Position numbers and translations under genes: made by a program. Positions 1-64,000 of a DNA stretch of 64,000 nucleotides are shown here, one piece after another. Each line of letters opens with the position of its first letter. Within the stretch, counting starts at the first letter, position 1. The notes under the pieces were generated by a model. That model worked only from the letters and a program-made list of their open reading frames with translations, was not told the DNA's origin and did not search any database. Origin of the DNA: Bradyrhizobium daqingense (GTDB lineage Bacteria > Pseudomonadota > Alphaproteobacteria > Rhizobiales > Xanthobacteraceae); contig NZ_CP088014.1 in the NCBI RefSeq assembly GCF_021044685.1, positions 2,962,001 through 3,026,000 on the forward strand, read 5' to 3'.

Positions 1-2
1 CC

Positions 3-422
3 ACGCTCGTCTTCGCCTCGCGCGCGCCGCAGGCGGACATCGCGAAGCTGAAGCAGCGGATGGGGTGGACCATGCCATGGGTCACCATCACCGACAGCTT
101 CGATGCCGATTTCGGCGTGGACGAATGGCACGGGACGAACGTGTTCTACCGTGACGGGGACCGGGTCTTCCGCACCTATTTCGTCAAGAGCCGCGGCGAC
201 GAGCAGATGGGCGGCACCTGGAACTACCTCGACATCACGCCGCTCGGCCGGCAGGAGGTGTGGGAGGACTCGCCGCAGGGCTATCCGCAGACCCCGACCT
301 ACAAATGGTGGAATTGGCACGACAGCTACGCCGAAGGCGCGGCGCCCGACAAGAAATGGGTCGAGATCTCGGACGCAGGCGAGAAGGCTTTTCGCGAGGA
401 GGCCGCGGGAGAGAGGAAATGA
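3..422 (+). CDS. DUF899 family protein, 5'-truncated by the window edge
   Basis: The frame is open from the first bases of the window (reading TLVFASRAPQADIAK before the first Met), so the N-terminus lies outside. The visible 139 residues resemble the C-terminal part of DUF899 proteins, a thioredoxin-fold-like family of unknown role. Typical signs are the stretch GTNVFYRDGDRVFRTYF, the segment GGTWNYLDITPLGRQEVWED, and the Trp/Pro-rich end PTYKWWNWHDSY. The stop overlaps the next start in an ATGA, so the two genes are probably translated together. Family assignment is from recognition of the sequence; the biochemical function is not known to me. Confidence 0.75.
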   Translation, partial: TLVFASRAPQADIAKLKQRMGWTMPWVTITDSFDADFGVDEWHGTNVFYRDGDRVFRTYFVKSRGDEQMGGTWNYLDITPLGRQEVWEDSPQGYPQTPTYKWWNWHDSYAEGAAPDKKWVEISDAGEKAFREEAAGERK

Positions 423-748
423 GCTGCTCCGTCGGCGCGGCCGCCGGCAGCCGTGATGGCGTCGCGGCCGCGCGTCATCTCGCCAGATGGCTGGGGCTGG
501 CGGCAACGCCAACCTTCGCGATCATGGCCGCGGCGACGGCTCTGTCCGGCAGCGACGCGGCGGACACGCTCTGCGCCACCGGACACGGGTCCGTGCTGGT
601 CGGGATGGTGCCGATGTATCTCCTGATGAGCGCGCTTCATTCGGCAGCGTGGCTGCGGCTGATTGCGGGGCGGTGGCCGCGAGGAGCTCCCGCCGGTGTG
701 AACGCCTCGTCCTTCGAGACGCGCGCGAGGGCGCGCTCCTCAGGATGA
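419..748 (+). CDS. small hydrophobic membrane protein coupled to the DUF899 gene
   Basis: This 109-aa frame starts with the ATG that overlaps the TGA of the DUF899 gene, which decides the start. It has two hydrophobic segments: about residues 25-42 (WLGLAATPTFAIMAAATALS) and about residues 58-78 (SVLVGMVPMYLLMSALHSAA), so it is likely an inner-membrane protein. The last 14 or so residues (ASSFETRARARSSG) are encoded by a copy of a palindromic repeat, which suggests the repeat replaced the original C-terminus. I do not recognise a named family. The coupling suggests it acts with the DUF899 protein, but this is inference. Confidence 0.6.
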   Translation: MSCSVGAAAGSRDGVAAARHLARWLGLAATPTFAIMAAATALSGSDAADTLCATGHGSVLVGMVPMYLLMSALHSAAWLRLIAGRWPRGAPAGVNASSFETRARARSSG

Positions 749-750
749 GG
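709..750. repeat. palindromic intergenic repeat, family R1, copy 1
   Basis: This copy reads as CCTTCGAGACG ... CTCCTCAGGATGAGG with a GC-rich hairpin centre. Three further copies lie at 795-837, 1138-1179 and 1238-1281. This copy supplies the 3' end of the preceding CDS. Confidence 0.75.
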
Positions 751-789
751 CTGAGCAGCACCATGCCCGTTGAAGCTGCCGCGATACAC

Positions 790-1126
790 TCAGCCCTCAT
801 CCTGAGGGCCCGCCGCAGGCGGGCGTCTCGAAGGATGATGCGATCCGCGCTTTGCCAGCTCATGAAGCCGGGCAAATCGCCCCGCATGAAAGCTTCCTTC
901 TTGGCGCGGCTCCATTTCTTGAGCTTGCGTTCGCATTCGATCGCATCGGTAATGCGATCGAACCATTGAGAGAAGATGAGGGGTCACGGGGCGACGCGAC
1001 TTTGTGTAGCCCTCGAACGCACCAGCATTATGCTGCGCGACCCTGATTTCGAGCTCGGTGCGCGTCGTGCCGATAGTAGCTGCCGTCGGCGCATCTGAGA
1101 ATGTAGAGGTACGCTCCTTCAGTCAT
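790..1126 (-). pseudogene. GIY-YIG endonuclease (UPF0213 type), decayed by three frameshifts
   Basis: Reading the minus strand from an ATG at 1126, the pieces join into one family-like protein. MTEGAYLYILRCADGSYY is followed by a 2-base loss near 1073. Next comes GTTRTELEIRVAQHNAGAFE and the nearby SRRPVT, then a 1-base gain near 980-987. Then follow FSQWFDRITDAIECERKLKK and SRAKKEAFMRGD, then a 1-base loss near 870-878. The end is FARLHELAKRGS, running into the R1 repeat and stopping at 790. The AYLYILRCADGSYY...G block is the GIY-YIG nuclease core. With three frame changes no functional protein can be made unless the assembly contains errors. Small UPF0213 proteins are common and often dispensable. 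Confidence 0.8.
795..837. repeat. palindromic intergenic repeat, family R1, copy 2
   Basis: It reads CCTCATCCTGAGG ... CTCGAAGGATG with a CCCGCCGCAGGCGGG hairpin centre, opposite in orientation to copy 1. It supplies the C-terminal codons of the GIY-YIG pseudogene on the minus strand. Confidence 0.8.
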
Positions 1127-1137
1127 CCTGAACGCCC

Positions 1138-1179
1138 CATCCTTTGAGACGACCGCTTCGCGGTCTCCTCAGGATGAGG
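1138..1179. repeat. palindromic intergenic repeat, family R1, copy 3
   Basis: It reads CATCCTTTGAGACG ... CTCCTCAGGATGAGG, in the same orientation as copy 1, with the centre changed to ACCGCTTCGCGGT, which is itself a perfect hairpin. Confidence 0.75.
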
Positions 1180-1237
1180 CTAACTGGTAGCCGTGCCTTG
1201 GCGCAAGCGTCGAAGAATTGGCGGCCACGAAATCCGA

Positions 1238-1281
1238 CCTCATCCTGAGGAGCCCGCCGCAGGCGGGCGTCTCGAAGGATG
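1238..1281. repeat. palindromic intergenic repeat, family R1, copy 4
   Basis: It reads CCTCATCCTGAGGAGCCCG ... CTCGAAGGATG, in the opposite orientation to copy 3. Copies 3 and 4 together form a large inverted arrangement downstream of the cytochrome gene. Confidence 0.8.
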
Positions 1282-1315
1282 CGCTACACCAAGAATTGCG
1301 CGGCGTATCCGAGTC

Positions 1316-1732
1316 TTATTGCCCGCCCGCCGCCGCCAAATAAGCCACCACCTTCGCCGCCTCATCCGCCGAGATGCCGCCATAGGGCTGCATCTTGTGA
1401 CCGGACACGACCTCGTCCGGCTTCACCATGAAGCGCGTGAGCTTGTCCTGGTCCCAGTTGAAGCCGGCCTCTTTCATCGAGGACGAGTAGTTGTAGTTCG
1501 GCAGCGAGCCGGCCTTGCGGCCGACGATCTTGTTGAGGTTGGGGCCGAGGCGGTTGTCGCCTTCCTTCATGGAGTGGCAGGTGCGGCAGGAATTGTTGAA
1601 GGCTTGGTGACCGGCCTCACCGCTCGCCGGCTGCTGCGCAAGCGAAGAGGGCGCGAACAACAGCAACGCCAGTGCTCCGCCGGCGATGGCGTGCAGCCAT
1701 GGGCTTGGCGAGGATTGCGGGCGTGATTGCAT
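1316..1732 (-). CDS. c-type cytochrome (class I, cytochrome c2-like), exported
   Basis: This 138-aa protein starts with a signal peptide: hydrophobic core at about residues 14-28, with cleavage probably after SLAQ near residue 33. The haem-binding motif CRTCH is at 49-53. The likely distal Met ligand is M114 in GHKMQPYGG, as in cytochrome c2/c550 proteins. It should carry electrons in the periplasm. The start at 1732 is chosen because GGAGG lies 5 bases upstream; in-frame Met codons at 1744 and 1789 lack such a site. It is downstream of, and in the same direction as, the L,D-transpeptidase, but a terminator separates them, so it is probably transcribed on its own. Redox partners are unknown. 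Confidence 0.88.
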   Translation of the reverse strand: MQSRPQSSPSPWLHAIAGGALALLLFAPSSLAQQPASGEAGHQAFNNSCRTCHSMKEGDNRLGPNLNKIVGRKAGSLPNYNYSSSMKEAGFNWDQDKLTRFMVKPDEVVSGHKMQPYGGISADEAAKVVAYLAAAGGQ

Positions 1733-1796
1733 GTGCGCCTCCATTGCGGACCGCGCCGCAGCAAGCGCGTCTCGGCGTGTCGAGGGCAAACGAAAA

Positions 1797-1825
1797 CGGC
1801 CCCGGTGGGTTCCGGGGCCGCTCGC
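1797..1825 (-). terminator. Rho-independent terminator of the L,D-transpeptidase gene
   Basis: CGGCCCCGG and CCGGGGCCG form a perfect 9-bp stem around TGGGTT. On the minus strand the stem is followed by GTTTTCGTTT, as expected for termination of the gene ending at 1844. Confidence 0.75.
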
Positions 1826-1843
1826 GTCAGAATGTCCTGCTGC

Positions 1844-2560
1844 TCAGCGCGTTGCGCTGCCGAGTTCCGCCCTGCGTTCCGTCATCGGCAGCACCACGAC
1901 CTTGGTGCCGACGTTGACGCGGGCGTAGAGATCGGTGACGTCCTCGTTGGTCATGCGGATGCAGCCGGAGGAGACGCGCTTGCCGATGGTCTCGGGGGCG
2001 TTGGTGCCGTGAATGCGGTAGATGGTGCCGCCGAGATACATGGCGCGCGCGCCGAGCGGATTGCCGGGGCCGCCGGCCATGTGGCGCGGCAGATAGGGTT
2101 GGCGGGCGATCATCTCCGGCGGCGGGGTCCAAGCCGGCCACTCGGCCTTGCGGCTCACCGACTGGATGCCGGACCAGGTGAAGCCGTCGCGGCCGACGCC
2201 GATGCCGTAGCGCAGCGCCTGTCCGTTGCCGAGCACGTAATAGAGATAGGTGTTGGGCGTATCGATGATGATGGTGCCCGGCGCCTCGCGCGTCGCGTAA
2301 GCGACGGTCTGGCGGCGGAAGCGGGCCGGCAGTTCGACCGCGTCCTGATCCTCGGACGGCTCGGTCTGGTAGGTCGGCGCCTGATAAGGCTGATAGGGCT
2401 GGAACGGCTGCGGCGCGGCCATCGGCGGCAGCGGCTGGAAGAACGGAAAGATCTGCACCGGCGCGGCGTTGGCCGCACCTGCGAACGCGATGGCGGAGAT
2501 CGTCACTGCACCGACGACAACGGCGCGCGAATAGGTCTTGAAGGTGTCCAGATTGAACAT
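1844..2560 (-). CDS. L,D-transpeptidase (ErfK/YbiS/YcfS/YnhG family), exported
   Basis: This 238-aa protein has a signal peptide (about residues 1-32, ending GAANA-A). A Pro/Gln/Tyr-rich spacer (35-65) and a YkuD catalytic domain (about 95-228) follow. The active-site block HGTNAPETIGKRVSSGCIRM has H184 and the nucleophile C200. Such enzymes form 3-3 cross-links in peptidoglycan or attach proteins to it in the periplasm. The gene stands alone, divergent from the glycosyltransferase at 2835, with its own terminator. The number of paralogues in alphaproteobacteria is large, so the exact cross-linking role cannot be assigned. Confidence 0.92.
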   Translation of the reverse strand: MFNLDTFKTYSRAVVVGAVTISAIAFAGAANAAPVQIFPFFQPLPPMAAPQPFQPYQPYQAPTYQTEPSEDQDAVELPARFRRQTVAYATREAPGTIIIDTPNTYLYYVLGNGQALRYGIGVGRDGFTWSGIQSVSRKAEWPAWTPPPEMIARQPYLPRHMAGGPGNPLGARAMYLGGTIYRIHGTNAPETIGKRVSSGCIRMTNEDVTDLYARVNVGTKVVVLPMTERRAELGSATR

Positions 2561-2834
2561 TTGATCGCCCCTGTTTGCTCGGTGTTTTGCTCACCGCGGC
2601 ACCGTTTCGGTGCTCCGTTGCGTAAGATCATTAACGACAAGTCGTTTCGGGACATTTGCGCGGAAAACCGAAAACGGTTTCATCGCGGCAAGAATTGTTT
2701 CATGACAGTTTCGTGGCCGCGCGGCGCCGTTAACGAACAAAACAGCCCGCAGACACTTCTATGACGTCACACGCCTGAAATATCCTTCGTTGATGGTCGA
2801 TGCCTGAGAATCATCAAACTCTCGGGATTTTCCC

Positions 2835-3887
2835 ATGCGGGTATTAATCGCGACTGACGCCTGGCATCCGCAGGTCAACGGCGTGGTGCGGACGCTGACC
2901 TCGCTGGCGAACGCGACCAAGGCCCTCGACGTCGAGATCGACTTCCTCACCCCGGACGGCTTTAGGTCCTGGCCGCTGCCGACCTATCCCGGCCTGCGCT
3001 TCGCGCTGCCTTCGGCGAAGGAGATCGCGTGGCGGATCGAGAAGGCGGCCCCGGACGCGCTGCACATCGCCACCGAAGGGCCGATCGGCTGGGCCGCGCG
3101 GGCCTATTGCCGCCGCAACCGGCTCGCTTTCACCACCTCCTATACGACGCGCTTCCCCGAATATGTCTCGGTGCGGACCGGCATCCCCGCGAGCGTCGGC
3201 TATGCCGTGCTGCGCCACTTCCACGATGCCGCCGCGATGACGATGGTGGCGACGCCTTCGCTGCGGCAGGAATTGTCCGAGCGCGGCTTCAAGCGGCTCG
3301 GCTTCTGGACCCGCGGCGTCAACACCGAGCTATTCCATCCCGATGCTCCGGCCCAGCTCGACCTGCCGCGCCCGATCTTCATGACGATGGGGCGCGTTGC
3401 GGTGGAGAAGAATCTCGACGCGTTCCTCTCGCTCGATCTGCCCGGCACGAAGGTCGTCGTCGGCGACGGCCCGCAGAAGGCGGCGCTCGAAAAGAAATAT
3501 CCCGCCGCCGTCTTCCTCGGCGAGAAGAAGGGCGCGGATCTCACCGCGCATCTCGCCGCGGCCGACGTGTTCGTGTTTCCGAGCCTGACCGACACTTTTG
3601 GCGTGGTGCAGCTCGAAGCGCTCGCCTGCGGCACGCCGGTTGCGGCGTTCCCGGTGACGGGTCCGAAGGACGTCATCGCCGATCATCCGATCGGCGCGAT
3701 CGACCATGATCTGCGCACCGCGTGCCTGCGTGCGCTCACGATGTCGCGCGCGACCTGCCGCAACTTCGCGCTGGAGCGCTCTTGGGAGAACAGCGCGCGC
3801 CAGTTCGTCGGCAATCTCACTTCACTTCAGCCCAGCCGCGCCTTGCGCGCCTCGCCACGCATGGCGCGGCGGCCGGTCCGCGGTTGA
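2835..3887 (+). CDS. GT4-type glycosyltransferase (GT-B fold)
   Basis: This 350-aa protein starts MRVLIATDAWHPQVNGVVRT, the usual opening of GT4 enzymes with the sugar- or lipid-acceptor loop. An N-terminal acceptor domain is followed by a C-terminal nucleotide-sugar domain: FMTMGRVAVEKNLDAFL near 178 and the conserved TFGVVQLEALACGTPVAA near 254, which carries the E of the EX7E-like motif. Homologues include mannosyl- and glucosyltransferases acting on lipids. It is followed after 33 bases by a methyltransferase in the same direction, so an operon is likely. Substrate unknown; a lipid acceptor is suggested by the neighbours only. Confidence 0.85.
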   Translation: MRVLIATDAWHPQVNGVVRTLTSLANATKALDVEIDFLTPDGFRSWPLPTYPGLRFALPSAKEIAWRIEKAAPDALHIATEGPIGWAARAYCRRNRLAFTTSYTTRFPEYVSVRTGIPASVGYAVLRHFHDAAAMTMVATPSLRQELSERGFKRLGFWTRGVNTELFHPDAPAQLDLPRPIFMTMGRVAVEKNLDAFLSLDLPGTKVVVGDGPQKAALEKKYPAAVFLGEKKGADLTAHLAAADVFVFPSLTDTFGVVQLEALACGTPVAAFPVTGPKDVIADHPIGAIDHDLRTACLRALTMSRATCRNFALERSWENSARQFVGNLTSLQPSRALRASPRMARRPVRG

Positions 3888-3920
3888 TCTCCCGTTTGAA
3901 CCACAGCGAGAACCTCATCG

Positions 3921-4610
3921 ATGGCTAAGATCATGAACTTCGACGGTACCCAGCAGCTCGATCTCACCCGTGGCACGGTCGAGCAGGCCTATGACCGCTG
4001 GGCGCCGGTCTACGATCTCGTGTTCGGGGGCGTGTTCGCCAAGGGTCGGCAGGCGGCGATCGCGGCGACCAACAAGATCGGCGGTCGCGTGCTCGAGGTC
4101 GGCGTCGGCACCGGCATCTCGCTGCCGCTCTATGCGCCGAACCTGCGCATCTTCGGCACCGACATTTCGGAAGCGATGCTGGACAAGGCGCGTCGCCGCG
4201 TTGCCGAGGGCAATCTGAAGAACGTCGAGGGCCTCGCGGTGATGGACGCCGAGAAGCTCGAATTCCCGGACAATTCCTTCGACGTCGTGATGGCGCAATA
4301 TGTCGTGACCGCCGTGCCCAACCCGGAAAAGGCGCTCGACGAGTTCGCGCGCGTGCTGCGCCCGGGCGGCGAACTGATCATCCTCACCCGCGTCAGCGCC
4401 GATACCGGCATGCGCCGCTTCATCGAGCAGAAGCTCCAGCCGGTGGTGCGTCCGCTCGGCTTCCGCACCGCCGAGTTCGCCTGGTCGCGTTACGCCAAGT
4501 GGCTTGCCGGCGCGCGCGGCATGGAGCTCGCCGAGCGCCGCCTGATCCCGCCGCTCGGGCACTTCTCGCTGGTGCGCTTCCGCAAGGTCGACGTCGCCAA
4601 AGCGGCCTGA
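3921..4610 (+). CDS. class I SAM-dependent methyltransferase, PmtA/UbiE-like
   Basis: This 229-aa enzyme has the SAM-binding motif I VLEVGVGTGISLPLY at 57-71 and the acidic GTDIS at 79-83. The motif FDVVMAQYVVTAVPNPEKAL lies near 120, and VLRPGGELIILTR near 145. The opening AYDRWAPVYDLVFGGVFAKG is typical of phosphatidylethanolamine N-methyltransferases of the Rhodobacter type and of UbiE-like enzymes. Bradyrhizobia are known to carry several such Pmt homologues for phosphatidylcholine synthesis. The position beside glycosyltransferase, aminotransferase and decarboxylase genes supports a lipid substrate, but a quinone or other small molecule cannot be excluded. Confidence 0.8.
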   Translation: MAKIMNFDGTQQLDLTRGTVEQAYDRWAPVYDLVFGGVFAKGRQAAIAATNKIGGRVLEVGVGTGISLPLYAPNLRIFGTDISEAMLDKARRRVAEGNLKNVEGLAVMDAEKLEFPDNSFDVVMAQYVVTAVPNPEKALDEFARVLRPGGELIILTRVSADTGMRRFIEQKLQPVVRPLGFRTAEFAWSRYAKWLAGARGMELAERRLIPPLGHFSLVRFRKVDVAKAA

Positions 4611-4732
4611 GTTTACGCGTCCCTCGTGCGTCATCCCGCCGCTGCGCATCGTCACATGACAAAATGATGATGTCACACGGCCTACATCGAATCCCTGTAA
4701 ATCCTGAACCCGAAAGCATTTTGGGGGAGAGC

Positions 4733-5392
4733 ATGATCAAGAATTACCTCGAGCAGCTGCGGATCCAGCGCTGGGACGACCATCGCTACTATCACCACAG
4801 CCGCATCAATCAGAGCCTGCACTTCGTCAGCGCGCTGAGCTTCCTCTTCGCCTATGTCTGGCTCTTCATCGACCCCGTGATCTCGGCGCTGGTCGGCTGG
4901 CTGGTCTCGATGACCTCGCGCCAGGCCGGTCACTTCTTCTTCGAGCCGCACGATTACGACCACATCAACCAGGCGACGCACGAGTACAAGGAAGAGATCA
5001 AGGTCGGTTACAACCTGCAGCGCAAGGTGGTGCTGATGGCGATCTGGGCACTCTCGCCGCTGGTGCTGTTCGTCGATCCCACGCTGTTCGGCCTGTTTAC
5101 CCCCTGGGCTTCGGCGACCGACTTCATGCGTCAGACGGCCAAGATCTGGCTCTTCATCGGCGGCGGCGGTCTTCTGTTCCGCACCGTGCATCTGTTCTTC
5201 ATCCGCGATGTCGAGACCGGCCTCGTCTGGATGACCAAGATCCTGACCGACCCGTTCCATGATCTGATGCTCTATCGCGGAGCTCCGCTGGCCCTGATGC
5301 GCGGCGAATTGATGGACCCCGGCCTGCACCTCAACCCCGAGCACACGCTGGGCCTCGTCGGCGAGCCCACGCTCGAAGAGCAGCACGCCTGA
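4733..5392 (+). CDS. conserved multi-pass membrane protein of unknown function
   Basis: This 219-aa protein begins at the ATG preceded by TTGGGGGAGAGC, a strong ribosome-binding site; the open frame extends upstream into the methyltransferase but has no better start. Hydrophobic segments are near 32-60 (paired), 103-125 and 138-158. His-rich motifs stand out: DDHRYYHHSRINQSLHF at 16-32, then RQAGHFFFEPHDYDH at 63-77. The pattern of R-x-N-x-x-LHF followed by GHFFFE recalls DUF962/Mpo1-like membrane dioxygenases that bind iron through His, but the match is partial. It may belong to the same operon as the two genes upstream. Confidence 0.75.
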   Translation: MIKNYLEQLRIQRWDDHRYYHHSRINQSLHFVSALSFLFAYVWLFIDPVISALVGWLVSMTSRQAGHFFFEPHDYDHINQATHEYKEEIKVGYNLQRKVVLMAIWALSPLVLFVDPTLFGLFTPWASATDFMRQTAKIWLFIGGGGLLFRTVHLFFIRDVETGLVWMTKILTDPFHDLMLYRGAPLALMRGELMDPGLHLNPEHTLGLVGEPTLEEQHA

Positions 5393-5432
5393 GCGCGCTG
5401 CGCATATCAGATCCTCCGATGTTGATTGGCTA

Positions 5433-5521
5433 CGTCATGCCCGGCCTTGTGCCGGGCATCCACGTCTTGGAGCAATCGTGTGGAGACGCGTGGATGGCCG
5501 GGACAAGCCGGGCCATGACGG
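5433..5521. repeat. palindromic intergenic repeat, family R2, copy 1
   Basis: It begins CGTCATGCCCGGCCTTGTGC and ends ACAAGCCGGGCCATGACGG, with GCATCCACG and CGTGGATGGC as inner inverted arms. Copies lie at 8814-8850 (half) and 26377-26464. It sits between convergent genes. Confidence 0.8.
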
Positions 5522-5538
5522 TATTGCAGAAATCAGCC

Positions 5539-7203
5539 TCAGCGCCCGAAGCGCTTGGCCAGCATCTCTTTCAGGATCTGACGCTTGATGTTCTTGTTGG
5601 TGAGCACACCGTCGTGCCACCAGAAGCCGTCAGCCTTCATCTTCTCGGCGGCACGAACGAAGCGTTCGGCGACCTCGGTGAAGTCGGCGTCGGTGTAGTT
5701 GAGGCTGAAGATCAGCCGTCCGGTGCCGACCCAGCTCAGCGCCAGACCTTCGGCGCGCAGGTAGTATTGCAGCATCCAATTGTAGCGGGACGGCGTGGTG
5801 TATTTCACCGTCCAGATCGAGGAGAAATTCGCGAAGCGCACCGGCAGGCCGGCATCGGTCATCATCCGGTTGAGCTTTTCGACGCGGCCGTTCCAGGTCT
5901 CGTCGAGGCCCTTATAGACCGCGCGGAAGTTGGGGCTGGCGAGACGGCTCAGGAACTCGTCCATCGCCGTCATGACGTAAGGGTGCGAGTTGAAGGTGCC
6001 GCGGGCGAAGCAGATGTCGGCGGGGCGATCGTCGCGGAAACGGCGCATCAACTCGCGTTTGCCGCAGACGACGCCGACCGGCAGGCCGCCAGCGAGGCTC
6101 TTGCCGTAGGTGACCATGTCGGCGCGCACGCCGAAATAGTCTTGGGCGCCGCCGGCGGCAAGGCGGAAGCCGACGAACACCTCGTCGAAGATCAGCACGA
6201 TGCCGCGCTCGGTGCAGACTTCACGCAGCTTCTTGAGCCACTCGGTGTAGGCCGCACGATCAAAATTGCCGCCGCGGGAGGAATCGACCAGCGAGGAATC
6301 ACCGGGCGCGTTGCCGTTCGGATGCAGGCCCTGGAGCGGGTTGACCAGCACGCAGGCGATGTCCTTGCGCGTCTTCAGGACGTGCAACGTCTTCTCCGAC
6401 ATCTCGGCGAGCGTGTAGGTCTCGTGCGCGGGGATGGGATTGCCGACGCCGGGCTGCACGTCGCCCCACCAGCCGTGATAGGCCCCCGCAAAGCGGACGA
6501 GATGGCTGCGCCTGGTGTGGTAGCGCGCCAGCCGTACCGTCTGCATCACGGCCTCGGTGCCGGACATGTGGAACGAGACTTCGTCGAGGCCGGAGATCTG
6601 GCGGAGCCGCTGCACGTTGTCCAGAATGACGGGGTGGTAGGGGCCGAGCACGGGACCCAGCGCATGCGCGCGCTTCTCGGCGCCCTCGATGCACTCCTTG
6701 TAGAAGTCGTTGCCGAAGATGTTGACGCCGTAGGATCCGGTGAGATCGTAGAAGCTGTTGCCGTCGACATCGGTGACGGTGACGCCGCTGGACGATTCCA
6801 TGAAGGTCGAGGTGCCCAGATGCTCGCGGACGAGACGCGAGAACTGGAACGGCACGCGGTAGCTCTCGGTGAAGTTCAGGTCGGAGATCGTCTCCGCCGC
6901 CTGCTTCGTCATCGCGCGCCCCTTGGGGTAGCGCTCGGCGTAGAGCCTGGCGAGGCGGAAGAACGCGTCCTTGCGTTGCATCACGACGTTGGCGGGCGCG
7001 CCGTCACAGCCGAAATATTTGTCGCCCTCGAACTCGTAGAACGGCAGCAGTTTTGCAACCCGCCGCGACATCTTGGAGTGCCCGGCGAGCGAGCGATGCT
7101 TGGCGCGGGAGAGTTCGAACCGCGCCTTGAGCTTCGGGAAGACGGCGGCAGCGGAGGCTGCGGCGGCCACGGACATCGAGAGAATCGGGAGTGTCGTTTC
7201 CAT
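5539..7203 (-). CDS. class III PLP-dependent aminotransferase, glutamate-1-semialdehyde aminomutase-like
   Basis: This 554-aa protein is longer than usual GSA aminomutases (about 430 aa). The extra part is about 120 N-terminal residues: a weakly hydrophobic start ([14 protein letters not shown]), then a basic region and FEGDKYFGCDGAPANVV. The fold-type I core follows: SGTEAVMQTVRLAR near 214, AYHGWWGD at 241-248, FDEVFVGFR with D340, and the PLP lysine K368 in TYGKSLAGG. It lies 35 bases from, and divergent to, the decarboxylase homologue at 7239, so both share a control region. It is unlikely to be HemL because of the extension and context. A role in making an amino-lipid or amino head group is inference. 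Confidence 0.85.
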   Translation of the reverse strand: METTLPILSMSVAAAASAAAVFPKLKARFELSRAKHRSLAGHSKMSRRVAKLLPFYEFEGDKYFGCDGAPANVVMQRKDAFFRLARLYAERYPKGRAMTKQAAETISDLNFTESYRVPFQFSRLVREHLGTSTFMESSSGVTVTDVDGNSFYDLTGSYGVNIFGNDFYKECIEGAEKRAHALGPVLGPYHPVILDNVQRLRQISGLDEVSFHMSGTEAVMQTVRLARYHTRRSHLVRFAGAYHGWWGDVQPGVGNPIPAHETYTLAEMSEKTLHVLKTRKDIACVLVNPLQGLHPNGNAPGDSSLVDSSRGGNFDRAAYTEWLKKLREVCTERGIVLIFDEVFVGFRLAAGGAQDYFGVRADMVTYGKSLAGGLPVGVVCGKRELMRRFRDDRPADICFARGTFNSHPYVMTAMDEFLSRLASPNFRAVYKGLDETWNGRVEKLNRMMTDAGLPVRFANFSSIWTVKYTTPSRYNWMLQYYLRAEGLALSWVGTGRLIFSLNYTDADFTEVAERFVRAAEKMKADGFWWHDGVLTNKNIKRQILKEMLAKRFGR

Positions 7204-7238
7204 GACAACAAGCGCTAACCCTGCGAGCTGACAGATTC

Positions 7239-8102
7239 ATGACAGTCAAAGCCCTCATCGCCTCTTTCACCCAGCAGGAAGACCTCAACTTCCTGTTGAC
7301 CAACCGTATCCCCCGCGCCGCCCTGACCCGCTTCATGGGCTGGTTCTCCAAGATCGAGAATCCCATCGTCCGGGATTTCTCGATCGCGCTGTGGAAGCTA
7401 TTCTCCGACCTCGATCTGTCGGAGGCGCGCAAGACGCATTTCAGCAGTCTGCACGACTGCTTCACCCGGGAGCTGAAGCCGGGCCTGCGCCCCTTTGATC
7501 CCGACCCCGCCATTGTGGCCAGCCCGTCCGACGGCATTGTCGGAGCTCACGGCAAGATCGCCGACACCGAGCTGTTTCAGGTCAAGGGCGCGCCGTACTC
7601 GCTGCTCGATCTGCTCGGCGATTCGGCTCTGGTCGATCAGCACCGCAACGGATCCTTCGTCACGTTGCGGCTGACCTCGAGCATGTATCATCGCTTCCAT
7701 GCACCCTATGACGCGCATATCGAACGCGTGACGCTGATCCATGGCGACGTCTGGAACGTCAACCCGATCGCGCTGAAGCGCGTCGAGCGTCTGTTCTGCA
7801 AGAACGAGCGCGCGGTGATCCGCACGCATCTGGCGACCGGCGAGCCCGTGACGCTCGTGCCGGTTGCCGCCATCCTGGTCGCGAGCATCCGGTTGCACTT
7901 CCTCGACATGGTGCTGAACGAGCAAACACGCGGCCCGGTCAATTTTCCCTGCGACGTCAACGTGACCAAGGGGGAAGAGCTCGGCTGGTTCGAGCACGGC
8001 TCGACCATCATCATCCTGGCGCCTGGCGATTTCACCTTCTGCGACGGCATCGCCGAGGGCACGCGCATTCGCGCAGGTCAAGCGCTGTTGAAGCGAAACT
8101 AG
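7239..8102 (+). CDS. psd: phosphatidylserine decarboxylase family protein (pyruvoyl enzyme)
   Basis: This 287-aa protein has the Psd layout. ASPSDGIVGAHGKI lies at 94-107 with D98, and MYHRFHAPYDAHI at 149-161 with the conserved His residues. The self-cleavage site is EHGST at 252-256, where G254-S255 would be split to give the pyruvoyl group; the usual LGST is changed to HGST. Psd converts phosphatidylserine to phosphatidylethanolamine at the inner membrane. Rhizobia normally also have a shorter Psd next to pssA, so this may be a second decarboxylase with another substrate. The divergent aminotransferase supports that view. The gene symbol is by family. Confidence 0.85.
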   Translation: MTVKALIASFTQQEDLNFLLTNRIPRAALTRFMGWFSKIENPIVRDFSIALWKLFSDLDLSEARKTHFSSLHDCFTRELKPGLRPFDPDPAIVASPSDGIVGAHGKIADTELFQVKGAPYSLLDLLGDSALVDQHRNGSFVTLRLTSSMYHRFHAPYDAHIERVTLIHGDVWNVNPIALKRVERLFCKNERAVIRTHLATGEPVTLVPVAAILVASIRLHFLDMVLNEQTRGPVNFPCDVNVTKGEELGWFEHGSTIIILAPGDFTFCDGIAEGTRIRAGQALLKRN

Positions 8103-8168
8103 CCTTCAATCCGCCGCGTCCGCCGCCTATATCCTCGGCGGGGGCGATTCTACGACGACGGGTTTGAG

Positions 8169-8732
8169 ATGGCGCGGGCGCCGGTGATGGCGGCGGGTGG
8201 TATCGTACTGCGGCGTGGTTCGACGCCGCTGATCGCAGTGGTGCGCCAGCGCAAGCGCAACGAATGGGTCTTGCCCAAGGGCAAGCTCGACGACGGCGAG
8301 ACGCCGAAGGAGGCCGCGCATCGCGAGGTGCTGGAAGAGACCGGCCACGACGTCGCCATCCACGAATTCCTGGGCACGCTGGTCTACCAGTCCGGCGGGC
8401 GCAGCAAGGTCGTGCATTTCTGGCGCATGGAGGCCGATGGCGGTCCGGTCCGCAAGCTGATGAACGACATCAAGGCGGTGGATTGGCTGACGCTCGACGA
8501 CGCCATCGCGCGCCTGTCGCGCGAGTACGAGCGCGCGTTCCTCACACAAATTGGCCCGATCGCGCTCGCGGCGGCCGGGCTGGTGCCGGCGGCCGCACCC
8601 GAGCCGACGCCGGCGTCCGATGACTTCGATGCGGCCTTGCAGACCCTGACGCCGGCGGAGGCCGCCTCGGTCGACGAATTGCGGCACGGCCTGTTGCAGA
8701 AGGTGCGGGCCTGGCTGCGCGGCGAGGCGTGA
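8169..8732 (+). CDS. Nudix hydrolase
   Basis: This 187-aa protein has a complete Nudix box from G38 (GKLDDGETPKEAAHREVLEE, then TGHD) with REVLEETG at 52-59, which binds the catalytic metal. The fold runs to about residue 135. A tail of about 50 residues (Ala/Pro-rich, then a short helix VDELRHGLLQKVRAWLRG) is extra. Such enzymes hydrolyse nucleoside diphosphates linked to other groups, including diadenosine polyphosphates and oxidised nucleotides. The substrate cannot be told from sequence. It follows the psd-like gene after 66 bases in the same direction. Confidence 0.9.
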   Translation: MARAPVMAAGGIVLRRGSTPLIAVVRQRKRNEWVLPKGKLDDGETPKEAAHREVLEETGHDVAIHEFLGTLVYQSGGRSKVVHFWRMEADGGPVRKLMNDIKAVDWLTLDDAIARLSREYERAFLTQIGPIALAAAGLVPAAAPEPTPASDDFDAALQTLTPAEAASVDELRHGLLQKVRAWLRGEA

Positions 8733-8813
8733 GGTCTCTCCACGCGTCATTTCGCGCAGCGAAGCAATTCAGAGTCCCTTGCGGAAACATCGCCGCCTTG
8801 TTTTTGCGACACC

Positions 8814-8850
8814 AAGAACGTGGATGCCCGGGACAAGCCCGGGCATGACG
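8814..8850. repeat. palindromic intergenic repeat, family R2, half copy
   Basis: ACGTGGATGCCCGGG and CCCGGGCATGACG flank ACAAG, the same half as the right arm of the copies at 5433 and 26377. It forms a strong hairpin between the convergent Nudix and DUF2147 genes and could help end transcription. Confidence 0.75.
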
Positions 8851-8874
8851 AAGAAGAGGATAGCGACTACGGCA

Positions 8875-9621
8875 TCAGCTCACGCGCTTCCAGGTCTGGC
8901 CGCCGCAGAACATGCCGCCGAAGGCGCAGCCCTGCACGCGCATCGTATTCGGGCCCTTCATTGCGATGGTCGAGTCGTAATTGCGGCCGGAATTGGGATC
9001 GCGAATGCGGCCGCTCCATTTCGAGCCCTCGGGCTTCATGTTGATCAGGATGCGCTCGTTGGTCTTCTCGGCGTAACCGCAGAGATTGGCGCCGCACTGT
9101 TCGACGCGGACATTGCCCTTGTTCTCTTCGGTCGCCCACACGCCGATCGGCGAGTTCGCGGCCGCCACGGGCGCGGCAGCAACCGGAGCCGCGGCGGGAG
9201 CAGCAGCGACGGGAGCAGGCGCGGCGACGGGAGCGGGCGCGGCGACAGGTGCGGGCTGCGTGTTGTCGACGCTGGCGGACGGGGCGGGAGCCGTCGCGAT
9301 CGCCTGCACCGGCGCCTGCGGCGCAGGCTGCTGCTGCACCGGAGCGGGTGCGGGCTGCGCATTGGTCGCCGGAGCCGGCGCGGGCTCGACGTCATCGTCC
9401 TTGGAGCCGCTGAGGCCCTTGAGGTTGATGTTGTTCAGCTTGATCGGCTTGTCCGAGAGGCCCGGCGCGACGATGGTCACGCAATTGAGCGAGGCGCAAT
9501 TGCGCGGCGTCTCGATGCGGATGTGCTGGCCTTCGATCTGGAACGAGATCGTGTTGCCGGCGTGTGCGGCAGCCGTGGATGCGAGGAAGAGCGCAGTGGC
9601 GGCGATGGTGAGCTTGCTCAT
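8875..9621 (-). CDS. exported DUF2147 protein with Pro/Ala-rich linker
   Basis: This 248-aa protein starts with a signal peptide (1-21, ending TAAAHA-G). A short N-terminal domain with two Cys (RNCASLNCVTI) leads to a linker of about 75 residues made of Pro, Ala, Gln and Val repeats (for example PAPVAAPAPVAAP). The C-terminal domain (about 158-248) has GVWATEENKGNVRVEQCGAN and four further Cys, matching DUF2147. That domain occurs in periplasmic or secreted proteins of unknown role. A paralogue with the same layout is transcribed away from it at 9815. The start is supported by GGAGGTTGTC upstream. Confidence 0.82.
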   Translation of the reverse strand: MSKLTIAATALFLASTAAAHAGNTISFQIEGQHIRIETPRNCASLNCVTIVAPGLSDKPIKLNNINLKGLSGSKDDDVEPAPAPATNAQPAPAPVQQQPAPQAPVQAIATAPAPSASVDNTQPAPVAAPAPVAAPAPVAAAPAAAPVAAAPVAAANSPIGVWATEENKGNVRVEQCGANLCGYAEKTNERILINMKPEGSKWSGRIRDPNSGRNYDSTIAMKGPNTMRVQGCAFGGMFCGGQTWKRVS

Positions 9622-9814
9622 GACAACCTCCGAAAATGGCGCGGTCCCGATCTGGACTGAAGTCGCCGGTGGATGAAGCGTGGTTCGACCCTACGCCTGG
9701 GACGTCCGGTCTTCTGTGACTGGCGTCACAAGGGCTTGCAGCCGTCTGCGTGAGCCGGCGCACATTCGGCTGGCCCTCATGGCTAACGTCGCCGCGACAG
9801 AGAGGGAGAGGTCG

Positions 9815-10660
9815 ATGAAGCGGCTTGCTGCGAGTTCGCTTGGCGCATTGATCGCCATAATGGCGATCGCGCCCGCAGCCGAGGCCGGTTCCTATTCCTT
9901 CTCGATCCGCGGCCACCGCTTCCATGTCGAAGCCCCGCGCCATTGCCGGTCCGCTTCCTGTGTTTCGATTTCCGGCCGCAGCCTTCGGGCGTCGGGGAAC
10001 GTCAGCACGGCACCAGCCGCGCAGCCGGCGCCCGCGCCGGCTGTCCAGCCGCCGCAGCCGATTTGCGCCGAGCCGGTCCGGCCGCCGCAGGCGATCATGG
10101 CCGTGCCGCCACCGGCGCCTCCCGTTCTGGCCGCAACGAATTCGCAGCCCGTCGTGCCCTCGCCGGCGGCGAAATTGGAGCCGCCGAGACTTGAGACGCC
10201 GAGCGCCAACCCGCCGCGGATCGAACTGGAGCGCATCGAGCAACCACTCATCGCGCCGAAGCCCGAGATCGCGCAGACCGCAGCGCTTGCACAGGCCAAC
10301 GATGATGAGCGCTATACGCCGCTGGGCGAATGGGAGAGCTCTGGCGCCAAGGGCACTGTTCGCATCGAGCGTTGCGGACCGGCGCTGTGCGGTTTTGCGC
10401 TCACGGAAGCATCGAGCAAGGGCGAGAGCGTGCTCGTCAACATGAAGCCGAGGAAGCGCGACGTCTGGATCGGCAGCATCTACAGCCGCTCCAGCGGCAA
10501 TACCTATTATGCGACGATGACGCTGAAGAGCTCGGGCAAGCTGCACGTCGAAGCCTGCGCGCTCGGCCGCTTCTGGTGCTCCGGCAACGATTGGACGCGA
10601 GTCGAGGCGCCGCGAGGGCAGATGATCACGACCTCGCGGCAATGGAGCGCGCGGTCGTAG
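9815..10660 (+). CDS. exported DUF2147 protein, paralogue of the divergent neighbour
   Basis: This 281-aa protein starts MKRLAASSLGALIAIMAIA, a signal peptide ending near AEAG. The start at 9815 is chosen over an upstream in-frame one because GAGAGGGAGAGG lies just before it. It repeats its neighbour's plan: a short N-terminal domain with HCRSASCVSI, a Pro-rich linker, and a DUF2147 domain (about 180-281) with GEWESSGAKGTVRIERCGPA and CALGRFWCSGNDW. The two genes are divergent with 193 bases between, so they probably arose by inverted duplication. Function unknown. Confidence 0.82.
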   Translation: MKRLAASSLGALIAIMAIAPAAEAGSYSFSIRGHRFHVEAPRHCRSASCVSISGRSLRASGNVSTAPAAQPAPAPAVQPPQPICAEPVRPPQAIMAVPPPAPPVLAATNSQPVVPSPAAKLEPPRLETPSANPPRIELERIEQPLIAPKPEIAQTAALAQANDDERYTPLGEWESSGAKGTVRIERCGPALCGFALTEASSKGESVLVNMKPRKRDVWIGSIYSRSSGNTYYATMTLKSSGKLHVEACALGRFWCSGNDWTRVEAPRGQMITTSRQWSARS

Positions 10661-10715
10661 CTCTTCGCGATATGCCGCGCATTGAAGGGAAGGAGAGCCA
10701 GCACTCGATGGATCG

Positions 10716-10799
10716 CTAGACCATGCCGAGCACGATGGCGCCGACAAAGGCCATGGCGAGGTAGGCGGTGATGACGCTCAGTCTGCCGGCGAACGTCAT
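10716..10799 (-). CDS. 27-aa single-span membrane peptide
   Basis: The peptide is MTFAGRLSVITAYLAMAFVG plus AIVLGMV: a short basic start and one hydrophobic helix. On the minus strand GGGAGCGATCTC precedes the ATG, a good ribosome-binding site at normal distance. It sits in an otherwise gene-free stretch of 327 bases. Peptides of this shape are common in alphaproteobacterial genomes and often escape annotation. Coding is inferred from the site and the helix only. Confidence 0.5.
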   Translation of the reverse strand: MTFAGRLSVITAYLAMAFVGAIVLGMV

Positions 10800-10987
10800 G
10801 AGATCGCTCCCGCTGTCGCGCTGCCTTGCGCGAGCTTTATGGTTAACAGAAAGTCTCCTGCCGAAAAAGACAGGCTTGCTGTCGCTCGATCTTGGCCGCG
10901 TTTCGGCGCGCAAGGGCCGGCATGGTTAAGGAAAGCTGAAACCGACACGTTGAAGAGTCTTTAAGTAAATTCACCGAACGTGCGTTC

Positions 10988-12202
10988 ATGACGCGCGGAG
11001 TTCGTTTGTATCTCGTCGGCTCCATCGTCCTTGTTTCGCTAGCGGGTTGCGGACGCGGCTTCTTCCAGGCCGAACGTGAACCATGGCGGGCCGAGGCGGA
11101 GGCCGCGTGCCTGAAATCGGGGGCGGTCAAGGAGAGCGCGGACATCGTCCGCATCGACCCGATTTCCGGCCCTGGCCAATGCGGCGCCGAATATCCACTC
11201 AAGGTCGCAGCCATCGGCGAAGCCTCGAGCACCTATGGCTTTGCCGACGAGCAATTGCGTCCGCCCGGCAGCATCGGCAACCAGCCGCGCTGGCCGGTGA
11301 CGCAGCCGCGATCGAACTATCCGCAGAACCGGGACTATCCGGCCTCCTCCTATCCGCCCCAGTCGAATTATCCCGGAAGCGCGGTACGCCAGCCGTCCGG
11401 CTATGGGTCCTCGACCGGACCGATGTCGCTGAACGCGCCCGGTGTCGCGCCGCAGGAAGACGAGATCGATCTGCCGCCCGAGGGCACCGATGCCGCGGGA
11501 GCCTCGCGCTACATGAATGCGCCGAGCTATCCGGCGCGGCCGGCAGGTCCCGCGCCTTACTCGCAGGCGCCCGCGCAACACCCGGTGCCGCGTCTTGGCC
11601 CCGCGCAGGGCAATGCCGTCGCCGCCGTCGGTCCGGTCGCGATCAAGCCCACCGCGACGCTCGCCTGCCCGATCGTGTCCGAGCTCGACCGCTGGCTCGC
11701 CGATACCGTGCAGCCCTCGGCCATGCGGTGGTTCGGCGTCCGCGTCGCCGAGATCAAGCAGATCTCGGCCTATTCCTGCCGCGGCATGAACGGCAACTCG
11801 CGCTCCCACATTTCCGAGCACGCCTTCGGCAATGCTCTCGACATCTCCGCCTTCGTGCTCGCCGACGGCCGCCGCGTCACCGTGAAGGACGGCTGGCGCG
11901 GCATGCCGGAAGAGCAGGGATTTTTGCGCGACGTGCAGGCGGGGGCCTGCGCGCATTTCACGACCGTGCTCGCGCCGGGCTCAAACGTCTTTCACTACGA
12001 TCACATCCATGTCGATCTGATGCGCCGCGCCAGCCGCCGCCTGATCTGCCAGCCGGCCGCGGTGTCCGGCGACCAGGTCGCGGCGCGGGCGCAATCGCGC
12101 AGCCCTTACGCCAATGCGCGGGATCCCTCCGTCACCGGCTCGCTCGGCGCGCGCAAGAGCACCTCGCGCAAGCGCGAGGAGGACGACTACATCGACGAAT
12201 AG
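10988..12202 (+). CDS. extensin-like domain lipoprotein
   Basis: This 404-aa protein has a lipoprotein signal: VSLAGCG, lipid attachment at the Cys near residue 20. A middle region (about 85-215) is rich in Pro, Tyr, Ser and Gln (for example NYPQNRDYPASSYPPQSNYP) and is probably extended. The C-terminal extensin-like domain (about 228-355) has CRGMNGNSRSHISEHAFGNA and HYDHIHVDLMRR. Those motifs put His and Asp where metal-dependent peptidoglycan peptidases of the LAS type have them. It is therefore likely an envelope protein that acts on or binds the cell wall. The enzymatic role is inference. Confidence 0.85.
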   Translation: MTRGVRLYLVGSIVLVSLAGCGRGFFQAEREPWRAEAEAACLKSGAVKESADIVRIDPISGPGQCGAEYPLKVAAIGEASSTYGFADEQLRPPGSIGNQPRWPVTQPRSNYPQNRDYPASSYPPQSNYPGSAVRQPSGYGSSTGPMSLNAPGVAPQEDEIDLPPEGTDAAGASRYMNAPSYPARPAGPAPYSQAPAQHPVPRLGPAQGNAVAAVGPVAIKPTATLACPIVSELDRWLADTVQPSAMRWFGVRVAEIKQISAYSCRGMNGNSRSHISEHAFGNALDISAFVLADGRRVTVKDGWRGMPEEQGFLRDVQAGACAHFTTVLAPGSNVFHYDHIHVDLMRRASRRLICQPAAVSGDQVAARAQSRSPYANARDPSVTGSLGARKSTSRKREEDDYIDE

Positions 12203-12216
12203 GCGGCCGCTTCCTG

Positions 12217-12290
12217 GTAGCTCGGATGAGCGCAGTGACATCCGGCACAGTCCCCGCATATCGCTACGCTCATGCGGGCTACGAGCTACG
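12217..12290. repeat. palindromic intergenic repeat, family R7
   Basis: GTAGCTCGGATGAGCG and its arm GCTCATGCGGGCTACGAGCTAC form an imperfect inverted repeat between convergent genes. Only one copy is seen in this window. Confidence 0.5.
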
Positions 12291-12621
12291 TCCGCCTCGA
12301 CGGCGTGGGGCCCAGCCCCATGCATCGCTGCACCTCGGCCGGGACGTTGTAGGTCCGCATGATATGGCGGCTGTCGCGCAGGCCGGATGCCTCGCGTTGC
12401 ACCACGAACATCCAGAGCGCATGGCCGGCTTCCGCGACCAGCTTGCGCCGCGCCGGCTGCAGCGAGGCCGGCATCTCCGCGTGCGCATGCGCGGCATCGA
12501 ATTCGCGCAGGCGCGTCAGCGTCTGTTCGAGCGCGCGGCCCATGCGTCCAAGCGCCGAGGCTTGTTCCTGGACGATCTCGTAGTGGAGGATATCGACCGG
12601 CGGGCGAAGATCACGAGACAT
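12286..12621 (-). CDS. conserved hypothetical protein, 111 aa (DUF6665-like)
   Basis: The start is the ATG at 12621 (MSRDLRPPVDILHYEIVQEQ); the frame stays open further upstream into the TetR gene but that part is a shadow. The protein is helical and contains EQASALGRMGRALEQTL and ALWMFVVQREASGLRDSRHI, which resembles the pattern I associate with DUF6665 proteins. No signal peptide or membrane segment is seen. It lies 53 bases downstream of the TetR gene in the same direction and may be co-transcribed with it. Function unknown. Confidence 0.7.
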   Translation of the reverse strand: MSRDLRPPVDILHYEIVQEQASALGRMGRALEQTLTRLREFDAAHAHAEMPASLQPARRKLVAEAGHALWMFVVQREASGLRDSRHIMRTYNVPAEVQRCMGLGPTPSRRT

Positions 12622-12674
12622 GGCCGCAATATAGGGCCACGGCCTTGGCCTTCGCAACGCGTGGCTGCTTGCTG

Positions 12675-13310
12675 CTACTTCGCCCGGTAGGCCGCGAGGA
12701 ACATCCGCGTCGCGCTGTCGATCACCTCGGTCATCCGCTCGTCCGACGGCGCAGGCGCGGCCTGGAAGACGAAGGGCAGGAACAGCGAGGCCTTGCACAG
12801 TTCCATAAATTGCGAGGCAGCAAGATCGCAATTGTCGATCTTGAGATCGCCGCGAGCGACATGGACCCTGAGATATTCGGAGAGACGGTTGATGGTCTTG
12901 TCCAGCACCCGCGCATAATAGCGGCGGCCGACATCGGGCATGCGCTCGGCGATCGCCATCACGGTGCGGATCGCCGATCCGCCACCGGGGCGGCAGAGCA
13001 GATGGATGTAGGCGCGGCCGAACTCCTTCAATGTGGTTTCGGCATCGCGCGCGGGATCGAAATTGAACACGACCTGGCCGTGCTGGAGCGCCTCCTCTTC
13101 GAGGATGGCTTCGAACAGCGCGCATTTGTCGGCGAAGTAGACGTAGAGCGTGCCCTTGGAGACCTGCGCCGCGCGCGCGATCTCGCCCATGCTGGCACCG
13201 TCGAAGCCGAGCGCCATGAACACCTTGCGGGCTCCGTCCAGGATCTGGCGGCGCTTGGAACTGTCCTCCTCCGGGACGACGTGCAGATGTTCGTTGGCAG
13301 TTACAACCAT
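12675..13310 (-). CDS. TetR/AcrR-family repressor
   Basis: This 211-aa regulator has the TetR N-terminal helix-turn-helix domain at about 20-66: KRRQILDGARKVFMALGFDG, then ASMGEIARAAQVSKGTLYVYF. The C-terminal ligand and dimer domain resembles the AefR-like type. It is divergent from an HlyD-DHA2 efflux pair. A perfect palindrome in the shared region (13407-13429) is the likely operator. It probably represses the efflux genes until an inducer, perhaps a drug or plant compound, binds. The inducer is unknown. Confidence 0.92.
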   Translation of the reverse strand: MVVTANEHLHVVPEEDSSKRRQILDGARKVFMALGFDGASMGEIARAAQVSKGTLYVYFADKCALFEAILEEEALQHGQVVFNFDPARDAETTLKEFGRAYIHLLCRPGGGSAIRTVMAIAERMPDVGRRYYARVLDKTINRLSEYLRVHVARGDLKIDNCDLAASQFMELCKASLFLPFVFQAAPAPSDERMTEVIDSATRMFLAAYRAK

Positions 13311-13406
13311 TGGTTTAGGGTCTCGGAAGGTTTCTGCGTGGATGTCGAACGCTGAAACGCAAATCTAGGATCGGGCCCGTATGGTGCGACCCGGGCGATT
13401 ATGTAG

Positions 13407-13429
13407 ATTGACCGAACCGTTCGGTCAAT
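13407..13429. promoter_or_regulatory. TetR operator palindrome ahead of the efflux operon
   Basis: Two 11-base half-sites, ATTGACCGAAC and its exact complement, flank a single C. The site is 97 bases from the tetR start and 73 bases from the emrA-like start. Its size and the GACCGAxC-type half-site fit TetR/AcrR operators. Confidence 0.85.
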
Positions 13430-13502
13430 GGTATTTGGAGTAGCGAGGGCAATCGGCCGCAAGGAAGGCCGAGCCCAGTCGCGTGTTTGTGGGGAGGCCT
13501 TT

Positions 13503-14810
13503 ATGGCCCTATCGAGAGACCAGGCTGCACGCGTTCTTCGCCAGGAAACGGTGGAGCAGGCGGGCCGCGATCCTGCGTCCGAGACATCGCCACCCCCTGC
13601 CGAGCAGCTGCGCGCTCACGCGGCCGACGAGACCAAGCTTCGCACCGGCGAGGTGCCGGAGAAGCCTGTGACTGACAAACCGGCCGCACCTGCGCAGGCG
13701 GCGCCCGCGACCGGCGCTCCCAAATCCGGCAAGCGCAAGTTCGTCATGATGGGCCTCGCCCTTGTGCTCGCGATCGCCGCTGCGAGCTATGCCGGTTACT
13801 ACACGCTGGTCGGCCGCTTCTACATCTCCACGGACGATGCCTATGTCCGCGCCAACAACACCATGCTCGGGGCGCGCGTCGCCGGCCACATCTCCGCGGT
13901 CCTCGTCGGCGACAACAGCCCGGTGCGTGCCGGCGATGTCGTCCTCCGCATCGACGACGGCGACTACAAGATCGCGGTCGATTCCGCCACGACCCGGATC
14001 GCGACCCAGCAGGCCACGATCGATCGCATCGGCCGCCAGGTCGCTGCGCTCGACAGCCAGGTCGCGCAGGCCAGGGCGCAGCTCGTCTCGGCTGAAGCTG
14101 GCCTCAAGCGCGCCGATCTCGACTACGAGCGTCAGCAGGCGCTGAGCAACAAGGGCTTTGCCTCGCGCGCGGTGTTCGAGAGCTCGGAGGCCGGACGCGA
14201 TCAGGGCGCAGCCGCGGTCAAGGCCGCGCAGGCCGCCTACGATGTCGCCATCAGCAATGTCGACGTCGCCAAGGCGCAGCAGGCCGAAGCGCAGGCGCAG
14301 CTCGCCGAGCTCAAGACCACGCTCGCCAAGGCCGAGCGCGACCTCGGCTTCACCGCGGTGCGCGCGCCGGTCAACGGCACGTTCTCCAATCGCCTGGTCA
14401 ATACCGGCGACTTCGTCGCGGTCGGCCAGCGCCTCGGCAACATCGTGCCGCTCGACGACGTCTATATCGACGCCAATTTCAAGGAAACGCAGCTCAAGCG
14501 CATCCGTCCCGGCCAGCCGGTGACGATCAAGGTCGATGCCTACGGCATGCGCAAGTTCTCCGGCGTGGTCGACAGCATCGCGGCAGGCGCGGGCTCGGTC
14601 TTCACACTGCTGCCGCCCGACAACGCGACCGGCAATTTCACCAAGATCGTGCAGCGCGTGCCGGTCCGCATCCGCGTGCCGAAGTCCGTCGCCAAGCAGA
14701 ACCTGCTCCGCGCCGGCATGTCGGTCTACGCGACCGTCGACACCAACAAGGGCGCGGCCGACGCCGACAGCGAGGTCGATCTCGACGATCCCGCCGTCCA
14801 TCCGCAGTAG
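13503..14810 (+). CDS. HlyD/EmrA-type membrane fusion protein of an efflux pump
   Basis: This 435-aa protein starts at the ATG after GTGGGGAGGCCTTT, a strong ribosome-binding site. The cytoplasmic N-terminus (about 75 aa) is Pro/Ala/Glu-rich. One membrane helix follows (about 80-103), then the fusion-protein core. FYISTDDAYVRANNTMLGAR is the typical first strand of the barrel-sandwich domain. A coiled-coil hairpin runs about 165-275, and the beta-barrel part has FKETQLKRIRPGQPVTIKVD. It should link the DHA2 transporter downstream to an outer-membrane channel. Regulation by the divergent TetR is likely. Confidence 0.92.
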   Translation: MALSRDQAARVLRQETVEQAGRDPASETSPPPAEQLRAHAADETKLRTGEVPEKPVTDKPAAPAQAAPATGAPKSGKRKFVMMGLALVLAIAAASYAGYYTLVGRFYISTDDAYVRANNTMLGARVAGHISAVLVGDNSPVRAGDVVLRIDDGDYKIAVDSATTRIATQQATIDRIGRQVAALDSQVAQARAQLVSAEAGLKRADLDYERQQALSNKGFASRAVFESSEAGRDQGAAAVKAAQAAYDVAISNVDVAKAQQAEAQAQLAELKTTLAKAERDLGFTAVRAPVNGTFSNRLVNTGDFVAVGQRLGNIVPLDDVYIDANFKETQLKRIRPGQPVTIKVDAYGMRKFSGVVDSIAAGAGSVFTLLPPDNATGNFTKIVQRVPVRIRVPKSVAKQNLLRAGMSVYATVDTNKGAADADSEVDLDDPAVHPQ

Positions 14811-14839
14811 CGCCAACCCGAGCACTGCGAGGTCGGACG

Positions 14840-16426
14840 ATGGCCGACGCCACCACCGCTTCACCTGCCATGATGGCGGATCCTGCTTCGGAGCGGATCG
14901 CGCCGAAGCGGCTGTTCGCGTTCATCATCATGGTATTCGGGATGTTCATGTCGATCCTGGACATCCAGATCGTCTCGGCGTCCCTTAGCGACATCCAGGC
15001 CGGATTATCGGCGAGCTCGAGTGAAGTCTCCTGGGTCCAGACCGCCTATCTGATCGCAGAAGTGATCGCGATCCCGCTCTCGGGATTCCTGTCGCGCGCC
15101 TTCGGCACGCGGCTGCTGTTCGCGATCTCGGCCGCTGGCTTCACCGCTGCGAGCCTGCTCTGCGGCTTTGCTTCCACCATCGAGGAGATGATCCTCTGGC
15201 GCGCGCTCCAAGGGTTTCTCGGCGCCGGCATGATCCCGACGGTGTTCGCTTCGGCCTATACCGTGTTCCCGCGCAGCAAATTCCACATCGTCGGGCCCAT
15301 CATCGGTCTCGTCGCAACGCTGGCGCCGACCATCGGGCCGACGGTCGGCGGTTACATCACCGATGTGATGTCGTGGCACTGGTTGTTCTTCATCAACGTG
15401 CTGCCCGGCATCGGCATCACCTTGGGCGTGCTGGCGCTGGTCGATTTCGACGAGCCGCATTTCGAGCTGCTCGAACGCTTCGACTGGTGGGGCCTCCTGT
15501 TCATGGCCAGCTTCCTCGGCACGCTGGAATATGTGCTTGAGGAAGGCCCGCAATATGAATGGATGCAGGACACCTCCGTGGCGGTCTGCGCCTGGATCTG
15601 CGCGATCTCCGCGATCGCCTTCTTCTGGCGCGTCTTCACCGCCGCCGAGCCGATCGTCAATCTGCGGACCTTCTCCAACCGCAATTTCGCGATCGGCTGC
15701 ACGCTGCAGTTCTGCATCGGCATCGGCCTCTACGGCCTGACCTACATCTATCCCCGCTATCTCGCTGAAGTGCGCGGCTACAGCGCGCTGATGATCGGCG
15801 AGACCATGTTCGTCTCGGGCATCACCATGTTCCTGGTCGCGCCGCTGGTCGGCCGCCTGATGGCGAAGGTCGACATGCGCTACATGATCGCATTCGGCCT
15901 CATCGTGTTCGCGATCGGCTCCTACCAGATGACATGGATCACGCGCGACTACGATTTCTACGAGCTGCTGGTGCCGCAAATCCTGCGCGGCATCGGCATG
16001 ATGTTCGCGATGGTGCCAACCAACAACATCGCGCTGGGCACGCTGGCACCTGAAAAAGTGAAGAACGCCTCGGGCTTGTTCAACCTGACGCGCAATCTCG
16101 GCGGCGCGGTCGGGCTCGCCGTCATCAACACCATGCTCAATGACCGCACCGACCTGCACATCACCCGGCTCCAGGAGCGCGTGACCTGGGGCAATGCCAC
16201 CGCGACCGAAACCCTGACCATGTTCATGCAGAAGTTCCAGGGACTGGGTGACTCCACGCTGATGGCGATGAAGCAACTCTCGCAGCTGGTGCACCGCCAG
16301 GCCGTGGTGATGAGCTTCGGCGATGCCTTCTTCATGATGGCGGTGTTCTATCTCGGCCTCAGCCTGCTGGTCGCGCTATTGAAGAAGCCGCCTTCGCCGT
16401 TCGGCGCCGGCGGCGACGCGCACTAA
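14840..16426 (+). CDS. DHA2-family multidrug transporter (EmrB/QacA type)
   Basis: This 528-aa protein has the 14-helix layout of DHA2 major facilitators. MSILDIQIVSASLSDIQAGL contains the usual motif D1, and SWVQTAYLIAEVIAIPLSGF follows. Motif A-like sequence is in FLSRAFGTRLLF, and motif C is near GPTVGGYI. It uses the proton gradient to export drugs or other toxic small molecules. It begins 29 bases after the HlyD gene, so the two make one pump with a TolC-like partner encoded elsewhere. The substrate is unknown. Confidence 0.93.
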   Translation: MADATTASPAMMADPASERIAPKRLFAFIIMVFGMFMSILDIQIVSASLSDIQAGLSASSSEVSWVQTAYLIAEVIAIPLSGFLSRAFGTRLLFAISAAGFTAASLLCGFASTIEEMILWRALQGFLGAGMIPTVFASAYTVFPRSKFHIVGPIIGLVATLAPTIGPTVGGYITDVMSWHWLFFINVLPGIGITLGVLALVDFDEPHFELLERFDWWGLLFMASFLGTLEYVLEEGPQYEWMQDTSVAVCAWICAISAIAFFWRVFTAAEPIVNLRTFSNRNFAIGCTLQFCIGIGLYGLTYIYPRYLAEVRGYSALMIGETMFVSGITMFLVAPLVGRLMAKVDMRYMIAFGLIVFAIGSYQMTWITRDYDFYELLVPQILRGIGMMFAMVPTNNIALGTLAPEKVKNASGLFNLTRNLGGAVGLAVINTMLNDRTDLHITRLQERVTWGNATATETLTMFMQKFQGLGDSTLMAMKQLSQLVHRQAVVMSFGDAFFMMAVFYLGLSLLVALLKKPPSPFGAGGDAH

Positions 16427-16527
16427 TTTGCAACACTCGTTCGTGATCTCGCGTGAGGCCCGTTGCAAATCGCAAACGGCACATCTATAAAGCGCACCTC
16501 ATTCATTCGAACCGGGGAGAGATTTGC

Positions 16528-16614
16528 ATGATTTCGTCGCATTCGCAGATCGTACGCCCGCGCTCGATGGTGACCTCGATCACGTTCTGGCTCGGTATGT
16601 ACGCGGCCTGCTAG
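16528..16614 (+). CDS. 28-aa peptide upstream of the ABC exporter
   Basis: The ATG is preceded by CCGGGGAGAGATTTGC, a clear ribosome-binding site. The peptide MISSHSQIVRPRSMVTSITF plus WLGMYAAC has a basic start and a short hydrophobic end with a final Cys. It could be a small membrane peptide or a leader that affects the gene at 16776. Only the site and open frame support it. The 331 bases from 16427 to 16757 hold no other candidate gene. Confidence 0.4.
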   Translation: MISSHSQIVRPRSMVTSITFWLGMYAAC

Positions 16615-16775
16615 AGGCCTCTTCCGCCAGTTTCGATTGGGCCAGGGTTTCGACCCAGCGCCCCGATCGCTCAGCTTCCCAAGTCAAAGTCAGTTTTAAG
16701 TGACGCCGTCTCGGCCTTCGCGGCCGACCTGCGCCCATCGATGGAGCCGGCCCGCGCGTGCGGCCGGATGATGTC

Positions 16776-18575
16776 ATGACCGCTCTGTCAAAAAAGCCAG
16801 CCGCGATTCGCGTGGTGCTGCCCTTCGTCTTCCGGCACTGGCTGAAGCAACCGGGGCGCGGCCTCGTCGTGGCCGGCGGCCTGTTGGGTGCGACCATCGC
16901 CGACCTGTTCATGCCGGTATTCTCGGGCCATCTGGTCGACGCGCTGACGCGCGGACCTTCCGATCCCGATGCGCGCCACGCGGCGCTGGTGGCGTTCGGC
17001 GCCATCGTGGCGCTGGGCGCGGCCTCGATGGTGCTGCGGCTGATCGGCCTTCAGGCCATCGTACCGTTCACGCTGAAGATCATGTCCGACGTCGCGCAGG
17101 ACGCGTTCACGCGCGTGCAGCGCTTCTCGACCGATTGGCATGCGAACTCGTTCGCCGGCTCCACGGTGCGCAAGATCACCCGCGGCATGTGGGCGCTCGA
17201 CCTGCTCAACGACACCATCCTGATGGCGCTGGCGCCGTCGCTGCTGGTGCTGGTCGGCTCGATGATCCTGCTCGGCGTGCACTGGGCGTCGCTTGGCCTC
17301 GTGATCGCGGTCGGGGCGATCGTCTACGTCACCATCACGGCGGTGCTCTCGACGCGCTACATCGCGCCAGCGGCACGAATCTCCAATGCCTGGGACACCA
17401 AGGTCGGCGGCACGCTGGCGGATGCATTGACCTGCAATGCCGTGGTGAAGTCGTTCGGCGCGGAGGCGCGCGAGGACGCGCGGCTCGCCCGCGTCATCAA
17501 CCGCTGGCGCGTGCGCGTGCGGCGGACCTGGTATCGCTACAATTACACGGCGATGTCGCAGCTGTCCTTGCTGCTGTGCCTGCGCGCGTCGGTGATCGGC
17601 GGCTCGGTGCTGCTGTGGATGTCGGGGCACGCCTCGCCCGGCGACGTCACCTATGTGCTGACGAGCTATTACGTCATCCACGCCTATTTGCGCGACGTCG
17701 GCATGCACATCAACAACCTCCAGCGTTCGGTCAACGACATGGATGAATTGGTGGCGATCCATGACGAGCCAATCGGGATTGCGGATGCGCCCGATGCGCG
17801 GCCGATCGCCATCGAGGGCGGCGAGATCGTGTTCGACGACGTCACGTTCCACTATGGCGGCCATCGCGCGCCGCTCTATGACAGGCTGTCGCTGACGATC
17901 CGCGCCGGCGAGCGGGTCGGCCTCGTCGGCCGCTCGGGCTCCGGCAAGACGACCTTCGTCAAGCTGGTGCAGCGGCTTTACGACGTCACCGGTGGCCACG
18001 TGCTGATCGACGGGCAGGATATCGCACTGGCGACGCAGCACTCGCTGCGCAGCCAGATCGCGATCGTGCAGCAGGAGCCGATCCTGTTCCACCGCTCGCT
18101 CGCCGAGAACATCGCCTATGGCCGGCCGGGCGCCAGCCTCGAGTCGATCGAGCAAGCGGCGCGGCTCGCCAATGCGCATGACTTCATCCTGCGCCTGCCG
18201 AAGGGCTACGGCACGCTGGTCGGCGAACGCGGCGTGAAGCTGTCCGGCGGCGAGCGGCAGCGCGTCGCGCTGGCGCGCGCCTTCCTGGCGGATGCACCGG
18301 TGCTGATCCTGGACGAGGCGACCTCGAGCCTCGATTCGGAATCGGAGGCGCTGATCCAGCAGGCGATGGAGCGGCTGATGAAGGGCCGCACCTCGATCGT
18401 GATCGCGCACCGCCTGTCGACGGTACGGAGCCTCGATCGCATCCTGGTGTTCGATCGCGGCGAGATCGTCGAGCAGGGCACGCATGCCATGCTCGCGGGC
18501 AAGCGAGGGGGCATCTATCGCGGTCTGTTCGAGCGCCAGGTGGTGGAGCTCGGGCATATCGCAGCGGCGGAGTAA
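16776..18575 (+). CDS. ABC exporter, fused membrane and ATPase domains
   Basis: This protein is about 599 aa (605 if a GTG at 16758 is used; the ATG is preferred, though neither has a strong ribosome-binding site). A six-helix type 1 exporter domain covers about 1-320. The ATPase domain has Walker A GRSGSGKTT, signature LSGGERQRVAL, and Walker B VLILDEATSS followed by the H-loop VIAHRLST. It should work as a homodimer and export a lipid, peptide or drug. Family members include MsbA-like proteins. The next gene is a MATE transporter, so the region is rich in efflux systems. Confidence 0.9.
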   Translation: MTALSKKPAAIRVVLPFVFRHWLKQPGRGLVVAGGLLGATIADLFMPVFSGHLVDALTRGPSDPDARHAALVAFGAIVALGAASMVLRLIGLQAIVPFTLKIMSDVAQDAFTRVQRFSTDWHANSFAGSTVRKITRGMWALDLLNDTILMALAPSLLVLVGSMILLGVHWASLGLVIAVGAIVYVTITAVLSTRYIAPAARISNAWDTKVGGTLADALTCNAVVKSFGAEAREDARLARVINRWRVRVRRTWYRYNYTAMSQLSLLLCLRASVIGGSVLLWMSGHASPGDVTYVLTSYYVIHAYLRDVGMHINNLQRSVNDMDELVAIHDEPIGIADAPDARPIAIEGGEIVFDDVTFHYGGHRAPLYDRLSLTIRAGERVGLVGRSGSGKTTFVKLVQRLYDVTGGHVLIDGQDIALATQHSLRSQIAIVQQEPILFHRSLAENIAYGRPGASLESIEQAARLANAHDFILRLPKGYGTLVGERGVKLSGGERQRVALARAFLADAPVLILDEATSSLDSESEALIQQAMERLMKGRTSIVIAHRLSTVRSLDRILVFDRGEIVEQGTHAMLAGKRGGIYRGLFERQVVELGHIAAAE

Positions 18576-18629
18576 GGCGCGCGGCGGCGGGCAAATTGCC
18601 CGAAGCCGGGTCGCCAAGGATGGACTGAC

Positions 18630-20036
18630 ATGAAAGATCTGACGAACGGCTCCATCGTGAGACACATCCTGGCCATGGCACCGCCGATCATGGTCGGGAT
18701 GATCACGATCATGATCTGCCAACTGGTCGATCTCTATTTCGTGTCGGGATTGGGCGACGCGGCGGTCGCCGGTGTCGCCGCGGCCGGCAACGCCGGCTTT
18801 CTCGTCAACGCCCTGATGCAGGTGCTCGGCGTCGGCACGGTAGCGCTGATCGCGCATGCCGTGGGGCGCAAGGATCGGGCGGACGCCAATCTGATCTTTA
18901 ACCAGGCGATCGCGCTGTCGGTGCTGTTCGGGTTGCTGACCTTGGTTGCAGGCCTTGCATTGTCGCGCCCCTACATGCGTGCGGTCGCGGCCGACGACGC
19001 CACGGTCGAGGCCGGCACCATTTATCTGCTCTGGTTCATGCCGGCGCTGGCGTTGCAATTTGCCACGCAGGTGATGGCGTCGGCGTTGCGGGCCACCGGC
19101 ATCGTGAAGCCGAGCATGCTGGTTCAGGCACTTTCCGTGATCATCAATATCGCGCTTGCGCCGGTGCTGATCGCGGGCTGGGGCACGGGCTACGCTCTCG
19201 GCGTTGCCGGAGCAGGCCTTGCAAGCTCGCTGGCGGTCTTCATCGGCGTGCTGATGCTGTTCGCCTATTTCCTCAAGCTGGAGCGTTATGTCGCCTTCCA
19301 TCCCGCGCAATGGCGGCCGCGGCTTTCGCAGTGGAAGCGGATCCTCAATGTCGGCCTGCCCGCCGGCGGCGAGTTCGTGATGGTCTTCATCATCATGGGC
19401 GTTGGCTTTTACGTGCTGGGCGTTTTCGGCCCGGCGGCGCAGGCAGGATTCGGCATCGGAACGCGCCTGCTCGGCCTGATCCAGATGCCGGCGCTTGCCA
19501 TCGCCCTGGCTGCGGGACCCATCGCCGGCCAGAATTTCGGCGCCGGCAATGGCGCGCGCGTGCGGGAAACCTTCGTCAAGGCGGCGCTGATCGCGACCGC
19601 CGTGATGATCGTGTTCCTGGTCCCCGCGCAACTGGTGCCGGGTCTGTTGCTTGCCGGCTTCGCTCAGGATCAGGAGACGATGGCGGTTGCCTCGCTCTTT
19701 CTGCGCATCGTCTCGCTCAACATGCTGGTGCAGGGGCTGATCTTCACGTGCTCCAGCATGTTTCAGGGGCTTGGCAACACCAAGCCGGTGTTGTGGACCT
19801 CGGCGGTGCGGGTCCTCACCTATTCCCTGCCGTCGATCTGGCTCTCGACCCGGCCGGGCTTCCGGATGGAGCATGTCTGGTATTTGTCGATTGCGACGGT
19901 CGGGCTCCAAGCCGCCCTGAGCCTGTGGTTGCTGCGCCGCGAGTTCAGGAAGCGCCTTACAATGTCGCCGCAGGGGAGGGTCTCGGAGCCGGAGCGCCCC
20001 GAACCCGCTGCGCCTCTCGTCCGCCAGCCTGCATAG
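18630..20036 (+). CDS. MATE-family multidrug/cation antiporter
   Basis: This 468-aa membrane protein has twelve predicted helices in two similar halves. The opening IVRHILAMAPPIMVGMITIM and VDLYFVSGLGDAAVAGVAAA are typical of MATE transporters. GQNFGAGNGARVRETFVKAA is the matching loop in the second half. It should export cationic or aromatic compounds in exchange for Na+ or H+. It follows the ABC exporter after 54 bases in the same direction and may be co-transcribed. Confidence 0.93.
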   Translation: MKDLTNGSIVRHILAMAPPIMVGMITIMICQLVDLYFVSGLGDAAVAGVAAAGNAGFLVNALMQVLGVGTVALIAHAVGRKDRADANLIFNQAIALSVLFGLLTLVAGLALSRPYMRAVAADDATVEAGTIYLLWFMPALALQFATQVMASALRATGIVKPSMLVQALSVIINIALAPVLIAGWGTGYALGVAGAGLASSLAVFIGVLMLFAYFLKLERYVAFHPAQWRPRLSQWKRILNVGLPAGGEFVMVFIIMGVGFYVLGVFGPAAQAGFGIGTRLLGLIQMPALAIALAAGPIAGQNFGAGNGARVRETFVKAALIATAVMIVFLVPAQLVPGLLLAGFAQDQETMAVASLFLRIVSLNMLVQGLIFTCSSMFQGLGNTKPVLWTSAVRVLTYSLPSIWLSTRPGFRMEHVWYLSIATVGLQAALSLWLLRREFRKRLTMSPQGRVSEPERPEPAAPLVRQPA

Positions 20037-20099
20037 CGACAGCTTGTCCATCTCCCCCGGCTTCGGTCGGGGGGATGGCGCTGACGAAGAGGAGCCGAG

Positions 20100-20843
20100 C
20101 TAAAGCGCGCCGACGCTGTTCCAGACGAGCGTCACGCCCGACACGAACAACAGGCCGAGCACGACATCGCCGAAATGCTTGTCGTTCAGGGCATGGTACA
20201 CTCTCGCGCCTGCCCATGCACCGATCAGCGTGCCGGGAAAGGCGATCAGCGCGAGCCAGATCACTTTTAACTCGACCAGCCCCGATGCGGTCTGCAGCAC
20301 CAGCGCGGTGGCGAGCACGGTGAAATTGAAGAGCTGAAAGATGCCGCGGCGCTCGTGCTTGTTCCAGCCGCGGATGTTGGCCCACAGGATCGGCAGCGGC
20401 CCGGACAATCCGGCGAGGCCGCCGAGAATGCCGCCGGCAAAGCCGATCGCACCGTCGGCGATCCGGCCGCCGAACTTGATCGCGAGCGGCCGCTTGTTCA
20501 GATACAGCGCGCTCGAAAAGATCAGGATCAACACGCCGACGCTCAGCTTGAACACTTTAGGATCGGCCGAGGCGATCATCATGGTGCCCAGGGGAACGCC
20601 GATCAGTCCGCCGATCAGGAACGGCCACACCAGCGACAGGTCGAAGCTCTTCCACATCGAGGGCAGCGTCGAGGTCTGCGCGATCACCGAGCAGATCAGC
20701 ACCAGGGGCACCGCGAGCGAAGGCGGCAGGACGTAGAGCCAGATGCCGAGCGCCATCAGCGCCGTGCCGAATCCGGCCAGCCCCGACACGAAGCCCCCGG
20801 CCAAGGCGCCGAGCAGCAGCAGTGCATAGGTGAGCGTTTCCAA
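20100..20843 (-). CDS. TSUP-family transporter (TauE/SafE)
   Basis: This 247-aa protein has about eight hydrophobic segments in two repeats. LLLGALAGGFVSGLAGFGTA at the N-terminus and GFAGGILGGLAGLSGPLPIL in the second half are the two copies of the family's Gly-rich motif. TSUP proteins move sulfite, sulfoacetate or other small organosulfur or organic anions across the inner membrane. It converges with the MATE gene. No sulfur-metabolism genes are beside it, so the substrate is open. Confidence 0.9.
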   Translation of the reverse strand: METLTYALLLLGALAGGFVSGLAGFGTALMALGIWLYVLPPSLAVPLVLICSVIAQTSTLPSMWKSFDLSLVWPFLIGGLIGVPLGTMMIASADPKVFKLSVGVLILIFSSALYLNKRPLAIKFGGRIADGAIGFAGGILGGLAGLSGPLPILWANIRGWNKHERRGIFQLFNFTVLATALVLQTASGLVELKVIWLALIAFPGTLIGAWAGARVYHALNDKHFGDVVLGLLFVSGVTLVWNSVGAL

Positions 20844-21073
20844 ACAATTGTCCTTGTCGCGACGGGCGATCCCGAACAGTTGATCGCCATCGCCCGCATA
20901 GCACGCTTGCTGCCGTGCAGGTCAATCCGTGCCCCACGCAAGCGTGATCTGCGATGTCGGGCTTTTGCGAAAGACACGCCTACATGACGATCGTACTTCA
21001 ATCCCAGGGGGCCTGCCCGACGCCACCATGCGCTTCAACCGGCCAGTCCCGAATGAGACAATGGAGAATGACC

Positions 21074-21337
21074 ATGACCCGCACGAACATAGCCGTTGCG
21101 GTCGCGCTGTTGTCGGGTGCGGCCTTGATGCCGACAATGGCGCAGGCGCAGTTTTCGGAGCCCGCGGCCTATCAAGCCGCCCATCCCGATCGTGACGTGC
21201 TGAATGGCGGCCAGCTCACGCCTGCGGCCCGCGCCGCGCTGGGTGAGCAGAGTAGTCCGCGTGATGCCTATGCATCGCAGGGCTATCCGTCACCTGCTGC
21301 ACCTGTCGTTCGCTCGCGCCATCGCCGTCATCGATAG
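21074..21337 (+). CDS. small exported protein, 87 aa
   Basis: The chosen ATG at 21074 has GGAG 8 bases upstream; another in-frame ATG at 21068 is too close to that site. A signal peptide (about 1-25, ending AQA-Q) is followed by a polar, Ala/Pro/Tyr-rich chain and a very basic end (RSRHRRHR). This shape is seen in small periplasmic proteins of rhizobia. I do not recognise a family. It converges with the MocR gene, only 6 bases apart. Confidence 0.7.
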   Translation: MTRTNIAVAVALLSGAALMPTMAQAQFSEPAAYQAAHPDRDVLNGGQLTPAARAALGEQSSPRDAYASQGYPSPAAPVVRSRHRRHR

Positions 21338-21343
21338 AATTCC

Positions 21344-22714
21344 TTAAACGATCTGTCTGGCGTCGACCGGCTTGTGCATGGCGCCGACCAGGATGCGCAG
21401 CGCCTCCGTCAATTCCGATCGGTTGCGCGCCGCACCCAGCGATACCCGCGCCGCATGCGGTGGTGTACCGTCCACAGAGAAGGCATCGCCGGCAACCACC
21501 GCCAGCCCGTTCCGCAGCAGATGCGCTACGACGTCCGGACGGCCCTCGGGCAAGCGCAGCCACAAATGATGGGCTGCAGGCTTGGCCAGGAACTGAAATC
21601 CCTTTAATGCGCGTTGCGCCAACTGCTGGCGGCCGACTGCCTCGCTCCGGATGGCGGTGATGATGCGATCGGCGATGCCGGTCTCGATCCAATGCGTCAC
21701 CAGCGCGACCATCAGCGGCGCCGGCATCTGCACCGTCGCCTGCAAATGGCTGCGCATCGTCTGCTGTGCATCGTTGTCGGGCGCCAGCAGATAGGCGACG
21801 CGCAAGGCCGGCGCGATACATTTCGACAGCGTGGTTGCGAGATAAGTCCGCTCCGGGATGAGGCTCGCGATCGGCGTTGCCGAGCGGTCGAACAGCCCAT
21901 AGGCATCGTCCTCGATCAGAGTCGTATCGGCGTCGCTGATGATCTTCGCGATCGCCTCACGCCGTGCCGTGGACAATGTTGCCGTGGTCGGATTGTGCAG
22001 CGTCGGAATGAGATAGACGGCCTTCGGCTGGTGCGCGCGGCAAGCCGACGCCAGCGCATCGGGCAGGATGCCGCCGTCGTCCATGGCGACGCCGACGAGG
22101 TTGATGCCGAGCCGTGCGGCGGCAGCCTTGATGCCGGGGAAGGTGAGGGCCTCCGTCAGCACAACGTCGCCAGGCCGCGCAAGGTGCGCGAGCAGGTTGA
22201 ACAGGATGGTCTGCGCGCCCGGATAGATCACGAGCCTGTCGGCATGCGCATGCGGCACGAGTGCACGCATCCAGCGCGCCGCCACCTCGCGCTCATGCGC
22301 GCTGCCGCCGGGCGGCTGGTAGTTGAGATGCGCCGTCAGGCCCGATTGCGCGCGGATGGCTTCCATGCCTGCGATGATGCGTTCGTCGAGCTGCGCCTCC
22401 AGCGGATGCGGCGGCACGTTCATCGAAAGATCGATCGCGACTGGATGGGGCAAGTCCACCGCGCGGCGCGCGCTGGTCTCCGACACGAACGAGCCCTGTC
22501 CGACCCGGGCCTCCATGATGCCGCGGCGCCGGGCTTCGGTGTAGGCGCGCGTCACCGTGGTGAGGTCGATGCCGAGCGCCTTTGCGAGCGCACGTTGCGT
22601 CGGCAATTGCTGGCCGCGCACCAGCCGGCCGGCGGCGATGTCGGCCTCCATGGCCTCGACAATGCGCTGGTACCGCGGGCCCGAGAGCTCCGAGATTGTA
22701 GGGGTCCAATCCAT
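21344..22714 (-). CDS. MocR/GabR-type regulator (GntR helix-turn-helix fused to aminotransferase fold)
   Basis: This 456-aa protein has a GntR winged helix at about 10-80 (RGQQLPTQRALAKALGIDLT) and a fold-type I aminotransferase domain from about 110. The likely PLP lysine is in TTLSKCIAPALRVAY, and the domain has LIPTLHNPTTATLS and LIEDDAYGLF. Members bind PLP and control genes of vitamin B6, GABA or amino-compound metabolism, as an activator or repressor. The start at 22714 matches the usual short lead before the HTH. The gene is divergent from a DUF983 gene, and a direct repeat lies between them. Confidence 0.92.
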   Translation of the reverse strand: MDWTPTISELSGPRYQRIVEAMEADIAAGRLVRGQQLPTQRALAKALGIDLTTVTRAYTEARRRGIMEARVGQGSFVSETSARRAVDLPHPVAIDLSMNVPPHPLEAQLDERIIAGMEAIRAQSGLTAHLNYQPPGGSAHEREVAARWMRALVPHAHADRLVIYPGAQTILFNLLAHLARPGDVVLTEALTFPGIKAAAARLGINLVGVAMDDGGILPDALASACRAHQPKAVYLIPTLHNPTTATLSTARREAIAKIISDADTTLIEDDAYGLFDRSATPIASLIPERTYLATTLSKCIAPALRVAYLLAPDNDAQQTMRSHLQATVQMPAPLMVALVTHWIETGIADRIITAIRSEAVGRQQLAQRALKGFQFLAKPAAHHLWLRLPEGRPDVVAHLLRNGLAVVAGDAFSVDGTPPHAARVSLGAARNRSELTEALRILVGAMHKPVDARQIV

Positions 22715-22738
22715 GCAATTAGGCCCATATCCTTTGAA

Positions 22739-22768
22739 TGTATGGATGCAAGATATTATTGTATGGAT
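22739..22768. promoter_or_regulatory. direct repeat, likely MocR-type operator
   Basis: The 9-base word TGTATGGAT occurs at 22739-22747 and again at 22760-22768, 21 bases apart, which is two turns of the helix. It lies in the 78-base gap between the divergent MocR gene and DUF983 gene. GabR and related MocR regulators are known to bind direct repeats. Confidence 0.65.
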
Positions 22769-22792
22769 CGTCGGAAAGGAAGAGGTGTGGTC

Positions 22793-23218
22793 ATGGCGGT
22801 CTCTCTGGCAAAGGCGATGTGGCGCGGTTTTTGCGGCAAGTGCCCGAATTGCGGGGAAGGGCACATGTTCGGCCGCTTCCTGAAAGTGGCCGATACTTGC
22901 GAGCATTGCGGCGAGGAACTTTTCCACCAGCGCGCGGACGACTTTCCGGCCTATCTCGTGATGGTCGTGGTCGGCCATCTCGTGGTGCCGGCGATCCTCG
23001 CGATCGAGACCGCCTACGCGCCGCCGGAGTGGCTGCAACTCGCGGTGTGGCTGCCGGTGACGCTGTTCGCCTCGCTCGCATTGCTGCAACCGACCAAGGG
23101 CGCCATCGTCGGGCTGCAATGGCAGCTCGGCATGCATGGTTTCGAGCCGAGCAAGCTGCGGCGCGAAGCCGATGAACTCGCGCCGGCGCTGGTGAAGGCG
23201 GACACGCGCGCGGCTTAA
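22793..23218 (+). CDS. DUF983 membrane protein with two CxxC pairs
   Basis: This 141-aa protein has an N-terminal zinc-ribbon-like part: CGKCPNCGEGHMFGRFLK and DTCEHCGEELFHQR. Two membrane helices follow (about 51-72 and 78-102). The layout is that of DUF983, found in many alphaproteobacteria and often near cytochrome oxidase assembly genes. No such genes are beside it here. It is divergent from a MocR regulator, which may control it. An upstream in-frame ATG exists, but the one after GGAAAGGAAGAGGTGTGGTC has the better site. Confidence 0.85.
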   Translation: MAVSLAKAMWRGFCGKCPNCGEGHMFGRFLKVADTCEHCGEELFHQRADDFPAYLVMVVVGHLVVPAILAIETAYAPPEWLQLAVWLPVTLFASLALLQPTKGAIVGLQWQLGMHGFEPSKLRREADELAPALVKADTRAA

Positions 23219-23272
23219 GCGAAGTTTACATCCCGCACTCGGCCGCTACACTCCATCGTAGAAACAAGAACG

Positions 23273-23998
23273 ATGGAAACGCCGATGGCCCCACGCGCGA
23301 AGACCTTCCTACTCTGTCATGGCGCATGGTCCGGCGGATGGGCCTGGAAGAAGATGCATCCGCTGATGGCGCAGGCCGGCCACCGCCTGGTGGCGCCGAC
23401 CTATACGGGCCTCGGCGAGCGCGCGCATCTGGCAAGCCCGTCGATCGATCTCGAGATGCATATCCAGGACATCCTCAACGTCATCGCCTTCGAGGATTTG
23501 AGCGACATCGTTCTGCTCGGCCACAGCTATGGCGGCATGGTCGCGACCGGCGTCGCCGACCGCGCGCGTGAGCGCGTGACGCAGCTGATTTATCTCGACG
23601 CCTTCGTGCCGCGTGAGGGCCAATCGCTGTTCGATCTCAACGAGGGCGGCCGCGAGCCGATGCGCAAGGCAGCCGCCGCCGGCGACGGCTATCGCATCCC
23701 GCCGAACCCGCCGCCGCCAGATACGCCGCAGGCCGATCTCGACTGGCTCAATGCGCGCCGCGTCCCGATGCCGATCAAATGCTTCGAGACGCGCTTGAAG
23801 CTCGCGCATGGCGAGGCGACAGTGCCGCGCAGTTACATCTATTGCACCCGCATCCCGCCGGCTGACGTGTTCGGGCAGTTCGCGCAGCGGACGAAGACCG
23901 AGGATGGTTGGCGCTATGTCGAGCTCGATGCCAGCCACGCGCCGAACGTGACGGCGCCGGAGGCGCTGATGGCGGTGTTGGCAAAGATCGTAGCGTAA
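23273..23998 (+). CDS. alpha/beta hydrolase
   Basis: This 241-aa protein has the oxyanion-loop motif HGAWSGGWAWKK at 16-27 and the nucleophile elbow GHSYGG with S85. DASHAPN near the C-terminus supplies the catalytic His. The pattern HGAWxGGWxW is shared with plant methylesterase-like and salicylate-esterase-like hydrolases and with many uncharacterised bacterial esterases. No signal peptide is seen, so it is cytoplasmic. A later Met at codon 5 could also be the start. Substrate unknown. Confidence 0.88.
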   Translation: METPMAPRAKTFLLCHGAWSGGWAWKKMHPLMAQAGHRLVAPTYTGLGERAHLASPSIDLEMHIQDILNVIAFEDLSDIVLLGHSYGGMVATGVADRARERVTQLIYLDAFVPREGQSLFDLNEGGREPMRKAAAAGDGYRIPPNPPPPDTPQADLDWLNARRVPMPIKCFETRLKLAHGEATVPRSYIYCTRIPPADVFGQFAQRTKTEDGWRYVELDASHAPNVTAPEALMAVLAKIVA

Positions 23999-24007
23999 CT
24001 TGCGGCC

Positions 24008-24108
24008 GTCATTCCGGGGCGTGCGCAGCACGAACCCGGAATCCATTTCTCCACCCTTCCTGCCGCCCGATGGATTCCGGGCTCTCGCTTCGCGAGCCCC
24101 GGAATGAC
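24008..24108. repeat. palindromic intergenic repeat, family R3, copy 1
   Basis: GTCATTCCGGGGCG at the left and CCCCGGAATGAC at the right form the outer arms. Inner arms are ACCCGGAATCC and GGATTCCGGGCT. Related copies are at 42064-42165 and 62952-63027. Confidence 0.8.
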
Positions 24109-24157
24109 ACCATTTGAATGGCGGCGCCGGCCCAGGAGTGACAGCGGCCAAAATGGT

Positions 24158-24189
24158 GAGGGGCCCGATGCGTCAGCATCGAGCCCCTC
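24158..24189 (-). terminator. Rho-independent terminator of the RNase P RNA gene
   Basis: On the minus strand GAGGGGCTCGATGC and GCATCGGGCCCCTC form a 14-bp stem with one mismatched position around TGAC, followed by ACCATTTTGG. It lies about 10 bases past the RNA 3' end. Confidence 0.75.
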
Positions 24190-24198
24190 GTCGCAAGA

Positions 24199-24615
24199 TA
24201 TCAGCCGGCCTGTAAGCCGGGTTCTGTAGGGCACCGTCCGCTTGCGCGAACGATGCGTGACGGCCATTCCTCTGGGGTCATGTTTGCACATGGCCTCGAG
24301 CAACCTACCCGGACGGCGGGCCTGACATCGCCCCGCGGCGTTATCGCTTTCGCGAACAGCCCGCTACGCCGTCCCTATTCGGTTTTGCTCCCGGTGGGGT
24401 TTGCCATGCCGGCTCCGTTGCCGGACCCGCGGTGCGCTCTTACCGCACCTTTTCACCCTTACTTCCTCCGTGGAGGGAGCGGTTCGTTCTCTGTGGCACT
24501 TTCCCTGGGGTCACCCCCGCCGGACGTTATCCGGCACCGCATGTCAAGGGAGCCCGGACTTTCCTCCCCGGCGGCCTTTCGGCCCCTGCCGGAGCGGCCG
24601 TCCGGCCGACTGACT
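24199..24615 (-). ncRNA. rnpB: RNase P RNA, bacterial class A
   Basis: On the minus strand the 5' end TCAGTCGGCC pairs with the 3' end GGCCGGCTGA (one G-U pair) to make helix P1. Soon after the 5' end comes GAGGAAAGTCCGGGCTCC, the universal P4 region. Near the 3' end is ACAGAACCCGGCTTACAGGC, the other conserved half. The length of about 417 nt suits alphaproteobacterial RNase P RNAs. It is the catalytic RNA that trims the 5' leader of tRNA precursors. The ends are estimated from P1, so a few bases either way are possible. Confidence 0.95.
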
Positions 24616-24762
24616 GATAACGCATGGAGCATTTGTGACGGGTTCGTCAAGCCGGTATCGCCGCGCGCACTGCCTCCAAATAATTTATCCTGAAGATGTC
24701 GTTTGGCGCGTGCCTCGTTCGACTGGATGTCGGCGACGGTGCCGAGCAACAGGAGTGAAGCA

Positions 24763-25116
24763 ATGCAATATCTGCTGATGATCTACCAGAACGAGGTCGA
24801 GTACGCGAAGAACGACGCGGCGACCACCCAGAAGATGCTGGCCGAGTATCAAACCTTCACGCAAGGCATCATCCAGAACGGCAATTTCAAGGCCGGCGAC
24901 CGCTTGCAGCCGACCACGACCGCGACGACCGTGCGCGTGCGCGATGGCAAGACGCTGACGACCGACGGTCCGTTTGCGGAGACGCGCGAGCAGCTCGGCG
25001 GCTACTATCTGATCGAAGCCAAGGATCTGAACGCCGCGATCGAGATCGCCGCGCGGATTCCCAGCGCGCGGATCGGCTCAATCGAGGTGCGGCCGATCTG
25101 GGTGTACGACAAGTGA
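24763..25116 (+). CDS. YCII-related (DGPF-domain) protein
   Basis: This 117-aa protein has the DGPF motif in TTDGPFAETREQLGGYYLIE at about 66-85 and a ferredoxin-like fold typical of YCII-related proteins. The start after AACAGGAGTGAAGCA is clear. Proteins of this family are often encoded directly before ECF42-type sigma factors, as here, where the sigma gene begins 22 bases later. The pair is probably one operon. The biochemical role is not known; YCII proteins have been proposed to be small enzymes or sensors. Confidence 0.9.
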   Translation: MQYLLMIYQNEVEYAKNDAATTQKMLAEYQTFTQGIIQNGNFKAGDRLQPTTTATTVRVRDGKTLTTDGPFAETREQLGGYYLIEAKDLNAAIEIAARIPSARIGSIEVRPIWVYDK

Positions 25117-25138
25117 CGGCCGAGCCGCGCGTCGGCGC

Positions 25139-26371
25139 ATGACGCCTTCCGAGATCGACAAGATCTTCCGCGACGAGGCGGGGCGTGCGCTTGCCACGCT
25201 GATCCGCCTCGTTGGCGATTTCGATCTCGCCGAGGATGCGCTCCAGGATGCCTTTGCCGTCGCGCTGGAGCGCTGGCCGGCGTGCGAGGTCCCCGACAAT
25301 CCGCGCGCCTGGCTGGTCAATGTCGCGCGCAATAAGGTGATCGACCGCATTCGCCGCCAGGCTGTCTTTCGCAGCAAGCAGCAGGCGCTGGTGCACGAGC
25401 TCGAGCTGAATGCGCAGGCGCCGGACGAGCCGCCGGCCACGCTCGACGACGACATGCTCAGGCTGATCTTCACCTGCTGCCATCCGGCGTTCGCGGCCGA
25501 GGTCCAGGTCGCGCTGACGCTGCGCACCGTCTGCGGGCTGTCGACGGCGCAGGTCGCCCGCGCCTTTCTCGTCAGTGAGGAGGCGATGGCGCAGCGCCTC
25601 GTCCGCGCCAAGCAGAAGATCCGCCTCGCCGGCATTCCCTATGAGGTGCCGGAGCGCGCCGGCCTGGCGCAGCGGCTCGACGGCGTGCTCGCCGTGGTCT
25701 ATCTCGTGTTCACCGAGGGCTATGTCGCGACGTCCGGAACGGACCTGATGCGGCCCGATCTCGCCGTCGAGGCCATCAGGCTCGGCCGCCTGCTGGACCG
25801 ATTGATGCCCGATCGCGCCGGCATCAAGGGCCTGCTGGCCTTGATGCTGCTGCACGATGCGCGTCGCGCGGGGCGGCAGACGCCGGGCGGCGATATCGTG
25901 CTGCTCGAAGAGCAGGACCACTCGCTGTGGGACCGCGCGCAGATCGAGGATGGCCTGAGATTGGTAGAGGATGCGCTATGCCTGCCGGGCCGGCCGCAGC
26001 CCTATGCCGTGCAGGCCGCGATCGCGGCGCTGCATGCCCGCGCGACAAGCTTTGCGGAGACGGATTGGCCGCAGATTGCGGGGCTCTACGGAGTGCTACT
26101 GCGCATCAGTCCTTCGCCGGTAGTCGAACTGAACCATGCCGCAGCGGTGTCGATGGTCGACGGACCTTCGCGCGCACTCGCTCTTGTCGATGCGATCACC
26201 GCGCGCGGCGGGCTCGACGGTTATGAGCTGATGCCAGCGGTGCGCGCGGATCTGTTGCGGCGGCTCGGGCGGAAGAAGGAAGCGCGCGAGGCGTATCGCG
26301 CCGCGACGGAAGCGACACAGCTGGAGCCGTTGCGGCGGCTATATGCGCGGCGGGTGAGGGAGATGGATTGA
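25139..26371 (+). CDS. ECF-type RNA polymerase sigma factor, ECF42-like with long C-terminal extension
   Basis: This 410-aa protein is much longer than a normal ECF sigma factor (about 190 aa). Sigma region 2 is at about 10-80 (ALATLIRLVGDFDLAEDALQ, then DAFAVALERW). Region 4 is at about 105-165 (TVCGLSTAQVARAFLVSEEA). The rest, about 170-410, is a helical TPR-like domain that ends in YRAATEATQLEPLRRLYARR. This layout and the DGPF neighbour match group ECF42. No anti-sigma factor is next to it, as expected for that group, where the extension is thought to control activity. Confidence 0.92.
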   Translation: MTPSEIDKIFRDEAGRALATLIRLVGDFDLAEDALQDAFAVALERWPACEVPDNPRAWLVNVARNKVIDRIRRQAVFRSKQQALVHELELNAQAPDEPPATLDDDMLRLIFTCCHPAFAAEVQVALTLRTVCGLSTAQVARAFLVSEEAMAQRLVRAKQKIRLAGIPYEVPERAGLAQRLDGVLAVVYLVFTEGYVATSGTDLMRPDLAVEAIRLGRLLDRLMPDRAGIKGLLALMLLHDARRAGRQTPGGDIVLLEEQDHSLWDRAQIEDGLRLVEDALCLPGRPQPYAVQAAIAALHARATSFAETDWPQIAGLYGVLLRISPSPVVELNHAAAVSMVDGPSRALALVDAITARGGLDGYELMPAVRADLLRRLGRKKEAREAYRAATEATQLEPLRRLYARRVREMD

Positions 26372-26376
26372 GTTGC

Positions 26377-26464
26377 CGTCATGGCCGGGCTTGTCCCGGC
26401 CATCCACGTTCTTCGTGAGCGGATACAAAGGCGTGGATGCCCGGGTCAAGCCCGGGCATGACGG
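26377..26464. repeat. palindromic intergenic repeat, family R2, copy 2
   Basis: It runs from CGTCATGGCCGGGCTTGTCC to AAGCCCGGGCATGACGG, with inner arms CATCCACG and CGTGGATG. It is nearly the same as 5433-5521 and lies between convergent genes. Confidence 0.8.
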
Positions 26465-26494
26465 AGCAAGTGGCCAAATTTTCGAAGTCGTCTG

Positions 26495-27277
26495 TCACTT
26501 CGACGCGACCTCCGTCGTCTCTTGCGGCAGGCTCGCCAGCAACGCCTGCAATGTCGACAGCGTCGAATGGTCGGCGACGCCGTCCAGCCGCGCAGGGCGG
26601 AAATGGCGCTGGAAGGCGGTGACGACTTCCATGGTCGCAGCGTCATATTTGCCGTTCAGGGGCACGCCATAGCCGTAGCGGGCGAGGGCCTGCTGCATGC
26701 TCAGCACCGCGTCGCTGATGGTGCCGAGCATCAGGCTCTCCCCGCGCACCACCGGCGCAGGCGTGACCCAGTGTCCGACGCCGGAATTGGCCAGCGAATG
26801 CCACGGAAACTTCTCGCCGGGATCCTTCTTGCGCGCGGGCGAGACGTCGGAATGGCCGAGCACCCGGTGCGTCGGGACCTTGCGGCGGAGCATGATGCCG
26901 CGGCACAGCGCGATCACGGCGGCGATCTGGCGCAGCGGATACTCCGGATAACCCCAGTCGTGGCCGCGATTGATGATCTCGATGCCGATCGAGCAGGAAT
27001 TGATGTCGTCCTCGCCGGCCCAGGAGGAGACCCCGGCGTGCCAGGCGCGCTTGGCCTCGGGCACGCATTGCACGATGCGGCCGTCCTCCAGCACGACGTA
27101 ATGCGCCGACACCTCGGTTCCGGCGGTGCACAGCCGTGCCAGTGCGCCCTCGACATCGGGCATGCCCGTGTAGTGCAGCACGATCATGTCGGGCTGCCGT
27201 CCCTTGTTGCGCTCGCCATAATTGGGCGAAGGGATGATATCGGAGACGATCGAGGAATCCGGGTCGAACGTCCGCAT
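26495..27277 (-). CDS. N-acetylmuramoyl-L-alanine amidase (AmpD/AmiD type) with peptidoglycan-binding domain
   Basis: From the Met at 27277 the protein is 260 aa; an in-frame ATG at 27358 would add 27 Ser/Pro-rich residues, and neither has a clear ribosome-binding site. The Amidase_2 domain (about 1-165) has zinc ligands in VLHYTGM and in HRVLGHSDVSPARKKDPGEK. The C-terminal peptidoglycan-binding domain (about 185-250) has MQQALARYGYGVPLNGKYDA. It should cut the bond between muramic acid and the stem peptide during wall recycling. No strong signal peptide is seen. It is divergent from the dcw cluster. Confidence 0.9.
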   Translation of the reverse strand: MRTFDPDSSIVSDIIPSPNYGERNKGRQPDMIVLHYTGMPDVEGALARLCTAGTEVSAHYVVLEDGRIVQCVPEAKRAWHAGVSSWAGEDDINSCSIGIEIINRGHDWGYPEYPLRQIAAVIALCRGIMLRRKVPTHRVLGHSDVSPARKKDPGEKFPWHSLANSGVGHWVTPAPVVRGESLMLGTISDAVLSMQQALARYGYGVPLNGKYDAATMEVVTAFQRHFRPARLDGVADHSTLSTLQALLASLPQETTEVASK

Positions 27278-27358
27278 GTTCGCCGCGGCCTTGGGAACCG
27301 GGAGAACGCGTTGACGCTTCGAATCAGATCCAGACGGCGTGGACGAACCGGACGACAT

Positions 27359-27790
27359 GAACAGCTCGAGAAGGACGAAGAGTGGGCCAAGCCCTTCTCT
27401 TTACTATTCCTTTACCCCCCGCCGTACGCAATCGCACGGCGCGGTTAACGTGTGCATTTTGGCCATGTGTGTGGATGACGCATCACCACACCGATACCTT
27501 TTCGACTTGTCGCGAGCCGATCAACGCTTTCTTAACGCTAAGCGCCGTTACTGAGAGATGAAGTGCCGACCCGCATCCGGAGGCGGCCAAAGCGTATTTT
27601 GGCTCGAAATCCCATGGCTGCCCGACAAATTCCACTGGGAACACTGGGTTTGCGGCCCGGGGCGACCGGGCTTGGTAACCATGCTGGACGAGGGCTTTGT
27701 CGTGGAACCGCCGCGACGCGGAATCATTCGAGGCGTGATGGGCTTGTTCGTCCGCGATCCGGCACGGCCGGCGTCAGGCAGGCTTGGCGC
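27359..27790. promoter_or_regulatory. divergent control region between the amidase and the dcw cluster
   Basis: These 432 bases must hold the promoters of the amidase and of rsmH. An inverted pair GCCGT...ACGGC at 27421-27440 and a GTTAACG word at about 27444 are visible. No mraZ frame is found. A 78-codon frame (27558-27794) overlaps the rsmH start by ATGA, but I see no strong evidence that it is translated. Confidence 0.45.
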
Positions 27791-28780
27791 ATGAACTCGG
27801 CTCCGCACATTCCCGTTCTCGGCCGCGAGGCTGTCGATCATCTCGCTCCGCGCGCGGGCGGGATCTACGTCGACGCCACCTTCGGTGCCGGCGGCTATAG
27901 CCGCGCCATCCTCGAGGTGCCGGGAACCCGGATTATTGCCATTGACCGCGACCGCACCGCGATCACCGGCGGTGCCGAGCTGGTCGAACGCTCCGACGGC
28001 AGGCTGACGCTGGTCGAGGACTGCTTCTCCAACCTCGCCGACATCTGCGCGGCACAGGGCGTCGATGGGGTCGATGGCGTCGTGATGGATGTCGGCGTGT
28101 CCTCGATGCAGCTCGACCAGGCCGGCCGCGGCTTCTCCTTCCGTCTCGACGGTCCGCTGGACATGCGGATGGGGCAGACAGGCCCGACCGCGGCGGACGT
28201 CGTCGCGCGCGCCTCCGAAGGCGACCTCGCCGACATCATCTATCTCTTGGGCGAAGAGCGGCATTCACGCCGCATCGCCCGCGCCATCGTCGCGGACCGG
28301 CAGGAGACGCCGTTCACGACCACGCGCGCGCTCGCCGACCTCGTCGGCCGGGTGGTGCGATCCAAGCCCGGCGACATCCACCCGGCAACGCGGACGTTTC
28401 AGGCGCTGCGCATCTTCGTCAACGAGGAGCTGGAAGAACTTCAGACCGCGCTCGCCGCGGCCGAACGTGTGCTCAGGCCCGGCGGCCGCTTGGTCGTGGT
28501 CTCGTTCCATTCGCTGGAAGACCGCATCGTCAAGAATTTCCTCGGCGCGCGGTCCAGGACCGGCGGCGGTTCGCGGCATCTGCCGGAAGTCGCGCAGATC
28601 GCGCCGAGCTTCCAGTTGCTGACGCGGCGGCCGGTCGTGGCCGGTGAGGACGAGGTCGCGCATAACCCGCGTGCGCGCTCCGCAAAGCTGCGCGCCGCCG
28701 AGCGCACCACGGCGCCGGCGCATGAGGATGACGAAGAATCGTCCTGGCCGAAGCTCTCCGACGTCATGAGAGGTGGCTAG
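27791..28780 (+). CDS. rsmH: 16S rRNA m4C1402 methyltransferase RsmH (MraW)
   Basis: This 329-aa protein opens with [20 protein letters not shown] and the SAM-binding [14 protein letters not shown] at about 29-42. [19 protein letters not shown] and [20 protein letters not shown] are family hallmarks. It methylates N4 of C1402 in 16S rRNA. It is the first gene of the dcw cluster here. The start is the ATG at 27791, giving the usual N-terminus. The next gene, ftsL, begins 3 bases after its stop. Confidence 0.97.
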
Positions 28781-28783
28781 CGC

Positions 28784-29176
28784 ATGCGCTTCATCCACCT
28801 CCTCGTCATCGGCGCGCTGATCTTCGCAGCCGCCCATGTCTACCGCATCAAGATGGACTCCACCGCGCGCACCGAGAAGGTGCTGCGGCTGCGTGCAGAG
28901 ATCCGCGAGCAGCGCGATGCGATCGCCTCGCTGCGCGCCGAATGGGCCAAGCTCGATGCGCCACATCGCCTGCAAGGACTGTCCGACCGGCATCTGTCGC
29001 TCAAGCCGATCAACGGCACGCAGTATGACTCGCTGAAGAACCTGCCGGAGCGTCCGCCGCGGATGTTCAGGCCCGGCGAGCCCGACCCGATCGGAGCCAT
29101 GCTCAAGACCATCGAAGCCGCGAGCGATCCCGATAGCGTCACGGGCTCCGTGCCTCAGCCGGAGGACAATCAATGA
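28784..29176 (+). CDS. ftsL: cell division protein FtsL-like
   Basis: This 130-aa protein has one N-terminal membrane helix (FIHLLVIGALIFAAAHVYRI) and a periplasmic coiled coil (about 27-60, LRAEIREQRDAIASLRAEWA). Then comes RLQGLSDRHLSLKPI, the usual FtsL end of the coil. The C-terminal 50 residues are Pro-rich. FtsL forms a complex with FtsB and FtsQ and helps activate FtsW-FtsI. Position between rsmH and ftsI confirms the call. Its stop overlaps the ftsI start (ATGA). Confidence 0.88.
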   Translation: MRFIHLLVIGALIFAAAHVYRIKMDSTARTEKVLRLRAEIREQRDAIASLRAEWAKLDAPHRLQGLSDRHLSLKPINGTQYDSLKNLPERPPRMFRPGEPDPIGAMLKTIEAASDPDSVTGSVPQPEDNQ

Positions 29177-30921
29177 CCGCCGTCGTTCCGGCCAAGCCCG
29201 CACCGACCGAGCCCTGGCGGCGGCGGTTGATCCGCAGCCTGCTCTACGGGCGCAACGTCGATCGCGCCGCGAAGGCGCGCGCGCGCGTCGGCCTTGCGAT
29301 GCTCGCCTTCGCCTCGGTCTACGCCCTGATCGGCGGCCGCCTCGTGATGTTCGCGATCGGCGCCGACGCGCATGGTGCCCGCCGCGCTGCGGCGCAGGAG
29401 GTGGTTGCGACCGCGCGGCCCGACATCGTCGACCGCAACGGCGCGATCCTCGCCACCGACGTCAAGGCGTCGAGCCTGTTCGGCGAGCCGCGGCGCATCA
29501 TCGACAAGGACGAGGCGATCGAGCTTCTGACGGCGACCATCCCCGACCTCGACGAGGCCGAGGTGCGTGAGCGCCTGAAGACGCGCAAGGGCTTCGTCTG
29601 GCTCAAGCGCGAGGTCACGCCGGCGCAGCAGCAGGCCGTCCACAAGCTCGGCATTCCCGGCATCGGATTCCTGCGCGAGAACAAGCGCGTCTATCCGACC
29701 GGCAACGAGGTTGCCCACTTGATCGGCCTCGTCAACATCGACAACCAGGGCATTGCCGGCCTGGAAAAGTGGCTCGACAACCAGGGCCTCGCCGATCTCC
29801 ATCGCGCCGGCTTTGCCACGGACAGGCTGCAAAAGCCGATCGAGCTCGCGGTCGATCTGCGCGTCGAGCACGCGCTGCGCGACGAACTATTGAAGGCGAA
29901 GGACAAGTACCACGCCAAGGCCGCCTCCGGCATCGTCTCCAACGTCAAGACCGGGGAGATCGTGGCGATGGTCTCGCTGCCCGACTTCGATCCCAACAAT
30001 CCGAAGGAAGCGCACGACCCCGATCGCATCAACCGCCTGACCACTGGTGTCTACGAGATGGGCTCGACCTTCAAGGCGTTCACGCTGGCGATGGGACTCG
30101 ATTCCGGCAAGATCAATCTGAACTCGATGTGGGACGCACGCGGGAACCTGCACTACGGCAAGTTCACCATCCACGACAGCCATCCGCTCGGGCGCTTCAT
30201 CAACACCAAGGAAGTGTTCACCTACTCGTCCAACATCGGCGCGGCACGGATCGCGCTCAACCAGGGCGTCGAGGCGCATAAGGCGTTTCTCGCCAAGATG
30301 GGCCAGATGACGCGCCTGCGCACGGAGTTGCCGGAGAGCGCAGCGCCGCTGCTGCCGCGGCGCTGGAGCGAGCTGAACACGGTCACCGCCGCGTTCGGCC
30401 AAGGTCTCTCGGTGGCACCACTGCAGGCGGTGATGGGCATCAACGCGCTGGTGAACGGCGGCTATCTAATTCCGCCGACCTTCATGAAGCGCAGCGAAGC
30501 CGAAGCGGCCGCGCTGGCCAAACGCGTGATCAAGACGGACACCAGCGACAAGATGCGGTATCTGATGCGGCTCAATGCCGAAATCGGAACCGCCAAGACC
30601 GCCGACATCAAGGGCTATTACGTCGGCGGCAAGACCGGCACGTCCGAGAAGGTCTTCAACGGCCGCTACGTCAAGAAGCGCGTGCTCAACTCCTTCACCG
30701 CCATCCTGCCCTGCGATGATCCGAAATATCACGTCCTGATCATGCTGGACGAACCCCAGGCCATCCCAGAGACGAAGGGTTTCATCACCTCGGGCTGGAA
30801 CGCGGTGCCGACGGCCGCCAAGGTGATCGAGCGAATCGCGCCGGTGCTGGGCATCGAGCCGCGGTTCGACCTGCCGCCTGCGGACCGCCTTATTCTTGCA
30901 GCATCCAGGACAACCCAGTAA
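29173..30921 (+). CDS. ftsI: septal peptidoglycan transpeptidase FtsI (PBP3)
   Basis: This 582-aa protein has one membrane helix (about 40-60), a dimerisation domain (about 75-235, with [20 protein letters not shown]) and a transpeptidase domain. Catalytic motifs are S298-T-F-K, S352-S-N and K487-T-G-T. It cross-links peptidoglycan at the division site and is the target of several beta-lactams. It works with FtsW, encoded further down the cluster. The 84 bases before murE hold no gene. Confidence 0.96.
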
Positions 30922-31005
30922 TCAACCGGGTGGGCCGTTGTCGCCAGTGAGTCGGGGCTTTTCCGAAGCCTCGGTCGTCAGGCGCGGCATGTCGACTGGA
31001 ATACC

Positions 31006-32463
31006 ATGAAGCTGCGCGACCTCCTAGGCAATGATGCCGCAATCGAGCCCGCCGCGGCGGCGCTCGATGTGACCGGCCTTGCGCTCGACAGCCGCCAGGT
31101 CAGGCCGGGCGACCTCTTCTTCGCGCTTGCGGGCAGCAAGACCGACGGCGCACGTTTCATCGATGCGGCCGTCGCCGCAGGCGCGGTGGCTGTCGTCGGC
31201 GACCATGCGCCTGATGGCATCAAGGTGCCGTTCGTCACGGTAGCCAATCCGCGCCGCGCGCTGGCGCTGGCCGCGGCAAGATTCTTTCCGGCGCAGCCCG
31301 CGACCATCACTGCCGTGACCGGCACCAGCGGCAAGACCTCGGTCGCGGCCTTCACGCGCCAGATCTGGGAGCGGCAGGGACATGCCTCCGCCAGCATCGG
31401 CACCATCGGCCTCGTCTCGCCCAAGCGCACCGTCTACGGCTCGCTGACGACGCCCGATCCGATCGCGCTGCACCGGCAGATCGACGAGATCGCCCGCGAG
31501 GGCGTCACGCATCTCGCCTTCGAGGCGTCCTCGCACGGGCTCGACCAATATCGCCTCGACGGCGTGCGGGTCTCGGCCGGCGGCTTCACCAATCTCTCGC
31601 GCGACCACATGGACTATCATCCGACCGTCGCGCATTACCTCGCGGCGAAGCTCCGTCTGTTCCGCGAACTGGTCGCCCCCGGCGGCGCCGCGGTGATCTC
31701 GGCCGATCATGATTGCTCGGCGGAAGCCGTCGACGCAGCGAAGGCGCGCGGCCTGCGCGTGATGGCGGTCGGCCGCAGTGGCGACGGAGCAGGCGAGGGC
31801 ATCCGGCTCGCGGATGCCAGTGTCGAGGGCTTTTCGCAACTGCTCGCGCTGGAGCATCGCGGTAAGCGCTATTCCGTCGGGCTGCCGCTGGTCGGCGAGT
31901 TCCAGATCGAGAACGCGCTGGTGTCGGCCGGCCTTGCCATCGGCACCGGCAGCGACGCGGCCGATGTGTTTGCGTGCCTCGAACATCTCGAAGGCGCCAA
32001 GGGCCGGCTCGAGCGCGTCGGTGAGCGCAACGGCGCGCCCATCTTCGTCGACTATGCGCACAAGCCCGATGCGTTGGCGAAGGCGCTGCAGGCGCTGCGT
32101 CCCTATGCCAAGCGCAGGCTGGTCGTCGTGTTCGGCGCCGGCGGCGATCGCGATGCCGGCAAGCGGCCGATCATGGGCGAGATCGCGGCCGAGAACGCCG
32201 ACGGAATCATCGTCACCGACGACAATCCGCGCAGCGAGAAGCCGGAAGCGATCCGTGCCGCGATCCTCGCCACAGCCAAGGGCGCCCGCGAGATCGGCGA
32301 CCGCGCCGCCGCGATCCGCGCGGCGATCGAGGATTTGCAGGAGGGCGACGCGCTGCTCATCGCCGGCAAGGGCCACGAGACCGGGCAGATCGTCGGCGGC
32401 CAGACGCTGCCCTTCAGTGATCACGAGGCGGTCGCCGCCGCACTAACATCGAGGGTTGCATGA
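31006..32463 (+). CDS. murE: UDP-MurNAc-tripeptide synthetase MurE, meso-diaminopimelate-adding
   Basis: This 485-aa Mur ligase has the three usual domains. The ATP-binding loop is TGTSGKTSVAAF at about 105-116. DNPRSEKP near 405 is the motif for meso-diaminopimelate, so the wall is of the Gram-negative type. HGLDQYRLDGV carries a typical substrate-contact block. It adds the third residue of the stem peptide in the cytoplasm. Its stop overlaps the murF start by ATGA. Confidence 0.96.
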   Translation: MKLRDLLGNDAAIEPAAAALDVTGLALDSRQVRPGDLFFALAGSKTDGARFIDAAVAAGAVAVVGDHAPDGIKVPFVTVANPRRALALAAARFFPAQPATITAVTGTSGKTSVAAFTRQIWERQGHASASIGTIGLVSPKRTVYGSLTTPDPIALHRQIDEIAREGVTHLAFEASSHGLDQYRLDGVRVSAGGFTNLSRDHMDYHPTVAHYLAAKLRLFRELVAPGGAAVISADHDCSAEAVDAAKARGLRVMAVGRSGDGAGEGIRLADASVEGFSQLLALEHRGKRYSVGLPLVGEFQIENALVSAGLAIGTGSDAADVFACLEHLEGAKGRLERVGERNGAPIFVDYAHKPDALAKALQALRPYAKRRLVVVFGAGGDRDAGKRPIMGEIAAENADGIIVTDDNPRSEKPEAIRAAILATAKGAREIGDRAAAIRAAIEDLQEGDALLIAGKGHETGQIVGGQTLPFSDHEAVAAALTSRVA

Positions 32464-33839
32464 GCGCGCCGATTTGGACGGTTGCCGAGGTCGCGCGCGC
32501 GCTGGGGGTGGACGGATCATTCCCGGAGACGGCAATCGATTTCATCACCCAGGACAGCCGTCTGGTGAAGCCGGGCAGCCTGTTCGTCGCGCTGAGCGGC
32601 ACGCCGAGCGGCGGCTTCGTCTCGGCCTTTGCCAGCGCGCGCGACGGCTGGGAGTTCGCGGACAAGGCGGAAGCTTCAGGCGCGGTCGCGATGATCGTGC
32701 CACACGAGATCGCAGGCATCCGCATTCCCCAGATCGTCGTGAAGGACACGCTGATCGATGGCCTCTGGGGTCTCGCGCGCGCCGCACGCGCGCGCTTCCG
32801 CGGTCCGGTGATCGGGCTGACCGGCAGCGCCGGCAAGACCAGCACCAAGGAGTTTCTGGCGGCTTATCCCAACGCCTATGCCAGCCCGTCGAGCTTCAAC
32901 AATTTCTGGGGCGTGCCGCTGACGCTGTGCAATGCCCGGCCTGACGCCAGCCTCTGGGTCGTCGAGATGGGCATGAGCCAGAAAGGCGAGATCGCGCGGC
33001 TCAGCGAGCTGACGCAGCCGACGGTCGCGCTGGTCGTCAACGTCCAGCCGGTGCATCTGGAGAAGCTCGGCTCGCTCGAAGCCATCAGGCGCGAGAAGGT
33101 GTCGATCGCGCTCGGCCTGCCCGAGGACGGCGTGCTGGTGCTGCCCGCCGGGATCAAGGCGTCGGAATGGAAGGGCAAGGTGGTGCGCTTCGGCGAGCAT
33201 GCCGAGGTGCACGAGGTCGCGCATGCGCCGCATGGCGAGAGCTGGCAGGTCGTGGCCATGATCGGCAAGAAGGAGATCGCCTTCAGCCTGACGCCCGGCG
33301 CGCCGCACCGCGTGCAGAATGCGCTGGCTGCGCTCGCCGCGATCCGCGCGGCGAACCTCGATGCGGCGACGCTCGCGATCAAGCTCGATCGCGTCGGTAT
33401 CATGACCGGCCGCGGCGTCGAGCAGGCGGTGGGCGGCGTCACCGTGGTCGACGACAGTTTCAACGGCAATCCGGCCAGCGTCGCTGCCGCACTGCAAAGC
33501 CTGCAGGCGCGCAACATGACCGGCGGCCGGCGCATTGCGGTGCTCGGTGACATGCTGGAGCTGGGTGCTGACGCACCAAGCTACCACACCGCCCTCGCCA
33601 AGCATCTCGACGGTATCGACGGAGTCTATTGCGTCGGACCCTTGATGCGCCACCTCGTCGACATACTGCCGCCGGGCAAGGGCCTGGGCTGGCACGACGA
33701 TCCCGCCACGCTGCAGCCGAGCGAGGTTGCGAGCCTGCTGAAGGCAGGCGACGTCGTGGTTGTCAAGGGCAGCAAGAAGATGTTCTGGGTCAACAAGTTT
33801 GTGCCGGGTCTGGTGGCCGCCTTGCAGGCAAAGGCGTAA
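32460..33839 (+). CDS. murF: UDP-MurNAc-pentapeptide synthetase MurF
   Basis: This 459-aa Mur ligase has the ATP loop LTGSAGKTSTKEFLAAYP near 120 and VVDDSFNGNPASVAAALQSL near 328, the family's C-terminal signature. SFNNFWGVPLTLCNA is the conserved substrate block. It adds D-Ala-D-Ala to the tripeptide, using the product of the ddl gene further down. It is translationally coupled to murE. A gap of 171 bases without a gene follows. Confidence 0.96.
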   Translation: MSAPIWTVAEVARALGVDGSFPETAIDFITQDSRLVKPGSLFVALSGTPSGGFVSAFASARDGWEFADKAEASGAVAMIVPHEIAGIRIPQIVVKDTLIDGLWGLARAARARFRGPVIGLTGSAGKTSTKEFLAAYPNAYASPSSFNNFWGVPLTLCNARPDASLWVVEMGMSQKGEIARLSELTQPTVALVVNVQPVHLEKLGSLEAIRREKVSIALGLPEDGVLVLPAGIKASEWKGKVVRFGEHAEVHEVAHAPHGESWQVVAMIGKKEIAFSLTPGAPHRVQNALAALAAIRAANLDAATLAIKLDRVGIMTGRGVEQAVGGVTVVDDSFNGNPASVAAALQSLQARNMTGGRRIAVLGDMLELGADAPSYHTALAKHLDGIDGVYCVGPLMRHLVDILPPGKGLGWHDDPATLQPSEVASLLKAGDVVVVKGSKKMFWVNKFVPGLVAALQAKA

Positions 33840-34010
33840 ACTGCTTGGAAGGCGCTGTTCCCGAATCCTAACCCTTTGCGGCACGAAGCCGTCTGTTTCC
33901 CCGAGGTCGTATCCGACCCGATGATGAAGACCAGCGAATGCGCGTGAGACATGTCGAGCCTGGGAGTAAAGCCGAGGCCGCGTGTACGAAGGCGCCATAG
34001 GACCGTCTGA

Positions 34011-35114
34011 ATGTTTTACTGGCTGATCGAGCTTTCCAACACAATTCCGGGCTTCGGTGCGTTTCGCACCTTCCTGAACGTCTTCCGCTACATCACCTTC
34101 CGCACCGGCGGCGCCGTCGTCACCGGCGCGCTGTTCGTGTTCCTATTCGGGCCGTGGATCATCGATCATCTGCGCATCCGTCAGGGCAAGGGCCAGCCGA
34201 TCCGCACCGACGGTCCGCAATCGCACCTCGCCAAGAAGGGCACGCCCACCATGGGCGGCTTGATGATCCTGTCCGGACTCACCGTCGGGACCGTGCTGTG
34301 GGCCAACCCGCTCAACCCCTATGTCTGGATCGTGCTGGCGGTGACGCTGGGCTTCGGCTTCGTCGGCTTCTACGACGACTATCTCAAGGTGACCAAGCAG
34401 ACCACGACCGGGTTCGGCAGCAAGCTTCGCCTGCTGATCGAGGCGGTGATCGCGCTGGTCGCCTGCTACGCCTTGGTGCGGCTGAACCGTGATCCTGCCT
34501 CGACCGCGCTGACGGTTCCGTTCCTGAAGGACACGGTGCTGCATTTCGGCTGGTTCTTCGTCGTCTTTGGCGCCTTCGTCATCGTCGGTGCCGGCAATGC
34601 GGTGAACCTCACCGATGGTCTCGACGGCCTCGCCATCGTGCCGGTGATGATCGCCACCGCGAGCTTTGCGATGATCGCCTACCTCGCCGGCAACGCGGTC
34701 TTCGCCGAATATCTCCAGATCAAATATGTCGCCGGCACCGGCGAACTCGCGGTGCTCTGCGGCGCGCTTCTGGGCGCCGGCCTCGGCTTCCTCTGGTTCA
34801 ACGCGCCGCCGGCCTCGATCTTCATGGGCGATACCGGCTCGCTCGCGCTTGGCGGCATGCTCGGCGCTATCGCAGTCGCGGTGAAGCACGAGATCGTGCT
34901 CGCGGTCATCGGCGGCCTGTTCGTGCTGGAGGCGGTCTCCGTCATCGTGCAGGTGGTGTCGTTCAAGCTCACGGGCAAGCGCATCTTCCGCATGGCGCCG
35001 ATCCATCACCATTTCGAGCAGCTCGGCTGGACCGAGCCGCAGATCGTGATCCGGTTCTGGATCATCTCGGTGATGCTGGCGCTCGCCGGCCTGTCGACGC
35101 TGAAGCTGCGGTGA
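34011..35114 (+). CDS. mraY: phospho-MurNAc-pentapeptide translocase MraY
   Basis: This 367-aa protein has ten membrane helices. Conserved cytoplasmic loops are [20 protein letters not shown] at about 66-85, FYDDYLKV at about 121-128 and [16 protein letters not shown] near 196. [13 protein letters not shown] is near 325. These hold the catalytic Asp residues and the uridine and Mg2+ sites. It transfers phospho-MurNAc-pentapeptide to undecaprenyl phosphate, making lipid I at the inner membrane. Confidence 0.97.
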
Positions 35115-35124
35115 TGGTACGGCG

Positions 35125-36525
35125 ATGATCCCCGTCACATCCTTCGCCGGCAAGACCGTCGCGGTGTTCGGCCTCGGCGGCTCGGGGCTCGCCTCTTGCC
35201 ATGCGCTCAAGGCCGGTGGCGCCGAGGTGATCGCGGCCGACGATAATGCCGAGAACGTCACCAAGGCCGCGCAGGCCGGTTTCATCACCGCGGATTTGCG
35301 CAACCTCACCTGGACGAATTTCGCCGCGCTGGTGCTCGCGCCCGGCGTGCCGCTGACCCATCCAATGCCACATTGGAGCGTGCTGAAGGCGCGCGAAGCG
35401 GGGGTCGAAGTGATCGGCGATATCGAGCTGTTCTGTCGCGAGCGGCGCCGCCACGCACCGGATGCGCCATTCGTCGCCATCACCGGCACCAACGGCAAGT
35501 CGACCACGACGGCCCTGATCGCGCACCTGACGAAGGTCGCCGGCTACGACACCCAGATGGGCGGCAATATCGGCACCGCGATCCTGTCGCTGGAGCCGCC
35601 GCGCATGGGCCGCGTCCACGTCATCGAGATGTCGTCCTACCAGATCGACCTCGCCCCCTCGCTCGATCCCTCCGTCGGCATATTGCTCAACGTCAGCGAA
35701 GATCACATCGACCGTCACGGCACCATCGCGCACTACGCTGCGGTGAAGGAGCGTCTCGTCGCTGGCGTGCAAGCAGGCGGCACCGCGATCGTCGGCGTCG
35801 ACGACGGTTTTTGCCGCGACATCGCCGACCGGCTCGATCGTGCCGGAAAGAACGTAGAACGCATCTCGGTCAAGAATCCGCTCGCGAGCGGGATCTATGT
35901 CGAGCATGGCGATATCGTCCGCGCCTCGGGCGGGGCACGAAGCGAGATCGCGGCGCTGGCCGGCATCGGCTCGCTGCGCGGCCTGCACAACGCGCAGAAC
36001 GCGGCGGCGGCATCCGCTGCCGCGCTGGCGATGGGCATCAGCCCGGATGTGCTGCAGAATGGCCTGCGCAGCTTTCCCGGCCTTGCGCACCGCATGGAGC
36101 AGGTCGGCCGCCGCGGCAACGTGCTGTTCGTCAACGATTCCAAGGGCACCAACGCAGATGCTACCGCGCACGCGCTGTCGTCCTTCTCGGACATCTTCTG
36201 GATCGCCGGCGGCAAGCCGAAGGCCGGCGGAATAACTGGCCTTGCCGGCTTCTTTCCGCGCATTCGAAAAGCCTATCTGATCGGCGAAGCCGCGCAGGAG
36301 TTTTCGGGCACGCTGGGCACGCGGGTGGCGCACGAGATCAGCCAGACGCTGGATGTCGCCGTCGAGCACGCCGCGCACGATGCGGAAGCCGCAGGCCTCA
36401 CCGACGCCGTCGTGCTGCTGTCGCCGGCCTGCGCCTCCTTCGACCAGTACCGCAACTTCGAAATCCGCGGCACCAAGTTCCGCGAGCTGGTTCAGGCGCT
36501 GCCGGGCGTGAAGCCGGTGGTGTGA
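35125..36525 (+). CDS. murD: UDP-MurNAc-L-Ala:D-Glu ligase MurD
   Basis: This 466-aa Mur ligase has an N-terminal Rossmann part ([20 protein letters not shown]), the ATP loop [17 protein letters not shown] at about 119-135, and [18 protein letters not shown] near 338, the C-terminal signature. It adds D-glutamate to UDP-MurNAc-L-Ala. It starts 10 bases after mraY. The next downstream frame is not a dcw gene but a 134-aa unknown. Confidence 0.96.
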
Positions 36526-36527
36526 GC

Positions 36528-36932
36528 ATGTCGCGGCGACGCTGGATCGGGTTAGTCGCCGTCGTGTTTGCCGTTGCCCTTGTTGCGGGTCTCGTCTTCC
36601 TCGCTGCCATTTTTGACGTCATGAACGGTTTCGCCGCGTGCCGTATCGTTCGGCAGAGTTGGTTTGCATCCCCGAACGGAAGCAACTCAGTCGTCGTGGT
36701 ATGGAAGGAATGTGGTGCGACGGTGCCCGACAGAACGCAGGCCGGCATCGTCAGACGCGGACGAGCATTCTCTTCCGACAAAGAGCCAACCTTTCTCAGC
36801 GTGCGCGGGCACCAGGATGTTCTCGTTGCCTGGAGTAGCGAGCAGGCCGTCAAGATCGGGTTCATTCCCGGGACAGCCCAGATCTATAAGCGTGATCAGC
36901 GCGCTGGGGACGTCACGATCAGCTACGACTAG
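36528..36932 (+). CDS. 134-aa membrane-anchored or exported protein of unknown function inside the dcw cluster
   Basis: The ATG lies 2 bases after the murD stop, so it is probably translated with murD. One hydrophobic helix (about 6-30, IGLVAVVFAVALVAGLVFLA) is followed by a periplasmic part of about 100 residues with two Cys. That part is mixed in charge and contains SPNGSNSVVVVWKECGATVP and IGFIPGTAQIYKRDQRAG. I do not recognise a family. Its base composition looks less GC-rich than the flanking genes, hinting at later insertion. A repeat element (36939-37054) follows at once. Confidence 0.65.
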   Translation: MSRRRWIGLVAVVFAVALVAGLVFLAAIFDVMNGFAACRIVRQSWFASPNGSNSVVVVWKECGATVPDRTQAGIVRRGRAFSSDKEPTFLSVRGHQDVLVAWSSEQAVKIGFIPGTAQIYKRDQRAGDVTISYD

Positions 36933-36938
36933 GGTTGT

Positions 36939-37054
36939 CGTGTCCCGGACGCGGCGCGGCACGAAGTGACGCTCCGCAGAGCTGGGACCCAGAAGTCGCT
37001 GGGCCCCCGGCTCTGCAGCGCACCGCACGAGCGCTGCGCTGCGTCTGGGGCACC
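36939..37054. repeat. palindromic repeat, family R4, copy 1, within the dcw cluster
   Basis: It starts CGTGTCCCGGACGCGGCG and ends GTCTGGGGCACC, with AGCTGGGACCCAGAA and GGGCCCCCGGCTCTGCAGCG inside. Copies are at 38302-38431 and 51903-52029. It separates the 134-aa gene from ftsW. Confidence 0.78.
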
Positions 37055-37144
37055 GGCACTCTCCACAACTTCATCAATTCCCTTAACCCTGCGGTAACCA
37101 ACCTCGGCGACCAATGGACTATCTCTGTCCGAAAGCGGCCGCCC

Positions 37145-38296
37145 ATGCTCTCCCGTGAAGAACGCACCCCCTTTTCCGAGTGGTGGTGGACCGTCGACAA
37201 GCCGCTGATGGGCGCCATTTTGGCTCTGATGCTGACCGGGGTGATCCTGTCGTTGGCGGCGAGCCCGCCGGTTGCGACCCGGATCGGGCTTGATCCCTTC
37301 CATTTCTTCAGCCGCCACGTGATGTTCCTCCTGCCGTCCTGCCTGGTGCTGCTCGGAGTGTCCTTCCTGTCGCCCCGCGCGATCCGCCGCTCGGCCCTGA
37401 TCATCTTCGCGGCCAGCATCATCCTGATCGTGCTGACCCTTGCCGTCGGCCCGGAGGTGAAGGGCTCGCGGCGCTGGATCACGCTGCTCGGCGTCAACAT
37501 CCAGGCCTCCGAAATCGCAAAGCCGTCCTTCGTCGTCATCGCCGCCTGGCTGTTCGCGGAATCGACCAAGCGGCCGGAGATGCCGGCGACCTCGATGGCG
37601 CTGGCGCTGCTCCTGATGCTGGTCGCGCTGCTGGTGATGGAGCCCGACTTCGGCCAGACCATGCTGATCCTGATGGTGTGGGGCTCGCTGTTCTTCATTG
37701 CGGGCATGCGCATGATCTGGGTGTTCGGTCTCGCAGGTCTCGGCGCGGCCGGCCTGTTCAGCGCTTACCTGTTCGTTCCGCACGTCGCAGGCCGTATCAA
37801 GCGTTTCATGAACCCGGCCTCCGGCGACACGTTCCAGGTCGATACCGCCATGGAAGCCTTCTACAATGGTGGCTGGTTCGGCCTTGGGCCCGGGGAGGGG
37901 ATTGCAAAACGCAGCCTGCCGGACAGCCATACCGACTTCGTGTTCGCGGTCGCGGCCGAAGAGTTCGGCATCATCCTGTGCCTGGCCATGCTGGCGCTGT
38001 TCACCTTCGTCGTGATGCGCACGCTGTCGCGCGCCTATGCCAATGAGGACATGTTCTCGCGCTTCGCCGCCTCCGGCCTCGCGATCCTGTTCGGCGTGCA
38101 GGCGGCGATCAACATGTCGGTCAACCTCCAGCTCATTCCCGCCAAGGGCATGACGCTGCCGTTCATCTCCTATGGCGGCTCATCGATCGTGTCGCTGGCC
38201 TATGGCGTCGGCATGATGCTGGCCCTGACGCGGCTGCGCCCGCGCACCGAGGTCGAGGCGAGCGGCCGCGCCGAGGCGATGCGGAGTTACGCGTGA
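37145..38296 (+). CDS. ftsW: septal glycosyltransferase FtsW
   Basis: This 383-aa SEDS-family protein has ten membrane helices. Conserved motifs are VKGSRRWITLLGVNIQASEI near 103 (substrate region) and PDSHTDFVFAVAAEEFGIIL near 260 (periplasmic loop with the catalytic Asp region). The ending FISYGGSSIVSLAYGVGMML near 340 is also typical. It polymerises lipid II at the septum with FtsI. The start at the ATG of MLSREERTPFSEWWW gives the usual short cytoplasmic tail. The frame continues upstream through the repeat but that part is not likely translated. Confidence 0.95.
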   Translation: MLSREERTPFSEWWWTVDKPLMGAILALMLTGVILSLAASPPVATRIGLDPFHFFSRHVMFLLPSCLVLLGVSFLSPRAIRRSALIIFAASIILIVLTLAVGPEVKGSRRWITLLGVNIQASEIAKPSFVVIAAWLFAESTKRPEMPATSMALALLLMLVALLVMEPDFGQTMLILMVWGSLFFIAGMRMIWVFGLAGLGAAGLFSAYLFVPHVAGRIKRFMNPASGDTFQVDTAMEAFYNGGWFGLGPGEGIAKRSLPDSHTDFVFAVAAEEFGIILCLAMLALFTFVVMRTLSRAYANEDMFSRFAASGLAILFGVQAAINMSVNLQLIPAKGMTLPFISYGGSSIVSLAYGVGMMLALTRLRPRTEVEASGRAEAMRSYA

Positions 38297-38301
38297 CAGG
38301 T

Positions 38302-38431
38302 CTCGTGTCCCGGACAAGCGCAGCGAAGCGGAGCGCAGAGCCGGGACCCAGAATGCCGCAAATCATGGGCCCCGGTTCAGCAGCGTACCACGCTGTGAAG
38401 GACAGCGCGCTGCGCTGCGCACCGGGGCACG
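38302..38431. repeat. palindromic repeat, family R4, copy 2, between ftsW and murG
   Basis: It starts CTCGTGTCCCGGACAAGCGC, contains GAGCCGGGACCCAGAA and GGGCCCCGGTTCAGCAGCG, and ends CACCGGGGCACG. It begins 6 bases past the ftsW stop. Confidence 0.8.
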
Positions 38432-38483
38432 CACCGCGGAGCCGGCTCGCAATGCCCAGAAAGTCCCTGTAGAACCCCACATC

Positions 38484-39584
38484 ATGGACACGTCCCCCCT
38501 GATTCTTCTCGCCGCGGGCGGCACCGGCGGCCATCTGTTTCCGGCCGAAGCGCTCGGCGTTGAATTGATCCGGCGCGGCTATCGCGTTCGCCTCGTCACC
38601 GACGAGCGCGCGCTGCGCTATAGCGGGCTGTTCACCAAGGACATGATCGACGTCGTCTCGAGCGAGACCGCGCGCGGCCGCAATCCGTTCCAGCTCGCCT
38701 ATGCCGGCCTCACGCTCGCCCTCGGTACGCTCTCGGCCTTTCGCCTGATCAAGCGGTTGAAGCCTGTCGCTGTCGTCGGCTTCGGCGGCTATCCGACGCT
38801 GCCGCCGCTGGTCGCGGCGAAATTCGCCGGCGTGCCCGGGATCATCCACGACGCCAACGCCGTGCTCGGCCGTGCCAACCGGTTCCTGTCGAGCCGCGTC
38901 CGCGCCATCGCGACGTCCTTGCCCGGCGTGCTCGACCGCGATCCCGCGTTGTCGGCCAAGACCACGACTGTGGGCACGCCGATGCGGCCGGCGATCCTCG
39001 CGGCGGCCGCGGTAAAATATGCAGCCCCTGAAGCGAATGGTCCGCTGCGGCTGCTCGTCGTCGGCGGCAGCCAGGGCGCGCGCATCATGGCCGACATAGT
39101 GCCGGGCGCGATCGAGCGGCTCGAGCCTGCACTATGGAGCCGCCTCGTCCTGACCCAGCAGGTGCGCGAGGAGGACATGAGCCGCGTGCGCGCGGTCTAC
39201 GACAAGCTCAAGATCAAGGTCGAGCTCGCACCCTTCTTCACCGATTTGCCGGCGCGGCTCGCCTCCAATCATCTCGTGGTGTCGCGTTCCGGCGCCGGCA
39301 CGGTCGCCGAGCTCGCCGCGATCGGCCGTCCCTCGATCCTGGTGCCGCTGCCCGGCTCGATCGATCAGGACCAGTTCGCCAATGCCGGCGTGCTGGCCCA
39401 GGTCGACGGCGCCATCCGCATCCCGCAGACCGAATTCACCTCCCATCGTCTCGCCTCGGAAATCTCCGCTTTCGCCGCCGAGCCGGCGCGCCTCGCCCGC
39501 ATGGCCGAAGCCGCCCGCGGCGCCGGCCGGCTCGACGCGGCCGAGCGGCTGGCCGATCTCGTGGTCAAAGTCGCCGGAATCTGA
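38484..39584 (+). CDS. murG: lipid II synthase MurG (GlcNAc transferase)
   Basis: This 366-aa GT-B enzyme opens ILLAAGGTGGHLFPAEALGV, the G-loop that binds lipid I phosphate. GGYPTLPPLVAAKF and VVGGSQGARIMADIVP follow, and SRSGAGTVAELAAIGRPSIL near 271 holds the UDP-GlcNAc site. It adds GlcNAc to lipid I on the inner face of the membrane. It is flanked by two repeat elements, so it may have some independent transcription. Confidence 0.97.
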   Translation: MDTSPLILLAAGGTGGHLFPAEALGVELIRRGYRVRLVTDERALRYSGLFTKDMIDVVSSETARGRNPFQLAYAGLTLALGTLSAFRLIKRLKPVAVVGFGGYPTLPPLVAAKFAGVPGIIHDANAVLGRANRFLSSRVRAIATSLPGVLDRDPALSAKTTTVGTPMRPAILAAAAVKYAAPEANGPLRLLVVGGSQGARIMADIVPGAIERLEPALWSRLVLTQQVREEDMSRVRAVYDKLKIKVELAPFFTDLPARLASNHLVVSRSGAGTVAELAAIGRPSILVPLPGSIDQDQFANAGVLAQVDGAIRIPQTEFTSHRLASEISAFAAEPARLARMAEAARGAGRLDAAERLADLVVKVAGI

Positions 39585-39620
39585 CGCCTGTTCCGGCCCG
39601 GTTGGCCAAAAAAGCCCCTT

Positions 39621-39719
39621 GTCATGCCCCGCGAAAGCGGGGCATCCAGTATCCGACGCAGTTGATTTGAATCTCTGGCGTCGCGGAGTACTGGATCGTC
39701 CGCCTTCGCGGACGATGAC
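39621..39719. repeat. palindromic repeat, family R5, copy 1, between murG and murC
   Basis: GTCATGCCCCGCGAAAGCGG at the left and CGCCTTCGCGGACGATGAC at the right are the outer arms; GGATC/CCAGTA and TACTGGATC are the inner ones. Copies are at 57357-57456 and, split by an IS element, at 54259-54285 plus 55810-55880. Confidence 0.82.
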
Positions 39720-39733
39720 CCCGAGGAAACCAC

Positions 39734-41137
39734 ATGAGACTGCCGCGCGAGATCGGACCCATCCACTTTGTCGGGATCGGCGGGATCGGCATGAGCGGCA
39801 TCGCCGAGGTGCTGGTCAATCTCGGCTATGCCGTGCAGGGCTCGGACGCCTCCGACAATTACAATCTCGACCGGCTGCGCAAGAAGGGCGCCAAGGTCTC
39901 GGTCGGCCACAAGGCCGAGAATGTCGATGGCGCCGAGGTCGTCGTGGTCTCCACCGCGATCAAGCGCGACAATCCGGAATTGATGGCGGCGCGCGAGCGC
40001 CGCATTCCCGTGGTGCGGCGCGCCGAGATGCTGGCCGAGCTGATGCGGCTGAAGAGCTGCGTCGCCATCGCCGGCACCCACGGCAAGACCACCACGACGA
40101 CGATGGTCGCCACGCTGCTCGATGCCGGCGGCCTCGATCCCACCGTCATCAATGGCGGCATCATCAACGCCTACGGCTCGAACGCGCGGTTAGGGGCCGG
40201 CGACTGGATGGTGGTGGAGGCCGACGAGAGTGACGGCACCTTCCTGAAGCTGCCGACCGATGTCGCGATCGTCACCAATGTCGATCCCGAACATCTCGAT
40301 CACTTCAAGACCTTCGACGCCGTGCAGGATGCCTTCCGGCATTTCGTCGAGAACCTGCCGTTCTATGGCTTCGCCGTCATGTGCATCGATCATCCCGTGG
40401 TGCAGAGTCTCGTCGGCAGGATCGAGGATCGGCGAATCATCACCTATGGCGAGAACCCGCAGGCCGATGCGCGGCTGGTCGATCTCACCGCGGGCGGCGG
40501 CGGCTCGAAATTCAAGGTCGTGATCCGTGATCGCAAAAGTGGGGCCGTGCACGAGATCGCCGACCTCGCGCTGCCGATGCCGGGCCGGCACAATGCCTCG
40601 AACGCGACGGCGGCGATCGCGGTCGCGCACGAGCTCGGCGTGTCGGACGAGGCGATCCGCAAGGCGATGGCCGGCTTCGGCGGCGTCAAGCGGCGCTTCA
40701 CCAAGACCGGCGAATGGAACGGCGTCACCGTGATCGACGATTACGGCCATCATCCCGTGGAGATCGCGGCGGTGCTGAAGGCGGCGCGCGATTCCTACAC
40801 CGGCAAGGTGATCGCCGTGGTGCAGCCGCACCGCTACACCCGCCTGCAATCGTTGTTCGAGGAGTTCTGCACCTGCTTCAACGATGCCGACGCGGTGGTC
40901 GTCGCCGACGTCTATGCCGCCGGCGAAGCGCCGATCGATGGCATCGACCGCGATCATTTCGTAGCGAGCCTGCGCGCCCACGGCCACCGTGAGGTGATCC
41001 CGCTGCCGGCGGCCTCGGAGCTCGCGGGCATCGTCAAGAAATTGGCGAAGCCCGGCGATCTCGTCGTGTGCTTGGGGGCAGGCAACATCACGCAATGGGC
41101 GTATGCCTTGCCGGACGAATTGAAGGCGCAGGGGTAG
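39734..41137 (+). CDS. murC: UDP-MurNAc:L-Ala ligase MurC
   Basis: This 467-aa Mur ligase opens [20 protein letters not shown], then has the ATP loop [19 protein letters not shown] at about 112-130. [18 protein letters not shown] near 335 is the family's C-terminal signature. It commits UDP-MurNAc to stem-peptide synthesis by adding L-alanine. The start is 14 bases after the repeat element. It is followed after 4 bases by murB. Confidence 0.97.
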
Positions 41138-41141
41138 GGCG

Positions 41142-42059
41142 GTGAGCTTTCCCGACATCACCCCTTCGCTGAAAGCCGCGATGCCCGAGCTTCGCGGCCG
41201 ACTGCTCGCCAACCAGTCGCTGGCCGAGCTCACCTGGTTTCGCGTCGGCGGCCCGGCGCAGGTGCTGTTCACGCCCGCGGACGAGGACGATCTCGCCTAT
41301 TTCCTCGCGCATCTTGCGCCCGACATCCCGGTCTATGTCGTCGGCGTCGGCTCCAACCTCATCGTGCGCGACGGCGGCATTGCAGGCGTGGTGGTCCGTC
41401 TTGCCCCGCGCGCCTTCGGCGAAGCGAGCGCGAGCGGCGATGTGGTCACTGCCGGCGCTGCCGCGCTCGACAAGCGCGTGGCGGAAGTTGCGGCCGCCGC
41501 CAACATAGGCGGGCTCGAATTCTACTTCGGCATTCCCGGCACCATCGGCGGCGCGCTGCGCATGAATGCGGGCGCCAATGGCGGCGAGACCAAGGACGTG
41601 CTGATCGAGGCGCGGGGCGTCGGGCGCGACGGCACCAAGCACGTCTTCTCCAATGTCGACATGAAGTTCGTCTACCGTAACAGCGGCGTTGATCCATCCA
41701 TCATCTTCACCTCCGCGCGCTTTCGCGGCGAGATCCGGGACGCTGAGACGATCCGCGCGCGGATGGCGGAGGTTCAGAGCCACCGGGAGAGCGCCCAGCC
41801 GATCCGCGAGAAGACCGGTGGCTCGACCTTCAAGAATCCGCCCGGTCATTCCGCCTGGAAGCTGGTCGACGCCGCCGGCTGCCGCGGCCTGCGCGTCGGT
41901 GGCGCGCAGGTCTCGGAAATGCACTGCAATTTCCTGATCAACACGGGCGATGCCACCGCGCACGACATCGAGACGCTGGGCGAGACCGTGCGCGAGCGCG
42001 TGAAGGCGAATTCCCGAATTGAGCTACACTGGGAAATCAAGCGGATCGGGGTTTCATGA
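41142..42059 (+). CDS. murB: UDP-N-acetylenolpyruvoylglucosamine reductase MurB
   Basis: This 305-aa flavoenzyme starts with GTG, 4 bases past murC. FAD-binding sequences are [20 protein letters not shown] near 28 and [20 protein letters not shown] near 66. [20 protein letters not shown] near 128 and [11 protein letters not shown] near 227 (catalytic Ser region) follow. It reduces the enolpyruvyl group to make UDP-MurNAc with NADPH. The C-terminus HWEIKRIG is typical. Confidence 0.96.
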
Positions 42060-42063
42060 TTCC

Positions 42064-42165
42064 CGTCATTCCGGGATGCGCCGATAGGCGCAGGCCCGGA
42101 ATCCATACCCCCAGGCTGTGGTTATCGATTCCGGGCTCGCGACTTCGTCGCGCCCCGGAATGACG
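42064..42165. repeat. palindromic repeat, family R3, copy 2, between murB and ddl
   Basis: CGTCATTCCGGGATGCG and CGCCCCGGAATGACG are the outer arms; CCCGGAATCC and GATTCCGGGC the inner ones. It begins 5 bases after murB. Confidence 0.8.
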
Positions 42166-42185
42166 AACGAGAGAGATTGCGGACT

Positions 42186-43178
42186 ATGAACATGCGCATC
42201 ACCATCCTCTTCGGCGGCTCCAACCGGGAGCGTCTGGTTTCCGTCGCCTCAGCTCAGGCGCTGCATCAGGCATTGCCCGAGGCCGATCTGTGGTGGTGGG
42301 ACGTCGAGGACAAGGTGCATGTGGTGCAGTCCAAGCAGCTGCTCGACCATGCCCGTCCGTTCGAGGACGAGTTCAAGCCAGGTACGCGTGGCATTCCGCT
42401 GGAGCAGGCGCTCGACCAAGCCAAGGCGGAAGGCCGCGTGCTGGTGCTCGGCCTGCATGGCGGGCGCGCCGAGAACGGTGAATTGCAGGTGATGTGCGAA
42501 GCGCGTGGCGTGCCGTTCACCGGTTCGGGCTCGGCATCCTCGCATCTCGCCTTCGACAAGTTCGCAGCCAAGCATTTTGCCGCGCTCGGCGGTGTGACGC
42601 CGCCGGAAAACGTTCCGCTCGACAAGATCGACGAAGCCTTCGCCGAGTATGGCAGGCTGATCGCAAAGCCGGCGCGCGACGGCTCGAGCTACGGCCTGAT
42701 CTTCGTCAATGCCAGGCAGGATCTCGTCGCCGTCCGCAACGCCGCCAAGCACGAGGAGTACGTGATCGAGCGCTACATCGCCGGCGTCGAGGGCACCTGC
42801 GGCGTGCTGGAGCGCACCGATGGCTCGATCATCGCGCTGCCGCCGATCGAGATCATTCCGGGCGAGGGCAATTTCGACTACGCCGCAAAATATCTTTTGA
42901 AGTCGACACAGGAGATCTGCCCCGGCCGCTTTTCGCCCGAGATCACCGCCGCTCTGAAGGAGCAGGCGATGGCGGCGCATCGCGCGATGTCCTGCACCGG
43001 CTATTCGCGGTCGGACTTCATCATCTCGGACAAGGGCCTCGTCTATCTCGAAACCAACACGCTCCCCGGGCTGACGAAGTCGTCGCTCTACCCCAAGGCG
43101 CTGAAGGCCGAGGGCATCGCGTTCGTGGACTTCCTGCGCGGCCTGATCGAGCTCGCCGAGCGGCGGGTGCGGAAATAA
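42186..43178 (+). CDS. ddl: D-alanine--D-alanine ligase
   Basis: This 330-aa ATP-grasp enzyme opens ITILFGGSNRERLVSVASAQ, with the catalytic Glu of the usual GG-x-S-x-E-R motif. The HGxxGEDG loop is changed to HGGRAENGELQ. GSSYGLIF supplies the nucleotide-loop Ser and NFDYAAKYLL the Tyr. RSDFIISDKGLVYLETNTLP carries the metal ligands Asp, Glu and Asn. It makes D-Ala-D-Ala for MurF. The sequence is divergent from the E. coli enzyme but has all key residues except the changed loop. A TTG at 42177 is an alternative start. Confidence 0.9.
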   Translation: MNMRITILFGGSNRERLVSVASAQALHQALPEADLWWWDVEDKVHVVQSKQLLDHARPFEDEFKPGTRGIPLEQALDQAKAEGRVLVLGLHGGRAENGELQVMCEARGVPFTGSGSASSHLAFDKFAAKHFAALGGVTPPENVPLDKIDEAFAEYGRLIAKPARDGSSYGLIFVNARQDLVAVRNAAKHEEYVIERYIAGVEGTCGVLERTDGSIIALPPIEIIPGEGNFDYAAKYLLKSTQEICPGRFSPEITAALKEQAMAAHRAMSCTGYSRSDFIISDKGLVYLETNTLPGLTKSSLYPKALKAEGIAFVDFLRGLIELAERRVRK

Positions 43179-43511
43179 TTAGGACTGGTTAACGGCCAAA
43201 CGGTCGAAATGACCCGGTTTGGCCCCCAAAACCGGTAAAATGCCGGACATCGCGGCATAAACGCCAGATATCGCGGGGCAAAAAGCATCCGGCGTTAACG
43301 AATTTTACCTTTTGTTTACCAGGACGTCCGAAGGTTAACGCTGGCGGCGCATATGGCGTTTTGGCTGCCGGCGCGTGAGCTGTTTGCGGTGATGTCACCG
43401 CCAGCGAGCGTTTTGAAGGGGAGAGGCTTCATCTGCTGAAGACCAGCACCCGGCCCGGCAAGTCCCAGACGTCATGTTCGCCAGGTTCCGCGCGGTGTCG
43501 CGGGAAAACTG
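43179..43511. promoter_or_regulatory. 333-base gene-free region ahead of ftsQ, probable ftsQAZ promoter region
   Basis: This stretch is richer in A and T than its surroundings. It holds three GTTAACG words (near 43187, 43294 and 43335) plus CGAATTTTACCTTTTGTTTA. No open frame with a ribosome-binding site is seen. Being the longest gap in the late dcw cluster, it is the likely site of a promoter for ftsQ, ftsA and ftsZ. That is inference. Confidence 0.45.
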
Positions 43512-44558
43512 TTGACGAGCTCGCGTGCAATGGATGGTGCAGGAAGCCTCACCCGGTCGTTTCTGAGATCGCTGAGGCCCCAAGCTGACCTGAAGGCGGC
43601 CGCTATCGGAGCGGTCGTGCTTCTGCGCGAGTGGATGCAGGACAGGCACGCCGAGGCACGCGCCGCTGCCAACGACAAGATCAAGACCAGGGCCAAGGCG
43701 AAAGCCGTCATCGAGCGCGAGCCGCCGCCGCGCATGGTCGCGCTGGTCGAGCGCTATCTGCCGCACCGGGTCGGACTCAGCATGACCGTGCTGCTGCTGA
43801 TCGGAAGCTGCGGCTTCGGCATCGTCAAGGGCGGCCACCTCCAGGATTTCATCACCGCGGTCAGCGACGCCCGCAATGCGCTGGCCAATTCCGCCGGCTT
43901 CCGCATCACCTCCGTCGTGATCAATGGCCGCAAGCAGCTGACCCAGGACGAGATCCTCGCCATCGGCGGTGTCAGCGGCCGCTCCTCGCTGCTGTTCCTC
44001 GATGCCGAGGCGGTGCGCGACAAGCTCAAGGCCAATCCCTGGATCGCCGATGCGACCGTGCTGAAGCTCTATCCGGGCCAGCTCATGATCGAGCTCACCG
44101 AGCGCAAGGCGTTCGCGCTGTGGCAGGAGGCCGGCCGGCTCTCCGTCATTGCCGAGGACGGCGCCGTGCTCGAACCCTATGTCTCGCGCCGCTTCCTGTC
44201 GCTGCCGCTCGTGGTCGGCAAGGGTGCCGACACGCAGGCCCGCGATTTCCTCGCCCTGCTGGCGCGCTATCCGCAGGTCAATTCGGTCACCAAGGCCGCG
44301 ATCTATGTCGGCGAGCGGCGCTGGAATCTGCGGCTCAAGGACGGTCTCGACATCCGCCTGCCCGAGCAGGACGTCGGCAACGCGCTCGCGATGCTGTCCA
44401 AGCTCGACAAGGACGACAGGCTGTTCTCCCGCGACATCGTCGCCGTCGACATGCGCCTGCCCGATCGCCTCGTGGTCCAGCTGTCCGAGGACGCCGCCAA
44501 GGCGCGCGAGGAGCAGTTCAAGGACAAGAAGAAAAAGAAGGCCGGGGATTCCGCATGA
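43512..44558 (+). CDS. ftsQ: cell division protein FtsQ
   Basis: This 348-aa protein starts with a TTG that has GGGA 7 bases upstream; an ATG six codons later (43530) is also possible. A cytoplasmic N-terminus of about 80 residues leads to one membrane helix (near 87-107). A POTRA domain follows (about 124-200, with FRITSVVINGRKQLTQDEIL), then the FtsQ beta domain. The C-terminal tail is Lys/Glu-rich and ends in a basic run (FKDKKKKKAGDSA). FtsQ links FtsL-FtsB to the rest of the divisome. It overlaps ftsA by ATGA. Confidence 0.93.
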   Translation: MTSSRAMDGAGSLTRSFLRSLRPQADLKAAAIGAVVLLREWMQDRHAEARAAANDKIKTRAKAKAVIEREPPPRMVALVERYLPHRVGLSMTVLLLIGSCGFGIVKGGHLQDFITAVSDARNALANSAGFRITSVVINGRKQLTQDEILAIGGVSGRSSLLFLDAEAVRDKLKANPWIADATVLKLYPGQLMIELTERKAFALWQEAGRLSVIAEDGAVLEPYVSRRFLSLPLVVGKGADTQARDFLALLARYPQVNSVTKAAIYVGERRWNLRLKDGLDIRLPEQDVGNALAMLSKLDKDDRLFSRDIVAVDMRLPDRLVVQLSEDAAKAREEQFKDKKKKKAGDSA

Positions 44559-45877
44559 CCGGTCTCGATCGCACCCAGACGCCGAAGACGCGCCCGATGC
44601 CGCACAAGCGCGGCGGCCTCGTCGCCTGCCTCGATATCGGTACCAGCAAGATCGCCTGCATGATCGCGCGGCTGAAGCCGTCGCCGCCGAGCGATGCGCT
44701 GCGCGGCCGCACCCATGCGGTGGAATTGATCGGCTACAGCCAGATTCAGTCGCGCGGCATGAAGGCCGGCGCGGTGATCGATCTCAGCGAATGCGAGCAG
44801 GCGGTACGCCAGGCCGTCGGGCTCGCGGAGAAGATGGCCAAGGTGCGGGTCGAGTCCGTGCTGCTGTCGGTCTCCGGCGGTCGCCTCGCAGGCCAGCTGG
44901 TCGAAGCCGCTGCCGACATCCGCGGCGGCGCCGTGACTCCGGCCGACGTCAGCCGCGTCACCTCCACGGGCATGCGTCACGCCACTGGCGACGGCCGCAC
45001 CGTGCTGCACGCCCTGCCGGTCGGCTACACGCTCGATGGCGTCAAGGGCATCCGCGATCCGCGCGGCATGGTCGCACATCAGTTCGGCGTCGACATGAAC
45101 GTCGTCACCTGCGACGCCACCGTGGCGCGGAACCTGATGCTGGCGGTCGAGCGCTGCCACATCAATGTCGAAGCCATGGCAGCGAGCTCCTATGTGGCGG
45201 GCCTCTCGGTGCTGACCGACGACGAGGCCGATCTCGGCGCCGCGGTCGTCGAGATGGGCGCCGGCACCACCACGATTGCCGTTTATTCAGGCGGCCGTTT
45301 CGTGCATGCGGCGGGTTTTGCGGTCGGCGGGCAACACATCACGATGGATCTTGCGCGCGGACTCTCCGCGACCATTGCCGATGCCGAGCGAATCAAGACG
45401 TTATACGGGACCGTCATCACCGGCGGATCGGACTCGCGTGAGCTGATGTCTGTGCCGACAGCCGGTGACGAGCAGGATCTGCCGCAGATCGTCTCCCGCG
45501 CCACCATCGCCAACATCGTCAAGCACCGTGCCGAGGAAGTCTTCGAAATGGTTCGGGACAAGCTGAAGGATTCGCCCTTCGCCGCAGAGCCCAACGGCCG
45601 CGTCGTGCTCTCGGGCGGCGCCTCGCAGCTGACCGGCCTGGTCGAGCTCGGCACCCAGATTCTCGGCCGGCCCGTGCGGGTCGGACGCCCGCTCGGCTTC
45701 GGCCGGCTGCCCAACGAGGCGAAGAACGCCGCGTTCGCAGCGCCGGCCGGACTTCTCGTCTACCCGCAATATGTTCACCTCGAACATGTCGAACCGCGGC
45801 ATACGCGGCAGCAGGTCAAGACAGGGACCGGCGGTTATTTCGGAAAGGTCGGACGATGGCTACGCGAGGGCTTCTGA
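44555..45877 (+). CDS. ftsA: cell division protein FtsA
   Basis: This 440-aa actin-like ATPase opens GLVACLDIGTSKIACMIARL (phosphate 1). AAVVEMGAGTTTIAVYSGGR near 226 is phosphate 2 and RVVLSGGASQLTGLVELGTQ near 349 the adenosine motif. A C-terminal amphipathic segment, GYFGKVGRWLREGF, is the membrane-targeting sequence. FtsA anchors FtsZ filaments to the inner membrane and helps activate septal synthesis. It starts inside the ftsQ stop codon. Confidence 0.96.
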   Translation: MTGLDRTQTPKTRPMPHKRGGLVACLDIGTSKIACMIARLKPSPPSDALRGRTHAVELIGYSQIQSRGMKAGAVIDLSECEQAVRQAVGLAEKMAKVRVESVLLSVSGGRLAGQLVEAAADIRGGAVTPADVSRVTSTGMRHATGDGRTVLHALPVGYTLDGVKGIRDPRGMVAHQFGVDMNVVTCDATVARNLMLAVERCHINVEAMAASSYVAGLSVLTDDEADLGAAVVEMGAGTTTIAVYSGGRFVHAAGFAVGGQHITMDLARGLSATIADAERIKTLYGTVITGGSDSRELMSVPTAGDEQDLPQIVSRATIANIVKHRAEEVFEMVRDKLKDSPFAAEPNGRVVLSGGASQLTGLVELGTQILGRPVRVGRPLGFGRLPNEAKNAAFAAPAGLLVYPQYVHLEHVEPRHTRQQVKTGTGGYFGKVGRWLREGF

Positions 45878-45966
45878 TGTCTGCTTTCCGCAATTATCGA
45901 TTTTCACCAACTCCCGCGGCCACCGGCCGGGGCGAACCCACGCGCGCGTGACGAGAGGCAGCAACC

Positions 45967-47760
45967 ATGACCATCAGCATCAACGTTCCTGATATTCACG
46001 AACTGAAGCCCCGGATCACCGTGTTCGGCGTCGGCGGTGCCGGCGGCAACGCCGTCAACAACATGATCACGGCGGGCCTCCAGGGCGTCGATTTCGTGGT
46101 CGCCAACACCGACGCGCAGGCGCTGACGATGTCGAAGGCGCAGCGCATCGTGCAGATGGGCACGGCGGTCACGCAGGGCCTCGGCGCCGGTTCGCAGCCG
46201 AACGTCGGCGCCGCCGCGGCGGAAGAGGTGATCGACGAGCTGCGCGACCATCTCTCTGGCGCCAACATGGTGTTCGTCACCGCCGGCATGGGCGGCGGCA
46301 CCGGCACCGGCGCTGCGCCCGTCATCGCCAAGACCGCGCGCGACATGGGCATCCTCACCGTCGGCGTCGTCACCAAGCCGTTCCACTTTGAAGGCGGCCG
46401 CCGCATGCGCACCGCCGAGGCCGGCATCAACGAGCTGCACAAGGTCGTGGATACGCTTCTGATCATCCCGAACCAGAACCTGTTCCGGGTCGCCAACGAG
46501 AAGACCACCTTCGCCGACGCCTTCGCCATGGCCGACCAGGTGCTGTACTCGGGCGTTGCCTGCATCACCGACCTGATGGTCAAGGAAGGCCTGATCAACC
46601 TCGACTTCGCCGACGTCCGCGCCGTCATGCTTGAGATGGGCAAGGCGATGATGGGCACCGGCGAGGCCTCCGGCGACAAGCGCGCGCTGACCGCCGCCGA
46701 AGCTGCGATCGCCAATCCGCTGATCGACGACAGCTCGATGAAGGGTGCCAAGGGGCTCCTCATCTCGATCACCGGCGGCAAGGATCTCACCCTGTTCGAG
46801 GTCGACGAGGCCGCGACCCGCATCCGCGAGGAAGTCGACCAGGACGCCAACATCATCGTCGGTGCGACCTTCGACGAAGCGCTCGACGGCCTGATCCGCG
46901 TCTCGGTCGTTGCCACCGGTATCGAGCAGGCCGCGATCGCCCGCAACAGCCAGGCGACCTCCGCGCCCGTCGCCAACCCGGCGCCCCAGGCGCAGCAGGC
47001 TGCGCCGCCGGCCGTTGCTGCCGAGAGCCGTCTCGCCGATCTGACCGCCCGGCTCCGTGCCGACAATCAGCGCCTCGCTGATCGTGCCCAGAAGCTGGAA
47101 GCGCAGGCTCCGGGGGCCGCGCCTGCTCCGGCCGCTGCGGCGCCGCGTCCCAACGTCGAGCGGGCCGCGCTTGCCGCCATCGCCGCCGCCGTTGCGGACG
47201 TCCCGCAGCCGCCCGCGCCGACGCAGACCTATGGCGACGTCACGGTGCGTCCGATCGCGCAGAAGCCGACCCTGTTTCCGGAGCCCGACATGGCCCCTGT
47301 CGCAATGCAGGAGCCGATGACGCCCGAAAACTTCATCCCGCCGCAGGCCGAGCGTCCGCCGGTCCGCACGCCCCGGATGCCGCGCATCGACGAACTGCCG
47401 ATGCCGGCACAGGCCGAGATTCGTCAGGCCCGCGGCGAGGTCGAGGAGGAGGCTCCGCAGAAGAGCCGCCTGTCGCTGCTCCAGCGCCTCGCCAATGTCG
47501 GTCTTGGCCGGCGTGACGAGGAAAGCGAGCCGCCCGTGGCCGCCCGCACTGCCGGCCCGGCAATGGCGCCGCTGCCCGAGCGCCGCCCCCAGAAGACCGT
47601 GGCGCAGCAGATCGCAGCTAACGAGCCGGTATCGGAGTATGCCCGTCGTCCCGCGCCGCAGGGCCTGGACATGCATGGCCGCCCCGCGCCTGTTGCACCG
47701 GCGCCACAGGGGGACGACCATCTTGATATCCCCGCCTTCCTGCGACGGCAGGCGACCTGA
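45967..47760 (+). CDS. ftsZ: cell division GTPase FtsZ with very long C-terminal linker
   Basis: This 597-aa protein has the tubulin-like core (about 1-320) with [11 protein letters not shown] near 23 and the tubulin signature [10 protein letters not shown] at 109-118. The core is followed by about 260 residues of Ala/Pro/Gln/Arg-rich linker, far longer than the E. coli linker (383 aa in total). The C-terminal peptide is [15 protein letters not shown], which binds FtsA and other partners. Long linkers are known in alphaproteobacteria and affect filament spacing and wall synthesis. A strong terminator follows. Confidence 0.97.
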
Positions 47761-47786
47761 GGATTGTTACAATAAGGCTGACGAAA

Positions 47787-47818
47787 AAAGGTCCCGGCAA
47801 CAGCTTGCCGGGACCTTT
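47787..47818. terminator. Rho-independent terminator after ftsZ
   Basis: AAAGGTCCCGGCAA and TTGCCGGGACCTTT form a perfect 14-bp stem around CAGC, followed by CCTTTTG. It lies 27 bases past the ftsZ stop and closes the dcw transcription unit. Confidence 0.9.
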
Positions 47819-47822
47819 CCTT

Positions 47823-48122
47823 TTGCCCCGTGCATGTCCGGATTGCACAGCCAAGCAACTGATTTTAAATCATTAATTACACATTCGGTGGTTCAGTAAA
47901 ACTACCGGTACCCCCTCCGAACTGCCGCGTAATTTGGTTAAGCCTTGGCGCGAATACGGCGGGTTTGGGGTAACAATCGGTAAAAAAGCGTGAGTTGGCG
48001 CTGTTTGAGGCAGTGACTATGGTTTGGCGTGACTTGGGGATACGGATTCGCGGGGACGTCGGCACTGGCCGGCGAGGCGGGTCTGGTATAAGTCGCGATG
48101 ATCGTAGTGGGGCGGGTTCCTG
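47823..48122. promoter_or_regulatory. 300-base gene-free region ahead of lpxC
   Basis: The stretch is fairly A/T-rich near its start (GATTTTAAATCATTAATTAC). It must contain the lpxC promoter. I could not identify a clear promoter or any open frame with a good ribosome-binding site. Confidence 0.4.
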
Positions 48123-49085
48123 ATGAAATTTAGCCGGCAAACAACGCTTCGTGCGCAAGCCTCGGTGGCAGGCGTAGGCGTTCATTCCGGTCTTCCCGTC
48201 ACTCTCACGCTCGGGCCTGCGCCTGTCGACGCGGGTTTTGTTTTTGTCCGCACCGGGCTCGAGGGAAGCGACCGCGAAGTTCAGGCCACCGCCGAGCAGG
48301 TGATCGCGACAGACTTCGCCACTGTTCTCGGCGATCGCAACGGTCCGCTAGTCTCCACCGCAGAGCATGTGCTTGCTGCACTGCGGGGCATGGGCGTCGA
48401 CAACGCCACGATCGAGATCGACGGGCCTGAAGTGCCGATCATGGACGGCAGCGCCGCTGCCTTCATTGCGGCGATCGACCAGGCCGGCATCGTCACCCAA
48501 TCGGCTCAGCGCCGCTTCATTCAGGTTTTGAAGCCGATCTCGGTCAAGATCGGTGACTCCTTCGGCGAGATCAGGCCCTATGCCAATGGGTTCCGCGCCG
48601 AAGTCGAGATCGACTTCACCAATCCCGTCATCGGCCAGCAGAGCTACGCTTTCGACCTCAGCCCGGAACGTTTCCGCCGCGAAGTCGGTCGGGCCCGGAC
48701 TTTCGGCCTGATGGGCGATGTCGCGCGGCTCTGGAGCGCGGGCTATGCCCTCGGCGCCTCCTTCGACAACACCATCGTGTTCGACGACGAGCGGCTGCTC
48801 AATACCGAAGGCCTGCGCTACGCCGACGAATGCGCCCGCCACAAGGTGCTGGACGTGATCGGCGATCTCGCGCTGGCCGGCCTGCCGCTGCTTGGCGCGT
48901 TCCGCTCGGTACGTGGCGGCCACAAGCTCAACCACGCTGTCCTGACCGCGCTGCTGGCCGATCGTGCCGCCTGGCGCGTGGTCGAGGGCGAAGTGGCCCG
49001 CCGCACCACCCGTCCGGTCGGCGAAGTCGGTGGCAGCATCATCGGCGGCCGGATCGCCGCGGCCTACGGGCCGGACGTGTCCTGA
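48123..49085 (+). CDS. lpxC: UDP-3-O-acyl-GlcNAc deacetylase LpxC
   Basis: This 320-aa zinc enzyme has the ligand H82 in STAEHVLAAL, then H240 and D244 in ARHKVLDVIGDLAL. H267 in GGHKLNH is the likely general acid. MDGSAAAFI and the opening RQTTLRAQASVAGVGVHSG are typical. It performs the first committed step of lipid A synthesis in the cytoplasm. Its place just after ftsZ is common in proteobacteria. Confidence 0.97.
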   Translation: MKFSRQTTLRAQASVAGVGVHSGLPVTLTLGPAPVDAGFVFVRTGLEGSDREVQATAEQVIATDFATVLGDRNGPLVSTAEHVLAALRGMGVDNATIEIDGPEVPIMDGSAAAFIAAIDQAGIVTQSAQRRFIQVLKPISVKIGDSFGEIRPYANGFRAEVEIDFTNPVIGQQSYAFDLSPERFRREVGRARTFGLMGDVARLWSAGYALGASFDNTIVFDDERLLNTEGLRYADECARHKVLDVIGDLALAGLPLLGAFRSVRGGHKLNHAVLTALLADRAAWRVVEGEVARRTTRPVGEVGGSIIGGRIAAAYGPDVS

Positions 49086-49329
49086 CAGAGCCGTTGTCGC
49101 AGGCGCGGTTGCGCCCGACCCCCGGGAAACTCCTGGTAACCATGATCGGCTAGGATTGCGGCGCGTTCGCCTTAATCCGGGCGAAATGCCTGCCTATCCG
49201 GTTCATTAACGATCCTTTTTCGGATCAATCGGCGTGGTTGGCATGGCAGGCACCACGGTTACATTTCGCGGCCGTGACGGGGGTCATGGGCTGGCGGGCA
49301 CCGCATCACAGGGCGTCAAGGCAAAACTC

Positions 49330-50214
49330 ATGTCGGCACAGCGTATGACGCGCGGATATCTCTCGGTCGGAGCCGCTCGACTGGCTCAGGCTGCCACTCT
49401 TTTCATGCTGGCGCTGCCGCTGGCCGGTTGCGGCACCGGCTCGCTCTGGGACAAGTTCACCGCCAAGGACGACACCTTCGTCGAGGAGCCCGCCGACAAG
49501 ATCTACAATGAGGGCCTGTACCTCATGAACGAGAAGAAGGACATGAAGGCGGCGAACAAGAAGTTCGAAGAGGTCGACCGCCAGCATCCTTATTCCGACT
49601 GGGCCCGCAAATCGCTGCTGATGTCGGCCTACGCGTCCTACCAGGGCGGCGACTATGACGGCTGCATCGGCGCCGCCACCCGCTACGTCACGTTGCATCC
49701 CGGCAGCCCGGACGCGGCCTATGCGCAATATCTGATCGCAGCTTCCCATTACGACCAGATCCCGGACGTCAGCCGCGACCAGGCCCGCACCGAGAAGGCG
49801 ATCGCCGCGCTGGAAGAGGTGGTGCGCAAATATCCGAACTCGGAATACGCCACGTCGGCGAAAGCCAAGATCGAGGGTGCCCGCGACCAGCTCGCCGGCA
49901 AGGAAATGAATACCGGCCGCTACTACGCGCAGAAGCGCGACTACACGGCCGCGATCAACCGCTACAAGACCGTCGTCACCCAGTACCAGACCACCCGCCA
50001 TGTCGAAGAGGCGCTGTTCCGTCTGACCGAGGCCTATATGGCGATCGGCATCGTCGGCGAGGCGCAGACCGCGGCGGCCGTGCTTGGGCACAATTTTCCT
50101 GACAGCCGCTGGTACAAGGACGCCTATAATCTTGTAAAATCCGGCGGTCTCGAGCCGAGCGAGAATCAGGGGTCCTGGATCAGCCGGACCTTCAAGAAGA
50201 TGGGTCTCGGCTAG
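49330..50214 (+). CDS. bamD: outer membrane assembly lipoprotein BamD (ComL)
   Basis: This 294-aa lipoprotein starts at MSAQRMTRG; the frame is open upstream but the signal peptide fits this start or the Met five codons later. The lipobox is LPLAGCG. A helical TPR region (about 55-270) contains EVDRQHPYSDWARKSLLMSA and DEAYAQYL-like repeats; VRKYPNSEYATSAKAKIEGA is typical. BamD is an essential part of the BAM complex that inserts outer-membrane proteins. Its pairing with recN downstream is common in alphaproteobacteria. Confidence 0.93.
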   Translation: MSAQRMTRGYLSVGAARLAQAATLFMLALPLAGCGTGSLWDKFTAKDDTFVEEPADKIYNEGLYLMNEKKDMKAANKKFEEVDRQHPYSDWARKSLLMSAYASYQGGDYDGCIGAATRYVTLHPGSPDAAYAQYLIAASHYDQIPDVSRDQARTEKAIAALEEVVRKYPNSEYATSAKAKIEGARDQLAGKEMNTGRYYAQKRDYTAAINRYKTVVTQYQTTRHVEEALFRLTEAYMAIGIVGEAQTAAAVLGHNFPDSRWYKDAYNLVKSGGLEPSENQGSWISRTFKKMGLG

Positions 50215-50227
50215 GAAATTTGGTTCC

Positions 50228-51901
50228 ATGCTGGCGCGTCTGTCGATCCGTGACATCGTCCTGATCGAACGGCTCGATATCGAATTCGCCACCGGCCTTG
50301 CGGTTTTGACCGGCGAGACCGGTGCGGGCAAATCCATCCTGCTCGATGCCTTTGCGCTGGCGCTCGGCGGCCGCGGCGACGCCGGCCTCGTGCGCCACGG
50401 CGTGGAGCAGGGGCAGGTCACCGCCGTGTTCGATGTCCCCAAGAATCACCCCGCGGCCAGGATCCTGGCCGAGAACGGTCTGGACGACACCGGAGAGATG
50501 ATTCTCCGCCGCGTGCAGCTGTCCGACGGCCGCACCCGCGCCTTCATCAACGACCAGTCGATCAGCGTGCAGACGCTGAAGGCGGTCGGTGCCGCCCTGG
50601 TCGAGATCCACGGCCAGCACGACGAGCGCGCGCTGGTCGATGCAGCCACCCATCGCCGCCTGCTCGACGCCTTTGCCGGCCTGGAGAAGGACGTCGCCGC
50701 CGTGGAAGCGCTCTGGGACGCGCGCCGCACCGCCAACACCGCGCTGGAGGAGCATCGCGCCGCCATGGAGCGCGCCGCGCGCGAGGCCGATTACCTGCGC
50801 CATGCCTCCGACGAGCTGAAGCAGCTCGCGCCCAAGGACGGCGAGGAGACCACGCTCGCCCATCGCCGCACCACCATGATGCAGGGCGAGAAGATCGCGT
50901 CCGATCTGCGCGAGGCGCAGGAAGCGGTCGGCGGCAATCATTCGCCGGTCGCGGCATTGTCGGCTGCGGTGCGCCGGCTGGAGCGCCGCGGCGTCAATTC
51001 GCCAGCGCTGGTCGAGCCCGCGGTGAAGGCGATCGACGCCGCCATCAACGCGCTGGAGGAGGCCGACCAGCATCTCCAGGCCGCGCTCGCCGCAACCGAT
51101 TTCGATCCCGCCGAGCTCGAACGCATCGAGGAGCGGCTGTTCGCATTGCGCGCCGCCTCGCGCAAATATTCGACGCCGGTCGACGGGCTCGCGGCGCTCG
51201 CCGCCAAATATGCCGCCGACGTCGTGCTGATCGATGCCGGCGCCTCGCGGTTGAAGAAGCTGGAGCAGGCCGCGATCGAGGCCGATAGCCGTTATGCGGC
51301 GGCCGCCAAGAAGCTGTCGCTGGCGCGGCAGAAGTCGGCCGAGAAGCTCAACAAGGCGGTCAATGCCGAGCTCGCCCCGCTCAAGCTCGAACGCGCAAAG
51401 TTCATGACCCAGGTCGAGACCGACGAGGCCGCACCGGGGCCGCAAGGTTTCGACCGCGTCGAGTTCTGGGTGCAGACCAATCCCGGCACCAAGCCGGGGC
51501 CCCTGATGAAGGTCGCCTCCGGCGGCGAGCTCTCGCGATTCCTGCTCGCGCTCAAAGTCGTGCTGTCCGACCGCGGCTCGGCGCCGACGCTTGTCTTCGA
51601 CGAGATCGACATCGGCGTCGGCGGTGCGGTTGCCGACGCCATCGGCGGGCGCCTGGCGCGGCTTGCCGGCAAGGTCCAGGTGATGGCCGTGACCCACGCC
51701 CCGCAGGTCGCCGCCCGCGCCGACCAGCACCTCCTGATCTCCAAGGACGCCCTCGACAAGGGCAAGCGCGTCGCCACCCGCGTCAACGCACTCGCTGCCG
51801 ACCACCGCCGCGAGGAGATCGCGCGGATGCTGGCGGGCGCCGAGATCACCGCCGAGGCGAGGGCGGCGGCGGAGAGGCTGCTCAAGGCGGCAACGGCTTA
51901 G
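50228..51901 (+). CDS. recN: DNA repair protein RecN
   Basis: This 557-aa SMC-like ATPase has Walker A LTGETGAGKSILLDAF at 28-43, two coiled-coil arms (about 155-220 and 285-360), the signature VASGGELSRFLLALKVV near 430, and Walker B TLVFDEIDIGVGG near 454. It helps process and hold DNA ends during double-strand break repair. It starts 13 bases after the bamD stop and is probably in the same operon. LexA control is common for recN but no clear SOS box was identified here. Confidence 0.96.
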   Translation: MLARLSIRDIVLIERLDIEFATGLAVLTGETGAGKSILLDAFALALGGRGDAGLVRHGVEQGQVTAVFDVPKNHPAARILAENGLDDTGEMILRRVQLSDGRTRAFINDQSISVQTLKAVGAALVEIHGQHDERALVDAATHRRLLDAFAGLEKDVAAVEALWDARRTANTALEEHRAAMERAAREADYLRHASDELKQLAPKDGEETTLAHRRTTMMQGEKIASDLREAQEAVGGNHSPVAALSAAVRRLERRGVNSPALVEPAVKAIDAAINALEEADQHLQAALAATDFDPAELERIEERLFALRAASRKYSTPVDGLAALAAKYAADVVLIDAGASRLKKLEQAAIEADSRYAAAAKKLSLARQKSAEKLNKAVNAELAPLKLERAKFMTQVETDEAAPGPQGFDRVEFWVQTNPGTKPGPLMKVASGGELSRFLLALKVVLSDRGSAPTLVFDEIDIGVGGAVADAIGGRLARLAGKVQVMAVTHAPQVAARADQHLLISKDALDKGKRVATRVNALAADHRREEIARMLAGAEITAEARAAAERLLKAATA

Positions 51902-51902
51902 G

Positions 51903-54227
<2,325 letters not shown>

Positions 54228-54258
54228 GGGAGGGCGCCGTGGTGCAATTCACTCCACT

Positions 54259-54285
54259 GTCATCGCCCGGGCGATCCAGTACGCT
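54259..54285. repeat. left fragment of an R5 repeat split by the IS element
   Basis: GTCATCGCCCGGGCGATCCA leading to GTACGCT is the left arm. Together with 55810-55880, and with one TACGCT copy removed, it rebuilds a full R5 palindrome like those at 39621 and 57357. Confidence 0.8.
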
Positions 54286-54301
54286 GTCGTCCGTTAAGAA
54301 G
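54286..54301 (+). repeat. terminal inverted repeat, left end of the IS element
   Basis: GTCGTCCGTTAAGAAG; pairs with 55794-55809 with one mismatch. It overlaps the last codons of the transposase (stop at 54294). Confidence 0.85.
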
Positions 54302-55640
54302 CCGGATTGATCGAGGCTGGCCGGGCGAGCGTGCGCCATAGCTGGGCCAGGAACAGGCACAAGAGATATCTCAGCCAGGCGAGGATGCGGCGGAAGTTGT
54401 GTCCGACGGCTGAGAGGACGACGTTGGCGGCATCGCCGGCGCGGCCTTTGAGGTAGCAGCGCCCGAGGTGGCCTTCCGCCTTCAGGTGTCCGATGATGGG
54501 CTCGATGGCGGAGCGGCGGCGCAGCTCGCGCTTGATGACACCGAAAACGCCGCGCTTCTGGCCGGAGATGAAGACGCGACGGGGATTTTGTGCGTCGTGG
54601 CCGCGGTATCCCTTGTCGACATAGGCCCGCTCGATCGGACAGCCGGTGAGTGTCTCGGTGCGGTCAATGACGTCCCGCAAGGTGTGACCGTCGTAGGGGT
54701 TGTCGGGCAGTGCGCTGGCGTGCAGCACGAACAGGCCACCGGGAGCCCGGCGGTTGTTGGTGACGATGGAGGCCTTCACGCCGAACTCGTAAGGCGCGCT
54801 GGCCTTGCCCTTGCCGATGCACTCCACTTCCGGGGCATGGAAGGAATAGAGCTTCCAGCCGCGCTGGCGCTGCTGCTGCGAGCGGATCTGCGTGGCCCGG
54901 CCGAGCGGGAGGGCGAACGCCTGCTCCAGTGCTGGCTGGCCTTCGATCTTGCGGCGGATGTCGCGGATGATCCGGCCCAGCCGGCTACGCAGGATACGCA
55001 ACTGCCGCTGATGCCGCCTGAACTGTTTGGCATGGGCGTAGCGGCCGGCCATCATCGCGGCGGCCTTGGCGATGCGAGCATAGGATTGCCGCAGCCTGAC
55101 GCCGTGCCTGATCGCCAGGCGGTTGAGCCCCTTGATGGCCGCATGCAGCAGCTTGGCATCGGTCGGAAAGGTGATGGCCTTCGGCTGCACCGTGGTGTCG
55201 ACCGTAACCCGCTTGAGGTCCTGGCTGCGTAATGCACCGGCCTCGTGCGCTACCCGCAAGCTCTCGGCCAGCAGCAACTCCAGCTTGTCGCCAAGCCGCT
55301 TGCGCCAATGGCTCAGGTCCGAGCGCTCGTGCGGGAACGTGTGCTGAAAGAACTCTTCCCCGGTGAAGAACTGGAAGTATGGGTCATGGACCCAGCGCTC
55401 GCACACCTCCTCATCGGACAGCCCGTAAATGTGCTTGAGCAACAGCAGACCGATCATGAAGCGCGTCTCGATCCCGGGCCTGCCGTTCTCGCTGTAGAGC
55501 GGCGCGATCTCGCCGTCGATCCAGTCCCAATCGACCTTGCCGGCGAGCAGAACCAGCTCGTGCTTCATATTGATGATCTGGTCGAGCCGAGCCCGGAACA
55601 GATCGTTCGATCCCGTCGTCTTGTGCTTCTTCGGCCGCAT
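54294..55640 (-). CDS. IS5-family transposase (DDE)
   Basis: This 448-aa protein starts MRPKKHKTTGSNDLFRARLD at 55640, preceded by GGAGGGAACG; the frame stays open upstream but that part is not needed. The DUF772-type N-terminal domain has SENGRPGIETRFMIGLLLLK and FPHERSDLSHWRKRL. DDE-domain pieces are VTVDTTVQPKAITFPTDAKL, then AYVDKGYRGHD and a C-terminal SAIEPIIGHLKAEGHLGRCY carrying the last acidic residue. No frameshift or stop is seen, so it may be active. It catalyses movement of the element. Confidence 0.93.
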   Translation of the reverse strand: MRPKKHKTTGSNDLFRARLDQIINMKHELVLLAGKVDWDWIDGEIAPLYSENGRPGIETRFMIGLLLLKHIYGLSDEEVCERWVHDPYFQFFTGEEFFQHTFPHERSDLSHWRKRLGDKLELLLAESLRVAHEAGALRSQDLKRVTVDTTVQPKAITFPTDAKLLHAAIKGLNRLAIRHGVRLRQSYARIAKAAAMMAGRYAHAKQFRRHQRQLRILRSRLGRIIRDIRRKIEGQPALEQAFALPLGRATQIRSQQQRQRGWKLYSFHAPEVECIGKGKASAPYEFGVKASIVTNNRRAPGGLFVLHASALPDNPYDGHTLRDVIDRTETLTGCPIERAYVDKGYRGHDAQNPRRVFISGQKRGVFGVIKRELRRRSAIEPIIGHLKAEGHLGRCYLKGRAGDAANVVLSAVGHNFRRILAWLRYLLCLFLAQLWRTLARPASINPAS

Positions 55641-55793
55641 CGTTCCCTCCGATGCAGACAAGGAATCATGCTTCCCGCTTCGAGGGAATCCACGAAAACC
55701 AAATCGCAAGGTTCTGACGCCCAAAGCATCAAAACCTTGCAATCTGGAAATGCCCCTTAGCCCAAATCGAGATTCCCGATCAGTGGCTTAGTC

Positions 55794-55809
55794 CTTCTTC
55801 ACGGACGAC
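55794..55809 (-). repeat. terminal inverted repeat, right end of the IS element
   Basis: On the plus strand CTTCTTCACGGACGAC, the complement of the left end apart from one base. Confidence 0.85.
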
Positions 55810-55880
55810 TACGCTGCGGCGGCTGCAATTGAGTCGATGGGCCGCGGCGTACTGGATCCCCCGCCTTCGCGGGGGATGAC
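55810..55880. repeat. right fragment of the R5 repeat split by the IS element
   Basis: It runs from TACGCTGCGGCGGC to GGCGTACTGGATCCCCCGCC and GCGGGGGATGAC, the right arm of the R5 repeat. Confidence 0.8.
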
Positions 55881-55917
55881 ACCTGACGCGTTGAACAGGC
55901 GTCGCCCACAGCGACAG

Positions 55918-57192
55918 CTACATCACCCCGCGCTCTTCCTCCTCCGCCTGCTCGATCAGCGCCTCGCTCACCACGACCTCGCGGCGCGGCACGACGAAGA
56001 TCATCGTGCAGGCGCAGAGCAGCGAGATGGCGAGCACCGCCGAGGTGAGCGGCAGCGTGGTGGCAGAATGGCCGCCGAGATAGGCGCCGAATTGCGACAT
56101 CAGCGCGCCGATGCCTTGCTGGAGGAAGCCCATCGCGCCCGAGGCAGTGCCGGCGGCTTCGGGACGGATGCTGATGGCGCCGGCGGCTGAATTCGCCATC
56201 ACGAACGCATTGCCCGCCATCACGATCATCTGCGTCCCGAACAGCCAGGCGGGAGCCTCGTTCCAGCCCATGAAACTCCACGACAGGTTCAACAGGCTGC
56301 CGCAGAGCTGGAGGGCCAGCCCGAACCAGATCAGCTTCTCCAGCGAGTGCCGGGGCGCAAAGCGCACGCAGAGTAGATTGCCGACCAGAAACGCAAGGCC
56401 CGTGCTCGCGAACCAGGCGCCGTATTCGGCGCTGCTCCGGCCCATCTGCGTCACCACGATGTAGGGCCCGCCGCCTGCGAAGGTGAAGATGATCTGCGAG
56501 GCCAGCACCTGGCACATGACGTAACCGACGAAGGCGCGGTTGCGGATCAGGATGCCGATGTCGGCGCGAAAGCCGCTGCCGGCCCCGCGGCTGCGACGCG
56601 TCTCGGGCAGCGCGAGCGCGATGCCGACGGCGACGATGATCGCGGCGATGGTGATGGCGTAGAAGATCGCGCGCCAGCCGAAGGCGGTCTCGATCAGGCC
56701 GCCGGTGAGCGGGGAGACCATCTGCCCGACCATCAGGGCCGCGACCACGAGGCTGATCATCGAGGCGACGCGGTCGCGCTCATAGATGTCGCGGATGATG
56801 GCGCGGCTCACCACCATGCCGGCGGCGCCGCCGAGCGCCTGGAAGAAGCGTGCAGCGATCAGCTGCGGCAGGGATTGCGCGAAGATGCAGGCGACGCTGG
56901 CTGCGACCATCAGCGCCAGCCCGCCGAGCAGCACCGGACGCCGGCCGAACCTGTCCGACAGCGGCCCCATGATCAGCTGCGACAGCGCGATGCCGACCAT
57001 GTAGAGCGACACCGTCATCTGCGCGATCGAGATGTCGCTGCCGAAATTTGTCGCCAGCACGGGCAGCGCGGGAACCAGCATGTAAAGCGAGATCGGCGCA
57101 ATGCCGGTCATCACGACCAGCAGCAGCAACACCAGGCGCGACGTCGCGATGTCGGTGGCCGCTCCCGGCGGCTTGCTGATCATGCCGTGCAT
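55918..57192 (-). CDS. Bcr/CflA-family drug efflux transporter
   Basis: This 424-aa major facilitator has twelve membrane helices. MTGIAPISLYMLVPALPVLA opens helix 1, motif A is GPLSDRFGRRPVLLGG near 77-92, and motif C-like VSPLTGGLIETAFGWRAIFY is near 159. These match the Bcr/CflA drug transporters, which export bicyclomycin, chloramphenicol or sulfonamides and in some cases cysteine. Substrate here is unknown. It lies downstream of the IS element, convergent to ligA originally. Confidence 0.9.
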   Translation of the reverse strand: MHGMISKPPGAATDIATSRLVLLLLVVMTGIAPISLYMLVPALPVLATNFGSDISIAQMTVSLYMVGIALSQLIMGPLSDRFGRRPVLLGGLALMVAASVACIFAQSLPQLIAARFFQALGGAAGMVVSRAIIRDIYERDRVASMISLVVAALMVGQMVSPLTGGLIETAFGWRAIFYAITIAAIIVAVGIALALPETRRSRGAGSGFRADIGILIRNRAFVGYVMCQVLASQIIFTFAGGGPYIVVTQMGRSSAEYGAWFASTGLAFLVGNLLCVRFAPRHSLEKLIWFGLALQLCGSLLNLSWSFMGWNEAPAWLFGTQMIVMAGNAFVMANSAAGAISIRPEAAGTASGAMGFLQQGIGALMSQFGAYLGGHSATTLPLTSAVLAISLLCACTMIFVVPRREVVVSEALIEQAEEEERGVM

Positions 57193-57356
57193 GCGTGTCC
57201 GTCTCTCGAATGCGATTCGACTGTAGCGCGCTCGCGCAAGACGGATATCGGCGTTTCGGAATGCGGCTATACGGATTCCGGGACGCGGTGTGCGGACGCC
57301 GTTATTTTACGAGGTGCGCGTGCCGAGATGTTGTGCGCTCATGCCGCATCATTGGT

Positions 57357-57456
57357 GTCATTCCCCGCGAAGGCGGGGAATCCAGGATTCCAGAGGCAGA
57401 AATTGGATACGGAGAAGGCCGCGGCGTACTGGATGCCCGCCTTCGCGGGGCATGAC
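57357..57456. repeat. palindromic repeat, family R5, copy 3
   Basis: GTCATTCCCCGCGAAGGCGG at the left and CCCGCCTTCGCGGGGCATGAC at the right form the outer arms, with GGCGTACTGGAT inside as in the split copy near the IS element. Confidence 0.82.
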
Positions 57457-57520
57457 AGCGAGTGTGAAGCGAGAGCCTTGCGCAAATCGCGTAGCGCTAT
57501 GCGCGCACGGATGCGCGAAC

Positions 57521-59350
57521 CTACGCCCTCAGCTCCGCCGTCGCCTGATCGAGCCAGGCCTGCGTCGCCTCATCCAGCGCCGGCCGCACCACGGCCTGCA
57601 CGCGCGCGTGGTAGGCGTTCAGCCAATCGAGCTCGTCGCGGTTCAGCATTGCGACATCGATCAGCCGGCGGTCGATCGGCGCCAGCGTCAGGGTCTCGAA
57701 CGCGTTCATCGGCTTCTCGGCGCCCTTGATGTCAGCGGCGACCACCAGCTCGAGGTTCTCGATACGGATGCCGAAACCGTCGGTCTTGTAATAGCCGGGC
57801 TCGTTGGACAGGATCATGCCGCGCTTCAGCGGCGTGATGCCGAGCTTGGAGATCCGCGCCGGCCCTTCGTGCACCGAGAGGTAGCTGCCGACGCCGTGGC
57901 CGGTGCCGTGCTCGAAATCGACGCCGGCGGCCCACAGATATTGCCGCGCCAGCGTGTCGAGTTGCGCACCCGTGGCGCCGTCGGGGAAGACCGCGCGCGC
58001 GATCGCGATATGGCCGCGCAGCACGCGGGTGAAGCGGTCACGCATCTCCTCGGTCGGCTCGCCCACGGCCATGGTGCGGGTGACGTCGGTGGTGCCGTCT
58101 TCATATTGCGCGCCGGAATCGATCAGCAGCAGGTCGCCGGCGACGATCCGGCGGTTGCTCTTGCGGGTGACGCGGTAGTGCACGATGGCGCCGTTCGGGC
58201 CCGTGCCCGATATGGTAGGGAACGAGACGTCCTTGAGCGCGCCGGTGTCGCGGCGAAACGTCTCCAGCGCCTCGACCGCGTCGATCTCGGTGAGCTTGCC
58301 GCTTGCCGCCTCGCGATCGATGAAGGCGAGGAAGCGCGCCAGCGCCACGGCGTCGCGCCGGTGCGCGGTCTGTGTGCCCGCGATCTCGCTTGCGTTCTTG
58401 ACCGCCTTCAACAGCGCGATCGGATCGCTGCCGCGCACCGGCTTGCCGCCGGCGCCCGCGATCAGGCGGCTGAGAGCGTCGGCCGCGGTGGCATTGTCGA
58501 GCGCGATCGCGGCGCCGCTTTTGGCCAGCGCCATCAGCGTCGGCGCCATCGCATCGGGCTCGCGCACGTCGGCGGACCCTTCGAGATGGTCGCGGGTGAG
58601 GTTGGAGAGCTTGCGGTGGTCGATGAAGATGGTGGGACGGCCGTCCTTCGGCACCAGCGCATAGGACAGCGGCAGCGGCGTATGCGCGACGTCGGCGCCA
58701 CGGATGTTGAAGGTCCAGGCCACGGCATGGCTGTCAGACACCACCAGCGCATCGACGCCGAGCTTGGCGATTTCCGTTCTGATCTGCGCCAGCTTGTCGG
58801 CTTCGGCAACGCCGGCATGCTGTAGTCCATGCACGGTCACCGGGGCGAGGGGGGGCTGCGGCCGGTCCTGCCAGATCGCGTCGACCGGATTGCCGTCGAC
58901 GGCGACCAATTCGGCGCCGGCCTTGGCGCAGGCGGCCGCGAGGCGCTCGGCTGCCGAAGAAGTGTGCAGCCACGGATCAAATCCGAGGCGGTCGCCGGCC
59001 TTCAAGTGGGCGGACACCCAGCTTTCCGGCGGCGGGTCGATCAGCGATTCCACCGCCCAGGCCTTGGTATCGACCTGCTTGGCGGCCTGGAGCGTATAGC
59101 GGCCATCGACGAAAATCGCGGCTTCCTGGGTCAGCACCACCGCAAAGCCAGCCGATCCGGTGAAGCCGGTCAGCCAGGCGAGCCGCTCGTCGGACGGCGG
59201 CACATATTCATTCTGCTGCTGGTCGGCGCGGGGGATCACGAAGCCGGTCAGCTTGCGGCGGGCGAGTTCTTCACGGAGTGCAGCAAGGCGCGCCGTCAAT
59301 GCGATGCCGGCCTCGGGCTCCTCGAATGTCTGGAAGTGCGCTTCGAACAT
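57521..59350 (-). CDS. Xaa-Pro aminopeptidase (aminopeptidase P, M24 family)
   Basis: This 609-aa protein has three creatinase-type domains, like human XPNPEP1 and unlike the shorter E. coli PepP. The metal site is in the C-terminal pita-bread domain: Asp pair in LLIDSGAQYEDGTTDVTRTM, His in GTGHGVGSYLSVHEGP, Glu in LSNEPGYYK and Glu in GIRIENLELV. It removes the N-terminal residue before proline from peptides in the cytoplasm and uses Mn2+ or similar metal. No signal peptide is seen. It is a stand-alone gene. Confidence 0.93.
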   Translation of the reverse strand: MFEAHFQTFEEPEAGIALTARLAALREELARRKLTGFVIPRADQQQNEYVPPSDERLAWLTGFTGSAGFAVVLTQEAAIFVDGRYTLQAAKQVDTKAWAVESLIDPPPESWVSAHLKAGDRLGFDPWLHTSSAAERLAAACAKAGAELVAVDGNPVDAIWQDRPQPPLAPVTVHGLQHAGVAEADKLAQIRTEIAKLGVDALVVSDSHAVAWTFNIRGADVAHTPLPLSYALVPKDGRPTIFIDHRKLSNLTRDHLEGSADVREPDAMAPTLMALAKSGAAIALDNATAADALSRLIAGAGGKPVRGSDPIALLKAVKNASEIAGTQTAHRRDAVALARFLAFIDREAASGKLTEIDAVEALETFRRDTGALKDVSFPTISGTGPNGAIVHYRVTRKSNRRIVAGDLLLIDSGAQYEDGTTDVTRTMAVGEPTEEMRDRFTRVLRGHIAIARAVFPDGATGAQLDTLARQYLWAAGVDFEHGTGHGVGSYLSVHEGPARISKLGITPLKRGMILSNEPGYYKTDGFGIRIENLELVVAADIKGAEKPMNAFETLTLAPIDRRLIDVAMLNRDELDWLNAYHARVQAVVRPALDEATQAWLDQATAELRA

Positions 59351-59537
59351 GGTGGATCACTTTAGGATCATGGGGATCAGTCCGCAATCTAGACGCATTT
59401 GCGTCGCATCTGGCATGGACTCTGCTTGAAGGAGTTGCATTCGAATTGAGTGGAGTAAAGGGTGCGGCAGTTGCGCTTCGTCCGGATGACAGGGAAATTC
59501 GAGCAGGTGGTTCATCTCAACGGCGAGGGGACACACG

Positions 59538-59717
59538 ATGCCATCATTCACCTTTGAGAAGATTTCGCCGCCGGCGCGCCGCGCCCCGGCTGCAACGACA
59601 CCAAAGAAGCCGCGCGGCCTCATTAGCCAGATGATCGACCGTTTCGCCGAGCGCCGCGCCAGGCGGACGTTGCAAGCTGAGCGCGCGACGCGCCAGGACA
59701 AAAAGCCGGCGGAATAG
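59538..59717 (+). CDS. small basic protein, 59 aa, unknown function
   Basis: The start follows GGCGAGGGGACACACG, a good ribosome-binding site. The protein reads MPSFTFEKISPPARRAPAAT, then TPKKPRGLISQMIDRFAERR and a charged helix ending TRQDKKPAE. It has no hydrophobic segment and a strong positive charge in the middle. I do not know a family, but the composition and site support a real gene. A hairpin repeat follows at 59737. Confidence 0.6.
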   Translation: MPSFTFEKISPPARRAPAATTPKKPRGLISQMIDRFAERRARRTLQAERATRQDKKPAE

Positions 59718-59736
59718 CGACGCCGATGGCGCTGCG

Positions 59737-59823
59737 GTAGGGTGGGCAAAGCGCAAGCGTGCCCGCCACGTTTTTCTCCGCGGTGATAGAAGAGGTGGGT
59801 TACGCTGACGCTAACCACCCTAC
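59737..59823. repeat. palindromic repeat, family R6, overlapping the prmA end
   Basis: GTAGGGTGGGCAAAGCGCAA at the left and GCTGACGCTAACCACCCTAC at the right are inverted arms. It lies between the 59-aa gene and prmA, whose last codons overlap the final bases. Possibly a bidirectional transcription end. Confidence 0.6.
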
Positions 59824-60707
59824 GACAGCTTCCGCAGCAACAGGCTGCTCCATCCCTCGATCCGAATGTGCCGCAGCGGCACGACGCCGCGCGCGCGGTA
59901 TGCCGCGATCACGGCGGGGGCCTGATGCGTGAGCAGGCCGGAGAGGATGACGTGGGCGCGGGGAGCAAGGTGCCGCACCATCGGGCTCGCCAATTGCCTG
60001 AGCGGGTTGGCGAGGATATTGGCCAGCACCAAATCGAACGGACCGCGTTTGCCGAAATCCGGCGCGGCGAAGCCGGTGGCGCGGATCACCCGCACATGGT
60101 TGCCGACTTCATTCAGCATCGCATTCTCGGCCGCCACCCGCACTGACGGCGCATCGATGTCCGAGGCGAGCACGGCGCGATGCAGCGCCTTGGCCGCCGC
60201 GATGGCCAGCACGCCGGTCCCGGTGCCGAGGTCAAGCAGGTTCCTTGGGCGGGAACTCTTCAGGACATGGTCAAGCAGCAGTAAACAGCCGCGGGTGGTG
60301 CCGTGATGGCCGGTGCCGAAGGCCAGCGCCGCCTCGATCTCGATTCCGAGCTTGTTCGCTGCCACCCGCTCGCGGTCGTGGCTCCCGTGCACGACGAAGC
60401 GGCCGGCCGGCACCGGGACGAGGTCTTCCAGGCTGGCCTTGACCCAGTCCTTGGCCTCGACCGTGTCGAAGGCGAGCGTGGCGGCGATCTCATTTCCTGC
60501 CGAATTTACAACGAGTTCGCGCAGCAGCGCCTGGTCCGGCGCCTCGGCAAAATGCAGCGTGACATCCCATTGTCCGTCCGGCCGTTCGAAGGCCGCCACA
60601 GCCGCATCGCCCTCGAAAAACACCTCGGTGAGCACGTCGACGACGCGCTTGGCGGCCGCCTCACTGCCGATTGAAAAGCTGGCTCGATGGGTGGGGGAGA
60701 GCTGCAT
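59820..60707 (-). CDS. prmA: ribosomal protein L11 methyltransferase PrmA
   Basis: This 295-aa enzyme has an N-terminal substrate-recognition domain (1-95) and a SAM-binding domain. LEAALAFGTGHHGTTRGCLL-like sequence near 130 and NLLDLGTGTGVLAIAAAKAL near 156 mark the SAM site. LVLANILANPLRQLA near 226 is the NxL motif region typical of PrmA. It trimethylates several residues of ribosomal protein L11. It is a single gene, divergent from the pilin. Confidence 0.95.
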   Translation of the reverse strand: MQLSPTHRASFSIGSEAAAKRVVDVLTEVFFEGDAAVAAFERPDGQWDVTLHFAEAPDQALLRELVVNSAGNEIAATLAFDTVEAKDWVKASLEDLVPVPAGRFVVHGSHDRERVAANKLGIEIEAALAFGTGHHGTTRGCLLLLDHVLKSSRPRNLLDLGTGTGVLAIAAAKALHRAVLASDIDAPSVRVAAENAMLNEVGNHVRVIRATGFAAPDFGKRGPFDLVLANILANPLRQLASPMVRHLAPRAHVILSGLLTHQAPAVIAAYRARGVVPLRHIRIEGWSSLLLRKLS

Positions 60708-60862
60708 CTTAGGGTTCCGTCGGGTTCAATTTTTGGAACTTTCGTTCCTAATTTTCCGGATAACTTGCGGTTCCATCATTAACTCGGCCGTAGGTTGCAT
60801 GCCGTAGATTTCCGGATGTTTGGCGGAGCCAACACAGCTTGAAATGGAAACGGAGGCGAGTC

Positions 60863-61027
60863 TTGAAGCGCATGGTTTTGAAGTTCTGGTCGGACGAATC
60901 GGGTGCAACGGCGATCGAATATGGCCTGATCGCAGCCGGCATCGCATTGGCGATCATCACCGTGGTGAACAGCCTGGGCACCACCATGAACGAGAAGTTC
61001 GGTTCGATTAGCTCATCTTTGAAGTAA
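60863..61027 (+). CDS. Flp/Fap-type IVb pilin subunit
   Basis: The likely start is the TTG at 60863 after GGAGGCGAGTC, giving 54 aa: MKRMVLKFWSDESGATAIEY plus GLIAAGIALAIITVVNSLGT and a short tail. The ESGATAIEYGLIAAGIAL block is the Flp pilin hallmark, where the prepilin peptidase cuts after the Gly of SGATA. Flp pilins form tight-adherence (Tad) pili. No tad or cpa assembly genes are in the window, so this is an orphan locus or a paralogue. The base at 60839 gives a longer but less likely frame. Confidence 0.88.
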   Translation: MKRMVLKFWSDESGATAIEYGLIAAGIALAIITVVNSLGTTMNEKFGSISSSLK

Positions 61028-61293
61028 TTTCCGCCTCCATTTCCCAGCGGGGGCTGCTTTTCTTCATTGTCTGTTTTTGACCAACGCCCGCGAGGGGGAT
61101 TGCCCCCTGGCGGGCGAGGTCGTTTGAGGGGCGCGACTTTGCGGTGGTCTGCACAGGTTGTCCGAAGCTGGTGCGACGGCAATCCACCGGCTTTTCCCGC
61201 AATTGCTCCAGCGGTTCTTCCTGCCTTTTCCCCCAGGCTGTCCCGCTCGCCTCTGCGGGGACATCCACTTCCTGACCACACACCTCTCGACAG

Positions 61294-61326
61294 CCTGCCC
61301 ACAGTCCATCCACAGACCTATCCACG
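61294..61326. repeat. three DnaA-box-like words spaced 12 bases apart
   Basis: CTGCCCACA (61294), CCATCCACA (61306) and CTATCCACG (61318) each match TTATCCACA at 6-7 of 9 positions, all in the same direction. The cluster straddles the end of the flavoprotein gene. Biological meaning uncertain. Confidence 0.3.
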
Positions 61327-62928
61327 GCTTCCGAACAGCGACCGGTGATCCCTCAGGATGGTCTGGGCCGCGTTGTGGCCGGGAGCGCCGGTGACGCCAC
61401 CGCCGGGGTGGGCGCCGGAGCCGCAATGGTAGAGGCCCTTCAGTGGGCCGCGGTAGTCGGCATGGCCGAGCATCGGCCGCGCTGAGAACAGCTGGTTCAG
61501 CGTCAGCGCGCCGTGGAAGATGTCGCCGCCCAACAGGCCGAACTGTCGTTCGAGATCGAGCGGCGAGAGGATCTGGCGGCCGAGCACGCTCGCCGCAAAG
61601 CCGGGGGCATATTTGTCCACCGTCGCGATCATGAGATCGGCAACGCCCTCGCGGTGGTCGTCCCACGACGTCCCATCGGGCAGCTCCGGGGCGACGTGCT
61701 GGCAGAACAGGCTCGCGACATGTTTGCCCTCCGGCGCCAGCGTGTCGTCAAGCGTCGAGGGGATCAGCATCTCGACCACGGGCTCGCGGCTCCAGCCCTG
61801 CGCGCGGGCATCGAGCCAGGCGCGGTCCATATAGCCAAGGCTCGGCGCCAGGATGATGCCGGAGGTGAGGTGATCGCCCTCGCCGGGCAGCGCCGTGAAG
61901 GAGGGCAGGCGGTCCAGTGCCACGTTCATGCGGAAGGTGCCGGAGCCGTTCTTCCAGTGCCGGATGCGCGACAGGAAGTCCTGGGGCAGGGCGTCGGCGG
62001 CGATCAGCTGCGTATAGAGCAGCTTCGGATTGACGTTCGCCGCGACGTACTTCGCGCGGATGGCCGTGCCGTTCTCCAGCACGACGCCGACCGCGCGATC
62101 GCGCTCGACGATGACCTCGCGCACGCCGGCATCCGTGTCGATCACGACGCCGCGATCACGCGCCGTGCGCGCCATCGCCTGCGTGATCGCCCCCATGCCC
62201 CCGATGGCATGGCCCCAGACACCCTTCTTGCCGTTCACCTCGCCAAAGGCATGATGCAGCATCACATAGGCCGAGCCCGCGGCGTAGGGGCTGGCATAAT
62301 TGCCGACGATGGCGTCGAAGCCGAACAGCGCCTTGACCAGATCGTGCTCGAAACGCTCGTCCAGGATCTCTCCGGCCGAGCGGGTGAAGAGATCGAGCAG
62401 GCTGCGGCTCTGTTCCAGCGTGAGGCCGCGCAGGATATTGGCGGACTTGAAGGCGTTCACGGCCTCGCGGATTGCGCCCGTGCCGAAACCGTCGAGCAGG
62501 TTGGGGGGCGCCCGCAGCACGAACTGGCGCAGCACGTCCGCGATGTCCTCGAGCTCGCGCGAAAACCCGTCGAGCGCGTCCGCGTCGTGCGCGCTCAGCC
62601 GCGCGACCGACGCCTTGGTCCGACCCTCGCCCGTGAGCAGATAGCTGCCGTCCGGCGCGGGCAGGAAATTCTGCGCGCGCCGCTCGACGACGCGCAGGCC
62701 GTGTTCGGCAAGCTCGAGGTCACCGATCACCTGCGGATTGAGCAGGCTCACGGTGTAGGCCGCGACGGAATTCCTGAACCCCGGGTGAAACTCCTCCGTC
62801 ACCGCGGCCCCGCCCACGACCTTGCGGCGCTCGACCACGCGCACGCGCAGGCCCGCCTTCGCCAGATAGGCCGCGCAGGTGAGGCCGTTATGGCCAGCGC
62901 CGATGATGACGACGTCGGTTTCGGTCAT
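61318..62928 (-). CDS. FAD-dependent oxidoreductase, PYROXD2/phytoene-desaturase (CrtI)-like
   Basis: This 536-aa flavoprotein opens DVVIIGAGHNGLTCAAYLAK, the Rossmann dinucleotide fold, with the acidic VVERRKVVGGAAVTEEFHPG that follows. The C-terminal FAD contact is LYHCGSGAHPGGGVTGAPGH near 505. It is closest in pattern to human PYROXD2 and the CrtI-type amine oxidase superfamily. Carotenoid genes are not nearby, so carotenoid desaturation is not implied. Substrate unknown. Confidence 0.9.
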   Translation of the reverse strand: MTETDVVIIGAGHNGLTCAAYLAKAGLRVRVVERRKVVGGAAVTEEFHPGFRNSVAAYTVSLLNPQVIGDLELAEHGLRVVERRAQNFLPAPDGSYLLTGEGRTKASVARLSAHDADALDGFSRELEDIADVLRQFVLRAPPNLLDGFGTGAIREAVNAFKSANILRGLTLEQSRSLLDLFTRSAGEILDERFEHDLVKALFGFDAIVGNYASPYAAGSAYVMLHHAFGEVNGKKGVWGHAIGGMGAITQAMARTARDRGVVIDTDAGVREVIVERDRAVGVVLENGTAIRAKYVAANVNPKLLYTQLIAADALPQDFLSRIRHWKNGSGTFRMNVALDRLPSFTALPGEGDHLTSGIILAPSLGYMDRAWLDARAQGWSREPVVEMLIPSTLDDTLAPEGKHVASLFCQHVAPELPDGTSWDDHREGVADLMIATVDKYAPGFAASVLGRQILSPLDLERQFGLLGGDIFHGALTLNQLFSARPMLGHADYRGPLKGLYHCGSGAHPGGGVTGAPGHNAAQTILRDHRSLFGSRG

Positions 62929-62951
62929 GGAGATTCAAAATCCAATCCAGC

Positions 62952-63027
62952 GTCGTTCCGGGGGCGCGAAGCGCAACCCGGAATCTCGAGGTTCCGGGTT
63001 CGATGCTTCGCATCGCCCCGGAACGAC
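62952..63027. repeat. palindromic repeat, family R3, copy 3
   Basis: CGTCGTTCCGGGGGCGCG and CATCGCCCCGGAACGAC are the outer arms, ACCCGGAATC and GGTTCCGGGTT the inner ones. It lies between divergent genes. Confidence 0.72.
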
Positions 63028-63142
63028 ATCTGTATATCAAGCATTCCTCCCTGCAACATCACGTGCCCCTTTATTGCCCGATCAGGCGCCTTGTGCTCCA
63101 TTGCGCGCGTCCGGCGCCCGCCGGGTTTGAGCCGGAGCATTC

Positions 63143-64000
63143 ATGGATTCGATCGTGCAACCCGCCGCCACGGAGCAGCCGTCCTCGTCGCGCAACCGGC
63201 TGCTGTTGACGGTCTACACCGCCGCGATCTTCGTCAGCGCGCTCCTGCTGTTCTCGGTGCAGCCGCTGTTCACGAAGATGGTGCTGCCGCGGCTCGGCGG
63301 CTCGCCGGCGGTGTGGTCGGTGGCGATGGTGTTCTTCCAGTCGCTGCTGCTCGCGGGCTACGCCTATGCGCATCTCTTGATGCAGGCGAGGAGCCGCATC
63401 GTTCCGGTGGCAGTGCATCTGGTGCTGCTGGTTGCGGCATTCGCGACGCTGCCGCTCGGCATCGCCTCCGCCTATGGCGAGCCTCCCGCCTCGGGCTATG
63501 CGGTCTGGCTGCTCGGCCTGTTCGTGGTCTCGATCGGATTGCCGTTCTTCGCGCTCGCGGCCAACAATCCGATGTTGCAAGCCTGGTTCGTCCGCACCGG
63601 CCACCCCGCCGCGCACGATCCGTATTTCCTCTATGCCTCCTCCAACATCGGCAGCTTCCTCGCGCTGCTGTCCTATCCGTTCCTGCTGGAGCCGATGTTC
63701 GCGCTGCATACGCAGAACCGGTTCTGGACCGCCGGCTACGGCGTCCTAATCCTGCTGATCGCTGCCTGCGGCACGTTGCTGTTGCGTTCGCCGAAGCTCG
63801 CCGAGGTCGACGCGCGAACCGAGGAGGTGAACGCGCCGGCGCCCGGCGTGCTGACGCGGCTGCGCTGGATCTTCCTGGCCGCCGTGCCGTCCGGCCTGCT
63901 CATCGCGGTGACCGCGCACATCTCCACCGACGTCGCGGCCGCGCCGCTTTTGTGGGTGCTGCCGCTGTCGCTGTATCTGCTCACCTGGGTGGTCGTGTTC
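63143..64000 (+). CDS. fused MFS/spermidine synthase (SpeE-like) membrane protein, 3'-truncated by the window edge
   Basis: The ATG follows GAGCCGGAGCATTC. The 286 visible residues contain about eight membrane helices; the protein continues beyond the window. Conserved pieces are LLFSVQPLFTKMVLPRLGGS near 41 and SVAMVFFQSLLLAGYAYAHL near 64. DPYFLYASSNIGSFLALLSY near 159 and HISTDVAAAPLLWVLPLSLY near 260 follow. These are typical of large membrane proteins whose C-terminal half resembles spermidine synthase. Function of the family is unclear. Confidence 0.82.
   Translation, partial: MDSIVQPAATEQPSSSRNRLLLTVYTAAIFVSALLLFSVQPLFTKMVLPRLGGSPAVWSVAMVFFQSLLLAGYAYAHLLMQARSRIVPVAVHLVLLVAAFATLPLGIASAYGEPPASGYAVWLLGLFVVSIGLPFFALAANNPMLQAWFVRTGHPAAHDPYFLYASSNIGSFLALLSYPFLLEPMFALHTQNRFWTAGYGVLILLIAACGTLLLRSPKLAEVDARTEEVNAPAPGVLTRLRWIFLAAVPSGLLIAVTAHISTDVAAAPLLWVLPLSLYLLTWVVVF

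Follow-up and report, generated by a model that had tools for sequence, protein, structure and literature searches.

A candidate phosphate-starvation lipid head-group cluster with a variant Psd-family decarboxylase in Bradyrhizobium daqingense

Genes and features of the locus

The window (the whole stretch analysed, 64,000 nucleotides of Bradyrhizobium daqingense contig NZ_CP088014.1) was examined around five genes for a GT4 glycosyltransferase, a PmtA-like methyltransferase, an Mpo1-like membrane protein, a class III aminotransferase (AT) and a Psd paralogue (Table 1). All five were found side by side, with the order and strands reported in a first-pass annotation, and AT and psd were divergent as it had described, with 35 bases (7204-7238) between them. 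AT, the Psd paralogue (HGST-Psd) and the Mpo1-like gene form a tight core of three.

Table 1. Features of the cluster, in window coordinates.
Feature	Position	Strand	Basis
GT4 glycosyltransferase, 350 aa	2835..3887	+	
PmtA-like phospholipid N-methyltransferase, 229 aa	3921..4610	+	
Mpo1-like polytopic membrane protein, 219 aa, core gene	4733..5392	+	
Class III PLP aminotransferase (AT), 554 aa, core gene	5539..7203	-	
AT lysine K368, predicted PLP Schiff base, motif TYGKSLAGG	6100..6102	-	
Predicted N-terminal hydrophobic (membrane-anchoring) helix of AT, residues 6-34	7102..7188	-	AF2 model
Pho box CTGTCATGAATCTGTCAG, 13/14 consensus positions, overlapping the psd start codon	7228..7245	-	
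Psd paralogue with HGST cleavage site, 287 aa, core gene	7239..8102	+	
HGST self-cleavage motif; S255, predicted pyruvoyl residue	7995..8006	+	

Linkage and co-occurrence

The locus set comprised 99 loci, two of which (L036 and L083) were identical, leaving 98 distinct. Within 8 kb of AT, a Psd gene was present in 98/98 distinct loci, an Mpo1-like gene in 97, a GT4 gene in 89 and a PmtA-like gene in 76, and all three core genes were found together in 97. As the presence of the GT4 and PmtA-like genes varied between lineages, both were treated as accessory. Among 299 Pseudomonadota genomes, full-length AT relatives, HGST-Psd (counted at E ≤ 1e-60) and the Mpo1-like protein were each present in 20, and jointly in 19; the AT-positive genomes came from six families. 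The chance of at least 19 shared genomes between sets of 20 and 20 in 299 was 8e-28, phylogeny uncorrected. The two genomes that broke core co-occurrence were fragmentary assemblies, and HGST-Psd stood without AT in one case, a 78%-complete assembly. The core trio was seen in two different gene orders. In a separate genome sample (the order sample), the Mpo1-like marker was present in 14/14 genomes of the window's genus. Several proteobacterial groups have the cluster as one inherited unit, with linkage extending far beyond near-identical strains.

Pho boxes

The sequence CTGTCATGAATCTGTCAG between AT and psd, a site absent from the first-pass annotation, matched the Pho box consensus CTGTCATNNNNCTGTCAT at 13 of 14 positions. 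An equal score was reached in 0/10 Markov-shuffled windows, and the box lay at the same place in 68/68 Nitrobacteraceae-group loci, half of it being coding because it takes in the psd start codon. About 25 bases separate its end from the annotated AT start, a short distance for a promoter. Genome-wide, the pattern gave 14 matches against 1 with a reversed control, and other boxes adjoined pstS, phnD, DUF47-Pit, CYTH-CHAD and a PlcP-like/GT4 pair. Outside Nitrobacteraceae a clear Pho box was not found in the AT-psd promoter; upstream of the Mpo1-like gene, a site of at least 12 was present in 6 of 30 such loci and absent from 24, an enrichment over the 0.04 expected from shuffles; of 1500 250-bp windows drawn at random from these loci, 9 reached 12. 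Of 67 distinct Nitrobacteraceae-group loci, 12 carried a 13/14 box upstream of GT4; the window's best site there reached 11/14, and no Pho box is claimed for it. We infer that the cluster belongs to the PhoB regulon.

The Psd paralogue

The paralogue exceeded both family cut-offs, with 186 bits against PF02666 (cut-off 22) and 166 bits against TIGR00163 (cut-off 111.75), in agreement with its earlier assignment to the Psd family. The replacement of the usual LGST self-cleavage motif by HGST, also reported earlier, was found with G, S and T retained, and recurred in all cluster Psds examined (99/99 rows, 98 distinct loci). D98, H151, H154 and S255 were invariant (16 rows) and are equivalent to E. 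coli D90, H144, H147 and S254. On the substrate side, R replaced Y137, N replaced S166, M replaced D142 and H replaced L252, with R and M in 99/99 rows; roles of the E. coli residues were taken from the available text of PMC7952604. Arg at the Y137 position was seen in other Psds too, and PMC7952604 gives 15% for it. HGST-Psd shares its profile family and catalytic His, Asp and Ser with the canonical LGST enzyme of the E. coli type, and differs from it in R, M and N at Y137, D142 and S166 and in travelling with AT and the Mpo1-like gene. In a quick-method tree the cluster Psds formed a distinct long-branched clade, a placement limited by the small sample, as other Psd types contributed only 7 rows and the genome's short canonical Psd (L002) was left out. 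The annotation label of the subfamily is archaetidylserine decarboxylase.

HGST-Psd could still be an ordinary phosphatidylserine decarboxylase that works alongside the PmtA-like enzyme to increase or recycle PE and PC under stress, with AT and the Mpo1-like protein separately engaged in acyl-chain work or turnover. The TIGR00163 score, the retained catalytic residues and the methyltransferase's nearest solved relative, PE N-methyltransferase 8ys9, all suit this account. It is nevertheless unlikely, given the altered R and M in every row, the separate clade in the small tree and the single, incomplete genome with HGST-Psd but no AT; moreover, at least one further Psd match was found in 19/20 AT-positive genomes (in G096, merely a 22-bit fragment), and a Pho box would be a strange control for extra phospholipid synthesis. 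The window genome likewise carries a second Psd, which rules out HGST-Psd as the only housekeeping Psd; together with the wide linkage, this speaks against refutation on both counts that the first-pass annotation had named.

The aminotransferase and the Mpo1-like protein

AT scored 170.8 bits against the HemL model TIGR00713, far under the cut-off of 527; a simple HemL identity was ruled out, and the first-pass view of a class III enzyme that is not a normal HemL was upheld. The extension that it had noted was present at the N-terminus and could be refined: its first part is a hydrophobic helix, spanning residues 6-34 in the AF2 model (pLDDT about 48-81), that is predicted to anchor AT in the membrane. 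N-terminal 19-residue hydropathy was >1.4 in 90 of the 94 rows scored, 5 of the 99 rows being unscored. K368 was invariant in a 17-row alignment, and the TYGKSLAGG pattern was present in 98/99 AT rows, with one neighbouring residue altered in the remaining row. The closest solved structures were the AMT domain of mycosubtilin synthase (27% identical by structural alignment), then GSA aminomutases and beta-transaminases. AT is like the AMT domain, HemL and beta-transaminases in its class III PLP fold and lysine motif, but has in addition an N-terminal part of ~120-130 residues with the predicted membrane helix.

The third core product had been described as an unknown His-rich membrane protein. 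His-rich and membrane-bound it is, but it can be placed as a distant Mpo1-like protein, with 20.4 bits against PF06127 in the window, below the gathering cut-off of 24; relatives scored 24.7 (locus L050) and 20.5 (locus L039). H17, H21, H30, H67 and E71 were invariant, and the C-terminal part of >100 further residues also had positions without variation, among them K169, D173 and P174. A fold search with the model returned no solved fold below E 0.001; with the sub-cut-off window score, this makes oxygenase chemistry a guess. The likeness to yeast Mpo1, a 2-hydroxy fatty acid dioxygenase of alpha-oxidation according to the available text of PMC9624242, is weak and covers the His-rich core, whereas the window protein falls under the Pfam cut-off and has the C-terminal addition. 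Solo Mpo1-like paralogues were present in two Bradyrhizobium-group genomes.

The trio might instead alter acyl chains, with the Mpo1-like protein alpha-oxidising a 2-hydroxy chain and AT aminating a beta-keto or aldehyde acyl group, a reading that likens AT to the AMT domain. Yeast Mpo1 chemistry and the structural proximity of that domain speak for it, yet it leaves no job for the Psd-family decarboxylase present in 98/98 distinct loci, and inspection of the recurring neighbours showed no carrier-protein gene; we regard it as distinctly improbable.

Accessory and neighbouring genes

The window GT4 was 60% identical to the GT4 following a PlcP-like phosphoesterase elsewhere in the genome, and is likely an Agt-like diacylglycerol glycosyltransferase. 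For the methyltransferase, earlier termed PmtA/UbiE-like, the PmtA-like part of the label was supported: its best solved relative was 8ys9_A, a PE N-methyltransferase (154 bits, E 4e-44, residues 19-220), although the equivalog NF045882, a Legionella model by its short name, gave 156 bits against a cut-off of 390. It is probably R-type, and 8ys9 appears to be the R-type PmtA cited in the available text of PMC12139422. B. japonicum PmtX2-4, not equated here with the window gene, were unexpressed under standard conditions (available text of PMC3972451), a silence that was counted toward the phosphate-starvation reading.

Neighbours at other loci included OlsF (816 bits, cut-off 620), LplT (511 bits, cut-off 297), OlsB-like, UDP-glucose dehydrogenase and PlcP-like genes.

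Proposed function

When phosphate is exhausted, bacteria exchange phospholipids for phosphorus-free lipids. We consider it quite probable that the cluster is a Pho-regulated lipid head-group module; that it is a PhoB-controlled, phosphate-starvation lipid-remodelling cluster with an amine-bearing head group as product is favoured with less assurance. Because of its block inheritance and the phosphate-starvation DNA switch, it probably makes a replacement membrane lipid. A shared pathway, proposed earlier for all five genes, is well supported by sequence comparison for at least the three core genes because of their linkage, their co-occurrence in 19 genomes and the Pho boxes, while the GT4 and PmtA-like genes vary and would be accessory. 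The earlier suggestion that the genes make or modify a lipid head group is supported by family membership, the predicted AT membrane anchor and the neighbours (GT4, PmtA-like, OlsF, OlsB-like, LplT, PlcP-like); its amino-lipid product remains a candidate. A DGCC-like product was dropped, the evidence being wanting.

In the proposed scheme, scarce phosphate would lead PhoB to turn the cluster on, and GT4 would glycosylate diacylglycerol freed from phospholipids. The core trio would assemble an amine-bearing head group: the Mpo1-like protein may act on lipid as an Fe(II) oxygenase, membrane-anchored AT would add an amino group to the carbonyl left by it, and HGST-Psd, via its pyruvoyl group, would decarboxylate an amino-acid head group, giving a primary amine. 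In loci that encode it, such as the window and most alphaproteobacterial ones, the PmtA-like enzyme would then N-methylate that amine. The diacylglycerol may be freed by the product of a PlcP-like gene that lies elsewhere in the genome and has a Pho box of its own. This particular order of steps is tentative. More speculative still, the trio could add to BtaAB and OlsBA/OlsF a third widespread way for bacteria to make a phosphorus-free zwitterionic amino or betaine lipid, by amination and decarboxylation of a head group linked to diacylglycerol; its product would be a phosphate-free stand-in for PE, and for PC where the PmtA-like enzyme is present.

Conserved synteny with no single pathway, several Pho-regulated membrane genes being merely co-localised, would fit the lineage-dependent GT4 and PmtA-like genes, but is very improbable given the joint gain and loss of the core trio over the 299 genomes and its linkage in two gene orders.

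Under the lipid-remodelling reading, the cluster would be an uncharacterised branch of the phosphate-starvation lipid response, would offer a definite locus at which to test for missing head-group chemistry, and would point to a function for a Psd subfamily annotated as archaetidylserine decarboxylase.

Relation to known lipid systems

A description of the cluster was not found in the open-licence literature, searched by titles and abstract starts. BtaB is the methyltransferase of the DGTS pathway. Like BtaA/BtaB, the cluster would be a Pho-regulated system whose putative product, a phosphorus-free amino lipid, is completed by an N-methyltransferase; in sinorhizobia, btaA and btaB are PhoB-regulated according to the available text of PMC3972451. 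Most carriers lacked BtaA: PF11899 was found in neither the window genome nor any of the 20 AT-positive genomes (overlap 0 in the 299-genome sample, p 0.19), and in the order sample, where 14 of the 16 Mpo1-like-positive genomes belong to one genus, 14 of those 16 were without it (2/16 with BtaA, 5.7 expected, against 135/377 overall; p 0.036, phylogeny uncorrected). A hand-counted alphaproteobacterial subset of 86 genomes held 22 with BtaA and 11 with AT, with overlap 0 (p 0.03). As to the cluster replacing BtaA, these counts are suggestive only.

The PlcP-Agt remodelling system of Pseudomonas aeruginosa (PA3219/PA3218/PA0842; PMC8528852) likewise has an Agt-like GT4 and Pho-box control by the same CTGTCATNNNNCTGTCAT consensus, and PlcP-like genes lay within about 10 kb of AT in 6/32 loci. 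The window cluster differs in adding the AT, Psd and Mpo1-like core, of which the available text of PMC8528852 makes no mention. None of the window cluster's annotated genes was a PlcP-like phosphoesterase; the PlcP-like/GT4 pair of this genome lies apart, at 6.59 Mb, and has a Pho box beside it.

Proposed pathway

The five reading frames of the first-pass annotation were recovered, at the positions it had assigned, by annotation of the window, which spans 2962001-3026000 of an 8.0-Mb single-contig genome. Sequence evidence supports a reading of the cluster as one pathway, membrane-located and phosphate-controlled. On the chemistry of the respective families, the proposed steps would be oxidation by the Mpo1-like protein, amination by the class III aminotransferase (AT), decarboxylation by the Psd with HGST in place of LGST, and N-methylation by the PmtA-like enzyme, with the GT4 glycosyltransferase producing glycolipid in parallel. 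For yeast Mpo1, the chemistry follows PMC9624242, from one sentence and the title of a cited work. In an excerpt of PMC3972451, PmtX2-4 of B. japonicum are silent in standard conditions; Pho regulation of a Pmt could explain this silence. The window PmtA-like gene, which may be one of PmtX2-4, has a 57% paralogue.

Cluster genes and associated features
Feature	Location	Strand	Remark
GT4 glycosyltransferase	window	plus
PmtA-like methyltransferase	window	plus
Membrane protein (Mpo1-like)	window	plus
AT	window	minus	554 aa; 35 bases from Psd
Psd	window	plus
Weaker Pho-box-like site	window 2702-2719		11/14, upstream of GT4
Exact Pho box, L147	~3.974 Mb		immediately upstream of Orn/Lys/Arg decarboxylase gene
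Exact Pho box, L149	~6.250 Mb		shortly upstream of CYTH-CHAD protein
Solo Mpo1-like paralogue	L239:9493-10167		motif QRFDDYR
Solo Mpo1-like paralogue	L240:9631-10362		motif QRFDDYR
Broken Mpo1-like frame	G550:C11:705258-705850		two adjacent pieces

Linkage and co-occurrence

Full-length AT relatives were found in 20/299 Pseudomonadota genomes (identity 54-100%), below which match identity fell to ~34%. Regions of 10-20 kb were retrieved around 18 AT loci of this sample and the window's own locus; G128, a contig of just 4.4 kb, was excluded from later locus counts. Added to these were 80 further named loci, the best 80 of 594 AT matches and Bradyrhizobium-heavy, of which the closest (AT identity 91-95%) were all Bradyrhizobium except one labelled Frankia. 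The 99 loci including the window were compared using profiles made from cluster members, and as L036 and L083 are one locus, 98 were distinct. The first-pass annotation had proposed neighbourhood conservation as a check, and the linkage held: Psd lay within 8 kb of AT in 98/98 distinct loci, Mpo1-like in 97/98 (the exception, L073, is a 3.4-kb contig), GT4 in 89/98 and PmtA-like in 76/98 (Nitrobacteraceae-group 67/68, others 9/30). The Nitrobacteraceae-group set takes in L112 (labelled 'bacterium'; 81% AT identity to the window) and L056 (labelled Frankia). Proteobacterial-type clusters were carried by L056 (Frankia sp. RB7, AT identity 93%) and L123 (Chitinophaga pinensis, 71%), which are probably mislabelled or contaminated assemblies.

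Two architectures were observed. In the commoner, AT and Psd are divergent and Mpo1-like convergent; in the second, AT, a ~890-940-aa GT4 protein, Psd and Mpo1-like follow in the same direction (five loci in one family: L043, L044, L047, L049, L050). The GT4 domain of the long protein is C-terminal; its N-terminal part appeared PHP-like by eye and had no Pfam match. A Sphingomonas parapaucimobilis plasmid carries the usual order of Psd (annotated asd), AT, hypothetical protein and methyltransferase.

HGST-Psd (E <= 1e-60) and Mpo1-like (E <= 0.001) profiles each matched 20/299 genomes, and all three core genes were present in 19. The remaining two genomes, G128 (AT alone, on a short contig) and G263 (Psd and Mpo1-like without AT), are fragmentary assemblies of the same genus (230 and 190 contigs). 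Among 377 genomes of the window's order, Mpo1-like was found in 16, 14 of them of the window's genus. Three of the 16 had two matches each: in G550 (window's genus) these were pieces of one broken frame, and in G507 and G602 the second was a paralogue with no core partner within the 20 kb retrieved. The solo paralogues tabulated come from two genomes of the window's genus and have neither AT nor Psd nearby; next to one of them lies an aminotransferase other than AT, which scores 49 bits on the AT profile.

Cluster proteins

As part of what would refute its proposal, the first-pass annotation had named the Psd being the only one in its genome, with normal activity. Two or three Psd matches were present in 19/20 AT-positive genomes (in G096 the second was merely a 22-bit fragment), so the cluster Psd is generally an additional copy; G128 had a single match, on a contig other than AT's. 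The HGST motif was present in 99/99 cluster Psd rows. Residues were compared by alignment with the E. coli enzyme, for which an excerpt of PMC7952604 assigns D90, H144, H147 and S254 to maturation and catalysis, Y137 and S166 to phosphate contacts and L252 to the acyl surface. Equivalents of D90, H144, H147 and S254 were conserved, and Y137 was replaced by R, S166 by N, D142 by M and L252 by H. The R and M were found in 99/99 rows (93 by pattern, six by inspection); R alone also occurred in one GGST-type Psd. Cluster Psds formed a single long-branched clade in a quick tree with only seven rows of other Psd types.

Among solved proteins, sequence and fold searches alike placed AT closest to the AMT domain of mycosubtilin synthase, with GSA aminomutases and beta-transaminases next. 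The predicted AT model (mean pLDDT 79) opens with a helix (residues 6-34), which we read as a putative membrane anchor; when the count starts at the first methionine, 90/94 rows scored contain 19 consecutive residues with a hydropathy above 1.4 (5 of 99 rows unscored). In 20 Mpo1-like rows H17, H21, H30, H67 and E71 were invariant and a C-terminal motif, K169-I-x-T-D-P, was common to all. The Pfam Mpo1 model matched weakly, and the predicted model (mean pLDDT 85) was nearly all helix, with no solved fold resembling it at E <= 0.001 in a fold search.

Pho boxes

Between AT and Psd, CTGTCATGAATCTGTCAG matched 13/14 positions of the Pho-box consensus and was the top site of the 64-kb window (runner-up 11); a score of 13 occurred in 0/10 Markov-shuffled windows. 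The box runs into the start of psd over half its length. Its position relative to psd was identical in 68/68 distinct Nitrobacteraceae-group loci (score 12 or 13 in 63, 11 in 5), although these loci are related, so the occurrences are not independent events. No clear box was seen in the AT-Psd promoter of loci outside Nitrobacteraceae. Upstream of Mpo1-like in those loci, 6/30 scored >=12 (dinucleotide shuffle: mean 0.04, maximum 2; random windows from the 30 loci: 9/1500), with a mean score of 10.5 vs 8.7; this enrichment is partly post hoc, as several promoters (AT/Psd, GT4, PmtA-like, Mpo1-like) were inspected beforehand, and two of the six loci (L128, L130) share an identical site. In some related genomes the GT4 promoter carries 13/14 sites.

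Genome-wide, 14 matches with <=1 mismatch were found vs 1 with the reversed pattern. Of the 13 other boxes, six adjoin PstS, PhnD (one gene beyond), DUF47 and Pit (box on the opposite strand), CYTH-CHAD, a PlcP-like phosphoesterase followed by GT4, and an Orn/Lys/Arg decarboxylase; beside the other seven no clear phosphate gene was seen, two of these (L157, L158) yielding no frame under the filter used. By its upstream sequence, the decarboxylase at L147 is a candidate unexpected Pho-regulon member.

Betaine-lipid route and neighbouring genes

BtaA was found in 0/20 AT-positive genomes; above cut-off it occurred in 23/299 (overlap with AT 0, p 0.19) and, in the order sample, in 135/377 (overlap with Mpo1-like-positive genomes 2/16, expected 5.7, p 0.036 uncorrected). 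This distribution is consistent with, not proof of, the AT cluster as an alternative route to BtaAB.

Neighbours were compared over ~10 kb in 32 loci (30 outside Nitrobacteraceae and two Nitrobacter). Recurrent were PlcP-like phosphoesterases (6), LplT-like transporters (5), UDP-glucose dehydrogenase-like proteins (4) and OlsB-like acyltransferases (4); OlsF-type genes lay near AT in L044 and L047, and L122 has a frame related to them. One example per type was scanned against profiles: OlsF (L047) and LplT (L039) exceeded NCBIfam cut-offs and the OlsB-like protein (L130) fell below. The phosphoesterases matched general models alone, so 'PlcP-like' is a presumptive label given from context. The window GT4 and the GT4 of the PlcP-like pair were 60% identical.
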